64,000 nucleotides of DNA. Source: Nitrospirales bacterium. GTDB lineage: Bacteria > Nitrospirota > Nitrospiria > Nitrospirales > UBA8639. Position numbers and translations under genes: made by a program. Shown here piece by piece: positions 1-64,000 of the stretch. The notes beneath the pieces are model-generated. The model was not told where the DNA came from. It saw only the letters and a list, made by a program, of their open reading frames with translations, and did not search any database. Each line of letters starts with the position of its first letter. Position 1 is the stretch's first letter. The stretch is from positions 1 to 64,000 of the forward strand of contig JAJEJG010000005.1 of NCBI GenBank assembly GCA_022828225.1. Direction: 5' to 3'.

Positions 1-130
1 ACTGCGCCATCCCTTTCTGCCCCATCACTTTCGTCAGCGCCGAGGTCAGCGTCGTCTTCCCATGGTCCACGTGCCCGATCGTCCCCACGTTCACGTGCGG
101 CTTCTTCCGATCAAATTTCGCCTTCGCCAT
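1..130 (-). CDS. tuf: elongation factor Tu, N-terminal part (cut by window edge)
   Basis: The reading frame starts at the ATG complementary to 128-130 and runs off the left edge, so only 43 residues are visible. They contain the EF-Tu G1 P-loop [10 protein letters not shown] near residues 19-28. EF-Tu is the GTPase that delivers aminoacyl-tRNA to the ribosome. The gene is the last visible member of a tRNA-Tyr/Gly/Thr-tuf unit on the same strand, an arrangement known in many bacteria. Confidence 0.97.
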
Positions 131-249
131 CTGCTCCTCCCAAACACATCGTCTCCGACGGGAACCGCGTCATTCCCACGTGAGACAAACAATCCTGCAT
201 TCTAGAAATTAGACCTCATTGATATTTCAGTGACAATTCAGCGAGATAA

Positions 250-325
250 TGGAGCCCACGACGCGGATCGAACGCGTGACCTCGTCCTTACCAAGGACGT
301 GCTCTGCCAACTGAGCTACGTGGGC
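250..325 (-). tRNA. tRNA-Thr (anticodon GGT)
   Basis: On the minus strand the acceptor stem GCCCACG pairs with CGTGGGC, followed by discriminator T and an encoded CCA. The anticodon loop TTGGTAA carries GGT, which reads ACC/ACT threonine codons. It lies between tRNA-Gly and tuf and is probably processed from one transcript. Confidence 0.97.
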
Positions 326-393
326 CTTGTGAATGGAAACGCGAATTCCTGCACCGCTGGTCGGATTGACCACGTCACGCTTCAAACGTTCGC

Positions 394-468
394 TGGAGCG
401 GGCGACGGGATTTGAACCCGCGACAGCCAGCTTGGAAGGCTGGAACTCTACCACTGAGCTACGCCCGC
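394..468 (-). tRNA. tRNA-Gly (anticodon TCC)
   Basis: The minus-strand acceptor GCGGGCG pairs with CGCCCGC, with encoded CCA. The anticodon stem CCAGC/GCTGG encloses loop CTTCCAA with anticodon TCC (glycine GGA/GGG). It is the second tRNA of the tRNA-tuf transcript. Confidence 0.97.
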
Positions 469-569
469 CACCGTTGTTTTCGAATTCGCCGTCGGCCTGA
501 CTCACTCCTTTGACTCAAAAGACCAGTAATGAACGTCCCGTTTATCTCGTCGTACACGTTTCAACATTA

Positions 570-654
570 TGGTGGGCAGGCAAGGATTCGAACCTTGGAA
601 GCCGACGGCAGCAGATTTACAGTCTGCCCCCTTTGTCCACTCGGGTACCTGCCC
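570..654 (-). tRNA. tRNA-Tyr (anticodon GTA)
   Basis: This is an 85-nt class II tRNA with a long variable arm. Acceptor GGGCAGG pairs with CCTGCCC, and CCA is encoded. The anticodon stem GCAGA/TCTGC encloses CTGTAAA with anticodon GTA. It is the first gene of the tRNA-tuf unit. Confidence 0.97.
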
Positions 655-825
655 ATTCAACAACTCACTCGTTTGGCAGTCCCCTCCTACGTCAATAAAA
701 TTAAGGGAAAGGGTAAAGCGGGGATACAAGACAAAGCCCAATTTCTCCTGCAAAACAGGCAAAAGAGGGCATTTCGAGCGTTATCCTTTTAAAGACCGTT
801 AAGGGCCGACCCCACCAAACGAAGC

Positions 826-854
826 ATTATATATACGGATCAGGGGTCCGTCAA
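826..854 (-). promoter_or_regulatory. sigma70-type promoter of the tRNA-Tyr/Gly/Thr-tuf unit
   Basis: On the minus strand TTGACG (849-854) is followed by exactly 17 bp and a perfect TATAAT (826-831). It points at tRNA-Tyr about 170 bp downstream. This is the best sigma70 match I noticed in the window. Confidence 0.85.
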
Positions 855-920
855 GCGACAAAGTGGGAGGAATTGGCAGACGTTGTCCCCGGTTGACAGG
901 CTTTTTCGAGAGCCCCTAGC

Positions 921-1475
921 ATGGCCGCCATGACACGACCGGAACCGGTTTCTTCGACGCTGCCCGGACGGGCCTTCATCCTGCGGGTCCTCCGCCTGAC
1001 GGCCTGCCTCATTCTGGGCGCCAATTTCCTGGCGTTCTCCGCGCCACCGCCGCCTCTATCATCCGCGGCAGGCGGTTTTTCAGGCGGGCTGGCTACGATT
1101 TCGACACCCGACGGACTCATGATTTATTGTGAAATCGCCGATACGCCGGCCAAACGGAGTCAAGGCCTGATGTTTCGCACGCGCATGGCCCCGGATCGAG
1201 GCATGCTGTTCACCTTTCCGGAGTTTCTGGAGCCCGGCTATTGGACGTTCTGGATGAAGAACACCAAAATGCCCCTGGATATTCTATGGCTGGATCAGGA
1301 TGGGACGATCGTCCACATCGAACGATCCGTTCCGATTTGCACGAGAACCGACAACCTCTGTCCCCGCTACCGGCCGAAAACCGCGGCGGTCCAGGTCCTG
1401 GAACTGGGCGCGGGACGAGCCGCCACGCTGAACCTCAGCGTCGGCACCCACCTCACCATCGAGTTACCGAAATAG
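921..1475 (+). CDS. DUF192 family secreted/anchored protein
   Basis: The 184-residue protein has an N-terminal hydrophobic segment (about residues 20-42) that looks like a signal peptide or anchor. A DUF192 domain follows from about residue 60. Recognisable family features are the stretch around MFRTRMAPDRGMLF, the FWMKNT motif and the LDILWLDQDG strand. The function of DUF192 proteins is unknown. Start could be residue 1 or Met4. TTGACA at 893-898 lies just upstream but its -10 would overlap the start codon. It converges with relA/spoT, with only 5 bp between stop codons. Confidence 0.85.
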   Translation: MAAMTRPEPVSSTLPGRAFILRVLRLTACLILGANFLAFSAPPPPLSSAAGGFSGGLATISTPDGLMIYCEIADTPAKRSQGLMFRTRMAPDRGMLFTFPEFLEPGYWTFWMKNTKMPLDILWLDQDGTIVHIERSVPICTRTDNLCPRYRPKTAAVQVLELGAGRAATLNLSVGTHLTIELPK

Positions 1476-1480
1476 CGCGC

Positions 1481-3685
1481 TCACGAATGTTCCCATTCCC
1501 GAACGCGTTTGGCTGAAATGACGCCATCCACCCGCCCGATGCCTTCGATCGCGTGCTCGAGGTGGCGGGTATCGGAAATTTCGATCATGAAGTCCAGAAC
1601 GGCCTTTTGATCTTCCCGTGTCGTAATTTCCGCACGGCTGATGTTGGCCTTGGAAGCGGCGATGGCTGACGACACGTTGGCCAACACGCCGGGACGATCA
1701 AAGGTCAACACGCAGACCTTGACCAGATGCCGCTCGTCCACCGTCATGTCCCATTCCACTTCGACAAGACGATCTCTTTCATAGTCCATGGTCTCAAGGT
1801 TGGGACAGCCCTTCGCGTGGATCGTCAGCCCGCGACCGCGGGTGAGGTAGCCCAGGATCGGATCGCCCGGCACCGGCACGCAACATTTCGACAACTGCAT
1901 CAAGGCGTCCCTCCCGCCCATGACCTTCACCGATTTCAGCGGGCTCTGGGCCGGAGCCGTCTTGGGTGCTCCACGAACGGGTTCGCCGTCTTTGTCCGTG
2001 TCCCCGCCGGGCACGAGCCAATTGACCAGTTGCACGGCGGACAGGCGCCCGTAGCCGACCATCCGCATCATCTCCTCGCAGGAGGCATAGCCACGCTTGC
2101 GCGCGACCTGGGACAGCCCGTCCGATTCGGACCACTGCGCGGCCGGGAGTTGACGACGGCGAAATTCGCGTTCGAGCAACCGGCGCCCCAATTCCAGCCC
2201 CTGCTTTTGCTCTTCGTCTTTCAGATAATGTTTGATCTTCGCCCGCGCGCGGGACGTCTGCACGAACTTCAACCACTCCTTCTGCGGGACCTGAGTCGGC
2301 GACGTGAGAATTTCCACGGTGTCACCGCTGGCCAACTCCTGCCGCAGGGGCACGATCTTTCCGTTCACTTTCGCCCCCACGCACCGGTCACCCACCTGGG
2401 TATGAATCGCATAGGCAAAATCCACCGGCGTGGAGCCGAGCGGCAGTTCCTTGACTTGGCCCTTTGGCGTAAACGCAAAGACCACGTCGTGAAACACGTC
2501 CAGGTGAAACAGGTCGAGTTTGACGGAATCCATGAACTGGCGGTTGTCGGACAGGTCCCGGTGCCACTCCACGAATTGCCGGAGCCAACTGAAGACCTTC
2601 TCGTCGCGCTCGTCGACTTTCACCTGTTCCTTGTACCGCCAGTGCGCCGCCACTCCGTATTCCGCGAGACGATGCATTTCTTCCGTGCGGATTTGAAACT
2701 CCACGTGATCGCCCTGCGGCCCCAACACCGTCGTATGCAGCGACTGATAGAGATTGTTGCGCGGCGTGGCGATGTAATCCTTGAAGCGCTCGGGCACCGG
2801 CGGCCATGCTTCATGCACGACACCGAGAATCGTATAACAATTGATCTTGGTGTCGGTGATCACACGAATCGCCACCAGGTCGTGCACTTCCTCGAACGTA
2901 ATGCCCTGGCTCTCCATTTTCTGATGAACGGAATACAGATGCTTGGGCCGTCCGACCACCCGACCGGGCAAGCCGGCCTTGGCCAAGGCATCGAGCGTTT
3001 CCTGAATGATCGACTCGACGTCAACGTGCCGTTCTTCATCCCGTTTCGCCACCCGCAGCTTCAACAGGGAATAGGCTTCCGGCTTGAGGTATTGAAAACA
3101 TAAATCCTCAAGTTCCTGCTTGATCCCGCTCATACCCAGCCGGTTGGCCAACGGCGCATAAATTTCCAGGGTCTCCTGGGCGATCTGCTTTTGTTTCGTT
3201 TCCGGCAGATGGCCCAGCGTACGCATGTTATGCAGACGGTCGGCCAACTTGATGAAGACCACCCGGATGTCGTCGGCCATCGACAACAGCATCTTCCGGA
3301 AATTCTCGGCCTGCTTCTCTTCGTACGTGCGGAACGGGATTTGGCCGATTTTCGTCACGCCTTCCACGAGATGCGCGACTTCATCCCCGAAATGCGTCTG
3401 CAACTCCTCCTGAGTCGCGACGGTATCTTCCAACGTGTCATGCAGAAGCGCAGCCACAATGGCGGTCACGTCCAGCTTGAGGAACGTCAAAATGCCGGCA
3501 ACGGCCAGCGGGTGTTGCAGGTAGGGTTCGCCGGACCGGCGAGTCTGCCCCTCATGCGCCTTCGCGGAAAACTCATACGCGCGCCGAAGCAACGCCTCAT
3601 CCGCGTCCGGATAACAACTCTGCACCTCCCGGACCAAATCATCGATCTCTGTGACACTGGTTACCGACATAAAAAGATTCCCCAA
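1481..3685 (-). CDS. rel: bifunctional (p)ppGpp synthetase/hydrolase, RelA/SpoT family
   Basis: This long RSH protein (734 residues, the usual length) makes and degrades the stringent-response alarmone (p)ppGpp. The HD hydrolase motif LLHDTLEDT is intact at about residues 80-88, and LADRLHNMRTL follows, so hydrolysis should work. The synthetase domain contains YQSLHTTV and the ATP/GTP-site segment near AEYGVAAHWRYKE. A TGS domain begins at VFAFTPKGQVKELP, then a zinc-finger/helical part with CCVPVPGD and a C-terminal ACT domain. The start may be Met1 or Met6 (MSVTSV). It appears to be the only long RSH in the window. Confidence 0.97.
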   Translation of the reverse strand: MGNLFMSVTSVTEIDDLVREVQSCYPDADEALLRRAYEFSAKAHEGQTRRSGEPYLQHPLAVAGILTFLKLDVTAIVAALLHDTLEDTVATQEELQTHFGDEVAHLVEGVTKIGQIPFRTYEEKQAENFRKMLLSMADDIRVVFIKLADRLHNMRTLGHLPETKQKQIAQETLEIYAPLANRLGMSGIKQELEDLCFQYLKPEAYSLLKLRVAKRDEERHVDVESIIQETLDALAKAGLPGRVVGRPKHLYSVHQKMESQGITFEEVHDLVAIRVITDTKINCYTILGVVHEAWPPVPERFKDYIATPRNNLYQSLHTTVLGPQGDHVEFQIRTEEMHRLAEYGVAAHWRYKEQVKVDERDEKVFSWLRQFVEWHRDLSDNRQFMDSVKLDLFHLDVFHDVVFAFTPKGQVKELPLGSTPVDFAYAIHTQVGDRCVGAKVNGKIVPLRQELASGDTVEILTSPTQVPQKEWLKFVQTSRARAKIKHYLKDEEQKQGLELGRRLLEREFRRRQLPAAQWSESDGLSQVARKRGYASCEEMMRMVGYGRLSAVQLVNWLVPGGDTDKDGEPVRGAPKTAPAQSPLKSVKVMGGRDALMQLSKCCVPVPGDPILGYLTRGRGLTIHAKGCPNLETMDYERDRLVEVEWDMTVDERHLVKVCVLTFDRPGVLANVSSAIAASKANISRAEITTREDQKAVLDFMIEISDTRHLEHAIEGIGRVDGVISAKRVREWEHS

Positions 3686-3715
3686 ACGTACTCACTCATT
3701 CCCTGACAATACCCG

Positions 3716-3768
3716 CTCCACACTCCCTCTCCCCCTGTGGGAGAGGGCTGGGGTGAGGGGGTAACACA
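3716..3768. repeat. pyrimidine-rich palindromic repeat (CTCTCCC...GGGAGAGGG type)
   Basis: A run of the form CCCTCTCCCCCTGTGGGAGAGGG followed by CTGGGGTGAGGGGG can fold into a hairpin. Related copies occur near 15.83 kb, 15.94 kb and 26.07 kb. It lies downstream of the toxin gene and upstream of rel. Confidence 0.7.
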
Positions 3769-3798
3769 CCTCTTGCTTTCCAAAAAGCCGGTCATCTT

Positions 3799-4053
3799 TC
3801 ATTGTCGATAAGCCCGTTTTCTGTGGAGAACACGATCGACAGAAACAATTCGTTCCTCATCGTTGATCCCATAGAGAATCCGATAAACGCCTGCACGCAG
3901 ACGGTAATCCGTTCTGGCACGAAGTCTCTTTGCATCACGAGGGCGAGGATTCTCTGACAGACCCTGAATGTGCCGACTGACCAAGCGAGTATATTGCGAT
4001 GGAAGCTCGGATATATCTCGCATGGCGCGACGGCTGATCTGAACGCTATACAT
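3799..4053 (-). CDS. RelE/ParE-family toxin
   Basis: The 84-residue basic protein has the RelE/ParE fold pattern: an N-terminal MYSVQISRRAMRDI strand-helix, the helix with LPSQYTRLV, then DYRLRAGVYRILYGI and a C-terminal RVLHRKRAYRQ tail. Family members are mRNA interferases or gyrase inhibitors; the sequence alone does not decide which. It overlaps the upstream antitoxin gene by 8 bp, the usual translational coupling of type II pairs. A longer frame starting at 4094 exists on the same strand in another phase, but has no family resemblance. Confidence 0.88.
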   Translation of the reverse strand: MYSVQISRRAMRDISELPSQYTRLVSRHIQGLSENPRPRDAKRLRARTDYRLRAGVYRILYGINDEERIVSVDRVLHRKRAYRQ

Positions 4054-4267
4054 CTAGCCCGTTCGTTCGTAACTCCACCTTCGCCTGTTCCCAAGGGACG
4101 TACTCCTCACCCGACTCTCGGACGCGGTCCATCTCTTGTAGGTCCCCGAGGTCTTCCAGCAGGCTCAACAGTGCCTCCCAAGTCGCGTAATCCAGTTGCA
4201 CGGCCTGCTTTTTACCAGTGGGATCCACGACAAATTGGGCTTTCTGAATCAATTCGTTGGCTTGCAT
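4046..4267 (-). CDS. Phd/RelB-like antitoxin
   Basis: The 73-residue acidic protein has an N-terminal part (QAVQLDYATWEALLSLLEDL) typical of Phd/YefM-like DNA-binding antitoxins and an acidic C-terminal tail expected to wrap the toxin. It is first in a two-gene unit with the RelE/ParE toxin and overlaps it by 8 bp. A 14-bp perfect palindrome 17 bp upstream is the likely autorepression site. Family assignment is by pattern and context. Confidence 0.8.
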   Translation of the reverse strand: MQANELIQKAQFVVDPTGKKQAVQLDYATWEALLSLLEDLGDLQEMDRVRESGEEYVPWEQAKVELRTNGLDV

Positions 4268-4284
4268 ATTTGCCTCCGTCTTTG

Positions 4285-4298
4285 CATATCCGGATATG
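4285..4298. promoter_or_regulatory. palindrome CATATCCGGATATG, candidate operator of the toxin-antitoxin pair
   Basis: A perfect 14-bp inverted repeat lies 17 bp upstream of the antitoxin start codon. Type II antitoxins generally repress their own operon by binding such palindromes. The assignment is positional inference. Confidence 0.55.
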
Positions 4299-4309
4299 AA
4301 CGGCCTGGA

Positions 4310-5368
4310 CTACGCTGAATCACCACGAGTTTTCCTCAACCACGAATCATATATGTTCTTCGTCAATTTGCTGATTTTTTCTTTATGGTCTTCCCAATCA
4401 CTGTCAGAATGAAGCACTAATCCATGGCGCTCTCGCTGGCCGACCCCCAATGCCGAAAAAGAAGATTCTGCCTTGATCTCATCGAACTCAGTCTGACAGA
4501 GCTTAAAAGCGCGATGGTAAAAACCTACATGGATTCCATTTTCGGTAATAGAAACAGAAGAGTAGGCACGCCCAGTCCCCGATTCTGGATCAGTCATATA
4601 GTAAGTCACTCTGTTGCTGCGCACAGCAACTCCAGCTCCTCGAAGGATGTCTCGAAACATATCCGTCGCGTTCTCGAACGGGTAATGCACGCCCCTATCT
4701 CTGGCGAGACCAAGCAATAAATTCCACCGTTCCGCACGGCTTGGTCTTCTTGTCGGTAGTCGAGATTCGAAGTCCTCAAACCCTTCCACGTCTACCTGTT
4801 TCACCAAAAAAATCTTACCGTCATGTTCGAAGCCGTGGAAAGTCAGCAGTGATATGTCCATGTTGCTGTTGTTGGCGAGGAAATTCACCATCCGTTCCGT
4901 TCTCTCATCAGCACCCAGCCCGACCAGAAACATTCGCAATGGCTTCAACGATTCCAATTCCTGAAATGATTCCATTTCTTGAAAAGCCTGACTGTACCAG
5001 CCCTGAAAATCTTCAATTTTGTCAATACCATGCGCGCCTGATCTTTCGGATATGTATTCGGCGAGGTCGGTAAGGTCCATGCTATCGAGATAAGAGGCAT
5101 AGTCTATGACCTGTGCCACGGCATCGCGTGACAACGTGCCGCGCTTCAACTCAAACACAACCAGCCTGCCTTCGTCATCCACGCCCAACAGGTCGAGCGG
5201 CCCGCCATCAGTAGGAGTCTGCCGGCCAACCAACGTCACGCCCTCCATCAGCAAATCCGGATGCTTGACCAGGTTTTCTTCCAGTAGTTGTTCGCTCGCC
5301 ATTCCGCCAGCCGGATTCAAGGGTGCAGCCTGAGCGCCTTCAACAACCCATATCTTGACTTCTTCCAT
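4310..5368 (-). CDS. NucS/DUF91-like PD-(D/E)XK nuclease-domain protein
   Basis: The 352-residue protein has a restriction-like nuclease core: GPLDLLGVDDEGRLVVFELK (about residues 56-75) shows the Asp and the ELK of a PD-(D/E)XK site, as in the NucS C-terminal domain. The family includes mismatch- or branched-DNA endonucleases and uncharacterised defence-type proteins. The C-terminal half (about 200-350) resembles a separate alpha/beta domain of unknown role. It lies 15 bp downstream of recJ on the same strand, so the two DNA-end-processing genes may be co-transcribed. The exact substrate cannot be told. Confidence 0.72.
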   Translation of the reverse strand: MEEVKIWVVEGAQAAPLNPAGGMASEQLLEENLVKHPDLLMEGVTLVGRQTPTDGGPLDLLGVDDEGRLVVFELKRGTLSRDAVAQVIDYASYLDSMDLTDLAEYISERSGAHGIDKIEDFQGWYSQAFQEMESFQELESLKPLRMFLVGLGADERTERMVNFLANNSNMDISLLTFHGFEHDGKIFLVKQVDVEGFEDFESRLPTRRPSRAERWNLLLGLARDRGVHYPFENATDMFRDILRGAGVAVRSNRVTYYMTDPESGTGRAYSSVSITENGIHVGFYHRAFKLCQTEFDEIKAESSFSALGVGQRERHGLVLHSDSDWEDHKEKISKLTKNIYDSWLRKTRGDSA

Positions 5369-5383
5369 GTATGATCCTCTTTT

Positions 5384-7084
5384 TCACCCCACGCGCACGT
5401 CACGCAGACGGAGTTGAATGCGGCTCGAGCCTTTCCATTCATTCAACTCGGGAGTGAACGCCGCGTCGATCCGACCATTGCCCGTATCGATTGAGTCTGC
5501 CAAGTCTCCCATCCGAAACCCGATACTGTCCAGGGGAACGGAGCCGGGCTGGCGAAGGACCAACTTCAGGTGACTCTCCCCGACCACGCGTTTCTCCAGC
5601 ACCGAAATCCCCCGACTCACAAAGGTCGGCTCGGGATTACCCGTGCCGAACGGTTGCAGGCGCTCCAGTTCCCGGATCAGGGGAAATTGTACGTCGGCAA
5701 GCCCGACCTCCGCATCCACGTCCACGGTGGGAACCTGTTGTCCGCCCTCCAGCAATCCCTCGACGGCTCCCTCAAACCGGTGCCTGAACCCGGCAAACGC
5801 TTCTTCCCTGACCGTGAGACCCGCGGCCATGGGATGCCCGCCGAAGGCCATCAAGTCCGATGCACATTGCTGCAAGGCCCGGCACACATCCAAGCCGGCT
5901 ACACCCCGGACCGACCCCTTGCCGATTCCCTGCGCGTCGAACGTCACCACGACCGCAGGCCGGTGATAGCGTTCCACCAACCGCGCCGCGACAATGCCGA
6001 TCACGCCGATATGCCACCCTATCGCACCGACCACAATCGCGGGCTGCGGGTCCCCGGCGTCCACCTGTGCAATGGCCTCCCGGGTTATCTCTTCTTCAAT
6101 CTCTCGCCGGTGGCGGTTCAGGCTCTCCAATTCCTGGGCAAGTTGAAGCGCTGCGGGTTCGGACTCCGTGGTGAGCAACCGGACACCCAACTCGGCATGG
6201 GCCAATCGCCCGGCCGCATTCAGACGCGGGGCCACGCGAAACCCGATCGTACCGGCTGAACACGTCCCGTTCAGACCCAGATCCCGGGTCAGCGCCCGGA
6301 TCCCGCAGCGCGTGCCTTGGGCCACCTGGGCCAACCCGTCCCGGACCAGGGTCCGGTTCTCGTCCGTGAGCGGAACCAGGTCCGCGATAGACGACAACGC
6401 TACCAGGTCGCGATACGTCTCCACCGATATGCCCGCGGGCCGGTATTTCCGCACGTACGCTTCGGCCACCTTGTAGGCCAAACCGCCGGAACATAACCCG
6501 CGAAACGGATAGGCGGAGTCCGGGCGATACGGATTGATGAACGCCACCGGCTCCGGCATGCGCGCTTGAAGCTGATGATGATCGGTGACAATCACGTCCA
6601 TGCCCAGGGACCGGGCCGCCTCGATTTCCGCGTATGAGGTCGTGCCGCAATCCGCGGTGAGCAACAGGGAAACGCCGCGCCCGGCCAGTTTCCGAATAGC
6701 CCCTTCATGCAGGCCGTACCCTTCCTCCTGCCGGTGCGGGATATAGACGTCGGCCTGCGCGCCCACGCTCCGCCAGAACAGGAGATGCAGGCTCGTGGCC
6801 GCCATCCCGTCAACGTCATAGTCCCCGTAAAAACAAATCCGCTCCCCGCGTTGAATGGCGAGATGAAGGCGGTCGATCGCCTGTTCCATATCCGGCAACG
6901 TGAACGGATCATGGGTCAAGCCGCCGGAAGAGGAGAGCCAGGCTTTGGCCTGCTCCGGCTCGGTCACGCCGCGGCCACACAAAACCGTTGCCGTCAGGGG
7001 CGAAACACCCAGGGATCCGGCCAGGGTCGAGACCTGTTGCTGATCAACCGACCGCACCCGCCAATTCGTGGATGGCATCGTCAT
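5384..7084 (-). CDS. recJ: single-stranded-DNA-specific exonuclease RecJ
   Basis: RecJ degrades single-stranded DNA 5' to 3' in recombination and mismatch repair. The 566-residue length is normal. The DHH phosphoesterase motifs are present: DYDVDGM at residues 88-94, TADCGTT, VTDHHQ, and the DHHA1 motif GGHPMAAG. The C-terminal OB-like domain is also present. The gene follows a repeat-filled gap after the Pup gene and precedes the nuclease-domain gene. Confidence 0.97.
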   Translation of the reverse strand: MTMPSTNWRVRSVDQQQVSTLAGSLGVSPLTATVLCGRGVTEPEQAKAWLSSSGGLTHDPFTLPDMEQAIDRLHLAIQRGERICFYGDYDVDGMAATSLHLLFWRSVGAQADVYIPHRQEEGYGLHEGAIRKLAGRGVSLLLTADCGTTSYAEIEAARSLGMDVIVTDHHQLQARMPEPVAFINPYRPDSAYPFRGLCSGGLAYKVAEAYVRKYRPAGISVETYRDLVALSSIADLVPLTDENRTLVRDGLAQVAQGTRCGIRALTRDLGLNGTCSAGTIGFRVAPRLNAAGRLAHAELGVRLLTTESEPAALQLAQELESLNRHRREIEEEITREAIAQVDAGDPQPAIVVGAIGWHIGVIGIVAARLVERYHRPAVVVTFDAQGIGKGSVRGVAGLDVCRALQQCASDLMAFGGHPMAAGLTVREEAFAGFRHRFEGAVEGLLEGGQQVPTVDVDAEVGLADVQFPLIRELERLQPFGTGNPEPTFVSRGISVLEKRVVGESHLKLVLRQPGSVPLDSIGFRMGDLADSIDTGNGRIDAAFTPELNEWKGSSRIQLRLRDVRVG

Positions 7085-7085
7085 A

Positions 7086-7206
7086 TGTTTGGATTATGGA
7101 GCAAGGGAATTTTGGATTGTGGATTAAGGAATTTTGGATTTTGGATTAAGGGAATTTTGGATTTTGGATTTTTGATTTAAAAATCAGCAATCCACAATCA
7201 GCAATG
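7086..7206. repeat. interspersed GGATT-type palindromic repeat, copy 1
   Basis: Tandem variants of GGAATTTTGGATT and GGATTGTGGATT are followed by TTTAAAAATCAGCAATCCACAATC, the reverse complement of the same unit, so the element can fold back. It lies between recJ and the Pup gene. Further copies are at 7.5, 9.3, 11.8 and 13.95 kb. Confidence 0.85.
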
Positions 7207-7281
7207 CTTTTGCGATTCTCCGGCCACACGGTACTCGTGAAACAAGAAAAATGACGGCGGAAAAAAGAAAAGAAAGAGGAG

Positions 7282-7479
7282 TTACTCTCCCCCTTTCTGG
7301 ACGTAATTCTTGACGAACTCGGCCGCGTTCTCTTCCAGGACTTCATCGATCTCGTCGACCAACTGATCGATGTCCTCCTGGAGCTTCTTGCCGGTTTCAA
7401 GGACCTGAGGATTCGGCTTGACTTCCTGATCCTGCGAGGAATTCTTAGGTGCCTCGGATTTCCGTTCCTGCTTTTCCAT
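7282..7479 (-). CDS. pup: Pup, prokaryotic ubiquitin-like protein
   Basis: This 65-residue protein is hydrophilic and probably disordered at its N terminus. Its C-terminal half LVDEIDEVLEENAAEFVKN followed by YVQKGGE closely matches actinobacterial Pup, including the terminal Gly-Gly-Glu. Pup is ligated through this Glu to substrate lysines by PafA, and tagged proteins go to a bacterial proteasome. Because the last residue is already Glu, no deamidation by Dop would be needed. The genes that usually accompany it (dop, prcBA, mpa/ARC, pafA) are not in the window; neighbours are recJ and a PhoD-like gene, with repeats on both sides. The start has an AAGGAAAGG ribosome site. Confidence 0.9.
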   Translation of the reverse strand: MEKQERKSEAPKNSSQDQEVKPNPQVLETGKKLQEDIDQLVDEIDEVLEENAAEFVKNYVQKGGE

Positions 7480-7491
7480 GGCCTTTCCTTT

Positions 7492-7608
7492 AAGGAATTG
7501 TGGATTGCTGATTGTGGATTAAGGAATTTTGGATTGCTAATTTTGGATTGTGGATTTAAAAATCAGCAATCCACAATCAAAAATCCACAATGCTTTTCAA
7601 TCCACAAT
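7492..7608. repeat. interspersed GGATT-type palindromic repeat, copy 2
   Basis: The same inverted unit as copy 1 occurs here: GGATTGCTGATTGTGGATT, then AAAAATCAGCAATCCACAATC. It lies just upstream of the Pup gene, so Pup is bracketed by two copies. Confidence 0.85.
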
Positions 7609-7722
7609 TCTTCTAGACAGAATAGCCCAGCCTCTCGAAGGGGTCAAGACACTGAAAAGGGCTGTGGCCATGCACACGCAACCTGAGTCGAAATGCCGGC
7701 GCGTATTGAATCTGACCGATTC

Positions 7723-9264
7723 TCATGTCAGTTTCCGCGAAAACCGAAAGGCCAGTTTGGGCAGGATGCGCTTGCGCCGCGTGTCCTTGTCCACGTCGCG
7801 GACCAGCCAGCCTTTGACCGTCATGTGGATGCCGGAGCCGTCGCGGTAGCGGGAGAAGGCGATAGTCAAAAAATGCTCGCGAGTGCGGGTGCCCGGATAG
7901 ACCCACTGACGCCAACTGGTCCTGGAATCTATGTCATACATTGAACCGCCTTTTGTCTTGTCCGGGTAATGGTTGACGGTCTGCGGCTGCCAGCCCGACA
8001 GGGCCTGCTTGCCCTGCGGATGACGGAAGGCGCGTGGATCGGGAAACTGTTTCGGGGTCAGGCGGTTTTGGCTGTTGGCGAACCACGCATTCACATACGT
8101 CAGGTTGGAAAGCGGTGAAGAGATCACTTCATAGAACATGGCTCCTTGGTTGCCAAGCTTCACGCTCACCACACGGCCATAGTGTACGTCGCCGCTCATC
8201 AGTACGATGTCGCGGCCCGTGCTTCCCAGGGCCGCCAGTAACCGGCAATAGTCCCCGGTGTAGTCGAGCAGGTTGGCTTCGTGCGGGTTCTTCGTGACGA
8301 TCAGGGGTTGCGGACTCACGAGCACGCCCGGAGTCGTGAGCCCGTTGGCCCAAGCCAGCACGCGCTTCAGATCCTTCGGGCTCATCAGGCAGCCCAACTT
8401 CGGCCTGCGGAACGAACGCAGGTCGGCGAAGCAGATACTGAGATCGCCCGGGAACTCCATGATCTCCACGACCGGGCACTGTTGAACGTTCTCGATGCCC
8501 TGCCGCGCCGTCTGTTCCCAGGCCCGGCGGACCTTCGGGTCCCGCAAGGCCCACAGGTAGGGATTGTTGAAATCAGGGTCCGGAAAGCCGTTGTACCACT
8601 CGTGATCGTCGGGCAGCATGTAGGTGGCCCCGCGGGTCAACACGTCGCTGAGGCCCTTCCAGTGGCAGGCGTAGTCCCGGGCGATCCGGCGACGGACCTC
8701 TTTAGGCACCCCGGAGCGCAGATCGAACCCGACGTCCAGATAGACTTGGTCGCCGGTGAGAAACGTCAGGTCCGGGCTGTCGTGGGGACGTCGGGGGTGT
8801 TCGTACAATCCCCGGTAGGCCGTGCCCACACGCCCCCCGTCCTGGTCCGGCCAATAACAACTGCCCAAAGCGATGGTCAGGGGTTTGGCGCGTGACCGGT
8901 GCAGGGGCAACCGTTTCGGCAGCGTGCGGATACTCGCGGAGCGGAGGATTTCCCAATCCTTTACGTCTGCGCGCCACCGCTCGAAGGAGGCGCGATAAAT
9001 CCCGGCCGGTCGCAATCCCGTGAACGTGAAGCTCTTGTAAAAACGATCTTGTGACGTAGCGGGAAACGGGCGTTCCCAGTCGGCATGCCGGATCTGCCGC
9101 ACCCTGACCTGGCGGCCGGAACCATCACACAAGCGCACCCGCGCTTTCTCGGGCTTGTGCATGTCCCGCTCCAGCGTCCCCACCCAGAGACGCATGCTTT
9201 TGGTCGTCACCCGCGTGGCATAGCAGTGGAACTCACTCAACCCTTGATAATACCGGTTCGCCAT
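7723..9264 (-). CDS. PhoD-like metallophosphatase
   Basis: The 513-residue protein belongs to the PhoD/alkaline-phosphatase-D superfamily of metal-dependent phosphohydrolases. Metal-site motifs are visible: FLTGDQVYLDVG, LPDDHEWYNG and VLMSGDVHYGRVV. An N-terminal beta domain (SMRLWVGTLER) precedes the catalytic domain, as in PhoD. No clear Tat signal is seen at the chosen start, so secretion is uncertain. Its upstream gap carries the ATAGCA array and a GGATT repeat. The substrate is unknown. Confidence 0.85.
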   Translation of the reverse strand: MANRYYQGLSEFHCYATRVTTKSMRLWVGTLERDMHKPEKARVRLCDGSGRQVRVRQIRHADWERPFPATSQDRFYKSFTFTGLRPAGIYRASFERWRADVKDWEILRSASIRTLPKRLPLHRSRAKPLTIALGSCYWPDQDGGRVGTAYRGLYEHPRRPHDSPDLTFLTGDQVYLDVGFDLRSGVPKEVRRRIARDYACHWKGLSDVLTRGATYMLPDDHEWYNGFPDPDFNNPYLWALRDPKVRRAWEQTARQGIENVQQCPVVEIMEFPGDLSICFADLRSFRRPKLGCLMSPKDLKRVLAWANGLTTPGVLVSPQPLIVTKNPHEANLLDYTGDYCRLLAALGSTGRDIVLMSGDVHYGRVVSVKLGNQGAMFYEVISSPLSNLTYVNAWFANSQNRLTPKQFPDPRAFRHPQGKQALSGWQPQTVNHYPDKTKGGSMYDIDSRTSWRQWVYPGTRTREHFLTIAFSRYRDGSGIHMTVKGWLVRDVDKDTRRKRILPKLAFRFSRKLT

Positions 9265-9296
9265 ATAATGCCCGACGGTTTCCCCCTCTCAAGGGT

Positions 9297-9369
9297 ATTG
9301 TGGATTTTGGATTGTAGATTTTTGATTTCTAATTTCCAATCCACAATCAGCAATCAAAAACCCAAAATG
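9297..9369. repeat. interspersed GGATT-type palindromic repeat, copy 3
   Basis: TTGTGGATTTTGGATTG is followed by AATCCACAATCAGCAATC, again an inverted pair. It lies about 30 bp upstream of the PhoD-like gene start. Confidence 0.85.
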
Positions 9370-9411
9370 CTCTTCTGTGGATTGGAAGCATAGCCGCCTG
9401 CGTTGCGGAAC

Positions 9412-9501
9412 ATAGCAAAATCATAGCAGGATATAGCAGAAAACATAGCAAGTATAGCATTTCATAGCATGAAACATAGCAGAATCATAGCAAACATAGC
9501 A
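9412..9501. repeat. nine ATAGCA hexamers at about 10.5-bp spacing
   Basis: ATAGCA occurs at 9412, 9423, 9433, 9445, 9454, 9464, 9476, 9487 and 9496. The steps are 11, 10, 12, 9, 10, 12, 11 and 9 bp, averaging 10.5 bp, one turn of B-DNA. The spacers are A/T-rich and vary. The steps are not multiples of three, so this is not a coding repeat. The array sits in a 411-bp non-coding gap (9265-9675) between hppA and the PhoD-like gene; the rest of that gap holds a GGATT repeat and a GC-rich inverted repeat around 9595-9655. Confidence 0.9.
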
Positions 9502-9675
9502 CAAGCCTTTTGTCTCCTTCGGTCATTCCCGTGAAGGTTCAGCAATTCGTTGACAGAAGGGTTAGTCTGAGTGGGAGAGATTGTGTCGTTTTCCTCCCCT
9601 TGCCCCTCCTTACCTTTCGACTTCGCTCAGGGCAGGCAAAGGAGGGGAATGGAAGAAAGGTTCTTCAGCGACCCG

Positions 9676-11733
9676 TTATGGCACGATGAAGGAGATGATG
9701 AGGAGGGACACGATGTTGATGACTTTGATCATCGGGTTGATCGCGGGGCCCGCGGTGTCTTTGAAGGGGTCGCCGACCGTATCGCCCGTGACCGCGGCCT
9801 TGTGGGTTTCGGTGCCTTTGAGACCCTGTTCCTCGATGTATTTTTTGGCGTTGTCCCAGGCCCCGCCGCCGCTGGTCATGGTAATGGCCAGGAACAAGCC
9901 CGTGACGATACTGCCGACCAACACGCCGCCCAGGGCCGCCGGACCCAGGAGTACGCCCACGATGATCGGGGAGATCACGGGGATGATGCCCGGTACCAGC
10001 ATTTTTTGAAGGGCGGACTGGGTCACGATATCCACGCACGTGCCGTATTCCGGTTTTTGCGTGCCTTCCATGATGCCGGGGATTTCCCGGAATTGCCGCC
10101 GGACTTCTTCCACGACCAACCCGCCGGCCTGGCCCACGGCTTTCATACACATGGCCCCGAAGATAAACGGCAACATCCCGCCGAGGAACAGCCCCACGAG
10201 GATGTTGGGATCGGACAGGTCAAAGGTCAGGCTTTTGTCGCCGGCCTGGGCTTCGCGGGCATATTCCGCAAACAGCACCAGGGCCGCCAGCGCGGCCGAG
10301 CCGATGGCGTACCCCTTGGTCACCGCCTTGGTGGTATTGCCCACGGCGTCGAGCGCATCCGTAATTTTCCGCACGTCTTCGCCCAAATGGGACATTTCGG
10401 CAATGCCGCCTGCGTTATCCGTGACCGGCCCGAACGCGTCGATCGCCACCACGATGCCCGCCATCGACAACATGGCCACTGCGGCCACCGCGACGCCGTA
10501 CAGCCCGCCGCCGTCCGCGCCGCCGCAAATCCCGAAACTCGATAAAATTGCCGCGACGATGACGACCACGGGCCACCCGGTGGACTGCATGCCCACGGCC
10601 AACCCGGCGATGATGTTCGTGGCATGTCCGGTTTCACTGGCCTTGGCCACCTCCTGTACCGGCGAATAGCCCGTGGCCGTAAAGTAATCGGTGATAAAGA
10701 CCAGGGCCAGGGTCACCACCAGGCCCAGGAGCGCCGCGATGAAGTAACTGACGCCCGAGACCCCGCCGATGCCGTCCATCATGTTGGTGGTCACGGGAAA
10801 GAACGCGATCGCGGCCAAGCCGCCGCTGACGAACAGGCCTTTGTACAGGGCCGACATGATGCTCCCGCCTTCACTCGCTTTCACGAAGAAGATCCCGATA
10901 ATGGTGGCGAAGACGGTCAGCCCGCCGAGGGCCAGGGGATACAGCACGGGGGCCGAGTTGCCGGGGAAGAGACTCATGGCCAGGACCATGGCCGCGACGA
11001 TGGTCACGACGTAGGTCTCGAACAGGTCCGCGGCCATGCCGGCGCAGTCGCCCACGTTGTCGCCCACGTTGTCCGCGATCACCGCGGGGTTGCGGGGGTC
11101 GTCTTCGGGAATCCCGGCTTCGACTTTGCCGACGAGGTCGGCGCCCACGTCCGCGGCCTTGGTGTAAATGCCTCCGCCCACCCGGGCGAACACCGAGATC
11201 AGGCTGCCGCCGAACCCGAGGCTGATGAGGGCGTGCACGGCTTTTTCCGGTCCCGCCACCGCGGATCCGATGGCGTAAAACCCGGCCAGGGCCACGAGGC
11301 CCAACCCGATGAGCAGCAACCCTGTCACCGCGCCGCCTTTGAAGGCGACCTGCAAAGCCGGGTCCAACCCATTGGACGCGGCCTGCGCCGTCCGCACGTT
11401 CGCCCGCACGGCGATCACCATACCCACGTACCCGGCGATGGCCGAGGCCGCTGCGCCCACCACGAATCCCATGGCGGTCAACAACCCGAAATTGTCCGAC
11501 CACATCCCGGCCAGCCATAGAATCAGGAACATGACGCCCGCCACGATGCCGACGGTTCTATATTGTCGATTCAAATACGCGCCGGCGCCTTCCTGGATCG
11601 CCAACGCGATGGTTTGCATGGTGTCGTTACCGGCGTCCTGTCTCAGGACCCAGAAGGTGAGATACACGCCATAGGCAATACCCACGATGCCGGACACTAA
11701 CGCAAAGATAATTACCGAACTCTCAGTACCCAC
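9676..11733 (-). CDS. hppA: membrane-bound ion-translocating pyrophosphatase
   Basis: HppA couples hydrolysis of pyrophosphate to proton (or sodium) transport. The 685-residue, roughly 16-helix protein contains the catalytic region [20 protein letters not shown] and the Asp-rich [18 protein letters not shown]. The motif GNTTKA carries Lys where potassium-dependent enzymes have Ala, which in this family marks potassium-independent H+-pumps. The start codon is GTG (complement of 11731-11733). In an autotroph with many biosynthetic PPi-releasing steps it can recover energy. Confidence 0.96.
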
Positions 11734-11754
11734 GAAACGCCCCCTTTGGCAGAC

Positions 11755-11812
11755 TAAGGAATTTTAGATTTTGGATTGCTGATTGTGGATTTGGGAATTT
11801 TGGATTGCTGAA
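11755..11812. repeat. interspersed GGATT-type repeat, copy 4
   Basis: TAAGGAATTTTAGATTTTGG and GATTGCTGATTGTGGATT lie just upstream of hppA. The inverted half is not evident here, so this may be a partial copy. Confidence 0.75.
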
Positions 11813-12046
11813 AGGCGTGTTATTCTAGCCCGCCGTTCGTTGAATGTTCAAGGAGAAATTCCCCGACGCGGAGAGCCTGGGCCCAATTCACGCTATGCCC
11901 GGATAAGAAAGAACTCGAGACGGCTGACGATCACGGCGCGGCCGAAGTTGCCCATCTCCGGATTTTCTGTTAACGTGTCATAGTTGTTCATTTCTAGGGC
12001 GGATACATCTTCCTTCAACCAGACCAATTTTTCTTGAGACAATTGT

Positions 12047-13084
12047 ATGGCGTGGGAACCGAGAGATCCATGGGGTCAACAAGGCGGAGCCGATCCGCTT
12101 GATGACGTCCTGAATAAAGCCAAGGAACAATGGCAGCGGATGAAACCGACCCGGGGGATGAAGTCCATCGTCCTGGTCGTGGCGGCTATCCTGATCCTCT
12201 CGCAATCGGTCTTCAAGGTCGAACCCGACGAGGAAGGACTCGTCAAGCGGTTCGGCGACGTGGTGCGGACCGTCGAGCCGGGTCCTCACCTCAAGATCCC
12301 GTTCCTTGAAACCGTCGTTACGCCCAAGGTCCAGAAACTCCACCGTATCGAAGTCGGGTTTCGCACCAATGCCCGGGGCCGGGCGCAAATCGTCCCGCAG
12401 GAAGCCCTCATGCTGACCGGGGACATGAATATCCTCTCCGTGGAGTTCATCGTCCAATACAAAATCAGCCAGGCCAAGGACTACCTGTTCAACGTGGCGA
12501 ATATCGAAGAGACCATCAGGAAATCAGCCGAGGCCGCGATGCGGGAAGTCGTCGGCAAGAATAAAATCGACGAAGCCTTGACCGTGGGCAAGGCCGCGAT
12601 CCAACAGTCCACACAGCAACTCCTGCAAAGCATCGTCGATGAGTATGAGGGCGGCGTCCAGATCGCCACCGTGCAATTGCTCGACGTCAATCCGCCGCAG
12701 AAAGTGGCCAAGTTCTTCAAGGACGTGGCCAGCGCCAAGGAAGAACGCGAGCAATTGATCAACCAGGCCCATGGGTACCGGAACGACATCATTCCGAAAG
12801 CCAAGGGACAGGCGGCCCAGGACGTCAATCAGGCCAAAGGTTACGCCCAGGCCAGAATCGCGCGCGCCGAAGGTGAAGCCAACCACTTCCTGCAGACGCT
12901 GGCGGAATACAAGAAAGCCAAGGGCGTGATCGGCAAGCGGCTGTATATCGAAACCATGGAAGAAGTGCTCTCGAAGGTGGACAAGATCATTCTGGATTCC
13001 AACGCCGCGGGCAACGTGCTGCCGTACCTCCCGTTGGAGCGATTGCGAAGAACGCCCGGCAAAAAAATGGAGGCCTCGCCCTGA
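12047..13084 (+). CDS. hflK: HflK, membrane modulator of FtsH protease
   Basis: HflK and HflC form a large SPFH/band-7 membrane assembly that regulates the AAA protease FtsH. The 345-residue protein has a Pro/Trp/Gly-rich N terminus (WEPRDPWGQQGG), one transmembrane helix at about residues 40-60 (SIVLVVAAILILSQSVF) and an SPFH domain starting EPDEEGLVKRFGDVVRTVEPG. Long helical repeats follow. Its stop overlaps the hflC start (TGATG), indicating translational coupling. Confidence 0.94.
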   Translation: MAWEPRDPWGQQGGADPLDDVLNKAKEQWQRMKPTRGMKSIVLVVAAILILSQSVFKVEPDEEGLVKRFGDVVRTVEPGPHLKIPFLETVVTPKVQKLHRIEVGFRTNARGRAQIVPQEALMLTGDMNILSVEFIVQYKISQAKDYLFNVANIEETIRKSAEAAMREVVGKNKIDEALTVGKAAIQQSTQQLLQSIVDEYEGGVQIATVQLLDVNPPQKVAKFFKDVASAKEEREQLINQAHGYRNDIIPKAKGQAAQDVNQAKGYAQARIARAEGEANHFLQTLAEYKKAKGVIGKRLYIETMEEVLSKVDKIILDSNAAGNVLPYLPLERLRRTPGKKMEASP

Positions 13085-13941
13085 TGAGACAGAACCTGCT
13101 CGTCGGTATCATCGGCATCCTGGTTCTGCTGGTCGTGTTGGGGGCCTCGCCGTTCTTCATTCTCGACCTGACGCAAACGGCCATCGTGGTCCAACTCGGG
13201 AAACCCAAGCGGACTGTGACCGAACCCGGGCTGAAGTTCAAACTGCCCTTTGTCCAGGAAGTCCGGTATTTCGACAAGCGCCTCCTGGATTACGACGTGC
13301 CCGCGCGCGAAGTCATCACCCAGGATAAAAAGACGATCCTGATCGACAACTTCGCCAAGTGGAAAATCGTCGATCCCCTGGAGGTCTACAAGGCGTTCCA
13401 GACGCAACGGGGCGCGCTGCAACGGCTGGACGATATTATCTACTCCGAAATGCGCGTGGAACTGGGCCGGCACGAGCTGTCGGAAATCGTCTCCGCGAAC
13501 CGGCTGCTGATCATGTCCGAGGTGGCCAAACGCTCCAATGAAAAAGCCTCGAAATACGGCCTGGAAGTTTTGGACGTCCGCATCAAACGCGCGGACCTGC
13601 CGGAGCAGAACGCCAAGGCCGTGTTTGACCGGATGCAGGCCGAGCGGGAACGGATCGCCAAACAGTACAAAGCCGAAGGCGCGGAAGAAGCGCAAAAAAT
13701 CCGGTCGGAAGCCGAAAAGGACCGGGAGATTCTCATCGCCGACGCCTACAAAACCGCCCAGGAAATTCGCGGTGAAGGCGACGCCAAAGCCTACAAAATC
13801 TACGCTGACGCGTATCAGCAGGACCCGAAATTCTTCGAATTCGTTCGATCCATGGAAGCCTACCGCAAGACGTTCTCCAAAGACACGACCATGGTGCTCA
13901 GCCCCGACTCCGAATTTCTCCACTTCCTCAAGAAACGCTGA
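13084..13941 (+). CDS. hflC: HflC, membrane modulator of FtsH protease
   Basis: Partner of HflK. The 285-residue protein starts with one transmembrane helix (residues 5-25) and an SPFH domain (TQTAIVVQLGKPKRTVTEPG). The typical C-terminal segment FFEFVRSMEAYRKTF is present. It overlaps hflK by one base and is followed by a GGATT repeat. Confidence 0.95.
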   Translation: MRQNLLVGIIGILVLLVVLGASPFFILDLTQTAIVVQLGKPKRTVTEPGLKFKLPFVQEVRYFDKRLLDYDVPAREVITQDKKTILIDNFAKWKIVDPLEVYKAFQTQRGALQRLDDIIYSEMRVELGRHELSEIVSANRLLIMSEVAKRSNEKASKYGLEVLDVRIKRADLPEQNAKAVFDRMQAERERIAKQYKAEGAEEAQKIRSEAEKDREILIADAYKTAQEIRGEGDAKAYKIYADAYQQDPKFFEFVRSMEAYRKTFSKDTTMVLSPDSEFLHFLKKR

Positions 13942-13946
13942 ACAGA

Positions 13947-14018
13947 CATTGTAGATTTTTGATTGTGGATTGCTGATTGTTTTGAAATCTAAAATCCACA
14001 ATTAGCAATCCAAAATTC
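13947..14018. repeat. interspersed GGATT-type palindromic repeat, copy 5
   Basis: TTGTAGATTTTTGATTGTGG and GATTGCTGATTG face AAATCTAAAATCCACAATTAG and CAATCCAAAATTCC. The element fills the gap between hflC and the pentapeptide-repeat gene. Confidence 0.85.
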
Positions 14019-14023
14019 CTCTC

Positions 14024-14677
14024 ATGCCCAATCAAGACCATCTTGATCTGTTACTTCAAGGCCTGGAAGTCTGGAACAAATTCCGACGGACTCAGCCGGA
14101 CGTCACGCCTGACCTGCGGGACGCCGACCTGTCGGGTTACGACTTCACGAGAATGGATTTTTCCAGGTGCGACCTGACCGGCGCGGATTTGTCCGACGCC
14201 TACTTGCTCCAGGCCAACCTGGAAGAAGCCGATCTGACCGGAGCCAATCTTACGGAGGCGGACGCTATCGAAGCCAACCTGCTCAAAGCCTCCCTGACCA
14301 ACGCAACGCTCGTGATGGTGGACCTGAGCGGAACCGGCTTGATCCGTGCGAATCTCGCAGGGGCGGACCTCTCCAAGGCCAACCTGACGCGCGCCTCACT
14401 GCCGTGGGGAAATTTACAGGGATGCCGGTTGGTGCAGGCCAACCTGAAGATGGCCGACCTGAGAGAAGCCGACCTCACGGGAGCGGACCTGTCCGAAGCC
14501 AACCTGCAAGACGCCTCCCTGACCGGGGCTGTTCTTCAACGCGCCAACTTGCAGGGTGCCAAAAACGTCTCCTTGGAATACCTCGGAAAAGCCAGGACGC
14601 TTTTTCAGTCCCGCCTCGCCCCTCAGCTTCAAGAAGAAATCGAAAAGAACTACCCTCACCTGCTGAAACAACCGTAA
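14024..14677 (+). CDS. pentapeptide-repeat protein
   Basis: The 217-residue protein consists mainly of A(D/N)LXX pentapeptides from about residue 35 to 185, for example LTGADLSDAYLLQANLEEAD. Such repeats fold as a right-handed quadrilateral beta-helix. Function is not predictable: some members mimic DNA and protect gyrase, many are unknown. There is no signal peptide. The C-terminal 30 residues (ARTLFQSRLAPQLQEEIE) are a helical cap. It ends just before a palindromic repeat. Confidence 0.9.
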   Translation: MPNQDHLDLLLQGLEVWNKFRRTQPDVTPDLRDADLSGYDFTRMDFSRCDLTGADLSDAYLLQANLEEADLTGANLTEADAIEANLLKASLTNATLVMVDLSGTGLIRANLAGADLSKANLTRASLPWGNLQGCRLVQANLKMADLREADLTGADLSEANLQDASLTGAVLQRANLQGAKNVSLEYLGKARTLFQSRLAPQLQEEIEKNYPHLLKQP

Positions 14678-14691
14678 GGCGCCGCCTCTTC

Positions 14692-14794
14692 CCGTCATCC
14701 TCGACATTTTTAATCGAGGATCCAGGGGTTTTTCTTTTTTTCGTCCGTAAAGACAAAAAGACACTGGATCCCCGATCAAGTCGGGGATGACAGA
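14692..14794. repeat. GTCATCC...GGATGACA palindromic repeat pair, copy 1
   Basis: An outer inverted pair surrounds CGAGGATCCAGGGG and AAGACACTGGATCCCCG. The right arm contains CCCCGATCAAGTCGGGGATG. Similar copies are at 16.24 and 17.97 kb. It separates the convergent pentapeptide and GTPase genes and may act as a terminator-like structure. Confidence 0.8.
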
Positions 14795-14821
14795 AGAGGG
14801 GATCGGAGATGACAGCAGGGG

Positions 14822-15775
14822 CTACTGCAAGGAGCCACTTCTTCTGATGAGTACAATCCGGCCAAGCAGATGCTCGGGAGGATTCACGGGGGGGACGACC
14901 AAATCGACCCGCGGACCGACACCCTGCACGAGTCGAAGGCCATCGGAAGTCTGCACGAACCCTTTGGCTCGCAGGGCGTTGCGCGATTGAATCCTGCGAA
15001 CCAGCGTCTCGGGGGCGATGCCCTGCTCCACGACGCATTCTTCCGCCTCGAACGCCTCATGGGTATGAGGTTCATGTGCAGGCGGCCTGGCGGCTCGTTT
15101 GGGAAGACTCCCGGGATCAGGCGGAAACAACACCGGCGTACTGACGCGAGCCTGCACGGCCGGAACGACCGGTGTTCCCGGAGCCAAACCTTGCACCCGT
15201 TCCCGGACCCGGTCGCGTTGTTCCGACGGCACGAGATCCAGTTTGTTCAGGATCAACAGGTCGGCCGATGATACCTGCTGTTCAAAGGTCCCTTCCAGGT
15301 CACGGCCTTCCGCGACCTGTTCGGCATTCACCACCACCGCCGAGAGACATTCGCCGACCCACTCGGACACCGGCTCTCGCCAGAAATTCAGGAGCGTATC
15401 AAAGGGCAAGGCCACCCCGGACGTTTCCACCACGACCCGATCAGGGCGGACCTCTTCATGAATCCGTTGCAGCGTCGTCACGAATTCATCGGAGAGTTTG
15501 CAACAGACGCACCCGCCTTCCAATTCCACGTACCCCGGGCCGGCCTGGTTTCCCAACAGGGCCTGATCGATTCCCAACTCCCCGAATTCATTCGACACGA
15601 CCGCAATCCGCCCCCCCCGCGCCTGTGCCTCTTCAAGCAGATGCCGCACGAGCGTGGTTTTCCCCGCACCCAGGAATCCGGACACGACCAGCGCCGGCAC
15701 GTTGTTTCCGGTGCCCGGCCCATCCGCGGCTTTATCTTGATCAACCGACGTTGAGGATTTGTCTTGAGGCGACAT
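14822..15775 (-). CDS. G3E-family GTPase (CobW/YjiA-like metallochaperone)
   Basis: The 317-residue protein shows the Walker A GFLGAGKTTLVRHLL (about residues 33-47) and the ELEGGCVCC metal-binding CxCC motif. NKLD (G4) follows in LLILNKLDLV. The C-terminal CobW_C domain is recognisable (VVPPVNPPEHLLGRIVLIRR). These proteins load metal ions, often zinc or cobalt, into target proteins. The His-rich segment HEPHTHE (about residue 235) supports metal handling. No target gene is adjacent. Confidence 0.9.
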   Translation of the reverse strand: MSPQDKSSTSVDQDKAADGPGTGNNVPALVVSGFLGAGKTTLVRHLLEEAQARGGRIAVVSNEFGELGIDQALLGNQAGPGYVELEGGCVCCKLSDEFVTTLQRIHEEVRPDRVVVETSGVALPFDTLLNFWREPVSEWVGECLSAVVVNAEQVAEGRDLEGTFEQQVSSADLLILNKLDLVPSEQRDRVRERVQGLAPGTPVVPAVQARVSTPVLFPPDPGSLPKRAARPPAHEPHTHEAFEAEECVVEQGIAPETLVRRIQSRNALRAKGFVQTSDGLRLVQGVGPRVDLVVPPVNPPEHLLGRIVLIRRSGSLQ

Positions 15776-15822
15776 GGATTTTCAAACACATAAAACCCTC
15801 CCCCCTGACGAGAGAGAGCCTG

Positions 15823-15966
15823 ACCCATAACTCCCTCTCCCCTCGTGGGAGAGGGCTGGGGTGAGGGGGGCAAAAGGCCGGGGTGAAGAGGGCGTCGGCG
15901 TTACCGCACTCATCGCGCTCTCCTTAAACCACCCTCACCTTAATCCTCTCCCATCAAGGGAGAGGA
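15823..15966. repeat. two CTCTCCC/GGGAGAGGG palindromic repeats
   Basis: CTCCCTCTCCCCTCGTGGGAG and AGGGCTGGGGTGAGGGG lie at about 15830-15870. A second, inverted partial copy (CCACCCTCACCTTAATCCTC then CCATCAAGGGAGAGG) is at about 15931-15966. They occupy most of the 234-bp gap upstream of the G3E GTPase. Confidence 0.75.
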
Positions 15967-16009
15967 AATTTTATTGACAACTACCGCCGGGCTTTATGAG
16001 AATGCCTGA

Positions 16010-16186
16010 ATGGATACTCCGTTGCCAACGTCATCCGATTTGCCCTCGGAGACCGATCTTCCCGACCGCCAATGCAGGTGGTGCCAAGTGACGATGACGA
16101 AACGCCTAGTGGCCGACGGTCGCTTCATCCATTACACCTGCCCGTCCTGCCTCTTTCAACATACCGGGAAACGCCAGAGTACCTGA
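16010..16186 (+). CDS. 58-residue zinc-ribbon protein
   Basis: An ATG at 16010 opens a 58-codon frame ending TGA at 16184-16186. The product has two CxxC knuckles, CRWC and CPSC, separated by 19 residues, with HYT before the second, the layout of a small zinc ribbon. The N-terminal 22 residues are acidic and Pro/Ser-rich. Tiny zinc ribbons of this type are common but mostly without known function. The ribosome site is weak (TATGAGAATGCC), so confidence rests on the cysteine pattern. Confidence 0.55.
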   Translation: MDTPLPTSSDLPSETDLPDRQCRWCQVTMTKRLVADGRFIHYTCPSCLFQHTGKRQST

Positions 16187-16237
16187 CGCCCGGCAATCCG
16201 TGCCTCCTGCCGGGATTATTGATTGCCGATTCCCATC

Positions 16238-16299
16238 TTCTGTCATCCCCGACATTTGTAATCGGGGATCCAGTGTCTTTACTTTGTCCGTGAAGACAT
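16238..16299. repeat. GTCATCCCCGAC palindromic repeat, copy 2
   Basis: TGTCATCCCCGACATTTGTA and ATCGGGGATCCAGTGTCTTT match the family at 14.7 and 17.97 kb. The inner stem CCCCGA/TCGGGG can form a hairpin. It lies between the zinc-ribbon gene and the 3' end of the TraB-family gene. Confidence 0.8.
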
Positions 16300-16350
16300 G
16301 GGACGGCACGCAGGCCGTCCCCTACTTAGCACAGTCAAACGCTCAATCAT

Positions 16351-17574
16351 TCAGAATAAATTCGACACGATGCGCGTGCCGCCGACCCACGTGCCGATGA
16401 CGCTGCCGATGGTGGGAAACAAAAAGGCCAGGAACACCCGTAGCAGCCGGCTTTGCCACCAACGCCGGGGGATGACCACGTCCTCGGCCACGGTCTGAAA
16501 TTCACGCACGATCGGTGGTTGCATATAGGCCTGGACAAACGCCGTCACGTACCCGACGCCGATCACCGGGGTCAGACTCGTAAACGGAGCCCCGGCCACG
16601 GCCACGATAATCGTGAACGGATGCGCCCAGGCCAGCAAGGCTCCCAAGCCGCTGGGTATGCCGTTGGCCACGATCCAGAAGAGGGCGTTGTCCCCGGCGG
16701 CCGCGGCTCCTTTTTGAAAACCGATCAAGGCGATGGACCCGACAATAATGGCCGGAATCGCCCACCCGATCCATTTCCACGCCGGCGACACGGGTGGTAT
16801 CACGTCCAGACTATCCAGGTTGGCTTGCCGCTCGCCCTGAAGGATGGTTTTAATCCCCTCCACGTGTCCGGCGCCGACCACCGAGACGATCGTCTTGCCT
16901 TCGGCTTGGAGCGTCTTCTCCGCCAAATAGCGGTCCCGCTCGTCGATCAATACCGTTTTCAGCGTGGGGACTTCCCTGCCCAATTCCTGCATCATCTCCG
17001 ACAGCACATCCTGTTTTCTCAATTCCTGCAACGACTCTTCACTCACGGGCTTGGTGTCGAAGACGCCCACGATCAGCGACGACACCAACATGCTTTTCTT
17101 GAAGAACGGGGTGGACCGCCAGGCCCGTCGCATGGTCACGCGAACGTCGCGGTCGCAAAGGGCAATGGGAATGTCGAATTTCTTGGCCACGTTGACGGCC
17201 TCCAGCATCTCGGTGCCGGGGAGCACGCCAAGCTGATCTCCCAGCCGCTTCTGGTAGGAGGCCAGCAGGACGTTGGCCAACATGGTGCTGAGTTGTTTCT
17301 TGCGGATGACCTCTTTGAGGTCGAACGCCTCCCATTTCTGCTGCTGGGACAAGGCTTCGTACCGGCGGGCATCCAGTTCCACACAGACCGCATCCGGCCG
17401 TTCCTCCTCGATGACGGCGCGAACCAGGTCCGCGGACTCCCGGGACACGTGCACCGTCCCGACCAGAATAATCGTTTTGTCTTCAACTGTGAGAATGTGG
17501 ACTTCAGGAGAAGAACGGGCTACGCCGGGAACAGCCTGCGGCGGCGCGGATTCCTGCCCATTATCGGCTTCCAC
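16351..17574 (-). CDS. TraB/PrgY (GumN-like) family membrane protein
   Basis: The 407-residue protein begins with the TraB domain: VGTVHVSRESADLVRAVIEE and the following VCVELDARRYEAL are the family hallmark, and GAGHVEGI comes at its end (about residue 228-235). The C-terminal part (about 265-400) has several hydrophobic helices. Characterised relatives include enterococcal PrgY, which limits pheromone activity, and Tiki-type metalloproteases. The GxxH and E residues suggest a metal site. Function here is unknown. It lies 23 bp downstream of a small conserved gene. Confidence 0.85.
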   Translation of the reverse strand: MEADNGQESAPPQAVPGVARSSPEVHILTVEDKTIILVGTVHVSRESADLVRAVIEEERPDAVCVELDARRYEALSQQQKWEAFDLKEVIRKKQLSTMLANVLLASYQKRLGDQLGVLPGTEMLEAVNVAKKFDIPIALCDRDVRVTMRRAWRSTPFFKKSMLVSSLIVGVFDTKPVSEESLQELRKQDVLSEMMQELGREVPTLKTVLIDERDRYLAEKTLQAEGKTIVSVVGAGHVEGIKTILQGERQANLDSLDVIPPVSPAWKWIGWAIPAIIVGSIALIGFQKGAAAAGDNALFWIVANGIPSGLGALLAWAHPFTIIVAVAGAPFTSLTPVIGVGYVTAFVQAYMQPPIVREFQTVAEDVVIPRRWWQSRLLRVFLAFLFPTIGSVIGTWVGGTRIVSNLF

Positions 17575-17597
17575 GATGACTCCGCAACCGGCTAAAC

Positions 17598-17909
17598 TTA
17601 CAAATCGAACATGTACGCGACATTATCTCCCCCGAACTCTTTGACTTTACCTTCGATCATCTTTTCGTTTTGACTGTACACTCTCACGGTGACGTCCTGG
17701 AGCCCCGTCAGCGACTTCATCTGTTGCATCAACATCAGCACGATCTTTCGGCCGCGGTCCCGGTCCACGGCCAATCGCCGGTAAAACTCCTCGGTCACAT
17801 GTAGTTGCAGCAGGTCTCCTTTGACCAACACGTCTTCCACGGCTCCGCTCTGGCCCAACTGCGCACGTATGCGCTCGACAACCTGTTCATCCGTCATGAC
17901 TTCACTCAT
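17598..17909 (-). CDS. conserved protein of unknown function, 103 residues
   Basis: I do not recognise this protein. It is soluble, has no signal peptide or membrane segment, and alternates predicted helices and strands (RIRAQLGQSGAVEDVLVKGD; VTVRVYSQNEKMIEGKV). Good codon-level coding character, a plausible start and the 23-bp gap to the downstream TraB-family gene suggest a real gene in a two-gene unit. Confidence 0.7.
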   Translation of the reverse strand: MSEVMTDEQVVERIRAQLGQSGAVEDVLVKGDLLQLHVTEEFYRRLAVDRDRGRKIVLMLMQQMKSLTGLQDVTVRVYSQNEKMIEGKVKEFGGDNVAYMFDL

Positions 17910-17965
17910 TTGCTGACAATTCCTCCTTCATCCTAGCCCCAGGCTGTCATGCCTGCTTCTATCTG

Positions 17966-18059
17966 TCATTCCTGCGGAAGCAGAGAGCCGGTGTCTTTCG
18001 AATCCCGAACAAAGGAAAAGCAAAGACACTGGATCCCCGATCAAGTCGGGGATGACAGA
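17966..18059. repeat. GTCATTCC...GGATGACA palindromic repeat, copy 3
   Basis: The right half AAAGACACTGGATCCCCGAT plus CAAGTCGGGGATGACAG is identical in type to copy 1. The left half TGTCATTCCTGCGGAAGCAG is diverged. It lies between the 103-residue protein gene and the aminopeptidase gene. Confidence 0.8.
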
Positions 18060-18087
18060 AAAAACAAAACGCAAGAACCCGGGAAAC

Positions 18088-19872
18088 TTAGAAAATTCCT
18101 TTCGTCGCCTGCTTCAACCAACCGGCCGTGGACGAATCAACCAAGGGTCCGATAACCTCTCGCACGCGGGCATGGTAGCTATTGAGCCACTCCCGTTCCG
18201 CTGGATTCAACAAGGCTCTGTCGATCAGCGAAGTATCAAACGGCACAAGCGTGATCGTCTCGAACGCGTACCATTCCCGTCCGTCACCGTTATCCGTGGG
18301 AGCAGAAGTCACAACCACCAGGTTTTCCAGCCGAATCCCGTATTCTCCGTTCTTGTAATATCCGGGTTCGTTCGACAGGATCATGCCGGGCTGTAACGCG
18401 ACCGTATGACCCCCTTTCGCAATGCGTTGCGGACCCTCATGAACACCCAGGTAACTCCCGACCCCGTGCCCGGTCCCATGCGCATAATCCAACTCCACTT
18501 CCCAAAGCGGCCTCCGGGCCAAGGCATCAAGTTGGGCACCGGTCGTTCCTTTCGGAAACGTGGCCTTTGCGAGGGCAATGTGTCCTTTGAGAACCCTGGT
18601 GTACCGATCCCGGTATTCCGGTGTGGGAGATCCGATGGCAATCGTTCTGGTGATGTCGGTGGTGCCGTCCAAATACTGCCCTCCTGAATCCACCAGATAC
18701 AACGTGCCGGGCTCAAGTCTGCGACACTGCTCATCGGTGGCCCGGTAATGCACGACGGCCCCATTGGGGCCGGCCGCCGAAATCGTGGGGAAACTCATGT
18801 CCCGCCAGAGCGGTTGACGGCGGCGACAGGCATCCAGGTACGCCTGCGCGTCGAGTTCGGAGAGCTTTCCCTTCGGCGCTTCATGGCTCAACCAAGCGAG
18901 AAATTCACACACCGCGGCCCCGTCCCTCTTCTGCGCTTCCCGCGCTCCCTTGATTTCCACCACATTTTTGCAGGCCTTGGGCAAAAGACACAGGTCTTCC
19001 CCTTCGATCACCCGGGCTCCGGAGCGAGTCAGGCGTTCGGGAATCCAACTCGCCGTGCGCGTCGGATCGCACAACACGCGTTCGCCGGTTTTTCCCAACC
19101 GGTCCAAGGCATTCTGAAATTCGGAGACGGGACGAATCCGCACGGCCGGTCCCAAGTGCGAAACCAAAGCATCGGACACCTTGTTCGTTTCCAGAAACAA
19201 CGACGCCGTGGCGTCCCGGTGCAGCAGGGCAAAGCCAAGGGGTAACGGCGTATACTCCACGTCATTGCCACGCACGTTCAAGAGCCAGGCGATGGAATCC
19301 GGCGCCGTCAACACGGCAACTCCGATTTCATCCTTCTTCAACGTCATGGAAAGCTTGTGTCGCTTGTCATCCGAGGACCTGCCCGCATAGACGAGATCGT
19401 GCGGCACGACCTTGGTCGCGGGAACAGCGGGACGGTCCTGCCAGACCGCATCGACGGGATTCGATTCGCATGGCATCAACGCGGCGCCCGCTTTGGCACA
19501 GGCTTCTTTCAATTGTTTGACTTCTTGCGGCGTATGCAGCCAGGGATCATAGCCCAAGGTATCGCCGGGGCGGAGCACGGTCGGCAACCACGAATGGACC
19601 GGTTCATCCATGAGATGCCGTGGAGTCCATACCTGCAAATCGACTTGCGAGCGGACTTGCAGGGTGTATCGTCCGTCCACGAAGATCGCGGCCTGCCCGG
19701 CAAGCACCACCGCGGTCCCTGCCGAACCCGTAAACCCCGTCAACCACGCCAACCGCTCGGCACAAGCCGGCACATACTCGTTCTGGTACTCATCGGCATG
19801 AGGCACTATGAACCCGGACAATCCTCTCCTCGTGATTTCAGCGCGAAACGCTTGTAACCGTTCTATTGTCAA
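18088..19872 (-). CDS. pepP: Xaa-Pro aminopeptidase (aminopeptidase P, M24B)
   Basis: This 594-residue enzyme has the three-domain eukaryote-like layout (two creatinase-like N-terminal domains, then M24 pita-bread). The metal ligands are visible in VDSGGQYLDGTTDITRT, HGTGHGVGSYLGVHEGP and NEPGYYKNGEYGIRLEN. It removes N-terminal residues preceding proline in cytosolic peptide turnover. Its length matches the longer APP class (about 590-620) rather than E. coli PepP (about 440). It is transcribed away from the adjacent toxin-antitoxin genes. Confidence 0.94.
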   Translation of the reverse strand: MTIERLQAFRAEITRRGLSGFIVPHADEYQNEYVPACAERLAWLTGFTGSAGTAVVLAGQAAIFVDGRYTLQVRSQVDLQVWTPRHLMDEPVHSWLPTVLRPGDTLGYDPWLHTPQEVKQLKEACAKAGAALMPCESNPVDAVWQDRPAVPATKVVPHDLVYAGRSSDDKRHKLSMTLKKDEIGVAVLTAPDSIAWLLNVRGNDVEYTPLPLGFALLHRDATASLFLETNKVSDALVSHLGPAVRIRPVSEFQNALDRLGKTGERVLCDPTRTASWIPERLTRSGARVIEGEDLCLLPKACKNVVEIKGAREAQKRDGAAVCEFLAWLSHEAPKGKLSELDAQAYLDACRRRQPLWRDMSFPTISAAGPNGAVVHYRATDEQCRRLEPGTLYLVDSGGQYLDGTTDITRTIAIGSPTPEYRDRYTRVLKGHIALAKATFPKGTTGAQLDALARRPLWEVELDYAHGTGHGVGSYLGVHEGPQRIAKGGHTVALQPGMILSNEPGYYKNGEYGIRLENLVVVTSAPTDNGDGREWYAFETITLVPFDTSLIDRALLNPAEREWLNSYHARVREVIGPLVDSSTAGWLKQATKGIF

Positions 19873-19999
19873 TGGGGGTAAGCTCCTTCAACTCCAAACC
19901 GGCCAGTTTTTCAAAATATCACGTCGGTAGGTTTCTGGCAAAAACAGCCTTTTTCGCAATTGAAAATTTTCACTATCATCCTGCGCTCAGATGGCATTT

Positions 20000-20020
20000 A
20001 TGGTACCATCTATGGTACAT
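20000..20020. promoter_or_regulatory. ATGGTACCAT palindrome plus half site, candidate operator
   Basis: A perfect 10-bp palindrome ATGGTACCAT (20000-20009) is followed by a second TATGGTACAT (20011-20020). It ends 7 bp before the toxin start codon at 20028. Self-repression by an Xre-type antitoxin at such a site is typical; this is inference. Confidence 0.5.
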
Positions 20021-20027
20021 ACATTCG

Positions 20028-20390
20028 ATGGCAGCGCCCGAAAAGGTCATCATTGCTCGATTCTATCAACTGGTAAGCGGCCGAGAGCCGGTGCGCGAAT
20101 GGCTCGAGGGGCTGCCTCGGGAGGACCGCAGATTGATTGGTCGGGACCTCATGAAGGTCGAATTTGGATGGCCATGCGGTCCGCCGCTCTGCGCGTCGCT
20201 CACGGGCTATCCCGGTCTGTACGAGGTACGCAGCAACGTGACGGTTAGGCGCATTGCCAGAGTGCTTTTCACGGTGTCAGGAAGCAACATGGTACTTCTG
20301 CACGGCTTCATCAAGAAAACTCAGGCGACACCCACGAAAGAGTTGAAACTCGCGGAGCGTCGAATGAAGGAGCACCACCGCTATGGCTGA
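20028..20390 (+). CDS. HigB/Gp49-like toxin
   Basis: The 120-residue basic protein resembles phage-derived Gp49/HigB toxins: REPVREWLEGLPREDRRLIG near the N terminus, then YEVRSNVTVRRIARVLFTV and LLHGFIKKTQATPTKELKLA, the characteristic C-terminal helix. These are ribosome-dependent mRNA interferases. I chose the ATG at 20028 because the extension upstream to 19866 has no family similarity and covers the operator palindrome. The toxin precedes the antitoxin and overlaps it by 8 bp, as in higBA. Confidence 0.88.
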   Translation: MAAPEKVIIARFYQLVSGREPVREWLEGLPREDRRLIGRDLMKVEFGWPCGPPLCASLTGYPGLYEVRSNVTVRRIARVLFTVSGSNMVLLHGFIKKTQATPTKELKLAERRMKEHHRYG

Positions 20391-20676
20391 GAAGAACCCG
20401 CATGTTGGATCAACGCTTGAAAGCTTGCTCAGGAAAGATGGCACCTATGAAGATGCGAAGAACCATGCGATCAAGGCGGTCCTCGCCTACAAGCTGCAGC
20501 AAGCGATGAAGGCACAAAACCTGTCTAAGGCGCGCATGGCCGAGCGCATGGCCACCAGCCGTTCGCAACTTGACCGTTTGCTTGATCCAGAAAACGAAGG
20601 CGTGACGCTGCATACGTTGAAATGCGCCGCGGCTGCCGTGGGGATGCGCCTTGAACTTGAACTACGGCAGCCCTAG
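20383..20676 (+). CDS. HigA-like Xre-family antitoxin
   Basis: The 97-residue protein has an Xre helix-turn-helix at about residues 45-75: LSKARMAERMATSRSQLDRL. The fragment GVTLHTLKCAAAAVGMRL is typical of HigA-like antitoxins paired with Gp49 toxins. It is translated from within the toxin 3' end (8-bp overlap). Confidence 0.88.
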   Translation: MAEKNPHVGSTLESLLRKDGTYEDAKNHAIKAVLAYKLQQAMKAQNLSKARMAERMATSRSQLDRLLDPENEGVTLHTLKCAAAAVGMRLELELRQP

Positions 20677-20749
20677 CGCCTGCCGCCCGTGCGCACGCAC
20701 TGGGCGAGAGCGGCGGCCGACGTCGTCAACCCCGCCATGATGGACTTCC

Positions 20750-20783
20750 TTGACATATATTTCGTATATTATGATCATATATG
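20750..20783 (+). promoter_or_regulatory. AT-rich promoter/operator region of the brnTA pair
   Basis: TTGACA at 20750-20755 matches a -35 box. CATATAT (20754-20760) and ATATATG (20777-20783) form an inverted repeat reaching the brnT start codon. No well-spaced -10 box is obvious, so the exact promoter is uncertain. Confidence 0.4.
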
Positions 20784-21089
20784 AAAATAGTTGATCTTGA
20801 TCGAATCGACGGTTTTCACTGGGATGAAGGTAACGCCAGGAAAAGTGTCGAGAAGCACAGCGTCGGCCGGTCCGAAACGGAGGAAATATTTTTAAACGAA
20901 CCGCTTCTGATTGTCGAGGACATCGGCCACAGCCGATCCGAGTTGCGGTTCCATGCCCTCGGCGTCACCAACGCCGGACGCCGACTGCATGCGACCTTTA
21001 CGTTACGTGAAGGAAATACCAAAATCCGCGTCATTTCCGCCCGAAACATGAGCCGCAAGGAGCGAGATCGCTATGAGCAGGAAACGTAA
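20781..21089 (+). CDS. brnT: BrnT-family toxin
   Basis: The 102-residue protein matches BrnT ribonuclease toxins: FHWDEGNARKSVEKHSV at the N terminus, then EIFLNEPLLI and the C-terminal TKIRVISARNMSRKERDRYE, all hallmarks of the family. Family toxins inhibit translation by RNA cleavage. It overlaps brnA by 17 bp and lies 104 bp after the higBA-like pair, so two toxin-antitoxin modules are adjacent. Confidence 0.93.
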   Translation: MKIVDLDRIDGFHWDEGNARKSVEKHSVGRSETEEIFLNEPLLIVEDIGHSRSELRFHALGVTNAGRRLHATFTLREGNTKIRVISARNMSRKERDRYEQET

Positions 21090-21339
21090 ATCCATGCCCG
21101 TCTTCGAAAGTGAGGGGGAAGAACGGGTCTTTTGGGAAAGTCACGACTCGACCGGCCACGTGGACTGGAGCAAGGCCCAACGTGTCCGGCTCTCCAATCT
21201 CAAACCGTCTACCAAGCCGATTTCCCTAAGATTGCCGGTTGGTCTGCTTGAGAAGATCAGAACCGAGGCCAACAAGAGAGATGTCCCTTACCAGTCACTG
21301 ATTAAGGTCTGGCTATCCGAAAAGATCGCGTCCTTGTAG
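21073..21339 (+). CDS. brnA: BrnA-family antitoxin
   Basis: The 88-residue protein ends with a ribbon-helix-helix-like segment (KPISLRLPVGLLEKIRTEAN) and the family phrase VPYQSLIKVWL. BrnA neutralises BrnT and represses the operon. The ATG lies inside brnT, which explains the 17-bp overlap. Confidence 0.92.
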   Translation: MSRKRKSMPVFESEGEERVFWESHDSTGHVDWSKAQRVRLSNLKPSTKPISLRLPVGLLEKIRTEANKRDVPYQSLIKVWLSEKIASL

Positions 21340-21413
21340 GCACGCTCCCAGGTACGGCCCACCTCTTTCCCCCCACCGCCTCAAGGGGGGAGTGATGGGG
21401 AAGGGCAGGCGTA

Positions 21414-22286
21414 TTAACCACCGAGCGCGGCTTGGACCGTCTCCCCGATTTCGGCGGGGTTGCGCACGACTTGCACGCCGGCGGCTTCCAGCGCGGCGAT
21501 TTTTTCTTTTGCCGTGCCTTTGCCTCCGGTGATAATCGCGCCGGCGTGGCCCATGCGACGTCCGGGAGGCGCCGTCATTCCGGCTATAAAGCCGACGACG
21601 GGTTTCGTCATTTCCCGTTTGATGAACTCGGCGGCTTTTTCCTCGGCGTCTCCGCCGATTTCCCCGATCATAACCACGGCTTGCGTCTCCTCGTCATGCT
21701 CGAACATCTGCAACAGGTCGATGTACCCGGTGCCGATGATGGGATCGCCGCCGATGCCCACGCAGGTCGTTTCGCCAAGCCCCAGATTCGTCAACTGGTT
21801 CACGGCCTCATAGGTCAGGGTCCCGCTGCGGGAAATCACGCCGACCTTGCCTTTTTTGTGAATAAACCCGGGCATGATGCCGATTTTGCACTCGTCCGCC
21901 GTGATGATCCCGGGACAATTGGGGCCGATGAGCCGCGTCTGCGTGCTGGCCAGGGCGCGTTTCACCCGGACCATGTCGTTCACGGGAATCCCTTCCGTGA
22001 TGCAGACCACCAGCCAGATCCCCGCGTTGGCCGCCTCGAGGACCGCATCGGCAGCGAAAGGAGGAGGCACGAAAATGAGGGACGTCGTGGCTTCGGTTAC
22101 TTTCACGGCGTCGCGGACCGTGTCAAAAACCGGAATGCCTTCCACTTCCTGTCCGGCCTTACCGGGTGTCACCCCTGCGACGATCTGGGTGCCGTACGCC
22201 TGGCACTGGGTCGCGTGGAACGACCCTTCCTTGCCCGTAATGCCCTGGACGACCACCCGCGTTGACTTATTGACCAAAATGCTCAT
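21414..22286 (-). CDS. sucD: succinyl-CoA synthetase alpha subunit
   Basis: SucD with SucC interconverts succinate and succinyl-CoA; in the reductive TCA cycle it forms succinyl-CoA for 2-oxoglutarate:ferredoxin oxidoreductase. The 290-residue length is normal. The CoA-binding Rossmann start [18 protein letters not shown] and the phosphohistidine motif [10 protein letters not shown] are present. It is the last gene of the operon aclB-aclA-acn-frdB-frdA-sucC-sucD, 56 bp after sucC. Confidence 0.96.
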
Positions 22287-22342
22287 GTGCGAATCCTTTC
22301 CTCACTGCGTTCCAACGTGACCAAACCCGAACAATAGGACGT

Positions 22343-23530
22343 TCACCCCTTCTTCCTTTTCTTGCGTTTCATGGCCACGATTTTTTGCGCGGCTTCCCAG
22401 AGATCCGTCGCCACGTCCACCTTCAATCCCGATTCCAGAAGGATCTTCCGGCCCTCCTCCGCATTGGTCCCCTGGAGGCGGACCACCACGGGCAACTTGA
22501 TGCCGACTTCTTTCGAAGCCTCGATCACGCCATTGGCGATCCGTTCACACCGGACGATACCTCCGAAAATATTGATGAAAATGCCTTTGACTTTCCTGTC
22601 CTTGAGGAGAATACGAAACCCGGCCGCGACGGTCTCCTTGGTGGCACCTCCGCCCACGTCCAGGAAGTTGGCGGGTTCGGCGCCGGCCAACTTGATCACG
22701 TCCATCGTGGCCATGGCCAACCCGGCTCCGTTCACCATGCACCCGATGTCCCCGTCCAGTTTCACGTAATTGAGGTTATTGGCGCCCGCCTCGATTTCCA
22801 GCGGTTCTTCCTCGTGCAGGTCACGAAACGCCTGGACGTCCTGATGCTTGAACAACGCGTTGTCGTCAAAAGTGACCTTCCCGTCAAGCGCGATGAGTTG
22901 CTTGTCCGTGGTAATCACCAAGGGGTTGATCTCGACCAATGACGCATTCTTTTCCATGAACAGGCGATACAGGTTGCCGAGCATTTTGATGAAGGGCGAC
23001 ACCACGGCTTTTTCCAGGGAGGGGAGGCCCAAGGCAAAGGCCAAGTTACGGCCATTGTACGGGTGAAACCCGACGGCTGGATCGATCGTCTCCCTGAACA
23101 GTTTTTCCGGGGTCTTCTCCGCCACCTCTTCGATCTCCATACCTCCTTCGGTACTCGCAAGGAACGTGGGGCACCCGGTGTCCCGGTCCACCAAGAGACT
23201 CAGGTACAACTCTTTGTCGATCCCCGCCCCTTCCTCGATCAACAGGCGCCGGACTTTTCTGCCCTTGGGTCCGGTTTGATGCGTGACCAGAGTTTTCCCG
23301 ATAAGTTCTTGCGTCAGGCCCGGGACATCCTCGCGCTGTTTGGTAATTTTCACGCCACCGGCCTTACCACGTCCCCCGGCGTGAATTTGCGCCTTGACCA
23401 CGTAGACCGGCGCATCCAGAGCCGCAGCCCACTTTTCAGCGGCCCGCGGCGTCTTGATCTCCTTGCCGCGAGGCACCGGCACCCCGAATTGAGCAAACAA
23501 CTGTTTCGCTTGAAACTCATGAATATTCAT
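22343..23530 (-). CDS. sucC: succinyl-CoA synthetase beta subunit
   Basis: The 395-residue subunit has the ATP-grasp start [20 protein letters not shown] and the [16 protein letters not shown] nucleotide loop. [15 protein letters not shown] and the C-terminal [19 protein letters not shown] are conserved. It partners the adjacent sucD. The C terminus ends in a lysine-rich KRKKRKKG tail. Confidence 0.96.
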
Positions 23531-23627
23531 GATTCTCCTCTTTAAGAAAGAAACTCCCCCTCACGTGAAGTACGTTGAGCCTCCGAGCGCCGCGAGAACA
23601 AAGCTGGCGGGTTTTTTCAACATCCTG

Positions 23628-25208
23628 CTAGGGTTGTTCGGCATATGCGGGCAACACGACCGGCGACGTGACCTGGTTCGTGACCCGATGCTTTTTCGCT
23701 TCGGCCCGGAAGCGCTGCAAGTGGTTCAACGTCAAACTGCCGTGAGACATGGTTTGCACGCGCTCCGCCACCGTCAACCCCGATCGCTTGCCGAAGACCA
23801 TCAAGTCCAACAACGAATTGCCCATCAACCGATTGCGTCCGTGCAACCCCCCGGAGGTTTCTCCTGCCACAAAGAGGTTTTTCACGGATGTTTCACCGTT
23901 GACGTCGATCTTCACGCCGCCGTTCTGATAATGCAGCGTCGGGTAAATCAGGACCGGGTCTTTGCGGATATCGACTCCGTACCGGGCATATTGACGAACC
24001 ATGGCGGGGAAATGCTTGTCCAGCGTGCCTTCGCCATGCTCCGCCTCAAGCAACGGGGTATCCAACCACACGCCCACTCGACCGGTCGGCATGCGGACGC
24101 CGCGACCTTCTTCACATTCACGAATGATCGAGGATGACACCACGTCGCGGGTATCCAGCTCGTTCACGAACCGTTCGCCTCTCCCGTTGACCAAGTGCCC
24201 CCCTTCGGACCGTATGCCCTCGGTCACCAACTGGCCGACGAGTTGTTCCGGGTAGACGCCGCCCGACGGATGATATTGAAACGTATCGATCTGGACGAGC
24301 GGGGCCCCGATGCGATAGGCCAAGACCAACCCGTCACCCGTGGCGCCGTAATGATTGCTCGTGGGAAACCCTTGAATGTGTAACCGCCCGATGCCGCCGG
24401 TCGCCAGAATCACGGTCTTGGCCGCCACCACCAGAAATCGTTTGTTATCCAGATCCTGAAACACGGCTCCGGTGCACGCGCCTTGCTCGTCACTCAGCAA
24501 CTCCACGGCCGCGGCGAATTCCAGGAGTTGGATCTTCCGGTTGAGGACCTCATCCTTGAGCACCCGCATGATCTCGAGACCGGTGTAGTCCGAGCAGGTG
24601 AGCAGCCGCGCCTTGGTACTGCCGCCGCCCTTCTTGACGTGGAGGTTGCCGTCATCGTCCCGGTCGAAGAGCACCCCCAGTTCCAGCAACCACTTTGCAA
24701 TGGACGGCCCTTCCTCGACCATCGTTTTGAGCAACTCATGGTCGTTTTTCATGTGACCGCCCTTGAGCGTATCCAGGAAATGCTGGACCGGGGAATCATT
24801 GGGCGCCACGGCAATCTGCATGCCCCCCTGCGCCATCACCGAATTGGAATCCCCCAAGCGCAACTTTGTAGCCAGCAACACTTTCGCGCCCTGACCATGC
24901 GCGTGAAGCGCCGCGGCACAGCCCGCGCCGCCGCCCCCCACGACCAGGACATCGGCCTCGTAATGAGGCGTCAGGGAGAGATCATCCGGAACCACGCTGT
25001 CGCCTTCCAGGACGGAGGCGAGTTCCCGTACCGTCATGTCCCCTTCATTAGGCCCGAAGGCCACGGGACGGTAAGCGGCTTCCCGATGATCGGGATGAAA
25101 TTTTTTGATCAGGGTATCGCGTTCCGCCGGAGAGAGTTTGGGAAGGGTCTGTTGCCGGCGGGCGTCACGGGAGTTATGAACTACGTCGTGCAGGGCTTGA
25201 ATTTCCAC
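23628..25208 (-). CDS. frdA: fumarate reductase/succinate dehydrogenase flavoprotein
   Basis: FrdA reduces fumarate in the reductive TCA cycle. The 526-residue protein has an 80-residue N-terminal extension before the FAD dinucleotide fold ADVLVVGGGGAGCAAALHAH. SVMAQGGMQIAV and the C-terminal GETSGGLHGRNRLMGNSLLD carry family substrate/FAD motifs. It follows frdB by 17 bp. No membrane-anchor subunit gene is in the operon, so the enzyme may be soluble or its anchor encoded elsewhere. Confidence 0.9.
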   Translation of the reverse strand: MEIQALHDVVHNSRDARRQQTLPKLSPAERDTLIKKFHPDHREAAYRPVAFGPNEGDMTVRELASVLEGDSVVPDDLSLTPHYEADVLVVGGGGAGCAAALHAHGQGAKVLLATKLRLGDSNSVMAQGGMQIAVAPNDSPVQHFLDTLKGGHMKNDHELLKTMVEEGPSIAKWLLELGVLFDRDDDGNLHVKKGGGSTKARLLTCSDYTGLEIMRVLKDEVLNRKIQLLEFAAAVELLSDEQGACTGAVFQDLDNKRFLVVAAKTVILATGGIGRLHIQGFPTSNHYGATGDGLVLAYRIGAPLVQIDTFQYHPSGGVYPEQLVGQLVTEGIRSEGGHLVNGRGERFVNELDTRDVVSSSIIRECEEGRGVRMPTGRVGVWLDTPLLEAEHGEGTLDKHFPAMVRQYARYGVDIRKDPVLIYPTLHYQNGGVKIDVNGETSVKNLFVAGETSGGLHGRNRLMGNSLLDLMVFGKRSGLTVAERVQTMSHGSLTLNHLQRFRAEAKKHRVTNQVTSPVVLPAYAEQP

Positions 25209-25225
25209 GTGTCGGCCGCACTCCC

Positions 25226-25945
25226 CTACGACTTGATCGTGGCCGAGGTTTGCTGTAATTCGTCATCACTCATCTTCAGGATTCGTTCCCAGTCGTCGGC
25301 GTATTCTCCATCGGCAATGGCCTGGATTCGGTCGGAGAGGCCGGGCGGCTTTTCCATTTCCCGTACGCCGTAGGCTCGACTGGCATAGACCCCCACCAGG
25401 TTCGGCGCAATATCGGCGATGCACACGGGCACGCACATGCCGCACATCACACAGTCCATGAACGTCTCCGACACCGCTTTGAAGTCCCCAAACACGGCCT
25501 TCCACACGCCTTCCCGCACGTCGATCTGTTGCGGGCAGGCTTCGGTACACGCGTTACAGTTCCTGCACAAGGGCGCTTCCGGATACAACTTGAACAGGTC
25601 CTGTTTGGGATTCTCGAGTTCGTTCAAATCGTACGTGGCCTTGCGCGCGGGAAACGCCGGGGCGAACGAAAACGACATGCCGTCTTCCACCGCATGCGAA
25701 CACCCCAGGCAGGTTTTCACTTTCGGATCGTCCTTGGTGCGATAATAGGTCGCACAGGCTCCGCAGAACCCGCCCAGGCACCCGGCCCCCCGCGTGACTT
25801 CATGGCCGGTATACCAGAGGGCCTTCATCAGGGTAATCCCCGCCGGAACCCGGAAGGATTTCCCCGCGATCTCCACCGTGACCATCTGAGGCTGGAGCGC
25901 CTCTTCCCGGCTCACGGCTTTTTCCGTATCGAATGAACCCGTCAT
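25226..25945 (-). CDS. frdB: fumarate reductase iron-sulfur subunit
   Basis: The 239-residue electron-transfer subunit has an N-terminal plant-type [2Fe-2S] ferredoxin fold with CLGGFCGACATYY, and a later CLGC cysteine. Two C-terminal clusters have the ligand sets CRNCNACTEACP and CVMCGMCVPVC, both of the [4Fe-4S] CxxCxxCxxxCP-like type. Classical SdhB has one [4Fe-4S] and one [3Fe-4S] cluster, so the second full CxxCxxC set is notable. Translation may start at Met21 (MVTVEIAGKSF), where the ferredoxin fold begins. Confidence 0.88.
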   Translation of the reverse strand: MTGSFDTEKAVSREEALQPQMVTVEIAGKSFRVPAGITLMKALWYTGHEVTRGAGCLGGFCGACATYYRTKDDPKVKTCLGCSHAVEDGMSFSFAPAFPARKATYDLNELENPKQDLFKLYPEAPLCRNCNACTEACPQQIDVREGVWKAVFGDFKAVSETFMDCVMCGMCVPVCIADIAPNLVGVYASRAYGVREMEKPPGLSDRIQAIADGEYADDWERILKMSDDELQQTSATIKS

Positions 25946-25965
25946 ATTCGTCTGCTGTCCCCGTT

Positions 25966-26110
25966 CGTTCCCCTCCTTTGTAAGGAGGGGCGAGGGGAGG
26001 TAGAGAGACAGTTGACTCTACCCCACCCTTCCCTCCCCTTACAAAGGGGAGGGAAAAGCTGCCTCTTCTCTTACCCCTCTCCCCTTGTGGGAGAGGGTTG
26101 GGGTGAGGGA
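25966..26110. repeat. long imperfect hairpin repeat inside the rTCA operon, copy 1
   Basis: CCCCTCCTTTGTAAGGAGGG at the left faces CCCCTTACAAAGGGGAGG at the right, each arm being itself palindromic. A CTCTCCCC/GGGAGAGGG repeat follows at 26072-26110. It fills the acn-frdB gap. A sister element lies in the aclB-aclA gap. Confidence 0.8.
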
Positions 26111-26122
26111 AAGCACCTCCAT

Positions 26123-28372
26123 TCATGTATTCAACGCATTCAAGGCCGAACCTGCTTTGAACCATTTGATCTGCTGTTCGGTCATGCTGTGCTTGGCTTG
26201 AATCTTGACCTCTTTCCCATCTTTCTTGTGAATGACCACGGACACCGCTTTGCCCGGCGCCAGTCCGTCGAGGCCCGTCACACTGACGCGGTCTTCCTGG
26301 TCGATCTGTTCATAGTTTGCGGGGTCCGCAAAGGTCATGGGCAGAATACCCTGCTTCTTCAGATTCGTTTCATGGATGCGGGCAAAGCTCTTGGTGAGCA
26401 CGGCTTTCACGCCCAGGAAACGCGGGGACATGGCCGCGTGTTCCCGGCTGCTCCCTTCGCCGTAATTCTCATCCCCGACCACGAACGATCCGATGCCCTT
26501 GCCTTTGTAATCGCGCGCGACCTGCGCCAGGGTGAGACCGGATTCGCCAGTCAACACGTTGTTGCCTTTTCCCGCTTCACTCGAAAATGCGTTGTTCGCA
26601 CCCAGGAACATATTGTCACTGATCTTGTCCAAATGTCCACGAAACTTGAGCCAGGGACCCGCGGGAGAAATGTGATCGGTCGTGGTTTTCCCCTTGGTCT
26701 TGATCAGCAACGGCAACTTGTCGAAATCCTTGCCGTCCCACTTGGGGAAGGGCTGCAACAGTTGCAGCCGCTCGCTGTTCGGAGGCAGATCCACGGCCAA
26801 CCCCTCGCCGTTCTCCGCCGGAGAAATGAACCCTTCTTCACCCTTGGCAAAACCCTGGGCCGGCAACTCATCCCCTTGCGGCGGATCGAGTTTGATTTGC
26901 TTGCCGTCCGGGGTGGAAATGGTGTCCTGCAAAGGATTGAATCCCAAATCGCCCGTCAGGGCATACGCGGCCACCAATTCCGGACTGGCCAGGAAGGACA
27001 ACGTGTCGGGAATCCCGTCGTTGCGGCCTGGGAAATTCCGGTTAAACGTACTTACGATCGAATCGGACTTGCCTTTGACGCCGTCGGCCCGTTTCCACTG
27101 CCCGATACACGGTCCGCAGGCGTTCGCCAACACGGTGGCGCCCAACTCCTCGAACGTCTCCAAAAAGCCGTCCCGCTTCATGGTATGAAAGATCCGTTCC
27201 GAGCCCGGTGACACCAAAAACGCGGTCTTGGCTTTCAGGCCCGCCTTCAACCCCTGTTGGGCGATATGCGCGGCACGGCTGATATCCTCATACGAGGAAT
27301 TCGTGCAACTGCCCAGCAAGGTCGCTTTCAACTCCACGGGGTACCCCTTCTCCTTGGCCTCGGCCTCCAACGCGGAGATGGGGCGGGCCAGGTCCGGGGA
27401 ATGCGGTCCCACGACGTGCGGTTCCAGGGTCGAGAGATCGATTTCCAGAATCTCGTCGAAATATTTCTCCGGCGACTCATACACTTCGGGGTCGGCCACC
27501 AGCATCGACTGGTTGGCTTCCGCCAGGTCGGCGATCTCCTTGCGCTCCGTGATATTGAGGTAGTCCACCATCTTTTGGTCAAAGGGAAAGATCGAGGTCG
27601 TCGCCCCGAGTTCCGCGCCCATATTGGTGATCGTGCCCTTACCCGTGGCGCTGATCGTTTCCGCGCCAGGGCCGAAATATTCGACGATCTTGTTGGTGCC
27701 GCCTTTCACCGTCAGCTTGCCGCAAATGTACAGGATCACGTCCTTGGGCGAAGTCCAGCCGTTCAATTTGCCGGTGAGCTTGACCCCGATCAATTTGGGA
27801 TGCAGCACTTCCCACGGCAACCCGGCCATGACCTCTCCGGCGTCGGCCCCGCCGACGCCGATCGCCAGCATGCCCAGCCCGCCGCCGTTCGGCGTATGAG
27901 AATCGGTCCCGATGATCAACCCGCCCGGGAACGCGTAATTCTCCAACACCACCTGGTGGATGATCCCCGCGCCCGGTTTCCAGAACCCGATGCCGTATTT
28001 TTTGGCGGCCGATTCCAGAAAGTTGTACACCTCACGATTTTCATCGCAGGCGCGCAGTAAGTCCTTGGACGACCCCATTTCCGCGCGGATCAAATGATCG
28101 CAATGGATGGTGCTGGGCACCGCGGCTTTTTTCTTGCCCGCCTGGATGAATTGCAACATGGCCATCTGGGCCGTGGCATCCTGCATGGCCACGCGGTCGG
28201 GACGAAGCGCCAACATGGCTTTTCCCCGGTCCCAGACCTGGGTCTCGAGATTATCCGCATGGGATACCAGAATTTTTTCGGCAAGGGTCAACCCGCGACC
28301 GAACTGCTTTCTCGCCGCATCCACGGCCCCGGGCATTTTGGCATACAACGTTTTGACAAGCTCTATCGACAT
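26123..28372 (-). CDS. acn: aconitate hydratase (mitochondrial-like type)
   Basis: Aconitase interconverts citrate and isocitrate. The 749-residue protein has the length of mitochondrial-type aconitase. Cluster cysteines lie in LLGSCTNSSYEDI and NACGPCIGQWKR. The substrate-site motif GTDSHTPNGGGLGMLAIGVG and the swivel-domain GEGSSREHAAMSPRFLG are present. It is the third gene of the rTCA operon, 71 bp after aclA, and would feed citrate to ATP-citrate lyase when the cycle runs reductively. Confidence 0.96.
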   Translation of the reverse strand: MSIELVKTLYAKMPGAVDAARKQFGRGLTLAEKILVSHADNLETQVWDRGKAMLALRPDRVAMQDATAQMAMLQFIQAGKKKAAVPSTIHCDHLIRAEMGSSKDLLRACDENREVYNFLESAAKKYGIGFWKPGAGIIHQVVLENYAFPGGLIIGTDSHTPNGGGLGMLAIGVGGADAGEVMAGLPWEVLHPKLIGVKLTGKLNGWTSPKDVILYICGKLTVKGGTNKIVEYFGPGAETISATGKGTITNMGAELGATTSIFPFDQKMVDYLNITERKEIADLAEANQSMLVADPEVYESPEKYFDEILEIDLSTLEPHVVGPHSPDLARPISALEAEAKEKGYPVELKATLLGSCTNSSYEDISRAAHIAQQGLKAGLKAKTAFLVSPGSERIFHTMKRDGFLETFEELGATVLANACGPCIGQWKRADGVKGKSDSIVSTFNRNFPGRNDGIPDTLSFLASPELVAAYALTGDLGFNPLQDTISTPDGKQIKLDPPQGDELPAQGFAKGEEGFISPAENGEGLAVDLPPNSERLQLLQPFPKWDGKDFDKLPLLIKTKGKTTTDHISPAGPWLKFRGHLDKISDNMFLGANNAFSSEAGKGNNVLTGESGLTLAQVARDYKGKGIGSFVVGDENYGEGSSREHAAMSPRFLGVKAVLTKSFARIHETNLKKQGILPMTFADPANYEQIDQEDRVSVTGLDGLAPGKAVSVVIHKKDGKEVKIQAKHSMTEQQIKWFKAGSALNALNT

Positions 28373-28443
28373 AGGACGTTCTCCGCATGGCTTCCGCGCC
28401 CCGGTCCGGCTGCGAACCGGGACGAAGGAAACCGTGAATGTTG

Positions 28444-30270
28444 TTATTTAAGCGGCGGCACTTCCCGACGCGCGGGCGCCGCGTAGTTCACCAGATAGTT
28501 GAACAACCGGATCAACCGGCTGCCTTGACGTTTTTGATCGGCCCAATGCCCGATCAACCCAATGGTCCTGGACAGGACGAAGAACCCGTTCAAACTGTCC
28601 ACCGGGAATCCGAGATCGACGAGGACGGCCGCCATGGTTCCATCGACGTTCAGAATCAGGTTGTCCTTCTTCGCCGCCGTGATCTTTTCGACTTCCAGGG
28701 CAAAGTCCAAATGCGGGGTGGCCAGATCCAGACTCTTCACATATCCCACCAATTCCTTCACGCGCTTATCAGGGTTTCGCAGGCTCTTCACCCGATGTCC
28801 GATTCCCGGCACCGGACCCACGTTTTTCTTCATGTGGGCCAGGAACTCGTCCACGGACATGTTGTTGTCGATGGCATAGCTGAAGTACCGGCCCGCATCG
28901 GTCACGGCTCCGCCGAATCGCGGACCGATCATGATCAACCCGGCCGCCACGGCTTGCGACAGCCCGATACCGGCACAGGCCCCGATAATGGTGGTCAACG
29001 CTCCGCTGACGCACGGACCGTGATCGGCCGACAGGATGATGATTCGCCGGATGATTTCGGCTTCCTGCTTGGAAACCAGCCGCTTGTCCCACAGGAGCCC
29101 GATGATATGAGGAATGTCATAGCCCTTGTTAATGAGTTCGGACGCCGGATACCCTTCGTACAAGGGCTCGTCGCCCCGGTCATCGCTGATCGTGGACTTG
29201 ATCAGGGGGGCGACCAGGATATCGCCGTCTTTCATGCCCTGTTCCACGGTCCGGGGAAGCTTGGGCTTCTCCGCTTCACTGAGTTCGGGAATCGGCGTGA
29301 CTTCGCCGGACTTCACCAACTCTTCGTACGTTTGCTTGATCGCCGGCCCCAAGGCGCCGAATGTCTCCGGAACGATAGCCCCCGCCTTCTTCAAGGCTTC
29401 CGACTTGGCCCGGGCCGACCCTTCTCCCTGGAGACCTTCCTTGGCTCCGGCGTGCCCGAATTTCATGCCCTTGGGCAGACTTTCCTGGCAAAAACCGGAC
29501 ACCACCGACAGGAGCTTCACCCGGCGTTTCTTCGCGCCGTACCATTCTGCAGCCCGTTCCTCCAAGTCGCCGCCCATCTCGCCGACAATGACCACGGCCT
29601 TGGTTTGCGGATCGTTTTCGAACATCTCGAGGTACGTCACGTAATCCGTTCCCGGGTAGGCGTCCCCGCCGATGCCGATCGCGGTCGTGATGCCGTCGGC
29701 GAACTGCGAGCAAATCCAGATGATTTCATTCGACAGGCCGCCGGACTTCGTGATCACCCCGAAAGACCCCGGACGATAGAGTTTGCAGGCCACCAAGTTG
29801 TCGAACGCCCCGCCGATCACGCCCAAGCGGCATTCGCCCGCGGACATGACGCCGATGGAGGAAGGCCCGTTGAACGTTTTCCCGAGTTTCCGCGCGTGCG
29901 CTCCGAGCAATTTGGAATCCTTTTCAGGCAAGCCTTCCGTGATCATGGACACCACCTGAATGCCGGAATTGTCCAAGGCTTCCTTGGCGCCGGCATAGGC
30001 GCGATCGGCGCCGACATAGACCAGGCTGGTGTTGATTTCCGGGTGATTCGCGGTGGCTTCGGCCACGGTTTTGTAGACCGGAATCGTCAGAAGCCGGTTT
30101 CCGCAGACGACTTCATTGGTTTTCCCGGCATCCGGAGGATACACGAACGCCGAAACGTTTAAAGGCTGTTGAATCATGTGGCGGAACTCGCCCATTCGCC
30201 GGGCCGCGTTCACTCCCGCCACTCCGCCCTGGATCACAACATGTGTTTCTTTCGTTGCCAGAATACTCAT
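28444..30270 (-). CDS. aclA: ATP-citrate lyase large subunit
   Basis: With AclB it cleaves citrate with ATP and CoA to acetyl-CoA and oxaloacetate, the defining step of the classical reductive TCA cycle. The 608 residues equal the known green-sulfur-bacterial AclA length. The N-terminal CoA-ligase part carries the catalytic His in MKFGHAGAKEG; the C-terminal citrate-synthase-like domain has GPVPGIGHRVKS. It is the second gene of the operon, downstream of aclB. Confidence 0.97.
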   Translation of the reverse strand: MSILATKETHVVIQGGVAGVNAARRMGEFRHMIQQPLNVSAFVYPPDAGKTNEVVCGNRLLTIPVYKTVAEATANHPEINTSLVYVGADRAYAGAKEALDNSGIQVVSMITEGLPEKDSKLLGAHARKLGKTFNGPSSIGVMSAGECRLGVIGGAFDNLVACKLYRPGSFGVITKSGGLSNEIIWICSQFADGITTAIGIGGDAYPGTDYVTYLEMFENDPQTKAVVIVGEMGGDLEERAAEWYGAKKRRVKLLSVVSGFCQESLPKGMKFGHAGAKEGLQGEGSARAKSEALKKAGAIVPETFGALGPAIKQTYEELVKSGEVTPIPELSEAEKPKLPRTVEQGMKDGDILVAPLIKSTISDDRGDEPLYEGYPASELINKGYDIPHIIGLLWDKRLVSKQEAEIIRRIIILSADHGPCVSGALTTIIGACAGIGLSQAVAAGLIMIGPRFGGAVTDAGRYFSYAIDNNMSVDEFLAHMKKNVGPVPGIGHRVKSLRNPDKRVKELVGYVKSLDLATPHLDFALEVEKITAAKKDNLILNVDGTMAAVLVDLGFPVDSLNGFFVLSRTIGLIGHWADQKRQGSRLIRLFNYLVNYAAPARREVPPLK

Positions 30271-30360
30271 CGAACTCTCCTGCGTCTCAATATGTTGAAA
30301 AAAGTCTCTCTCTATCCCCCTTTTGTCATTGGAATAAGAAACAATCAGGCCGCTCTCTGA

Positions 30361-30484
30361 TTCCCCTCCTTTGTAAGGAGGGGCAAGGGGAGGTAGATCC
30401 TGCGGCTAAAAGGGAGAAACCTTGTTTTCTACGGACGTTCAACTCTACCCCACCTATCCTCCCCTTACAAAGGGGAGGAAAAAG
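30361..30484. repeat. long imperfect hairpin repeat inside the rTCA operon, copy 2
   Basis: CCCCTCCTTTGTAAGGAGGG and CCCCTTACAAAGGGGAGG bracket a loop that differs from copy 1 (25966). It occupies about half of the 230-bp aclB-aclA gap. Such a stem could stabilise or separate parts of the transcript. Confidence 0.8.
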
Positions 30485-30500
30485 AGGGTCCTCTTTCCTA

Positions 30501-31697
30501 TTATTTCTTGGCCAAGGCCATATCCACGATGTCCGTCAACGGGGTCCGGCGATCAAACACTTCGATCTCGAAGCCTTCGTCCTTCAACGCGTTCATCGCC
30601 GCCAGCCCTTGTTTTTCGTTGGGCCCGCCCCGGCGCACCCAAATGCGCACGCCGTCCAGTTTCCCTTCCGCCTTGGCTTTACGGAACGCATTGATGATGC
30701 CGCCGAACGTCTTCTTGACGTCGGTGAAATTGGCGATGGCCCCGCCCACGATGATGTTCTTGATGCCGGGAAGAGAACAGACCTTGTCGGTCAGGACTTC
30801 GACGGCCCAGTCCGGCGGATCCCCGGAATATTCAGCGTAATTGGCCAACTTGCCGCCGCGGGCCACCACCGCATCAGAGTAGTACACGCTGGCCCCGCCG
30901 CCCGCCGGTAGCATCGCCGTGTCACCGCCCGGAATTTCGATCAGCTTCACGGAACCCTTCACCTTCGAATCCACGGCCATGACCTCTTCTTCATTCTCGG
31001 TGTAAGCCCGGCCGAATTCCGCGGCAAACGGAAACGTCCAGTCCGGATGACGGAATTTGGCGTCACCGTCCAACAGGGTCACGGCATCGAGCGCGACCAA
31101 CTCGCCGGCGGCGTTGAGCACCACCGGATTGATTTCCAGATACTGCGCGTCTTCATTGTCGAAGCACAAAAACAGCTTCCTGGCGAAGTCGGCCACTTTG
31201 GAGATCAAGTCACCGGAAAACCCGGCGTCCTTTGCAAGAGCATCGAGCGCCCCGTCGGAGGGAGCATCGCCCACGACCACGGAGCAGCGTTTCACGCGAT
31301 CCCAATTCGACTCCACTTCGACGCCGCCGCAATTGGCGACCATCACGTCCGCGCCGTCACGTGTCGACTTCACGGCAACGTAATATTCCTCGCTGTGGTC
31401 CACGGCTTCGGACACGATCACTTCCCGAATGGTCAACGTGCCGACGGTCCGTCCGAGCATTTCTTTCGCAGCGGCCTGGGCACCCTTGAGATCCAGACCC
31501 ACCTTCACGAGGCCGAGTTTAAAACGCGACCCCAAGGCCTCATGGGCCTTGACGACCAACGAACTCTTGTTCAACCAATCATTGGCCTGCGCCAACTGTT
31601 CCAGTTCTTCGGCAGAACCGACCACGGCATAATTCGGGGTTTGCAAACCCCACTTTCTCAGCAAGCCCATTCCCGGGCCTTCAAGTACTTTTGCCAT
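30501..31697 (-). CDS. aclB: ATP-citrate lyase small subunit
   Basis: AclB is the ATP-grasp-type partner of AclA. From the ATG at 31697 it has 398 residues, the usual length, beginning MAKVLEGPGMGLLRKWG; the frame stays open 18 codons further upstream into the MITE, but the internal start has an AAAGG ribosome site at the right distance. C-terminal GGAIANFTDVKKTFGGIINA and RRGGPNEKQGLAAM are typical. It is the first gene of the rTCA operon. Confidence 0.96.
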   Translation of the reverse strand: MAKVLEGPGMGLLRKWGLQTPNYAVVGSAEELEQLAQANDWLNKSSLVVKAHEALGSRFKLGLVKVGLDLKGAQAAAKEMLGRTVGTLTIREVIVSEAVDHSEEYYVAVKSTRDGADVMVANCGGVEVESNWDRVKRCSVVVGDAPSDGALDALAKDAGFSGDLISKVADFARKLFLCFDNEDAQYLEINPVVLNAAGELVALDAVTLLDGDAKFRHPDWTFPFAAEFGRAYTENEEEVMAVDSKVKGSVKLIEIPGGDTAMLPAGGGASVYYSDAVVARGGKLANYAEYSGDPPDWAVEVLTDKVCSLPGIKNIIVGGAIANFTDVKKTFGGIINAFRKAKAEGKLDGVRIWVRRGGPNEKQGLAAMNALKDEGFEIEVFDRRTPLTDIVDMALAKK

Positions 31698-31720
31698 AAC
31701 GCAACCTTTGTTAGTCTTGA

Positions 31721-31862
31721 GGAACCTCTGATTTAATGCACCATCGGGCACAGGGCTGCGTTGCGTCCTCGCTCAACCCTTACCTATCTCTCTGATAAGC
31801 CTCGGGTTTCGCTCCGGGACGCCTTGCCCTGCATCCCGCTATCACAATAAATCAGAGGTGCC
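31721..31862. mobile_element. 142-bp MITE-like element with 15-bp terminal inverted repeats
   Basis: GGAACCTCTGATTTA (31721-31735) and TAAATCAGAGGTGCC (31848-31862) are inverted repeats matching at 14 of 15 positions. TTGA flanks both ends directly, a possible target duplication. There is no coding capacity, but the interior is GC-rich and partly palindromic. The element begins 23 bp upstream of the aclB start codon. The remaining gap to the pilX-like gene (31863-32071) holds only a short GAGCCTGTCCTGAG/CTTGTCGAAGG repeat near 31983-32016. Confidence 0.75.
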
Positions 31863-32071
31863 TTGAATGATAAGCGGAGATCCGGACATCAAACGGGGCA
31901 TTGTAAAGAGAATGTATGCCGGTCGCAATCAACCGAAAGGCCCATACCGGGGAGTCACGAAAGACCCAGTAGGGAACGTCCGAGCCTGTCCTGAGCCCTG
32001 AGCTTGTCGAAGGGTCGAAGGATGCCGTCCAGAATTTCAAGTGGCTAAACGGCTCGGCTTTCACCAAACCA

Positions 32072-33403
32072 TTAGAACACTTCACGCCACGTCCTCACCC
32101 GGGTCGGCACGGCGAGCAGCGCGGCTTTCAGGCGGCAACTATCATATTGGACGGTTAAGGGTCCCGTTTGGTCGATCTCACCGGCCCAGATTGCACCACG
32201 AATCACGATGCCGCTTCCAAAGCCGTTGAGAAACAACGTGCCGGTCACCAGGATCATGCCATCCCAGTAAATCTCGCCTTCCAAAGTCGCGTTTCCGTCC
32301 ACCAGGAGGATGCCGAATCCTCTGACTTGCCGAATGCGGATGCCTTGCGGTTGAGGAAATAGCCCACCATCCGCAAAAAACGCCATGGGGACTAGCGCGG
32401 TTCCCAAATGCTGATTGATTTGATCTGCGTTCATTGGCACCGCATCCGTGTTCAATGCAACGACTGCGGCGGCAGGAGCCGGCACGTGGGCACTGTGCTG
32501 AGGACTCGCGGGATTGCCGTTGAATTGAACGGTCGGGGCGCTCGTCACGGTGCCTCCATACACGACAGGTGGCAGGCCGCCGCCTACTCCACAGGCGTCA
32601 TGGCCGTTGATCGTAACTGACGCACCCGCAAGGCTGACGTCTCCGGACGCATGGACCGCTCCGAGCTGGTTCGGGCCGGGCAGGTGAAGCACTTCTTCCT
32701 CCAGAACCACGGTGCCGTTCGTCGCGGACCCATAAGCGACGATTTTCTCGATCGGCAACCACGGTGTGGACGTGTTGGTCGTGAAAGAGACCGGAACGGT
32801 ATCCGTCGGCGAAGGATATCCGTAGTAGATGACGTTGCCTCGGTTGTTCTTGCTGTGGCCGGCTAGTCTGCCGTCGAGGTCAACGTAGTGCGGCGAGGCA
32901 GACTTATGCCCGGCCCGCTCGGCATCGTATTCGGTTTTGTGGCGAATTTTGACCCAGTACGGCAGTTCCGTCTGTAAACTGTTCGGCTGCACCACCATGT
33001 TGGTTGGATTGCCCGGAACAGGAATGAGGTTGGTCCCATGCGGAGCATACTCGGGATCGTCGGTCGGCAACCAATCTGCGGATTGCGCGATGTAAGCCGT
33101 CCACAACGGATCCGGCGACATCGCCCGATCCTCGATGAAGGTAGCCTCAGCCCCCGGGGTCTTCCGCAAACGCGACCGGGCTTCAGCCAGTCCGGCCTCG
33201 GCTGCGTACAACTCTTGCACCGCCCGCTTATGGTTCGCACTGATTTGGATTTCGGTCGAGGTCGTCTGCAGAACCGTCGCCGTGACGATCCCCACCACGG
33301 CCATCAGCAACAGCACCGCCACCAGCGCAAAGCCGCGGTTACGGGTCACGTCCCACCTGCCTACCTGACCCATGCCGCTCTGGTCCTTTGGTTGGGTACG
33401 CAC
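32072..33403 (-). CDS. PilX-like type IV pilus minor pilin
   Basis: The 443-residue protein has a PilX N-terminal segment: [20 protein letters not shown], a hydrophobic prepilin helix preceded by a Gly cleavage site context, then [17 protein letters not shown]. The remainder is a beta-rich domain of unknown structure with [20 protein letters not shown]. It lies apart from the pilD-fimT-pilV-pilW cluster at 55.8-58.2 kb. Start may be residue 1 or Met11. Confidence 0.8.
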
Positions 33404-33525
33404 TGGGGCTTTCGATTGATTGCGTCGAATGCCGGTTCTCTCTAAAATTCTCTGTTTGGTTTCCGGAATCGGATTCCGGTTGTTTTGCTAATCTTTTTTC
33501 AACCTTGAACACGAAGGAGGATCAC

Positions 33526-35760
33526 ATGTCAGCAGAACCGGATATTATCTACACCAAAGTCGACGAGGCTCCGGAACTGGCGAGCGGATCATTTTTGCCG
33601 GTCATCCAAGCCTTTGCCGGCACCGCGGGCGTGAACGTCGGCCGGAAGGATATTTCGCTGGCCGGCCGCATTATCTCGCAATTTCCCGACAGCTTGAAGC
33701 CGGAACAACGGCAACCCGATGACCTCGCCCTTCTCGGCGAAATGGTGGAAACGCCGGACGCCAATGTCATCAAACTCCCGAATATTAGCGCATCGATTCC
33801 TCAAATCAAAGGCGCGGTGGCCGAATTGCAAGCCCAGGGATACGCCATTCCCGACTACCCCGAAGATCCCAAGACCGATGAAGAAAAGACCATCAAGGCG
33901 AAGTTCGACAAGGTGAAAGGCAGCGCGGTAAACCCGGTGCTGCGACAAGGCAATTCGGATCGCCGGGCGTCGACCTCCGTGAAACAATACGCCCAAAAGA
34001 ACCCGCACAAAATGGGGGCTTGGGCCAAGGATTCGCAAACGCACGTCTCGTCCATGTCGGGTGGAGACTTCTTTGCCAATGAGAAATCCACGACAATTAC
34101 CGAGCAAACGGCGGGTAAAGGCCGCATCGAGTTCGTCGGCGCGGACGGCAAGGCCACCGTATTGAAAGACAGCGTGACCTTCGACAAGGGTGACGTGGTG
34201 GACGCCACGAAGATGAGCGCCAAGGCGTTACGGCAATTCTTCAAGGAACAGGTCGAGGAAGCCAAGAAAAACGGTATTCTCCTGTCGCTGCACATGAAGG
34301 CCACCATGATGAAGGTCTCGGACCCCATTATTTTCGGCCATTGCGTATCCGTCTATTTTGAGGATGCCTTCAAGAAACATGAAAAGACTTTTGCCGACCT
34401 TGGCGTCAACCCCAATAACGGACTGGGTGACGTCTATGCGAAAATCGGCTCCCTGCCAGCCGCGCAACAAGAGGAAATCAAGGCCGACCTGCAAGCGGCC
34501 ATGCAAAACGGACCGGACCTCGCGATGGTGGACTCCGACCGGGGGATCACCAATCTGCACGTGCCGAGCGACATCATCATCGATGCGTCGATGGCCGCGG
34601 CGCTTCGCGTCGGCGGGAAAATGTGGGGGCCGGACGGTAAGGAATACGACACCAAGGCCATGATCCCGGACCGCAGTTACGCGGGGATTTATCAGGCCGT
34701 GGCGGACTTCTGCCGGGAAAACGGAGCCTTCAATCCGGCCACCATGGGCAGCGTGCCCAACGTGGGTCTCATGGCCCAGAAAGCCGAAGAATACGGATCG
34801 CACGACAAGACCTTCGAGGCACCCGGAAATGGAACCATCCGCGTGATGGATGGAGCCGGGAACGTCCTGCTCGAACAGACCGTGGAACAAGATGACATTT
34901 TCCGCGCCTGTACGGTCAAGGACATTCCGATTCAGGACTGGGTGAAGCTGGCCGTGAACCGGTCCAAAGCGTCAGGAATGCCGGTGGTGTTCTGGTTGAA
35001 CAAGAACCGATCACACGACGCACAGCTCATCGAAAAGCTGAACAGCTATTTGAAAGACCATGATACGACGGGCTTGGACATCCAAATCATGGCCCCGGTG
35101 GACGCCATGAAGCATTCGCTCAAACGGGCCAAGGACGGGCAAAGCACCATTGCCGCCACGGGCAACGTGCTGCGGGATTATCTCACCGACCTGTTCCCGA
35201 TCCTGGAACTTGGCACCAGCGCCAAGATGCTCTCCATCGTGCCTCTTATCAACGGCGGTGGCTTATTCGAAACGGGAGCCGGCGGGTCGGCCCCGAAACA
35301 CGTGCAGCAGTTCGTAAAGGAAGGGCATCTAAGATGGGATTCGCTCGGAGAATTTCTCGCCTTGGCAGAGTCCTTTGCCCATCTAGCCAGGACCCGCAAC
35401 AATAAAAAAGCACAAATCCTGGCGGATACCCTGGACCGAGCCACGGGCAAACTCATGGATAACCGCAAGTCACCGGGCCGTGTGCTGGGGGAATTGGACA
35501 ACATCGGCAGCCACCTGTACGAAGCCCTGTATTGGGCGCAGGAACTCGCCGCGCAAACCGACGAACCGGCGTTACAGGAAAAATTTGCCCCCGTGGCGAA
35601 AGAACTCGAGGCCAACATGGAGAAAATCCTCGAAGAAGTGAAGGCTGCAAAGGGCAAGGCCATGGACGTCGGCGGCTATTACCATCCCGATCCGGCGAAG
35701 GTTGCCGTAGCCATGCGCCCGAGCGCCACGTTCAACAACATCCTCGCCACTTTGGGCTGA
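33526..35760 (+). CDS. icd: monomeric NADP-dependent isocitrate dehydrogenase
   Basis: This is the large single-chain IDH type: 744 residues, with [13 protein letters not shown] and the central [20 protein letters not shown] typical of the family. It interconverts isocitrate and 2-oxoglutarate with NADP(H) and completes the citrate branch of the rTCA genes next door, though on the other strand. An AGGAGG ribosome site at 33515-33520 fixes the start at 33526; the open frame extends upstream to 33388 without support. Confidence 0.96.
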
Positions 35761-35778
35761 CCTACCTGAGACGACGAC

Positions 35779-35808
35779 TGTAGGGCACAACGATCGTTGT
35801 GCCCTACA
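35779..35808. terminator. 30-nt perfect palindrome downstream of isocitrate dehydrogenase
   Basis: TGTAGGGCACAACGA and its exact reverse complement TCGTTGTGCCCTACA are adjacent, 18 bp after the icd stop. It would form a strong hairpin but no T-run follows, so terminator function is only inferred. The remainder of the 283-bp gap to the next gene is AT-rich toward its right end. Confidence 0.5.
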
Positions 35809-35960
35809 AGGCACAGGGCGCCTCGCCCGACCACGCCCAAGTCAAGACGCCTGAAATTCTTTCACTCCCTGCTGATACCCGTCGGAGTGATCCACCACTC
35901 ACTACAACCTGTATTTTGCTTTAGCTCTCAGAATAGGTCTTGCCCTACTTTAACCTAAGC

Positions 35961-36000
35961 GTTATATTATTTTAGTGCAATTGCATTTATAGCATGGAGG
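35961..36000 (+). promoter_or_regulatory. AT-rich upstream region of the GPP34-P450 gene with TAGTGCA motif
   Basis: TAGTGCA (35973-35979) is part of the palindrome TGCAATTGCA (35976-35985). A close match (ATATT-2 variable bases-TTTAGTGCAA) lies upstream of the sterol methyltransferase gene. GGAGG at 35996-36000 is a ribosome-site candidate, but for a 14-codon ORF at 36003, not in frame with the P450. Confidence 0.4.
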
Positions 36001-36043
36001 TAATGCAGGGGGACCAAGGGCAACGGCTTCGACTAAAGAAGAT

Positions 36044-38047
36044 TTGAAGATTCAAACGCTGACTTTACCCGAAGAACTCATCCTGATGCTCCTCAACGAG
36101 GACAACGGGTACTTTCACCAAGTACCCGGTTGGGACTTGAACTGCGCCGTCGCCGGTGCAGTCCTCGCGGAACTCTCTCTCCTGTCGCGGATCGACACGG
36201 ACATGGATTCCCTGTTCCTTGTAGACTCGACAGAAACGGGCGACCCCGCCCTGGATCCCATTCTGAAAGAGATTGCCAGCGAACCGACCCAACGCAACAC
36301 CCAGTTCTGGATTGAACGACTCGCCCCCCGTGCGGAGGAAGTCATTGATTTGACTCTGGATCGCCTGGTCGCCCTGAAGATCCTGGAATTCCATGACGGC
36401 GAGTTCTGGACGCTGGCTCAGACCGGCTGGCAGACGGAAGTGTACGACCACTCCAAAGACGGCACTGCAGGTCAGTTCATCAAAACGCGGATCAGCCGGG
36501 CTATCTTCATGAACGAGATTCCCGATCCGAGAGACATTATCGTCATTTCCCTCGTCAATACGTGCGACGTCTTTCGCTTCATATTCCAACTCGATGAGAC
36601 GTCGGAAGAGCGCATCCAGCTCATCTGCAAGATGGATTTGATCGGCCGATCCATTGCCCGTGCGGTTCAAGACAACATCGCCAGCCCGCTACGTCGACAT
36701 TCCGCCCTGACCAAGAAGATGCCGGTTGTCCCGCTACGTAAATTACTGCTCAATCCACACCTGCACTATGGAAACGTTCCTGCGCTCTTTGCAGACCTTG
36801 CACGAGAGTATGGACCAGTGTTCAAGATCCGCCCGCCGTTTGCGAAACCCATGACCTTCCTGGCCAGCCCCCGGGCCAATCACTGGGTGAATAAGCGTGG
36901 GCGCATGCACCTGAGAAGCAGGAACTATTTTGCTCCCTTCGAGTCAACTTATGGTGCGTCGGGAGTTTTGTCAGCCCTTGACGGCGCCGATCATTTCCAG
37001 CTTCGCAAGTCCATGGCGCAGGCGTATTCACGCGGGAGACTGGAAGGCCAGTTGGACCAACTCTATCGTCATGCCAGAACACAGATGGCGCGTTGGACAG
37101 TTGGGGATATCCTTGCGAGAAACACGTTTCGACAATTGGTGAACGCGCAAACCTCACCTCTCGCCGTCAGCGTTGATTCGCAGGATATCATCGATGATCT
37201 GATAGCGCACAAGGAACGAGTGCTCAACGTTCATATCCTGAAGCTCTTGCCCAAATTCATGTTGAATACCCCGGGCATGAAACGCCGGGCAAAAACCGTG
37301 GACACATTGATGAAACGGGTTCAAGGTGTCCACACACCCGCCCAGCGTGCCGGTTGCCCACGAGACCTTGTGGATGACCTGTTCAGCCTGCACGCGAGCG
37401 ATCCGCAGTTGGTGCCGGAGTCGAATCTGCCCTTCGCTCTATCGGCACATCTGCTTACCAGCATGTACATTGGGGACGCGATTGGCTTCGCGCTTTACAA
37501 CATGGTGACCCGGCCTGTGCTCTACGACAGAATCCGGCGTGAAGCCGATGCACTGTTTGCCAACGGCGATCCGGATATCGAAGACCTCACTCCATCCGCC
37601 GTCGATGTCACTCAGCGCTTCTTTATGGAGTGCCTGCGGATGTACCCGATTGTGCCGGCGTCCATACGAGACGTGACGAATTCATGCATCGTCGAGGATT
37701 ACGAGCTGCCGGTGGGGGCACGGCTCTACAATGTTCAGGCAGCCACGCATTACATGCCCGACCTTTTTCCCAACCCCTTCTCATTTGATATCGACCGCTA
37801 TCTGCCTCCACGCAATGAACACCACGGTCCCGGATATGTTCCGTTCGGGCTGGGCACGCACCGATGCCTCGGCTCCCGTTGGTTGGAACTGCAAATGTCC
37901 ATCAACCTGCTGATGCTCGCGCATTACTTCACTCTCGAAGTGCACCCCGCGAACTACAAGCTCAGGATCAGCCCGTTTCCCTCGATGAAACCGAGCAAGA
38001 AACTGAAGTTCCGCATCGCCGAGCAGAGGCGCGAACTGCACGTCTGA
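36044..38047 (+). CDS. GPP34 (GOLPH3-like) domain fused to cytochrome P450
   Basis: The 667-residue protein has two recognisable parts. Residues about 5-200 resemble GPP34: LTLPEELILMLLNEDNGYF, then AGAVLAELSLLSRID, TGDPALDP and DLTLDRLVALKIL. In eukaryotes GPP34 (GOLPH3/Vps74) binds phosphoinositide membranes. Residues about 225-667 are a P450: ExxR helix ECLR (about 529) and heme loop FGLGTHRCLG (Cys about 607). The I-helix reads YIGDAIG (about 475), with Ala where most P450s have Thr. The apparent start is TTG; a 14-codon ORF at 36003 with GGAGG ends overlapping it, so coupling or a frameshifted start is possible. The substrate is unknown; position suggests sterol or lipid oxidation. Confidence 0.8.
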   Translation: MKIQTLTLPEELILMLLNEDNGYFHQVPGWDLNCAVAGAVLAELSLLSRIDTDMDSLFLVDSTETGDPALDPILKEIASEPTQRNTQFWIERLAPRAEEVIDLTLDRLVALKILEFHDGEFWTLAQTGWQTEVYDHSKDGTAGQFIKTRISRAIFMNEIPDPRDIIVISLVNTCDVFRFIFQLDETSEERIQLICKMDLIGRSIARAVQDNIASPLRRHSALTKKMPVVPLRKLLLNPHLHYGNVPALFADLAREYGPVFKIRPPFAKPMTFLASPRANHWVNKRGRMHLRSRNYFAPFESTYGASGVLSALDGADHFQLRKSMAQAYSRGRLEGQLDQLYRHARTQMARWTVGDILARNTFRQLVNAQTSPLAVSVDSQDIIDDLIAHKERVLNVHILKLLPKFMLNTPGMKRRAKTVDTLMKRVQGVHTPAQRAGCPRDLVDDLFSLHASDPQLVPESNLPFALSAHLLTSMYIGDAIGFALYNMVTRPVLYDRIRREADALFANGDPDIEDLTPSAVDVTQRFFMECLRMYPIVPASIRDVTNSCIVEDYELPVGARLYNVQAATHYMPDLFPNPFSFDIDRYLPPRNEHHGPGYVPFGLGTHRCLGSRWLELQMSINLLMLAHYFTLEVHPANYKLRISPFPSMKPSKKLKFRIAEQRRELHV

Positions 38048-38053
38048 CCGTTC

Positions 38054-38263
38054 TCACTTGATTCGAGATGCGTGGGCGAACGCTAGCCGTTCACGGAACT
38101 CAACTCGAGTCCATCCCGACCCGTTTACGCCTGTTGCTCCGGATAGAGTGGCCTGCAATACCGTCGATGCGTTCCGCTTTTGAGCCGCTGAGATGAGCTT
38201 TGCCTTCTCGATCGTCTTGCGGCTGACGATGAAGAACCAACCATCAGGAAAGGGAGAAAAGAA
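38054..38263 (-). pseudogene. possible remnant of a Rieske oxygenase N terminus
   Basis: Directly after the stop of the outer-membrane gene, the same strand encodes 69 residues without a start codon. They begin FFSPFPDGWFFIVSRKTIEK, which resembles the N terminus of Rieske non-heme oxygenases just before the [2Fe-2S] domain, then lose similarity and stop. I read it as a degraded fragment; low similarity and short length make this tentative. Confidence 0.35.
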
Positions 38264-38265
38264 GC

Positions 38266-39150
38266 CTAGAACCGATAACGTACGCCTACCTCGAACAGAT
38301 GACCTTGCAGATCGGACGTCACCTTGACCGTATTACCCAAGGCATTCCTGCCGTTGAATTCCAACTGGTTGGCTTTGAAGAAGCGGTAGCTCATCTGGAG
38401 GGTAATGTGATTGGTCAGCTCGTAGCCTAGTCCACCGCCGACCTTAAAGGCTAACACCGTGTCAGTGCCGGAAAGGTCGGGCACAGCCCCAGGAGGCAGT
38501 TGGGCCCGTGCGAGGGTCGCGTCTCGGACCGCTTGAGGCAGAGGGGCGTCTGGAGGTAATTGTAACTGTTGGCGCGCCCCAAGGAGTGCGGTCTGGTTCG
38601 TAATCGATTGTTCAAGCGTACCAGGTTCATAATCCACGCCGTCCCAATCAACCTGGACGAAGCCGATACCGCCGCCGATGAAGGGTCTCCAGCGGGAACC
38701 TTCGTTGAAGTCGTACCAGACATTCACCATGGCGCCCAATTGGTCTGCTGGGCCTGAAACGGGAATGTTCACGTCCTCAAGAGGGACACCCTGCGTCTGG
38801 GCAGAGGAGATTCCAGTGTAGATCAGCTTGTCGATATTGGCCCTGGCGAAGAACCCCTCGACCTGGAGACGAAAACCGTTGCCGAATTCACGGCCCAAGA
38901 GGCCACTGACCTTGAACCCCGCACTGTACTCGTTGGTGGCACTAGCGCTGTAATCGTTTCCGAAGGTTGTCCCCTTCGTGACGCTGTCCGAGTCGTCGAG
39001 AAACATGACCGGGACGCTCAAGCCGACGTACCATCTCGGCTCCGACGCGCGCACATCGGGTGTGAACACCGGCATGAGAAACATGGCAACGGCGCCTGCA
39101 ACAACGATCACTCGCTCAAACATGCTTATCCGGTATGAAATGCGTCTCAT
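38266..39150 (-). CDS. outer-membrane beta-barrel protein
   Basis: The 294-residue protein has an N-terminal signal peptide (about residues 10-36, ending VRASEP), then alternating amphipathic strands: WYVGLSVPVMFLDDSD, GFRLQVEGFFARANIDKL, WRPFIGGGIGFVQVDWDG and the terminal HLFEVGVRYRF ending in Phe, the usual outer-membrane insertion signal. It resembles OmpA/OmpW-like 8-strand barrels. The ligand is unknown. Its promoter shares sequence with that of the RND transporter across the sterol locus, so a role in envelope lipid handling is possible. Confidence 0.85.
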   Translation of the reverse strand: MRRISYRISMFERVIVVAGAVAMFLMPVFTPDVRASEPRWYVGLSVPVMFLDDSDSVTKGTTFGNDYSASATNEYSAGFKVSGLLGREFGNGFRLQVEGFFARANIDKLIYTGISSAQTQGVPLEDVNIPVSGPADQLGAMVNVWYDFNEGSRWRPFIGGGIGFVQVDWDGVDYEPGTLEQSITNQTALLGARQQLQLPPDAPLPQAVRDATLARAQLPPGAVPDLSGTDTVLAFKVGGGLGYELTNHITLQMSYRFFKANQLEFNGRNALGNTVKVTSDLQGHLFEVGVRYRF

Positions 39151-39249
39151 GGCATCTCCTCGTTTTCAGCAGGACTGCGGTTTTCCCGAAACGTGTCACG
39201 AGGTAGCGGCGTTTGCTCCACCAGCTTTCAGACGGCAGAATTGGAACGT

Positions 39250-39636
39250 TCATTCTGTCTGGTCGGGGATACTATAGCTTACTAACGATTTAGGGTCCAG
39301 CGATATTAATTGCACTCTCTTGATGGCCCAGTCGTCAATCTGCGAGACAACGGTTGCACCAAACCGGAACCGCGTCACGCGCCTCGGTTCGATGATGGCT
39401 CCTGCTCTACCCTCGTCCGCGACCGGCTGGTACGACATGCCGCAAAACCCAGCGCAGGCATGTACCTGAATGAAGTGTGCACCGCCATACGGTTCTGTGT
39501 TTCCACAACAGTGGACCGGGCGCAGATGCCATGTACATTGTTTAGTTTGTAAAGTGCATAATTCCGCACCCTTTACTCTTGAAAAAATCACGAGAATCCA
39601 GAAGAATGATCCAAGTACCCGACGGCCGTGAAACAA
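39250..39636 (-). CDS. doubtful 128-residue ORF upstream of the barrel gene
   Basis: This minus-strand frame contains protein-like text (FCGMSYQPVADEGRAGAIIE, then PRRVTRFRFGATVVSQIDDW) with several cysteines, but I recognise no family. It would overlap the proposed barrel promoter at 39271-39299. It may be a gene fragment. Otherwise the 631-bp gap 39151-39781 holds no gene that I can support. Confidence 0.22.
   Translation of the reverse strand: MFHGRRVLGSFFWILVIFSRVKGAELCTLQTKQCTWHLRPVHCCGNTEPYGGAHFIQVHACAGFCGMSYQPVADEGRAGAIIEPRRVTRFRFGATVVSQIDDWAIKRVQLISLDPKSLVSYSIPDQTE
39271..39299 (-). promoter_or_regulatory. promoter of the outer-membrane barrel gene
   Basis: On the minus strand TGGACC (39294-39299), a 17-bp spacer and TATAGT (39271-39276) form a sigma70-like promoter, about 120 bp upstream of the start codon. 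The 11-mer TAAGCTATAGT and TGGACCC recur upstream of the RND gene at 52.28 kb. Confidence 0.5.
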
Positions 39637-39712
39637 TCGAGTTCTCTTCTTCCGGGATCGTGCCTCTTACCAAGTGAAATACGTGGTCGATCAATACACC
39701 AAAACCTACAAT

Positions 39713-39737
39713 ATATTCATTTAGTGCAAAACATAAT
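39713..39737 (+). promoter_or_regulatory. TAGTGCA-containing upstream element of the sterol operon
   Basis: TTCATTTAGTGCAAAAC with CATAAT nearby lies 45-70 bp upstream of the methyltransferase start. TAGTGCA is at 39722-39728. The same motif context occurs upstream of the GPP34-P450 gene, which hints at a common regulator or promoter class. I could not assign a -35/-10 pair with confidence. Confidence 0.35.
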
Positions 39738-39781
39738 ATTATTCTTGATAAAATGGTTTAACTTTGCCAAAATGGTCAACA

Positions 39782-40813
39782 ATGAGCCGTACTTCTACTA
39801 AACGATCAAACCCTCGTTCCCTCGCGGATCTCGACCCGGAAGAAGTGAAAACCGTGGTCGATGGATACACCGCGATCTACGACGCCGGCCTGGAGCATAG
39901 AAGAGAGCGTTACCAGTCTTTCGTCAATCACTATTACGACCTGGTGACCGATTTCTACGAGTTCGGCTGGGGTCAATCCTTTCACTTTGCGCCCAGACAC
40001 CGGGGTGAGAGCTTCAAGGCATCGCTGCTCAGGCACCAACGTTTTCTCGCCGAGCGGCTGTCCCTGAAGCCGGGGATGCAAGTACTCGACGTGGGGTGCG
40101 GGGTAGGAGGGCCGATGGGTAATCTGGCTCGCCATTCGGGAGCCAGCTTTATCGGTATCAACAACAACGCCTACCAGATCGAGCGCGCGAAACTGCACAC
40201 GCGGGATGTCGAGTCGTTGTGCCGCTTCATCCACGGTGATTACATGCAGATTCCCGAGGGCGACGATCGCTTCGATGCCGCCTTCGCCATCGAGTCCATG
40301 CCCCACGCGCCGGACAAGACGGGGGCGTTCCGGGAGATCTTCCGGGTCCTGCGTCCGGGGGCCTGTTTCGCGGGCTACGAGTGGTGTCTCACCGAGGACT
40401 TCGACCCGGGGAACGCGGATCACCTGCGCATCAAGAACGACATCATGGTGGGGGATGCATTACCGGACATCGCCCTCACGTCGGAGATTTGTACCTCATT
40501 GCGCACGGCCGGATTCGACCTCCTGGAAGCTCAGGACCGCGCATCCGAGTCCGATCCGGAAACGCCTTGGCACCGAGCATTGCAAGGGCGCGACCTCACT
40601 CTTTCAAGCATTCCGCGCACACCTGTCGGCCGTGCCTTGACTAATTTGACGTTGAGGGTTTTGGAGCGGTTACGGATGGTTCCGAAAGGCACCCGTGCGG
40701 TCAGCACGCTGTTGAATGCAACGGCCGACTCGCTGGTCGAAGGCGGCAAGTCCGGTATCTTTACGCCGATGTTTTTCTTCCTGGCCCGCAAACCCAAGCA
40801 CTCGGGAGATTGA
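39782..40813 (+). CDS. sterol C-24 methyltransferase (Erg6/SMT family)
   Basis: The 343-residue SAM enzyme is strikingly like eukaryotic SMT. It has region I YEFGWGQSFHF (about residue 58), GESFKASLLRHQRFLA, SAM motif LDVGCGVGGP (about 101), IGINNNAYQIERAK, EWCLTEDFDPGN and the C-terminal GGKSGIFTPMFFFLARKP. SMT adds a methyl group at C-24 of the sterol side chain. Bacterial SMTs are rare. An in-frame TTG at 39764 is an alternative start; neither start has a strong ribosome site. It is the first gene of the six-gene sterol operon, 3 bp before the dehydrogenase gene. Confidence 0.92.
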   Translation: MSRTSTKRSNPRSLADLDPEEVKTVVDGYTAIYDAGLEHRRERYQSFVNHYYDLVTDFYEFGWGQSFHFAPRHRGESFKASLLRHQRFLAERLSLKPGMQVLDVGCGVGGPMGNLARHSGASFIGINNNAYQIERAKLHTRDVESLCRFIHGDYMQIPEGDDRFDAAFAIESMPHAPDKTGAFREIFRVLRPGACFAGYEWCLTEDFDPGNADHLRIKNDIMVGDALPDIALTSEICTSLRTAGFDLLEAQDRASESDPETPWHRALQGRDLTLSSIPRTPVGRALTNLTLRVLERLRMVPKGTRAVSTLLNATADSLVEGGKSGIFTPMFFFLARKPKHSGD

Positions 40814-40816
40814 ATA

Positions 40817-41938
40817 ATGGCCTCAGAATCGAGCAAACCCGCTACCTCACCGACGCCGCCCGTTCTCGTCACCGGCTCGGCCGGACACGTGGGCGCCAAC
40901 TTGGTGCGCCGACTGCTCGACGACGGCGTTCGGGTCCGGGTGTTGCTCAGACGCGAAGACAACAACGAAGCATTGGAAGGCCTCGACGTTGAACGCGCGT
41001 TTGCCGACATTCGAGATTTGAAGGCCACCAGGCAGGCGCTCGCGGGCTGTCAAGGCGTCTATCACGTCGCGGCTAAGGTCTCAACCATCGAAGGCAACCG
41101 GGCCCATCGCCGGGAAATATTCGAGTGCAACGCACTCGGCACCCGGAACGTGCTGCAAGCGGCGCGGGAGACCGAGGCCGGCCGGGTCGTAGTGACGGGC
41201 TCGTTCAGTGCGGTCGGATACGATTTGGACGATCCGTCGGCTCCCAGCAACGAGACGATGCAATTCTATCCCATGGAGCGCACGATGCCCTACGAGCGCA
41301 GCAAGGCCCTCGTCGAGCACGAGTGCTGGAAAGCCGCGGCGAAGGGACAGGACGTCATCGTCGCCACGTGTTGTGCGGTGGTTGGAGGCGCCGATTTTTT
41401 CCCCTCGCGATTGGGAAGGACCTTGTGCGACTATGCCAACCGTAAGATTTATGCTTACGTTGACGGCGGCTTCGAGTTTGTCGCGGCACGGGACATTGTC
41501 GAAGGACACCTGCTGTGTATGCAACGCGGACGTTCAGGCGAAAAGTACATCTTCAGCAGCGAGTATAAAACCATTTCCGATATGCTCGATCTGTTCGAGG
41601 AAGTCTCAGGTGTGTCGCGACCCTGCCGGCGGATTCCGACCCGCATGATGCTCGTCTTTTCGGAAGTGGCGAGCTTTTATCTGAGCCGGTTTCACCCGAG
41701 TTTTCCCCAGCGTTTCACTCCAGGCGCCATCCGTTTGTTACAAAAACGCCGTCACGCGGACACAGGGAAAGCGAGACGGGAACTCGGTTACCAGCCAACC
41801 AGTATCCGCGCGGCCGTTCGTGAAGCTTACGCCTTCCACTACCACCGCAACGCGATCACGAATCCGCTTGCGAAACGTCCGTGCGTGACCGCCGCGAGCC
41901 CCGTCGACAATCTCGCTCCGAGCCAGGCATATGGATAA
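40817..41938 (+). CDS. NAD(P)-dependent 3beta-hydroxysteroid dehydrogenase (SdmB/Erg26-like)
   Basis: This 373-residue extended short-chain dehydrogenase has the nucleotide fold VLVTGSAGHVGANLVRRLL and the catalytic YERSK (in PYERSKALVEHE). AGCQGVYHVAAKVS is typical of the 3beta-HSD branch. In Methylococcus capsulatus, SdmB of this family works with Rieske protein SdmA to remove C-4 methyl groups of sterols; in eukaryotes Erg26 oxidises the 3-hydroxyl during decarboxylation. It lies directly upstream of an SdmA-like gene and overlaps it by 8 bp, supporting this role. HpnA-like epimerase is the alternative. Confidence 0.85.
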   Translation: MASESSKPATSPTPPVLVTGSAGHVGANLVRRLLDDGVRVRVLLRREDNNEALEGLDVERAFADIRDLKATRQALAGCQGVYHVAAKVSTIEGNRAHRREIFECNALGTRNVLQAARETEAGRVVVTGSFSAVGYDLDDPSAPSNETMQFYPMERTMPYERSKALVEHECWKAAAKGQDVIVATCCAVVGGADFFPSRLGRTLCDYANRKIYAYVDGGFEFVAARDIVEGHLLCMQRGRSGEKYIFSSEYKTISDMLDLFEEVSGVSRPCRRIPTRMMLVFSEVASFYLSRFHPSFPQRFTPGAIRLLQKRRHADTGKARRELGYQPTSIRAAVREAYAFHYHRNAITNPLAKRPCVTAASPVDNLAPSQAYG

Positions 41939-43058
41939 CGCCCAACGGACACTCAATGTGATTCAGGCGCCGGATGCGCCACCCGGCTTCGAGGAGGCGG
42001 GCAATTTGCGCCAGCAAGCCCGAGCCGCGGGTATGGACCCGGATTATTGGTACGCGGTTGAAGAAGTGCGCCGGGTCAAACCGGGGACGGTGGTCGAGGT
42101 CATTTTCTGGAAACGGTCCATTGCGTTGTTTCGAGGAACGGACGGCTCATTTCACGCCATCGAGAATCGCTGCGCGCATCGCCAGCTCAAACTTTCCATG
42201 GGCGAGGTGCAAGGCTGCCGGCTCGTGTGCGCTTACCACGGCTGGCAGTATGATGAAGACGGACGCTGTGTCGCGATCCCCCACGACCGCCACGGACGAG
42301 GTCTCCCGAAACTCCCGCTCAGAACGTATCCCGTGAAGGTCCGTTACGGTCTGGTCTGGTTGTTCCCCGGAAACCCGGAGCGAGCGGAACTGCGCCGGAT
42401 TCCGGACATCCCCGAACTCGAAGGACCCGCGCGGTGGGCCTGTGAGCCGATGGTCTTCACTTGGGCGGCCCACCACTCGATGGTGATCGACAACGTGAGC
42501 GACTTCACCCACGCCCACCTGCACCGTCGATACCGTCCCTTCGAAGAAGGCGCCACCCTCACCCGTTGCGAGACCGTCGGCGACGACGTGCACGTGGCCT
42601 ACGATACGCAGGTCGGACGCGGGCGCGTCTCCGGACTGTTCGTCGATCACGACCGGCTCAACACCAATCATATGGAGCTCTGCTATCAATACCCCTATCA
42701 GTGGTCGAACACCGACGACGCGATCAAACACTGGCTTTTCGTCCTGCCGATCGATGAACGTACCACCCGGGCGTTCTTCCTGTTCTACTTCAAGTCACTG
42801 AAGGTGCCCTTACTGCCGGTACGTATTCCCCGTTTTGCCATGACCGCGGTGTTGAAGATTTCGAACCGTCTGCTCATCGGCCCTTTACTTTCCCAGGATG
42901 GAGTGGCGGTCGAAGCGGAGCAGCAGGGTTACGAGACACATTGGGACGCGCCACCTATCGAGTACAATCCGGCGGTACGGGCTTTTCAAACCGTGACCGT
43001 GCGCAAGTGGCGGGAGTACAGGACGCGCGTGACGGAGAACGGCGATGCCGGGAGCTGA
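41931..43058 (+). CDS. Rieske [2Fe-2S] oxygenase, likely sterol C-4 demethylase (SdmA-like)
   Basis: The 375-residue protein has a Rieske cluster site formed by CAHRQLKL (about residues 80-87) and CAYHGWQYDEDG (about 99-110). The C-terminal catalytic part contains DNVSDFTHAHLHRRY, whose Asp and His residues fit the mononuclear iron site of Rieske oxygenases. Hydrophobic segments near residues 285-320 suggest membrane contact. Beside the SdmB-like dehydrogenase and CYP51, oxidation of sterol C-4 methyl groups is the most likely role, by analogy to Methylococcus. A reductase partner is not encoded here. Start overlaps the previous gene by 8 bp. Confidence 0.85.
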   Translation: MDNAQRTLNVIQAPDAPPGFEEAGNLRQQARAAGMDPDYWYAVEEVRRVKPGTVVEVIFWKRSIALFRGTDGSFHAIENRCAHRQLKLSMGEVQGCRLVCAYHGWQYDEDGRCVAIPHDRHGRGLPKLPLRTYPVKVRYGLVWLFPGNPERAELRRIPDIPELEGPARWACEPMVFTWAAHHSMVIDNVSDFTHAHLHRRYRPFEEGATLTRCETVGDDVHVAYDTQVGRGRVSGLFVDHDRLNTNHMELCYQYPYQWSNTDDAIKHWLFVLPIDERTTRAFFLFYFKSLKVPLLPVRIPRFAMTAVLKISNRLLIGPLLSQDGVAVEAEQQGYETHWDAPPIEYNPAVRAFQTVTVRKWREYRTRVTENGDAGS

Positions 43059-44145
43059 GCCGCTCTTCCCGTTGTCCGCACTGTCCGGCGAGACCCTGCT
43101 CGAGGCGGCGGTAATGATGCTGGCGTTTGTCGGCGTGTTGTTTCTGGGCTCAATGCTCCTGCCCGGATCCCGGGTGACAGGGCCGGAGGTCGAAGGACAA
43201 GCAAGCACCTACACGCTCAACGGCCTTGCCCTGTTCCTGATGACCGCGATCGTGTCCTGTTTGGCCCAAGTCTCGGGCTTGTTTTCTCTTTCCGTGCTGC
43301 ATACCCACTTCGCCGCTTTGTTCGTAGTGACCAACGTCTTCGCATTCGCTCTGTCCGGCTGGCTGTATTGGCGGGGCGTCAGGGCCCGGGATGCACCACC
43401 GGGACCATGGCGAGGTTACTTCTTTGGAGTGGAACTCAATCCTGTATGGTTCGGGGTGGATTTGAAGCTGTTCAGTTACCGCCCTTCCCTCATCGCCCTG
43501 GCGCTGTTCAACGCCTCGTTTGCCGTCGTGCAGTACGAAACCTACGGCGGGCTGACCCTGGCGATGGCACTCTATCAGATCTTCACCTTCTTCTATGTGC
43601 TCAACTACTTCCAGTTCGAATACGGCATGACCCACACCTGGGACATCGTCAGTGAGCGCTTCGGGTGGATGTTGATTTGGGGAGACTACGTGCTGGTGCC
43701 GTTTTTCTATTGCCTCGCCGGCTGGTGGCTGGTCCACGCACCGGGAACGCTGTCTCCCATTGCCGCCGTTGCGCTCGTACTGTTGTTCGCCTTCGGCTTC
43801 TGGATCTTCCGTGGCGCCAACGAGCAAAAGCACCGCTTCAAGCGCGATCCTCACGTCATGATTTGGGGACAACCCGCGCAATCCCTGGACGGGCGCCTGC
43901 TGGTCTCCGGATTCTGGGGCATCGGACGGCATCTCAACTATACCGGCGAGATCTGCGTGTACCTCGCGTTCACCCTTACCACCGGGTTCGAATCCTGGGT
44001 GCCCTACCTGTTGCCCGCATGGCTGGCGGGTCTGTTGTGGCATCGTTCAAGACGTGATGAGCACCGCTGCCGCGCCAAGTACGGCGAGTTGTGGGAACGC
44101 TACACGCAACGGGTGCGTTATTCGATGTGCCCGTTTGTCTATTGA
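43045..44145 (+). CDS. sterol C-14 reductase (Erg24/LBR/TM7SF2 family)
   Basis: The 366-residue multi-spanning membrane protein carries the family signatures ELNPVWFGVDLKLFSYRPSL, IFRGANEQKHRFKRDP, LLVSGFWGIGRHLNYTGE and the C-terminal RRDEHRCRAKYGELWERY. IFRGAN-QK is closer to the Erg24/LBR branch than to Erg4, so NADPH reduction of the C14-15 double bond left by CYP51 is favoured. Erg4-type C24(28) reduction is the alternative, relevant because an SMT is present. It overlaps the Rieske gene by 14 bp and precedes CYP51 by 8 bp. Confidence 0.9.
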   Translation: MPGAEPLFPLSALSGETLLEAAVMMLAFVGVLFLGSMLLPGSRVTGPEVEGQASTYTLNGLALFLMTAIVSCLAQVSGLFSLSVLHTHFAALFVVTNVFAFALSGWLYWRGVRARDAPPGPWRGYFFGVELNPVWFGVDLKLFSYRPSLIALALFNASFAVVQYETYGGLTLAMALYQIFTFFYVLNYFQFEYGMTHTWDIVSERFGWMLIWGDYVLVPFFYCLAGWWLVHAPGTLSPIAAVALVLLFAFGFWIFRGANEQKHRFKRDPHVMIWGQPAQSLDGRLLVSGFWGIGRHLNYTGEICVYLAFTLTTGFESWVPYLLPAWLAGLLWHRSRRDEHRCRAKYGELWERYTQRVRYSMCPFVY

Positions 44146-44153
44146 GGGCAGGA

Positions 44154-45563
44154 ATGGCGAATCAGCCTGACAGTGTGGCGACCCTGCGTTCGTCACCGCT
44201 CCCGCCGCAAGGGTCAAATGCGGTTCCCGAACTCACGGGCGGGTGGCCGTTGCTCGGCCATCTGCCTGATTTTCTCAAGGATCCGGTCTTGATGTTGAGC
44301 CGCGGCTGGCGCGAGCAGGGCGAACTCTTCCGGTTCCGGCTCGGTCCCCGCGAGTTCGTGCTCTTCACGGGACCCGAAGCTCACGACTTTTACTTCAGAG
44401 CGCCCGAAGATCAGCTCAACGCCAAAGCCGTCTATCAGTTCACGATACCTATCTTCGGACGCGGCGTGGCTTACGACGCCTCCCCCGAGCTCATGGACGA
44501 GCAACTGGGATTTCTGTTTCCGGCGCTCCGCGAAGCCGCGATGAGCAGGTTTGCCCGCATCATGTTCGAGGAGACAACAAGGTTCGCCGACTCCCTTGGC
44601 GAGGATGGGGCAGTCGATCTGCCGGTCGCGATGAACGAGCTCACCGTCAAGATCGCCAGTCGTTGCCTCATTGGCCAGGAAGTCAGGGATCAGGTAGACG
44701 CGGGCTTTGCGGACGCATATCACGATCTGCAAAAAGGCATTAACACCTTGGGATTTTTTCTCCCCAGACTTCCGACCGCAGCGCATCGAAGCCGTGACCG
44801 GGCCCGGCGAAAAGTGGCCGAGCTCTTCAGCCGGATCATGGCGGGTCGTCGGCTTTCCGCGGCCAAACCCGACGATTTCATGCAGGCACTCATGCACGCC
44901 CGTTACAAGGACGGCCACGCGTTGAGCGACGACGAAATTACCGGAATCCTGCTGACGGTGCTGTTCGCAGGCCAACACACCAGCGCGGTACTCGCAACTT
45001 GGACCGGTCTGGAACTCCTGAGGGCGCCGTCATACCTGGAGCGGGTCAAAGACGAGATCCGGGACGTCTACCGCGAGGCGGGAGCCATGACCCTGGCGAG
45101 TCTCAAACGACAAACGGCGCTGGAACACGCCGTGCGTGAGAACGAGCGGCTGCATCCGCCGTTGATCATGCTGATCCGCAAGGCGCTCAAACCTTTGCGT
45201 TACAAGGACCATCTCGTGCCTGCCGGCACCCTGGCCATGGTGTCCCCGGCGGTCTCCCACCGCTTGCCCCACGTATTTGCCGACCCGGAGCGGTTCTCCC
45301 CGGAGCGTTTTGATCCCCCCGCCTGCGAGGACAAACAACACCAGTACGCCTTGATCGGTTTCGGCGGCGGCAAACACGTGTGTATGGGGAAACATTTTGC
45401 TTACCTGCAACTGAAAGCGATCTGGACCGTGCTGCTCGATCGCTTCGATTTTCATCTCGACACGGCGTTTCCCGCCCCGAATTACGGCAGCTGGGTGACG
45501 GGGCCCAAGGCACCATGCCGGCTCAGCTACCACCGCCGCTCGCAGGCGAGCATTGTCCAATGA
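44154..45563 (+). CDS. cyp51: sterol 14alpha-demethylase, cytochrome P450 CYP51
   Basis: CYP51 removes the 14alpha-methyl group of lanosterol-type sterols. The 469-residue protein has the CYP51-specific substrate-recognition site YQFTIPIFGRGVAYDA at residues 94-109 and the I-helix motif FAGQHTSAVLATW. ExxR is seen as ENERLHPP, and the heme loop FGGGKHVCMGKHFAYLQ has its Cys near 410. There is no N-terminal membrane anchor. The ATG at 44154 with GAGGGCAGGA upstream is preferred over the longer frame that starts inside the reductase gene. Its stop overlaps the next start (ATGA). Confidence 0.96.
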   Translation: MANQPDSVATLRSSPLPPQGSNAVPELTGGWPLLGHLPDFLKDPVLMLSRGWREQGELFRFRLGPREFVLFTGPEAHDFYFRAPEDQLNAKAVYQFTIPIFGRGVAYDASPELMDEQLGFLFPALREAAMSRFARIMFEETTRFADSLGEDGAVDLPVAMNELTVKIASRCLIGQEVRDQVDAGFADAYHDLQKGINTLGFFLPRLPTAAHRSRDRARRKVAELFSRIMAGRRLSAAKPDDFMQALMHARYKDGHALSDDEITGILLTVLFAGQHTSAVLATWTGLELLRAPSYLERVKDEIRDVYREAGAMTLASLKRQTALEHAVRENERLHPPLIMLIRKALKPLRYKDHLVPAGTLAMVSPAVSHRLPHVFADPERFSPERFDPPACEDKQHQYALIGFGGGKHVCMGKHFAYLQLKAIWTVLLDRFDFHLDTAFPAPNYGSWVTGPKAPCRLSYHRRSQASIVQ

Positions 45564-48500
45564 GCGACACGAATCTTGGACACTACGACGTCGTCATTGT
45601 CGGCGCGGGTCCGGTGGGCAGCTTGTGTGCGCTCGCCCACGCGCGGAAAGGGGCCCGGGTGGCTTTGCTCGAAGCCAATCCCAACGCTTCGAAACGAATG
45701 GCGGGCGAATGGCTGCATCCGCCCGCCGTGCGCATGTTGCGCGAGGTCGGGATCAGGCTCGATGCACAGCCCCGCAGCACCATCGGTAAAGGATTCGTGG
45801 TGTTCCCGGAAGACGGCTCGGAGCCCATCATGCTTCCTTATCCGGAAGGACTTCACGGTTTGGCGTGCGAGCATGCGGCGATAGTCTCGAATCTGCGTGA
45901 AGCGATCGAGAACGAGCCTGGCGTCGACTTTATTACCTATGCGCGGGTACGTACGGTCGAAGACGAGCGGGGCACTTTCAGCCGTAACGGCAGCGCTGAA
46001 ACCGTGACCGCCGCACGGATTGTCGGCGCCGACGGCCGGGCCTCGATCGTGCGTCGATCGTTGGGGTTGTCGGTAAAACCCAAGACGTGTTCGCGGATGG
46101 TGGGGGTCACGGTAGGTGGGGTGGATTTGCCGCTGGAGGGTTATGGGCATGTGCTGTGTGGCGGGCCGGGTCCGATTCTCATGTACCGTGTGGGAGAGCA
46201 TTATGTCCGAGTCATCGTCGATGTCCCGTCGGATGGCTGGACACCCGGGGACCGAGTCGGCTTCATATCGGACGCGTATGCCGGTTTGTTGCCGGAAAAG
46301 CTCAGGGCTGCATTTGTCGAAGCGCTGCGGACGGGACAATGCCACACCGCGGCCAATGAACTGAGCCCGCGCGTCACATACGGGACCCCGCGTCGAGTGC
46401 TGATCGGCGACGCGGCCGGGCACTACCATCCCTTGACGGCGGTGGGAATGACCCTCGGGTTCGGCGATGCGTTGGCGCTGGCCGAGAGCAAGGACTTTCA
46501 CGACTTCACGACCAAGCGCTTCTATGCGACCCAAACTCCGGAACTGCTCGCCATGGAACTCTACGAGGTCTTTGCCGATCACCGGGCCGAGGTGGTGGCG
46601 GTCAGACACGCGATCTACCGGCGTTGGCGAACAAATTCCTCGTTCCGCAACCGGACCATGCGTTTGCTCGCCTGTGAAGACATGTCGTTATCCCGTATGG
46701 CTCTCGCGGGTTGCGCGATGGTGGTCCGGGCGGTTGCCGGGGAAATTCCGCGATCCTTCAATCAGTACGCCTGGTGCCGGGCCCGCGACGTGGTTCAGGC
46801 GCTCGCCGTTCGTCTCGCCTGGCTCCTGCGTGGCGTCATACATCTGCGCAAGGCGAAAGGCGAGGGCGGAGAAAAAGAGGAGCAAACTCGGGACACCCTG
46901 GCACACGCGCTTCTGGTCTCCATACCATCAAGCATAAGTCAGCACCAGCCCATCCGTCCGAAGGAGGTTGTATCACCCGATGCCGGTCCGGCATTGAGGA
47001 ACGCGAGCGCGCGCCTGTTATATCTCCAGGATGAGGATGGCGCCTGGGAAGGTGAGATGGTCTGGTGTCCCATGCTCACCGCGCAATACGTGCTGCTCCA
47101 CCACATTCTGGAGCGGCCGCTCGAGCCGGGCCGGCGCCGGCGCGTCCTGCGCTCCTTCGAACGGACACGCCTCGAAGGAGGCACATGGGGTTTACACGAG
47201 CACTCCCCACCCAACCTGTTCGTCACGACCCTGGTTTACGTCGCAGCGAGAGTACTCGGTATCGAGCGGGATGATCCGTTGGTCGAACCAGCCAGGCGAT
47301 TCCTGCAAGCAGAGGGGGTTCTCGGTATCCCGAGCTGGGGCAAATTCTGGCTGGCGCTCCTCAATCTCTACGACTGGCGCGGAATCAACGCCGTCCTTCC
47401 GGAACTCTGGAGCCTGCCGCGCTGGATCGCGTTACATCCCTCGAATTGGTACTGCCATACCCGGCTCATCTACATGGCGATGGCTGCGATTTACCCGCAT
47501 GGGTTTCGAACACCCGTCACGTCTTTGATCGCGGCGTTACGAGAGGAGCTGTTTCCCCAGGGGTTTGCCAACGTGGATTTTTCCGCGGGCCGCAATCGCT
47601 TGCGAGGCGCCGACCTCTACGCGCGACCCAGTGCGTGGCTCCGCGTTGGATATGGGTTCGCGCGGTTGTTCGAACGGTTCCACAACACACGTCTCCGCGC
47701 CCGATGTATGGACGCGATCATCCGGCAGATCAAATGGGAGTTGCACACCACCAGCCATACGAGCATCTCTCCGGTCAGCGGACTTCTCAACATCCTTGCC
47801 TTATGGCTGCATGATCCCAACGATCCCGACTGCCGCCAGGCGCTCGCGCAACTGGAAGGCTGGATCTGGGAAGACGAGGAGGACGGTACGCGCGTCACCG
47901 GAGCGAGAAGCGCCTCGTGGGATACCGGATTCGCCCTGCAGGCGCTGGCGACGGTGCCCAAGCTCGACGGGGTTCGAAACGCCCTCCGACGCGGTGCCGA
48001 CTTCCTGCGCAGCCAACAAATCGGCGCCAGCTTCGAAGGATTTCGCGAGGCGTATCGGAACGACCCCAAAGGCGGCTGGTGTTTTGCCGGGGTCTGGCAT
48101 GGCTGGCCGGTAACTGACTGCACCGCGGAAGCGGTGCTCGGGATTCTCGCCGCCGACCGCGAGGCCACGAGCACAGCGGCGCTCGACAACGCGGTTCGGT
48201 TCATGTTGCGTGGCCAGAACCACGACGGCGGCTTCGGCAGCTATGAGGCACAGCGCTCTTTGTTTGGTCTCGAGTGGCTGAATCCGGCCGAGATGTTCGG
48301 CGACTCGATGACCGAGCATTCCTATGTTGAGTGCACCGCGTCCTGCCTGGCCGCACTCGCCGCCTGCAGGGAGCACTTCCCAGACATCACGAATCGGGCG
48401 ATGACGAGCGCCATGTCACGGGCTGACGCCTGGCTTCGCCGAACCCAAGCGAGCGACGGGTCGTGGCGCGGCGTCTGGGGTGTTCAGTTCATCTATGGCA

Positions 48501-48949
48501 CCTTCTTTGGGATCAGGGGTCTGCTTGCCGCCGGGGCCCGTCCTGGTGATCCGGCGTTACGTCTGGCCTGCCGATGGCTCCTGGACCGGCAACGGAGCGA
48601 CGGAGGATGGGGTGAGCATCACAGTGGTTGCATGACCGGCCGGTATGTCGCGCATGAGGAAAGTCAAGTTATTCACACCGCGTGGGCATTGATTGCGCTC
48701 CTCGAGGCGGGCGATTCGAACTGGTCCACGATTGCGCGAGGCGCCCGGTTCTTGCTCAGCACTCAAGACGCGGATGGGGCATGGCCCAAGCAAGATATGG
48801 CCGGGGTCTTTTTCCGCACGGCGCTATTGGACTACGTCCTGTATCGACAGTATTTTCCCCTACACGCACTCGGTCTCTACGAGCAACGGCGCCGGGCCAG
48901 GCTGGACCTGACGCCCGCCGTCTCCCTTACCGCCTTCGCAACTGACTGA
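45560..48949 (+). CDS. fused squalene monooxygenase and oxidosqualene cyclase
   Basis: One uninterrupted 1129-residue frame joins two consecutive sterol enzymes. Residues about 1-425 are an FAD monooxygenase: DVVIVGAGPVGS (10-21), RMAGEWLHPPAVRML and GDAAGHYHPLTAVGMT (about 283-298), matching squalene epoxidase GD-HPLTGGGMT. A charged linker (about 430-475) follows. Residues about 476-1129 are a triterpene cyclase with QW repeats (DEDGAWEGE, NHDGGFGSYE, RSDGGWGEHH), catalytic WPVTDCTAEAV (Asp853) and FGDSMTEHSYVECTAS. DCTAE instead of DxDD marks an oxidosqualene, not squalene, cyclase. Val851 favours lanosterol- over cycloartenol-type chemistry. The ATG overlaps the CYP51 stop. It would convert squalene via 2,3-oxidosqualene to the first sterol. 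Confidence 0.93.
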   Translation: MSDTNLGHYDVVIVGAGPVGSLCALAHARKGARVALLEANPNASKRMAGEWLHPPAVRMLREVGIRLDAQPRSTIGKGFVVFPEDGSEPIMLPYPEGLHGLACEHAAIVSNLREAIENEPGVDFITYARVRTVEDERGTFSRNGSAETVTAARIVGADGRASIVRRSLGLSVKPKTCSRMVGVTVGGVDLPLEGYGHVLCGGPGPILMYRVGEHYVRVIVDVPSDGWTPGDRVGFISDAYAGLLPEKLRAAFVEALRTGQCHTAANELSPRVTYGTPRRVLIGDAAGHYHPLTAVGMTLGFGDALALAESKDFHDFTTKRFYATQTPELLAMELYEVFADHRAEVVAVRHAIYRRWRTNSSFRNRTMRLLACEDMSLSRMALAGCAMVVRAVAGEIPRSFNQYAWCRARDVVQALAVRLAWLLRGVIHLRKAKGEGGEKEEQTRDTLAHALLVSIPSSISQHQPIRPKEVVSPDAGPALRNASARLLYLQDEDGAWEGEMVWCPMLTAQYVLLHHILERPLEPGRRRRVLRSFERTRLEGGTWGLHEHSPPNLFVTTLVYVAARVLGIERDDPLVEPARRFLQAEGVLGIPSWGKFWLALLNLYDWRGINAVLPELWSLPRWIALHPSNWYCHTRLIYMAMAAIYPHGFRTPVTSLIAALREELFPQGFANVDFSAGRNRLRGADLYARPSAWLRVGYGFARLFERFHNTRLRARCMDAIIRQIKWELHTTSHTSISPVSGLLNILALWLHDPNDPDCRQALAQLEGWIWEDEEDGTRVTGARSASWDTGFALQALATVPKLDGVRNALRRGADFLRSQQIGASFEGFREAYRNDPKGGWCFAGVWHGWPVTDCTAEAVLGILAADREATSTAALDNAVRFMLRGQNHDGGFGSYEAQRSLFGLEWLNPAEMFGDSMTEHSYVECTASCLAALAACREHFPDITNRAMTSAMSRADAWLRRTQASDGSWRGVWGVQFIYGTFFGIRGLLAAGARPGDPALRLACRWLLDRQRSDGGWGEHHSGCMTGRYVAHEESQVIHTAWALIALLEAGDSNWSTIARGARFLLSTQDADGAWPKQDMAGVFFRTALLDYVLYRQYFPLHALGLYEQRRRARLDLTPAVSLTAFATD

Positions 48950-49011
48950 AGCGGTATGTTCTTCCAACCGCTCTGCGAGAAGGTTATCCTCAAGCCATGG
49001 ATTTGAGAGAG

Positions 49012-49752
49012 CTATTTTGCGTTGAGCGGCGCCAGCCGTTCGACGGCCTTCCCGTGAATGATGCGGTCGTGAGCATCTTTCGACGGTAAGCTTATCGCGC
49101 GTTCGAGCAGGTCGCGCGCTTTTGCGCGGTTGCCAATGGCATCCAGACTCAGAAGGCCGAACGCATACTCGAGAAACACCACTTTTTCTTGAGGGGCCAA
49201 TTCGACCGCCCGCTTGAAATGCGCAAGAGCCTCATCTTCGCTCGCCCCATAGAGCAGAGCAGCAATTAGTCCCCCGTTGCTTATGACTCCCGCGTGCCAA
49301 ACGGCGAAGCTCACATGGGCGGCTGCCAAGTCCGGGGCCAGCCGTAGCACTTCTTGAATGGCATTGCGCACTTTGCCGGCATAGCCCTCGCGCAACGCCT
49401 CCAATACTCCGGTCACCTGCGCGCGGCGGCCCATGGCATGGGCCAATTGGAGATGGGCCTCCGGGTTGACCGCGTCGAGCCGGATCGCCTTTCGCGCGAG
49501 TTCCACGGCTCGTCTGAACACGCCCTCCTTTTCGCTATCCGGCGCAATGTAGTAGCCGTATATCGCCAGTGAATTGGCCGCCAAAGCATAGCCTTCGGAG
49601 GTGTCGAGCACCTGGGCAAGATCGGCGGCCTCCGTGAAGCGGCCCTCGGTATATGCGGTACGTGCCTCTTCGATCGACTGCGCGCCGGCGGTCCCCGCGA
49701 GCACGAATATGTACCCGATTGTCAGCAAGGTGCGGAATACGGACTTGTTCAT
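49012..49752 (-). CDS. secreted TPR-like helical-repeat protein
   Basis: The 246-residue product starts at an ATG with AGGAAG seven bases upstream and a signal peptide (KSVFRTLLTIGYIFVLAGTA, cleavage near AGA-QS). The mature part consists of TPR-like helical pairs, such as ARTAYTEGRFTEAADLAQVL and EALAHFKRAVELAPQEKVVF. It lies 96 bp downstream of the RND transporter gene on the same strand and converges with the sterol operon (62 bp between stops). In M. capsulatus a helical-repeat envelope protein (BstC) accompanies an RND sterol transporter, so an analogous periplasmic role is plausible, not proven. Confidence 0.8.
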   Translation of the reverse strand: MNKSVFRTLLTIGYIFVLAGTAGAQSIEEARTAYTEGRFTEAADLAQVLDTSEGYALAANSLAIYGYYIAPDSEKEGVFRRAVELARKAIRLDAVNPEAHLQLAHAMGRRAQVTGVLEALREGYAGKVRNAIQEVLRLAPDLAAAHVSFAVWHAGVISNGGLIAALLYGASEDEALAHFKRAVELAPQEKVVFLEYAFGLLSLDAIGNRAKARDLLERAISLPSKDAHDRIIHGKAVERLAPLNAK

Positions 49753-49848
49753 GAGAGGCTTCCTACTGACGGAGTTCCATGGCAATTTCGATTCAGGAAG
49801 GAGGCGCGAACGCCCCATGCGTCGATCGGGCTAGAGAGGAATGCATCG

Positions 49849-52137
49849 TTAAGTCTTCCGGTCGATGGTTATCAGCAAGGGCGGGAGGAGCAGGAAATCG
49901 AGGATCAGCGCGAAGCCGATCGTGAGCGCAACCAGGAAGCCGAGCATCCAACTGATCGCGAATCCCGACGAAGCGAACACCAGGAAGCCTAGCACCAGCA
50001 TCATGGTCGTGGTAAAAAGCGCCTGACCGACCGAACGAAAGGCGTAGTGCACCGCCTCTGGCGCGGAACGGCCCTCGCGACGCGCCTTCAGATACTTGCT
50101 CATGAGGTGGATCGTGTCATCGACGACGGTGCCGAAAGCGATCGCGGTCACGAGGGATCCGGCGGGTCCCACCTCGGCGTACAAGTAGCCCCAGACACCG
50201 AAGGCCATGAACGAGGGGATGAGGTTGGGCACGAGGCTGATGAGGCCGAGACGCACGCTCCTGAAAATCCCGATCAGGATCAGCGAAATGAGGATCATGC
50301 CGGTCACCGTACCCCACAACATGCTCTCGGTGTTCCGTATGGCCAGATGGGTGAAGATGAGGCTGTACCCCGATGCCTCGCCGGCGAGGTCGGGCGCGTT
50401 GGCGCGGAGCCACTCCTGCCCGCGCACTTCGAGTTTGCGCATTTCCTCGGACTTCAGCCTGTGGAGCGTGACGGTCATCCTTGTCGAGGATTTGCCGATG
50501 TCCATACGGTTGTTGAGGTCCATGCCGAAGGGAACCGAAAGCTCGTAGAGCAACAGGTATTGCGCGGCAAGCTCGGGATCTTCGGGCAGCCGGTAGAACG
50601 CCGGGTCGTCGCCGTGCATGTTCTTGTTGAGACGCTTCATGATGTCCGAAAACGCCTGAACGTGCGCCACTTCCGGCTGGGCCCGGTACCATTCGGCCAA
50701 AGCTTGGACCTTGCGCAGATAGCCGGGATCGGTGATGCCCCCTTCGCGTCCGGCTCTCAGGCTGTATTCCAGGGTTTCGACCCCGGTCAGGTTCTCGATG
50801 ACGAAGTCCGTATCACGCCGAAACTCGTAACGTTCATCCAAATGTTTCGTCCAGTTGTCCGTCAACTCGACGTGGGGCACGCCGGCCACCAGAACGACCG
50901 CGAAGGCGGCCATGGACCAGAGCAGGAGTACGCGGCGCGCCACGACGAAATCACCCAGCCGATCGAAAAACGTGGAATGCCCGCCGCGGACGGAAGTCGC
51001 GCGTAACGGCAGGACCAACAGTAGCGCCGGCAGAAGCGTCATGGAATACACGTAGGCGCAGAACACGCCGAACGCCACCAGGTTGCCGAGGACCCGGAAA
51101 GGCGGAGAGTCCGAGGCGTTCATGCTGAGGAACCCGATGATCGTCGTGGCCGTCGTCAGGAACACCGGCCAGGCATTGTCGCGTAGCGATTCGACCACCG
51201 CCGCGTCCCTGTCCAGACCTTGGCTCATGCCGGAGACAATCTTCTCGACCACGTGGACCGAGTGCGCGATGGCGATCGTCATGATGATGAGGGGAACGCC
51301 GGAGTTGGCGGCGTTGAGGACCAAGCCGGTCCAGCCGATGACGCCCATGGTGGAGCCGACAACGAACATGAGCACCGCGACGAGGGACAGTGTGCCGAAC
51401 AGGGAGCGCAGAAGAATGGCCGCGACGGACACGATGACGAGGAACGCGACTGGCGCGAGAATTCCCATGTCGTCCTGGGCCGCCTCCGTCATGACCCGGT
51501 TCACGAAGACGTTGCCGGTGACGTGATAGGCGATGTCCGGATGGACCGCCCGGGCTTCGTCCAGGAGACCGCGGAGATAGCGGAGAATCCGGATTTCCGC
51601 GGCGTCAGAATGATCGGGCAGGGCGAAACTGATGACCAGTCCGGCAACGCGCCCGTCGTGGGAGACGAGCCGGCCCGCGATACTGGGCTCATTTAACGCA
51701 ATCTCCTTGATCCGCGCGAGGTCATCGTCGCTCAGAGATCGAGCGTCGCCCACAAGCCGGTTGACGTTCAAGTCGTCTTCCACCGACTCGGTGTGGTTAT
51801 AGTTGGTCAGGGAGTCGACCCGTGTGGACGAGGGCACGCGCCACGCGGCCTCGGTCAACTCCTCGATAGCACCAAGCGCCTCGCGGGTGAAGATTGACCC
51901 TCCATTGGGCGCGATGGCGACCACCGCCGCATTGGTTGCCGTGTAGGTATCCTCCAGGGCGTCGAAGGCAAGGAGTTGAGGATTGTCCGCGTCCAACATG
52001 TCGCGCCAATCGTTGGACATGGTGATAAACTGGACTCCGGCCGTCAGAAACAACATAGCCGCCACAGCCGAGGCGAGGACCAGCCATCGGTAGCGCAACA
52101 TGAACGCGGCGTAGCGATCCAGAAATACGGAGGTCAT
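49849..52137 (-). CDS. RND/MMPL-family transporter, possible sterol exporter
   Basis: The 762-residue protein has the RND-like (MMPL/HpnN type) layout: N-terminal helix (about 16-35), a large periplasmic loop, a block of five helices (FLVIVSVAAILLRSLFGTLS onward), then a second loop and a second block ending SWMLGFLVALTIGFALILDF. This class moves lipids; HpnN moves hopanoids and BstA of M. capsulatus handles sterols. Next to the sterol operon and in one unit with a TPR-like protein, it is the best candidate for sterol transport. A GGAG ribosome site precedes the ATG. Confidence 0.85.
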   Translation of the reverse strand: MTSVFLDRYAAFMLRYRWLVLASAVAAMLFLTAGVQFITMSNDWRDMLDADNPQLLAFDALEDTYTATNAAVVAIAPNGGSIFTREALGAIEELTEAAWRVPSSTRVDSLTNYNHTESVEDDLNVNRLVGDARSLSDDDLARIKEIALNEPSIAGRLVSHDGRVAGLVISFALPDHSDAAEIRILRYLRGLLDEARAVHPDIAYHVTGNVFVNRVMTEAAQDDMGILAPVAFLVIVSVAAILLRSLFGTLSLVAVLMFVVGSTMGVIGWTGLVLNAANSGVPLIIMTIAIAHSVHVVEKIVSGMSQGLDRDAAVVESLRDNAWPVFLTTATTIIGFLSMNASDSPPFRVLGNLVAFGVFCAYVYSMTLLPALLLVLPLRATSVRGGHSTFFDRLGDFVVARRVLLLWSMAAFAVVLVAGVPHVELTDNWTKHLDERYEFRRDTDFVIENLTGVETLEYSLRAGREGGITDPGYLRKVQALAEWYRAQPEVAHVQAFSDIMKRLNKNMHGDDPAFYRLPEDPELAAQYLLLYELSVPFGMDLNNRMDIGKSSTRMTVTLHRLKSEEMRKLEVRGQEWLRANAPDLAGEASGYSLIFTHLAIRNTESMLWGTVTGMILISLILIGIFRSVRLGLISLVPNLIPSFMAFGVWGYLYAEVGPAGSLVTAIAFGTVVDDTIHLMSKYLKARREGRSAPEAVHYAFRSVGQALFTTTMMLVLGFLVFASSGFAISWMLGFLVALTIGFALILDFLLLPPLLITIDRKT

Positions 52138-52277
52138 GGGTTTGTTCTCCGGCGGTTTGTAGCCGCGTCGGACTCACCGGTTCCATCAGCGGTTGTCTGC
52201 TGGAAGTGCATCCCGGTCATCGCCACGCGAATTCTGGTGGGCAGAGCAGAGACATTCAGCATGCCACAGGTGAGAAC

Positions 52278-52306
52278 ACTATAGCTTAGCGGGTCCATGG
52301 AGTCTA
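52278..52306 (-). promoter_or_regulatory. promoter of the RND-TPR unit
   Basis: On the minus strand TAGACT (52301-52306), 17 bp, and TATAGT (52278-52283) form a sigma70-like promoter about 140 bp upstream of the RND start. TAAGCTATAGT and TGGACCC are shared exactly with the barrel-gene promoter at 39.27 kb. A TAGTGCA motif overlaps the -35 region on the plus strand at 52305-52311. Confidence 0.5.
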
Positions 52307-52415
52307 GTGCAGTTTATGTCTCTAGTCACGGCTTATTGAAAAGCCCATTTGTTGGGCTGCTCGCGGAACATAGTCTTTGATTTACCGGGCCGGGACAAAA
52401 CCCGTGGCTTGTCCA

Positions 52416-52784
52416 TCATTCGCTTGGCGATTCTTCACTCACGTCCAGTTTCTCCACGTAAAAACTCAGGCAATCTTTGATCTGCGCCACGGCGTCGATG
52501 GGGGTTTCATAGGCCCAGACGGCGTTACCGGCTGTCTGGTCATTGACGCGGACGGAAAAATATGAGGCATCGCCTTTGAATGGGCAGTGAGTGGTATGGT
52601 CCGTCCGCTGCAAATAGGACATCTGCACGTCGCTCCGCGGGATGTAATTCGCCGGCGGCAACGGTCCTTCCTTCAAGACCAGGGCTTGGGTGGTATCGGC
52701 AATAACGGTTCCGTTAAACGAGACTTTGACGCGATTGGGATTTTGCTCAATGGTAATCGCATGGGGATGGGATGGGCTACTCAT
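52416..52784 (-). CDS. DUF427 family protein
   Basis: The 122-residue protein matches DUF427: KVSFNGTVIADTTQALVLKE, PANYIPRSDVQMSYLQRTD, THCPFKGDASYFSV and WAYETPIDAVAQIKDCLSFY are the family phrases. No function is established for the domain. I chose Met at 52784 because AAAGGAG lies just upstream; the frame is open 16 codons further. Confidence 0.92.
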   Translation of the reverse strand: MSSPSHPHAITIEQNPNRVKVSFNGTVIADTTQALVLKEGPLPPANYIPRSDVQMSYLQRTDHTTHCPFKGDASYFSVRVNDQTAGNAVWAYETPIDAVAQIKDCLSFYVEKLDVSEESPSE

Positions 52785-52943
52785 ACGGTTTCTCCTTTCT
52801 TTATCGCACGAACGGGCGCATAATCGACGCACTCCTGACGTTGGTTTTCACTGCTATTATGTTATGTGATACGCTCTTGCCTCGGCAATTATAGACCTTC
52901 ACGGAAAAAGAACTTACCTGCGAAACGAACGCTGGCAAAGTAG

Positions 52944-54581
52944 ATGCTCATGAACGGCGACCCCGATTCCGGATCCACTGCCGATCAATCGGGCGCAAGC
53001 GGTTTCGTCTCCCTTCCCCGAAGACAGCTTCTTGTCACGCTGACCGGAGTGTTGCTGGCGATGCTACTGGCCGCGCTGAGCCAAACCATCGTCGCCACGG
53101 CGATGCCCCGCATCATCACCGACCTGGGTGGATTCGACCGTTACACGTGGGCTACGACCTCCTACATGGTCGCGTCCGCGGTTGCGATCCCGATCGTGGG
53201 CAGGCTTTCCGATTTCTACGGGCGCAGGATCTTCTTCCTCCTGGGGATCACCATCTTCATGATAGGCTCGGTTCCGGCCGGCTTGAGCCAAACGATGACC
53301 CAGCTTATCGGGTTCCGTGCCATCCAGGGCCTCGGAGGCGGAATCATCATGACCACCAGCCTTGTAGCTATCGCCGACCTGTTTCCACCCCAAGAACGTG
53401 GCCGGGTTCAGGGCTTGATCAGCCTTGTGTGGGGCGTCGCTTCGGTCATCGGACCCACCCTGGGCGGTTTCATCACCGACAACCTGTCCTGGACCTGGAT
53501 ATTCCTGTTCAACGTGCCGGCCGGGATTCCTGTGTTGTTGCTGATCGCACGAACGTTCCCACAAAGCACGCCTGAGGTCACCCAACGCAACCTGGACTAT
53601 CCGGGAATGATGACCCTGATATGTGCCATCATCCCTATCCTCGTCGCGCTGTCATGGGGCGGGGTCCAGTACGAGTGGAGTTCGCCGCAGACCATCGGCT
53701 TTTTGGCGTTCGGATTGTCCATGGCCGCGGCATTCGTGTTCATCGAGTCCAGATCGGACTCTCCAATCATGCCCTTGGACGTCTATCGAAACAGAGCCAT
53801 GGCCGTGTCGGTGGTCGTGATGTTTCTGAGCGGGCTGGCCTTGTACGGGAGCATCATGTTCGTTCCGCTGTTCTTTCAAGGAGTTCTGGGCGCCTCCGCA
53901 ACCAGTAGCGGCAGTTTCCTGACACCCATGATGCTCGCTATCGTGTTCGGGGCTATTCTGTCGGGACTCCTGATCCGCAGAACCGGACGTTACCGGATAC
54001 AGGCCCTCTTCAGCACGGGACTCATGACGACGGGCATGTTGCTCCTCTCCGCCATGGACGAACGGACAAACTTTGCCGGGGCCGTGGGGTCCATCATGGT
54101 CATGGGGCTCGGCTTGGGCGGTACGCTGCCCGTGTTTACGGTGGCCGTACAAAACTCGGTCCCGAACAAATTCAGGGGTTTTGCGACCAGCATGCTTCTG
54201 TTCTACAGGTTGGTAGGCGGAATGATGGGGCTCGCCGTACTGGGTGCCGTGTTGACGAAGCGGTTTTCCAAGCGGTTGGAAGGAATGATCTCCGAGAACG
54301 TCAGGGCCTCGCTTTCCCCGGACCGGCTCGACGCCATCGAGAAAAATCCGCGGGTGCTGTTTGATCCGTCTACCACCGACACGCTCAGAGCCGAATTCAC
54401 GGAGGCAGGGGCTGACGGCGCTCGCATGGCAGAGACGCTGCTCGATGCGCTCAACTCCGCGCTGGCCGGAGCCGTTGGAGACACGCTCACGGTCGGTGCA
54501 GTCGCGGTCTCGCTGGCCGTCGTTGCCGTGATGTTCCTGGGCACGCCGGACACTTCCAAACCTGAGCCGGAGCGCGGATGA
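52944..54581 (+). CDS. MFS multidrug efflux transporter (DHA2/EmrB type)
   Basis: The 545-residue, 14-helix transporter begins its first helix with LLAMLLAALSQTIVATAMPR and has the DHA family motif A GRLSDFYGRRIFFLLG and motif C-like LVWGVASVIGPTLGGFITDN. DHA2 proteins export drugs, dyes or metabolites with proton antiport. The long hydrophilic loop near residues 440-510 precedes the last helix. It ends one base before the convergent SUMF1-domain gene. There is no adjacent membrane-fusion partner, so a native substrate cannot be named. Confidence 0.92.
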   Translation: MLMNGDPDSGSTADQSGASGFVSLPRRQLLVTLTGVLLAMLLAALSQTIVATAMPRIITDLGGFDRYTWATTSYMVASAVAIPIVGRLSDFYGRRIFFLLGITIFMIGSVPAGLSQTMTQLIGFRAIQGLGGGIIMTTSLVAIADLFPPQERGRVQGLISLVWGVASVIGPTLGGFITDNLSWTWIFLFNVPAGIPVLLLIARTFPQSTPEVTQRNLDYPGMMTLICAIIPILVALSWGGVQYEWSSPQTIGFLAFGLSMAAAFVFIESRSDSPIMPLDVYRNRAMAVSVVVMFLSGLALYGSIMFVPLFFQGVLGASATSSGSFLTPMMLAIVFGAILSGLLIRRTGRYRIQALFSTGLMTTGMLLLSAMDERTNFAGAVGSIMVMGLGLGGTLPVFTVAVQNSVPNKFRGFATSMLLFYRLVGGMMGLAVLGAVLTKRFSKRLEGMISENVRASLSPDRLDAIEKNPRVLFDPSTTDTLRAEFTEAGADGARMAETLLDALNSALAGAVGDTLTVGAVAVSLAVVAVMFLGTPDTSKPEPERG

Positions 54582-54582
54582 C

Positions 54583-55725
54583 TTACGGTGTCGCGGCCAG
54601 GCGGAACCCGACGTCGTCACGCAGGAAGGCGTCCAGCTCCTCGTAGCGATTCGAGACACGAAGGTATCTCGGGTAGCTGGTCCAGGCGCCACTACGCAAT
54701 ATGTGCTGTGAACAATTCCTGCTCTTCCACGCGCTCCCGTCAGTCGGGGGCCCCGGATACTTCTTGTTCCAACAATCCTCCATCCACTCCCAGACATTTC
54801 CGCTCATGTCGTACAGGCCCAACCCATTGGGTTGCTTTTGCCCGACGCGATGGGTCCTGTTCCCACTGTTTTTGCCATACCAGGCAACCGAATCCAGATC
54901 GTCGCTCCCGACGTAGAGGTGCGCTTGACTCTTTTGCCCGCCCCTGGCGGCATACTCCCATTCCGCATCAGTCGGCAACCGATAGTGTTCTCCCGTCAAC
55001 GCGCTCAATTTCTTGAGAAACAACTTGGTGGTATCCCAGCCCACGTTCTCGACGGGACATCGCGGGCAGTTCCGGAACTTGCTCGGATTCTTGCCCATCA
55101 CCGCCTCCCATAGTTCCTGGGTCACCTCATACTTGCTGATCTTGAAACTCTTCACCTGTACCTGGAGGACCGGCTTTTCGTCATCGTCGCAACTGCTCTG
55201 CTCCTCCGTACAGCCCATCGTGAACGTGCCACCTTGGACGGTGACCATCTGTTGCTTGAGGTTTTTCAATAACGACGGCATCAAGTCCTTGAGCGTGGCG
55301 GCGCGTTTTTGCGCCGCTGCCTGGCGTTTTGCTTCTTCCGTTTGCAGTTGCTCGGCTTTTTCAATGGTTTTTCCCGCGACGGAAAGCAGTTCCAGGGTCG
55401 GCCTGTAATATTCGGAATTCTTTTCGATGTTGACGACAAATTGCTTGAGCGAAGCCTGTCCCTGGCGAACGTCGTCAACTGTCGTACCGTGTCGGACCAA
55501 CAGTTTGCCGAAGAAAAAGTAGAATTCCAACGGGGGTTCCGTATCCAGGGCTTCGATTTTCTCAAACGCCCGTCTCGCGGTTTGCGGCTCGCCGCTTTCC
55601 AAGGCTTTTTTGGCTTCCAACAGATATTGATCCGCCAGAATATCATCGGGCAGGTCCTGGGACATTGCCATCCCGCAATAGCACAGACTCAGGATGACAC
55701 AAACCAGGGTCAACGTTGTTCTCAT
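54583..55725 (-). CDS. secreted FGE-sulfatase (SUMF1) domain protein
   Basis: The 380-residue protein has a signal peptide (LTLVCVILSLCYCGMAMSQD), a helical region (about 30-155) and a SUMF1/FGE-like domain from about 160: MVTVQGGTFTMGC, KYEVTQELWEAVMG, YRLPTDAEWEYAARGG, LYDMSGNVWEWMEDCW and the final VGFRLAATP. The domain includes formylglycine-generating enzymes, but also many non-catalytic or differently active proteins. The copper-site cysteines of true FGE are not evident, so I would not call it a sulfatase activator. Confidence 0.88.
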   Translation of the reverse strand: MRTTLTLVCVILSLCYCGMAMSQDLPDDILADQYLLEAKKALESGEPQTARRAFEKIEALDTEPPLEFYFFFGKLLVRHGTTVDDVRQGQASLKQFVVNIEKNSEYYRPTLELLSVAGKTIEKAEQLQTEEAKRQAAAQKRAATLKDLMPSLLKNLKQQMVTVQGGTFTMGCTEEQSSCDDDEKPVLQVQVKSFKISKYEVTQELWEAVMGKNPSKFRNCPRCPVENVGWDTTKLFLKKLSALTGEHYRLPTDAEWEYAARGGQKSQAHLYVGSDDLDSVAWYGKNSGNRTHRVGQKQPNGLGLYDMSGNVWEWMEDCWNKKYPGPPTDGSAWKSRNCSQHILRSGAWTSYPRYLRVSNRYEELDAFLRDDVGFRLAATP

Positions 55726-55856
55726 CTTCGCGTTCCTCCAGCCGTAGGCGAATTGTGAATGTGAAAGAAACGATCAATCAAACCGCATTGGCAGCGGATA
55801 TTAGTAGAGCGCCGTCGAAGCGTCAAGGAACGAGGAACCACCCGGTGCATGACATT

Positions 55857-56465
55857 TCACGGCAGGTTTCTCGGGACAATGCGGGATCGAAGCGTAAACA
55901 TCCGGTAGCCTTCGTTTTCGGGATATTGACTGTCAGCGTGAGCGGTTCGAGCCGTGACCTGCACGTCAACTGCCCGGATACTCGGCGCATGCGTTGTGGG
56001 ATGCCCCAGGGCGTCGCGATATGAAACGGTTAAAGACTCGATATGTTCCGCCACGGGTTGTCGTCCCCCGCCCCCCACCTTGCGTCGCAACGTGGAGGTC
56101 GAGTCGTCATGGAGGTAGACGATGGATTCCTTCGAATCGGTGAGCACGCCGTTTCCATTCAAATCGGCTCGAATGTGCAATTCCGTCGGATGATACCTAA
56201 GCCCATGAAAATCATTCGATGAAACGGTATCCCGATTGACCCCCATGGGATCATAGCCGGCCATCCGAATCTCCCTGGCCATCATGTCCATAGCGGCACG
56301 AGCGGTTTGCTGCATGGTCAACACGTCCTCTTGAACGATCTGGCGCTTGACCTGATTCAGATATACCCCATAGACCGCACCAATGGTCAACAGGCCCAAG
56401 ACCAAGGCGATCAGAAGTTCCGTTAAGGTCACACCTCTTTGGTTGGTCATGGATTTGAAGCCCAT
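55857..56465 (-). CDS. pilW: type IV pilus minor pilin, PilW-like
   Basis: The 202-residue prepilin has the class III leader RGVTLTELLIALVLGLLTIG with G/V cleavage context and Glu at mature position 5, then AARAAMDMMAREIRMAGYDP, the PilW signature. Minor pilins prime pilus assembly. It is the last of four pilus genes pilD-fimT-pilV-pilW, 36 bp after pilV. Start is Met1 or Met6. Confidence 0.88.
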   Translation of the reverse strand: MGFKSMTNQRGVTLTELLIALVLGLLTIGAVYGVYLNQVKRQIVQEDVLTMQQTARAAMDMMAREIRMAGYDPMGVNRDTVSSNDFHGLRYHPTELHIRADLNGNGVLTDSKESIVYLHDDSTSTLRRKVGGGGRQPVAEHIESLTVSYRDALGHPTTHAPSIRAVDVQVTARTAHADSQYPENEGYRMFTLRSRIVPRNLP

Positions 56466-56501
56466 TGGTGAAATTGTCGGATTACGCTGCGCTAATCCGA
56501 C

Positions 56502-56894
56502 CTACGGCGCAAGAATCGTAGATACGGTCACGGAGTGCCGGTCGTCCGCCCACGACACCGTCACCGTCGCCGTTAGTAATCCCGGAACGGGACGGCTTGG
56601 CTGCATCTCGACAACGCGTTGATACAGAGGAAAGTCCGGAATGCTGCCGTAGGCTTCCATCGTTTCGGTGGGAGCCGTCAACCCCGCGTTGTAGCCGGCA
56701 TTTTTCACCTGTTCGACCTTATCCTGAGCCAGGGTCGCAGCAATGGTTAGATGCTTGCTCGTTGCCGCGCCTTTACTCGCCGTGACCGTCACTCCTGCAA
56801 AAGCCAAGACAGCGACAAAAAAGAGCGCCATGGCAATGACGGCTTCCAGGAGGGTTAACCCTTTATGGTTCGTCACGGGACACATGCGGCTCAT
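56502..56894 (-). CDS. pilV: type IV pilus minor pilin, PilV-like
   Basis: The 130-residue prepilin carries HKGLTLLEAVIAMALFFVAV with the Gly cleavage site and mature Glu5, then a PilV-like helix. It overlaps fimT by 4 bp (ATGA), supporting co-translation. It would be processed by the PilD encoded upstream. Confidence 0.85.
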   Translation of the reverse strand: MSRMCPVTNHKGLTLLEAVIAMALFFVAVLAFAGVTVTASKGAATSKHLTIAATLAQDKVEQVKNAGYNAGLTAPTETMEAYGSIPDFPLYQRVVEMQPSRPVPGLLTATVTVSWADDRHSVTVSTILAP

Positions 56895-57445
56895 GCTCGG
56901 GGGTCGTCAACTTTCACGCGACCCGTTATGGCGATCGTGATCGCTTTTTCTCCGAAGGCATTCGAAACCTTTATCGTACCTAAATTGGAGGCCGTACCCC
57001 TCGGTTTGAAGATCAGATCCCTCTTCCTGTTGAACTCAATCGCGACGCCTGGAAACTCCTTCAGAATCGAGCGGATTTCGACTTCATCGGGATCGCGTTT
57101 TTTATCATTGTTCTTGTCATCCCAAATATCATAACGCTGCGGATCCCTAAAAACGATACGGACATCGCGTCTCTTTCTAACGGCTTGTGCTCTCGCTGCC
57201 AAGAGATCCGCGCGTATTTGTCGGACCACTCCATTCAGACGATAGTTCGGCAGTTGGGAGGAAAGCCAGATGCCGCTCAACCCCAACACGACGCCCAAAA
57301 TGCCGAGGACCATCATCAGTTCCGTCAATGTATATCCTGATGATCCATAAAACGGACCTGCACGTGTGTCCGGCGGCTTAGGAGAGGATCTCCACAAGAC
57401 GGAACGCCCGTGGTCGCAAAAGTACTCGTTCAACGATCTTTCCAT
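56891..57445 (-). CDS. fimT: pseudopilin of the FimT/GspH type
   Basis: The 184-residue product starts at an ATG 7 bp after pilD; the open frame extends upstream into pilD without similarity. It has an unusually long 40-residue leader before SGYTLTELMMVLGILGVVLG, the prepilin cleavage region, then LRADLLAARAQAVRKR-like FimT helix and the beta domain with FNRKRDLIFKPRGTAS. The long leader makes the true start uncertain. Confidence 0.82.
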   Translation of the reverse strand: MERSLNEYFCDHGRSVLWRSSPKPPDTRAGPFYGSSGYTLTELMMVLGILGVVLGLSGIWLSSQLPNYRLNGVVRQIRADLLAARAQAVRKRRDVRIVFRDPQRYDIWDDKNNDKKRDPDEVEIRSILKEFPGVAIEFNRKRDLIFKPRGTASNLGTIKVSNAFGEKAITIAITGRVKVDDPRA

Positions 57446-57452
57446 GCTTTTG

Positions 57453-58229
57453 CTACAGGAAGATGCCCTCATACATGCCGAACAGTTCCTGATAAAAAAA
57501 CAGCGACGCCACCGCCCCGGCCGCCAGGAACGGAGCAAAGGGAAGGTATTGACCTCGCTCCATGTAACGAAAGGCCATGAGACCGATGCCGACCATAGCC
57601 CCTGCACATGACGCGAGAAACAAGGTCATGCATACATGCTGCCAGCCAAGGAACGCACCGATCATCGCCAGGAACTTGATGTCGCCCCCCCCCATACCTT
57701 CCTTGCCAAATACATACGGACTGACGGCCGCGAGCATCCATAGGAGCCCGCCTCCCAATACGATACCCAGCAAGGAACCGGTCCAACCCACGGGCAAGAC
57801 GAATGCCGCCGCGAAAAACCCGATGAGCAGACCCGGGAGAGAAATAACGTCCGGGATGACAAAATGATCGAGATCGATCATCGTCACGACCAACAGCAAC
57901 GAAAGAAACAGCGCATACACGAGGGCGGGACGAGTCCATCCGAACTTGTAGACAATCCCCAGATAGCTGACTCCGTTCAGACATTCCACCAAAGGATAGC
58001 GCCATGAAATCTTTCCTCCGCACCATCGGCACCGTGCTCGCAACCGGATAAAACTCAGGAGCGGAACGTTATCGAACCAGCGAATGGACGTCTTGCATTG
58101 CGGGCATCGGGACCCGGGCCGAATGACGGATTGACCGTGGGGGATTCGCAGAATGCAGACGTTAAGGAAACTCCCTATGACCAATCCCACCAAAAACAAC
58201 AAAATATGGGATTCTGAAACGTCCATCAC
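57453..58229 (-). CDS. pilD: prepilin peptidase PilD
   Basis: This membrane aspartic peptidase cleaves and N-methylates prepilins. The 258-residue protein has the zinc-type cysteine pairs CPQCK and CRWCGGK, the catalytic Asp in MIDLDHFVIPD, and GGGDIKFLAMIGAFLGW. About eight hydrophobic helices are visible. It heads the pilus unit, as expected for processing the three pilins encoded downstream. Confidence 0.95.
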   Translation of the reverse strand: MMDVSESHILLFLVGLVIGSFLNVCILRIPHGQSVIRPGSRCPQCKTSIRWFDNVPLLSFIRLRARCRWCGGKISWRYPLVECLNGVSYLGIVYKFGWTRPALVYALFLSLLLVVTMIDLDHFVIPDVISLPGLLIGFFAAAFVLPVGWTGSLLGIVLGGGLLWMLAAVSPYVFGKEGMGGGDIKFLAMIGAFLGWQHVCMTLFLASCAGAMVGIGLMAFRYMERGQYLPFAPFLAAGAVASLFFYQELFGMYEGIFL

Positions 58230-58356
58230 TCTATATGTCGTGACTCTAAAAAATTTTCTTTTTTCTTACTTGGAACGCTTGTTCCACTTTACTTTTTAAT
58301 GGGCACCCTGCTAGTATTACCTACATAATTTATCTTGTGAAATATTTCGGTGTGCG

Positions 58357-58620
58357 ATGGCCGTTCAAACAAGAGCAAACAAAAAGAGAGACCTGCTTCC
58401 CATGCGACGGAAACGTCCCGAGTCGCTCACCGAACGGGAACAGGAAATTCTTCAACTGATCTGGTCCGGTCTCAAGAATAAAGAGATCGCCGAACGTCTC
58501 GCCATCAGTGTCAAAACCGTCGAAGCTCATCGTGCCAACATGATGAAAAAAGTACGCGTCTCGAATGCCGCCCAACTCTTGAACGCGGCTATTCAAGAAG
58601 GATTGATCGCAATCCGGTAA
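58357..58620 (+). CDS. LuxR-type helix-turn-helix regulator
   Basis: The 87-residue protein is essentially a free GerE/LuxR DNA-binding domain: LTEREQEILQLIWSGLKNKE followed by IAERLAISVKTVEAHRANMMKK. No receiver or ligand domain is present, so it may bind DNA constitutively or act with a partner. It lies divergently from pilD (127 bp gap), which makes pilus control possible. Confidence 0.9.
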   Translation: MAVQTRANKKRDLLPMRRKRPESLTEREQEILQLIWSGLKNKEIAERLAISVKTVEAHRANMMKKVRVSNAAQLLNAAIQEGLIAIR

Positions 58621-58699
58621 GACGTTCGCCTTTTTCCCTCCGTTGACAACCCCGTTCGATTGCGAAAAGCCTGAATGCCCTCGCGGAAAGGCCCGGGGG

Positions 58700-59578
58700 T
58701 TACATCCGTTGACGAACCGCTTCATAGGCAACGACGGCCACGCTTGCCGAAACGTTGAGCGAGTTCACCTCCCCGCGCATGGGAATGCGGGCGTGGACAT
58801 GACATCGTTCGACAATCCTCGATCTGAGTCCTCGTCCCTCTCCTCCAAACACCAATAAGACAGGTCCCGTGAAATTCAACTCGGTATAGAGTCGCGGAGA
58901 GCGAGGATCCAACGCCACGGTGGTCACGCCACGATCCTGCAAGCGATCGATCAGTTTGCCGATATTGGCGCACCGGGCTACCCGAACGTGCTCAACGGCG
59001 CCGGCAGAGGCTTTTGCCACACTCGCCGTCAACCCCACGGACCGGCGGTCGGGAATAAACACTCCATGAATCCCGGCCGTGGCAACCGTTCTGAGAACCG
59101 CCCCGAAATTCTGCGGATCCTCGACCCCATCGAGAGCCAGGAAAAACCCCGGCTCCTTTTGTTGCGCGGCATACTCCAGGATCTCATCCTCCGAGGCATA
59201 GGCTTTGGCCGCGACCAGCGCCACCACGCCCTGATGATTGGCGGAAGGGACCAGCCGATCGAGTCGTTCACGCGGTTGAACCTGTAAGGGCACACCTCGG
59301 ACTTTGGCGAAACGAACGATCTGGGAAAATTGACGCTGTCGATGCGACAGAAAAATTTTTATGAACGTTCGCGAACCCGACCGCAATGCCTCGGTGACTG
59401 CCTGAACCCCGAACAGGAAATCCCCGGTCTTATCGCTTCCACCGGGTGCTCCCGTCCGGCCGGTCTTCGAGGAGGATCCCTTTGGCCGCCAAGGCTTTTC
59501 GAATGTGGTCGGCGGCGGCGAAGTCTTTCCGCGTCCGCGCTTCGGCCCTTTGTCGAATCTGTTCTTGAATCCACTCAT
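58700..59578 (-). CDS. rlmB: 23S rRNA Gm2251 2'-O-methyltransferase (TrmH/RlmB family)
   Basis: This SPOUT methyltransferase has an N-terminal substrate-binding domain (FLFGVQAVTEALRSGSR) and the knotted catalytic domain with LDGVEDPQNFGAVLRTVATA, LLVFGGEGRGLRSRIVERCH and IPMRGEVNSLNVSASVAVVAYE. The ATG at 59578 has AGGAG seven bases upstream, giving 292 residues with a basic Lys/Arg/Gly/Pro tail. That start lies inside cysS, so the genes overlap by 149 bp. Confidence 0.93.
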   Translation of the reverse strand: MSGFKNRFDKGPKRGRGKTSPPPTTFEKPWRPKGSSSKTGRTGAPGGSDKTGDFLFGVQAVTEALRSGSRTFIKIFLSHRQRQFSQIVRFAKVRGVPLQVQPRERLDRLVPSANHQGVVALVAAKAYASEDEILEYAAQQKEPGFFLALDGVEDPQNFGAVLRTVATAGIHGVFIPDRRSVGLTASVAKASAGAVEHVRVARCANIGKLIDRLQDRGVTTVALDPRSPRLYTELNFTGPVLLVFGGEGRGLRSRIVERCHVHARIPMRGEVNSLNVSASVAVVAYEAVRQRM

Positions 59579-60890
59579 CGGTGTACTCCTGCTCGGTGCC
59601 CGTCCGGCATGGCTCAATGCCGAACTCCAACTCACGAAACACCCACTCTCTTTCATTGATCTGAAATAAACCCAACGGCGCGCCGTATTGCCGAAAGAAT
59701 GCGAGGACCTCCTGCCGGTCCTGCTCGGACAGCCCGCCTCGAAGAACTTGATTAGCCTCGGCTCGAAGCTGCTGAAATGTTGCCAACGCCTTCGGGGTAT
59801 TCAGATCATCGTCCATGGCTTCTTCGAACGCCTGACGAAATTGGGTCAAGACCGTTCCCAAAGCCTTCCCGGAGTCCGAACCGGGTCCGGATTTTTCGGA
59901 AAGACGGATGAAGAGGTCATACACGTTATCCAATGCGGATTTGGCTTCCGCCACGGCCAAGTTGGAAAAATTTACGTCTCCGCGATAGTGGGTCGAAAGC
60001 AAAAAATAGCGTATCGCCTCGGCCGTGACTGGTTCAGGACAATTCGATTGATCGAAAATCTCCCTCACGGTAAAAAAATTCCCCAACGATTTCGACATCT
60101 TTTCTTCATCAATGGTGACGAACCCATTATGCACCCAATATCGGGCAAACGCTTGGTCCGTTGCGGCACGGGATTGTGCAATTTCATTCTCATGGTGAGG
60201 AAAGGTCAAATCCTTGCCGCCTCCGTGTATATCGAAGGTTTCACCCAAATGGCGCACGGACATGGCTGAACACTCGATATGCCAGCCCGGCCGACCGGGT
60301 CCCCATGGACTCTCCCAGGCCGGCTCTCCGGGTTTGGCTGCCTTCCACAAGGCGAAGTCCATGGGGTCTTGTTTTCGTTCATCCACTTCGACTCTTGCTC
60401 CGGCTTGCATATCGTCAAGGTTCCGTTTGCTCAATTGACCGTACTCAGGAAAAGCCGACACCCGATAATAGACGTCGCCTTCGACCTGGTAAGCAATTCC
60501 CTTTTCCAGGATTGTGCGGATCATCTCAAGAATCTCCGGCATGTGTACCGTGGCCCGCGGTTCAACGTCCGGAGTGACGACGCCCAGACGTTTCATGTCA
60601 CGGGTATACGCCTGCATATATTTCTCGACGACTCCCTGCCACGGGATGCCTTCCTCCGCTGCCCGGTTGATGATCTTGTCATCCACGTCGGTGAAATTTT
60701 TCACGTAGGTCACGTCGTAACCCCGATACCCAAGATACCGCCGGAGCACGTCAAAGACGATCGCGCTACGCGCATGGCCCAAATGACATTCATCGTACAC
60801 GGTGACACCGCAGACGTAGATGCCGACGCGGGGAGGCGCGATGGGAATGAACGGTTCCTTCTGATTCGTCAGGGTGTTGAATATCTTCAC
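59430..60890 (-). CDS. cysS: cysteinyl-tRNA synthetase
   Basis: The 486-residue class I enzyme charges tRNA-Cys. It has YVCGVTVYDECHLGHARS with the HIGH-like HLGH and a zinc Cys, the KMSKS loop EEKMSKSLGNFF and WHIECSAMS. The C-terminal anticodon-binding end DFAAADHIRKALAAKGILLE is intact. Its 3' end overlaps the 5' end of rlmB in a different frame. Confidence 0.97.
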   Translation of the reverse strand: MKIFNTLTNQKEPFIPIAPPRVGIYVCGVTVYDECHLGHARSAIVFDVLRRYLGYRGYDVTYVKNFTDVDDKIINRAAEEGIPWQGVVEKYMQAYTRDMKRLGVVTPDVEPRATVHMPEILEMIRTILEKGIAYQVEGDVYYRVSAFPEYGQLSKRNLDDMQAGARVEVDERKQDPMDFALWKAAKPGEPAWESPWGPGRPGWHIECSAMSVRHLGETFDIHGGGKDLTFPHHENEIAQSRAATDQAFARYWVHNGFVTIDEEKMSKSLGNFFTVREIFDQSNCPEPVTAEAIRYFLLSTHYRGDVNFSNLAVAEAKSALDNVYDLFIRLSEKSGPGSDSGKALGTVLTQFRQAFEEAMDDDLNTPKALATFQQLRAEANQVLRGGLSEQDRQEVLAFFRQYGAPLGLFQINEREWVFRELEFGIEPCRTGTEQEYTDEWIQEQIRQRAEARTRKDFAAADHIRKALAAKGILLEDRPDGSTRWKR

Positions 60891-60897
60891 GAAGCGG

Positions 60898-61506
60898 TCA
60901 TTCGGAGGTCGACGAAGTGGAAGGGGTTAAAGCCTTTTTCGTTTGCCGTTTGACGATCCAATATCCCAGAACGATGCACGCCACTAAGGCAATGGTGAAC
61001 AAATTGAAGTATTGTTCCAGGATATCTTTGACCCACGGACCCAACAGTTGCAACGTCCCGGCGACCAGGAAAAACCTGGCGCCACGGCTGATCAGCGACG
61101 CCAGAACGAAGACGCGAAAGTTAACATAAAACGCGCCGGCTCCGATTGTAAACACCTTATACGGAACGGGTGTCAGGCCTGCAATCAGGATCGTCCACCC
61201 TTCATAACGTTGAAACGTGTCATGAACTTTGGAGACGCGGTCCTGCCCGATCAGCCGCAGCAGAAGCGGCTTCCCTCCCCACCACCCGATGAGATAGCCG
61301 AACATGCCGCCCAGCACGGAGCCGACGGTGGTTATCGCCGCATAATACAGGCCCCACGAGGGATTCCCCAGAGTCAACGCCATCAATAACACGTCGGGGG
61401 GAATGGGAAAGACGGAGGACTCGGCAAACGCCAAGACAAACAACGCGGGATCCGCGTACGGCGATTCCGACCACGAGACCATCCACTGATAGAGGTCATG
61501 GAACAT
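60898..61506 (-). CDS. VTT/DedA-like (YqaA family) membrane protein
   Basis: The 202-residue protein has the SNARE-associated/VTT domain pattern: FAESSVFPIPPDVLLMALTL, GSVLGGMFGYLIGWWGGKPL, then GLTPVPYKVFTIGAGAF and a final helix. VTT proteins are linked to lipid flipping and envelope homeostasis. It sits 7 bp upstream of cysS and just after surE on the same strand. Confidence 0.88.
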   Translation of the reverse strand: MFHDLYQWMVSWSESPYADPALFVLAFAESSVFPIPPDVLLMALTLGNPSWGLYYAAITTVGSVLGGMFGYLIGWWGGKPLLLRLIGQDRVSKVHDTFQRYEGWTILIAGLTPVPYKVFTIGAGAFYVNFRVFVLASLISRGARFFLVAGTLQLLGPWVKDILEQYFNLFTIALVACIVLGYWIVKRQTKKALTPSTSSTSE

Positions 61507-61525
61507 GGCGTCCGGTCGTCGTCTC

Positions 61526-62296
61526 TCAAGATAACCGGGTTCGCTTTGACAACGCGGATTCCCATGCCGTCAATTTTTTCATGGCGGCGTACTGCGTCAT
61601 GTCAAAATGCAGCGGCGTCAGGGAAACCCTCTTGGCGGCAATGGCATCCACGTCGGAATTCTTTCTTCGGTTCCATGTCACCTGTTCTCCCGCAATCCAA
61701 TAATATGCGCTTCCCCGCGGATCGATATTCTCGACAACGGAATTGCGATATTGCCGGCGGCTTAACGATGTCACCTGGAGCCCCGTCATCGCTTCGGCCT
61801 GAACGTCGGGCACGTTGACGTTCAACAGCGTATCGGTCGGCAAGCCATCCTTCAGGACCAAGGTAGCCACTTCGACCGCGACCCTGGCCGCAACGGTGAA
61901 TCGAAATCGTTTTACACCATCCAGTGAGACGGCCATCGAGGGAATGCCGCGGATTGCGCCTTCCAGCGCCGCGGCCACTGTTCCGGAATTGGTCACGTCG
62001 TCACCCAGATTCAATCCCTTGTTGATCCCCGACACCAGCAAATGTATCGGGCGGTCAGAGAGAACCCGGCCCGTGGCCACGATGACGCAGTCCGACGGCG
62101 TCCCGTTCACCGAGAAGACCTGCCGGCCGAGTTGCTTCAATCGGAGGGGTTTATGCAGGGTAATGGCCCGGCCCATGGCGTTTTGCGGGCGCTCGGGAGC
62201 CACGACCCAGACGTTGCCGAGTTTCTTCAGGTGTTTCGCCAGAATGCGTATCCCGGAAGATTCGACGCCGTCATCATTGGTTACTAAGATGTTCAT
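61526..62296 (-). CDS. surE: 5'-nucleotidase SurE
   Basis: SurE is a metal-dependent nucleoside monophosphatase. The 256-residue protein begins MNILVTNDDGVESSGIRIL with the Asp-Asp metal site, and has the SGINKGLNLGDDVTNSGTVA loop. It follows the terminator of the oxidoreductase unit and leads the surE-VTT-cysS-rlmB run of same-strand genes. Confidence 0.96.
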   Translation of the reverse strand: MNILVTNDDGVESSGIRILAKHLKKLGNVWVVAPERPQNAMGRAITLHKPLRLKQLGRQVFSVNGTPSDCVIVATGRVLSDRPIHLLVSGINKGLNLGDDVTNSGTVAAALEGAIRGIPSMAVSLDGVKRFRFTVAARVAVEVATLVLKDGLPTDTLLNVNVPDVQAEAMTGLQVTSLSRRQYRNSVVENIDPRGSAYYWIAGEQVTWNRRKNSDVDAIAAKRVSLTPLHFDMTQYAAMKKLTAWESALSKRTRLS

Positions 62297-62322
62297 TCCG
62301 GCTCATCATACGCAGTTGTCAA

Positions 62323-62360
62323 AAAAAAGCCTACCTCAACGGAATTGAGGTAGGCTTTTT
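62323..62360 (-). terminator. rho-independent terminator of the oxoacid oxidoreductase unit
   Basis: On the minus strand AAAAAGCCTACCTCAA, a short loop, and TTGAGGTAGGC are followed by eight T residues. The stem is 11 bp without mismatch plus A/T pairs. It lies 23 bp after the stop of the alpha-subunit gene and before surE. Confidence 0.9.
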
Positions 62361-62383
62361 CGGGAAACTCGCAATTGGCGCGT

Positions 62384-63730
62384 TCAGATATTTTGCATGA
62401 AGTGCGCAACCGCTTCCTGATCCACGGCGCCCATGATGGCTGAAGATGGAACCGTCGCTGACTTTTTCCCCGTCAGCCCGCATTCAATCTCGTCAAAAAT
62501 CATTTCCACCGGCATGGACATGCCGCCGTAGACGTGAGGACCTGCCACGATCTTGGCGTTCGAGTAGCCGTAAATGGCCGTCGCCACGTCTTTGGCCAAC
62601 CACCCGACGTAATTGAATTCCGGCACCACGATCAGTTTCGCCTTGGCGCACAGTTTCCGCAATTCCCTGGTGGGGAACGGGCGAAGCGACTTCACCTTGA
62701 TCAACCCCGCGTGAATGCCTTTGTCTTTGCACATCCGAATGGCCTCGCGTGACTGCGCCGCGGCGCTTCCGGACGCAATCAGCAGCACGTCGGCACCCTC
62801 AACCTCTTGTGTCTCGATCAGGCCGTCCATGTACAGGTCAATGTATTTACGCGACCGTTCCACAGCCGCCCAGACTTCTTGTTGCCACACGGCGTGGATA
62901 TTGTAGGCCATGAAATTCGATTTTTGGACCGGCGCGTCCCTGGACAACCGGGCCGGAGGATTTTCCGCATCCAGGACCGGAACCGCACCTCTCCAGGAAT
63001 CGCGTGACGGTAACTTGAGACCTCGGTCCTGCATGGCGCAGTAGCCCCGGGCATGGGTTACGAAAAAGCCGTCGCAGCACACCCCGACCGGCAACGTCAC
63101 GTCGTTCTTTTCACTGATGATGAAGCCCTTCATAATATAGTCGAACAAATCCTGCTGGTTCTCGGCGTGAAAGACGATCATGCCGCAGTTCAACAAGTAC
63201 GCGACTTCGATATTGTCCGGCTGAATGGCCAATGGGGCGTTAACCACCCGGCAAGTAAACATGGCCACGGCGGGAAGGCGGTGGCCCGGCCAGGAGGCGA
63301 TGGGTTCAAGCCCTCGCAACGTACCCGGTCCGGCCGTGGCAGTGAAGCACCGCACACCGGCGCGGGAGCCCCCGGCAATCGCCGACATGACGCCGTATTC
63401 CTCTTCACCCCGATAATATTCTTTGACGTACCCTTCTCCGTACAACACCCCGATCAACTGCATGGTTTCACTTTGAGGGGTAATCGGATAGGCGATGGAA
63501 AGATCGACGTTGGACCGGCGGACGGCTTCCTTGGCGGCCTCGCTCCCCGTAATGAATTCCCGCTCACGCGGCGCTTCGGAAAACATATATTCCGGGGAAA
63601 CCTCCTGTTGCCGTTTGGCCTCCTCATGCGGATCTTTTCTCCCTCCTTGACTGGAAGGTGCCGGAGCGGCACTCGTAATCGGGTCGCCTTGCGGGTTGGT
63701 TTTGACTTCCGTTTCCAATGCTTCACTCAT
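62384..63730 (-). CDS. porA: 2-oxoacid:ferredoxin oxidoreductase alpha subunit
   Basis: The 448-residue subunit matches the alpha chain of pyruvate or 2-oxoglutarate:ferredoxin oxidoreductase: LSIAYPITPQSETMQLIGVL, GVRCFTATAGPGTLRGLEPI, NQQDLFDYIMKGFIISEKND and VPEFNYVGWLAKDVATAIYG. It reductively carboxylates acetyl-CoA or succinyl-CoA with other subunits not seen here. The substrate (pyruvate versus 2-oxoglutarate) cannot be told. The ATG at 63730 has AGGGGG just upstream; the open frame extends 21 codons further. The first 60 residues are a hydrophilic Pro/Gln/Glu-rich tail. Confidence 0.9.
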   Translation of the reverse strand: MSEALETEVKTNPQGDPITSAAPAPSSQGGRKDPHEEAKRQQEVSPEYMFSEAPREREFITGSEAAKEAVRRSNVDLSIAYPITPQSETMQLIGVLYGEGYVKEYYRGEEEYGVMSAIAGGSRAGVRCFTATAGPGTLRGLEPIASWPGHRLPAVAMFTCRVVNAPLAIQPDNIEVAYLLNCGMIVFHAENQQDLFDYIMKGFIISEKNDVTLPVGVCCDGFFVTHARGYCAMQDRGLKLPSRDSWRGAVPVLDAENPPARLSRDAPVQKSNFMAYNIHAVWQQEVWAAVERSRKYIDLYMDGLIETQEVEGADVLLIASGSAAAQSREAIRMCKDKGIHAGLIKVKSLRPFPTRELRKLCAKAKLIVVPEFNYVGWLAKDVATAIYGYSNAKIVAGPHVYGGMSMPVEMIFDEIECGLTGKKSATVPSSAIMGAVDQEAVAHFMQNI

Positions 63731-63801
63731 GGCTTCCCCCTCTAGGGTGGCGACAATCCCAGGCCGAACTTTCTGGGGTCGTGTGATCAACAATAATGGG
63801 C

Positions 63802-64000
63802 CTAGCCTTCACGCTGCATATCTTCGGCTTTATGCCCGAATGCCGCGGCACTTGCCGTCCCTTCCTCTCCCAACGGAATGTCCAAGGGGTTCGTATGCGT
63901 CTTGCCGTCATGCACCCGGGACTGCAAGCCCGTGAAACGGACGCTCTCGCCGCTATCCGGCAATGGAATCCCCAATTCCTCGCGAACGCGTTTGAATACC
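63802..64000 (-). CDS. C-terminal end of an unidentified protein upstream of porA
   Basis: The frame enters from the right edge and stops at TAG (63802-63804) after 65 codons. It reads VFKRVREELGIPLPDSG and later THTNPLDIPLGEEGT, ending MQREG. I do not recognise the fragment. Its position 71 bp before porA suggests another oxidoreductase subunit, such as a delta or D-type subunit, but this is only inference. Confidence 0.6.
   Translation of the reverse strand, partial: VFKRVREELGIPLPDSGESVRFTGLQSRVHDGKTHTNPLDIPLGEEGTASAAAFGHKAEDMQREG

Follow-up and report, generated by a model that had tools for sequence, protein, structure and literature searches.

A GPP34-cytochrome P450 fusion gene in sponge-symbiont bacteria of several phyla and its recurrent sterol-linked neighbours

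Whether the side-chain-alkylated sterols of demosponges are made by the host or by a symbiont is an open question, and 24-isopropyl sterols underlie a biomarker taken as the oldest sign of animals (PMC10070321). Sterol clusters of sponge symbionts (PMC9531527) and bacterial sterol methyltransferases (SMTs; PMC10070321) have been described. The window analysed here, a stretch of 64,000 nucleotides from a Nitrospirales genome, has such a cluster, and the hosts are similar. No mention of GPP34 or of a GPP34-P450 cassette was found in these two papers and, unlike the clusters described there, most carriers of the cassette reported here are without the cluster's cyclase. A literature search found no paper joining GPP34 with bacterial P450s or sponge symbionts. 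In the BstABC system of Methylococcus, an MMPL/RND transporter stands beside sdmA/sdmB (PMC10942540), as in the window; however, BstB/BstC-like partners were not identified in the window, and BstC was not found by sequence.

At the protein level, GOLPH3 and Vps74 (PF05719) share their fold and a curated family score with the fusion, which differs from them in being bacterial, joined to a P450, distant in sequence and devoid of the PI4P arginines. Stand-alone bacterial GPP34 proteins are closer in sequence. Unlike the fusion, they are unfused and keep an Arg at the R174 position, and no fixed sterol neighbours were seen for them. P450s of the CYP51/CYP120/CYP184 class have the fold, the ExxR motif and the haem loop in common with the fusion, but not its deleted I-helix acid, its Thr to Tyr replacement or its N-terminal GPP34 domain. 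A second group of GPP34-P450 proteins (family B) shares the architecture of the group found in the window (family A), but has a canonical, or nearly canonical, AGxDT I-helix and other genomic contexts, several members adjoining a sulfotransferase.

The left part of the window holds rTCA genes (ATP-citrate lyase, aconitase, isocitrate dehydrogenase), and the right part a sterol pathway, from the SMT through the squalene epoxidase-oxidosqualene cyclase. The features used below are the following.

36044..38047, + strand: GPP34-cytochrome P450 fusion gene (family A), 667 aa, single ORF, probable TTG start
36065..36670, + strand: GPP34 (GOLPH3/Vps74-like) domain, residues 8-209
36770..38008, + strand: cytochrome P450 domain, residues 243-655
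37457..37480, + strand: non-canonical I-helix core, residues 472-479, TSMYIGDA (ASVYLGDA in most relatives); acid deleted, Thr replaced by Tyr475
37628..37639, + strand: ExxR motif, E529-R532, invariant in 85 sequences
37847..37873, + strand: haem-binding loop GLGTHRCLG with Cys608, the Cys being invariant in 85 sequences
38266..39150, - strand: outer-membrane beta-barrel protein (OMP_b-brl), between fusion and SMT
39764..40813, + strand: C-24 sterol methyltransferase, Sterol_MT_C, YEFGWGQSFHFAPR motif
40817..41938, + strand: SdmB-like sterol C-4 demethylation dehydrogenase
41931..43058, + strand: SdmA-like 4-methylsterol Rieske monooxygenase
43045..44145, + strand: ERG4/ERG24 sterol reductase
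44091..45563, + strand: CYP51-like P450 with AGQHTS I-helix, separate from the fusion
45560..48949, + strand: squalene epoxidase-oxidosqualene cyclase fusion, ATG at 45560 overlapping the CYP51 stop
49849..52137, - strand: MMPL/RND transporter with Patched/sterol-sensing similarity, homologue of the cassette transporter (53% to L105)

An earlier note on this DNA had read 36044-38047 as a GPP34 domain fused to a P450, and its frame, coordinates and both Pfam domains were confirmed. The HMM search of residues 1-210, which that note had named as able to refute the reading, gave 95.2 bits for PF05719 against a cut-off of 29.1 (E=7.3e-27, model positions 1-199 of 201), and the assignment stands. 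The p450 domain (PF00067) was found at E=1.2e-33, far over its cut-off. Structure prediction with AlphaFold2, also proposed there, agreed: mean pLDDT was 81.1 for the full-length model and 84.6 for the GPP34 part. In Foldseek searches of the PDB, the GPP34 model matched GOLPH3 and Vps74 (E 1.4e-8, TM 0.72, probability 1.00). These two were the sole good matches of the N-terminal domain (E 1e-8 to 2e-5; next match 0.15). The remainder of the full model matched P450s, with a target TM of up to 0.83 for Methylococcus CYP51; oleate-bound P450 184A1 and BM3 were among the other top matches. The fusion is the only GPP34 protein in the window's genome. The single-ORF architecture is kept in ten more proteins of the same genus (33-79% identity) and in the 80 genome loci described below, so it is no assembly artefact; a sequencing or annotation artefact was likewise ruled out by conservation in at least 80 loci.

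In relatives, an ATG precedes the conserved start of GPP34 by ~10-12 codons. The window reads ACG there, so TTG at 36044 is the likely start. This lost ATG, a long branch and changes in 11 of 125 near-invariant P450 columns had raised the suspicion of decay, which was rejected because dN/dS in the P450 part was 0.24-0.30, like that of relatives. All 63 near-invariant GPP34 columns are kept. By these measures the window copy is intact and under purifying selection, its P450 having diverged within a cassette that is reduced. Comparison of the window's gene (36044-38047) with L003-L010 showed, for several congener pairs, a dS in one half of the gene (GPP34 or P450) two to three times that in the other, a hint of intragenic recombination within the genus.

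The window's genome measures 2.36 Mb, and its organism appears to be a member of GTDB genus 'bin75', Candidatus Nitrosymbion, a mostly sponge-associated nitrite oxidiser with a mean genome of 2.36 Mb (PMC11812461). Within the family, the fusion was matched in 11 of 14 genomes of the window's genus, and no full-length match was found in the other nine genera. Across a phylum sample of 296 genomes, over-cut-off GPP34 was restricted to the same genus. One of the 11 genomes, G008, carries the fusion as two ORFs (L021/L012, G008:C81:3214-5189), broken inside the GPP34 C-terminal region by a frameshift or an assembly error rather than by a natural domain split.

Scanning 84,980 species yielded 361 relatives, and the 80 best of them were analysed as loci. 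These 80 were full-length or nearly so, at 64-76% identity. Their MAG labels were Nitrospirota, Chloroflexota, Gemmatimonadota, Latescibacterota, Alpha- and Gammaproteobacteria, Binatota, Verrucomicrobiota, Bdellovibrionota, Myxococcota and Actinomycetota. Nearly all carriers among the best 80 are traceable or apparent sponge symbionts. Bins named jk18x stem from a Caribbean Ircinia study (PMC9531527), and the prefixes RHO, COS, IRC and APA seem to stand for Rhopaloeides, Coscinoderma, Ircinia and Aplysina, hosts named in PMC8163846. Among 398 sampled Pseudomonadota, the sole GPP34 match in a frame of ~700 aa came from the sponge-type MAG used as sampling centre.

The labelled phyla did not form single clades in a 91-sequence tree. 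Label changes on the starred branches were forced at least four times each for Chloroflexota and Pseudomonadota, at least three times for Gemmatimonadota and at least twice for Nitrospirota. The window's genus itself formed two separate clades (window/L003/L035/L036/L039 versus L010/L063/L093/L096), the second nested in a group with Pseudomonadota and Chloroflexota. MAG mis-binning inflates such apparent transfers, and some jumps are probably mis-binned, e.g. L088 and L089, near-identical fusions with different phylum labels. No phage match was found for the fusion, and the only plasmid match was one unrelated P450 (31% identity).

ORFs lying up to ~10 kb from the fusion were clustered blind to their annotation; contig ends truncate many of the loci. 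Among the best 80 of the 361 relatives, a Rieske oxygenase with a KshA_C domain was near the fusion in 61 loci, a flavin amine-oxidase-like protein in 49, an MMPL/RND transporter with Patched and sterol-sensing similarity in 47, an SMT in 46 (often ~50 bp downstream and convergent) and a LolA-like protein in 11. Many of these SMTs have Sterol_MT_C and a GWGxSxHFAP motif. The earlier note had placed the fusion beside sterol genes; with the architecture recurring in a sterol-linked setting, this link is supported and much widened. Genome-wide, the Rieske gene was present in 36 of 37 non-Nitrospirota carriers and the SMT in 29, the other 8 having no Sterol_MT_C gene. In an even sample of 301 Chloroflexota, the Rieske gene occurred in 20/20 fusion carriers versus 1/281 others (Fisher 3e-30) and the SMT in 18/20 versus 4/281 (Fisher 4e-23), both tests ignoring shared ancestry and habitat. 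Partner-gene distances tracked fusion distances (Mantel r 0.53-0.68, 0/999, uncorrected for shared ancestry and habitat). That the fusion is a gene shared across phyla of sponge symbionts, with a recurrent partner set, lay outside what the earlier note could see.

The cassette Rieske has KshA (4qdf, 3e-24) as its best PDB match. Since it belongs to the KshA family, and since sponge MAGs hold divergent KshA homologues, one cluster of them sponge-exclusive (PMC5790920), the cassette might instead begin the catabolism of host sterols, the P450 acting on the side chain and the KshA-like Rieske opening ring B (9,10-seco pathway). We consider this unlikely. An HsaC/BphC-type dioxygenase scored over the cut-off in 0/38 carrier genomes, 15 of which had no match at all (with TIGR03213 as a proxy for an HsaC model), which weakens a catabolic role. 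A C-24 sterol methyltransferase would also be out of place in a degradation operon, and the fusion P450 is without the usual hydroxylation machinery (see below).

The neighbourhood could also mislead, the substrate being another isoprenoid or lipid (hopanoid, terpenoid or fatty acyl). Oleate-bound P450 184A1 and BM3 are among the best fold matches, the nearest solved structures of the cassette flavoprotein are the amine oxidase LkcE and the putative amine oxidase 2b9w, and the SMT is related to CMAS-type enzymes. However, Sterol_MT_C with the GWG motif, KshA_C and the Patched/sterol-sensing similarity independently indicate sterols. Hopanoids cannot be the common substrate, because 17 of 39 carriers had no significant triterpene-cyclase match. 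A non-sterol substrate thus seems rather improbable.

The cassette is reduced in the window's genome. No cassette Rieske gene was found there or in five congeners, so in these organisms the fusion may work without the Rieske or act differently. No flavoprotein homologue was found within the window. In a congener that has de novo sterol genes, a remnant of the cassette Rieske with an in-frame stop was seen (G001:C82:19245-19661, L025/L035).

Oxidosqualene cyclase (OSC)-level matches (>700 bits) were found in only 4/39 carrier genomes. The remaining carriers had squalene-hopene-cyclase-level matches (<=290 bits), fragments or none, and no OSC-level match was found in the single-chromosome records of L044 and L046 (G057, G059). 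Most carriers would therefore need sterols from outside, absence in incomplete MAGs being suggestive. Probably, most carriers cannot make sterols; they may modify those of the host.

The fusion has the cytochrome P450 hallmarks, a haem-thiolate Cys loop and ExxR. Gly602, Gly604, His606, Cys608, Leu609 and Gly610 of the haem loop were invariant in 85 sequences. The family A I-helix, AS[VM]-YLGDA, is one residue shorter than that of family B and has Tyr for Thr in 84/85. It thus departs from the canonical monooxygenase motif [AG]GxDT, whereas family B keeps AGLDT; the phmmer alignment to CYP51 likewise gave no acid-alcohol pair. CYP51 chains are the closest PDB sequences, but the fusion is no CYP51: AGxHT is absent from it, and a separate CYP51-like gene lies at 44091-45563. 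Of the 'oxidase' proposed in the earlier note, the P450 identity holds, while the ordinary O2-activating acid-alcohol pair is missing.

P450s without this pair include CYP74, CYP8A1, CYP152 and EryF, with isomerisation, dehydration, peroxygenation and substrate-assisted catalysis among their reactions. Since these known cases run other chemistries, an atypical reaction is probable in family A. The P450 step would probably be isomerase-, peroxygenase- or substrate-assisted rather than ordinary hydroxylation. Alternatively, the P450 half could be a catalytically dead haem or sterol sensor, with the fusion as a membrane scaffold for the other cassette enzymes. The family-wide loss of the acid and of Thr would fit this, as would the GPP34 relatives, which are adaptor proteins. 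However, ExxR, the haem Cys loop and more than 100 P450 columns are near-invariant across family A, and dN/dS is ~0.2-0.3, which makes a dead enzyme an improbable reading.

The earlier note had also suggested lipid targeting, with the phosphoinositide-binding eukaryotic proteins as its model. The PI4P pocket residues of GOLPH3 are W81, R90, R171 and R174. In family A, R90 is replaced by A/V/I, R171 by E/D and R174 by I/V/L, and the W81 position holds Pro, with a Trp two residues further on. As the arginines are lost, phosphoinositide targeting by the fusion is unsupported, and PI4P targeting was rejected on the pocket residues. A GOLPH3-like effector that binds PI4P on host membranes could be imagined from the fold and from the abundance of eukaryotic-like proteins in sponge symbionts (PMC9531527), but the arginines are not conserved. 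The fused domain also has 37-41% identity to stand-alone bacterial GPP34s of similar genomes versus 17-21% to eukaryotic proteins. An effector role is therefore highly improbable. The same identities indicate that the domain was probably recruited within bacteria, with a stand-alone bacterial GPP34 as its very likely source. Among the near-invariant residues of family A are Cys34, Cys174 and Cys195; the first and last of these are missing from those family B and stand-alone forms that were compared. Docking to the membrane or to a partner would be the most likely role of GPP34. The domain would probably anchor the P450 to the cytoplasmic membrane, or to a partner (an enzyme or the transporter), via a surface other than the PI4P pocket.

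Taken together, the fusion probably marks, as its signature enzyme, a sterol-processing cassette that has passed horizontally between symbionts of marine sponges. The cassette would take up sterols, host-derived in most carriers and self-made in Nitrospirota such as the window's organism, and alkylate the side chain. Side chain and/or ring would then be oxidised or rearranged, and the product moved through the envelope. Sterol modification by the fusion P450 is suggested by genomic association. More tentatively, and with somewhat less than even confidence, we propose a mobile cross-phylum cassette, recognisable by a GPP34-P450 whose active site has been rebuilt, through which symbionts without sterol synthesis alkylate and oxidise or rearrange host sterols. 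If so, some of the unusual sterols attributed to sponges would be joint products of host and symbiont. A sterol-linked cassette moving between phyla in sponges, mostly in bacteria without the cyclase, would offer direct genetic access to the modification of host sterols by symbionts. It may also give bacterial GPP34 domains their first functional context. Family A is a natural P450 family in which the O2-activation residues were replaced, while a sister family of the same architecture kept them.

This sister family B (L149-L154, L156, L158) has ~35% identity to family A in the P450 and 40% in GPP34. In the phylum sampled around G063, which includes MAGs labelled Latescibacterota, genomes hold several copies each. 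One genome (G425, G431) had several paralogues; the immediate neighbour was often a Sulfotransfer_3 gene, and in one case an ecdysteroid-kinase-like gene lay alongside. These may possibly be hydroxylate-then-conjugate pairs. Stand-alone GPP34 proteins (L139-L148, ~220 aa) usually occur once per genome in many fusion-carrying Chloroflexota and Latescibacterota-like genomes; no common sterol neighbours were seen around L139-L148.

In the window, a TPR protein (49012-49818, - strand) lies directly downstream of the RND transporter, an arrangement that recalls bstA/bstC. Its identity as BstC was rejected, there being no sequence match to BstC structures. Squalene epoxidase and OSC form one ORF of ~1129 aa, counted from the ATG that overlaps the CYP51 stop. 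OSC open frames of 1193-1416 aa were found in 4/4 OSC-bearing carrier genomes checked, so the squalene epoxidase-OSC fusion looks conserved in sponge-symbiont sterol clusters.
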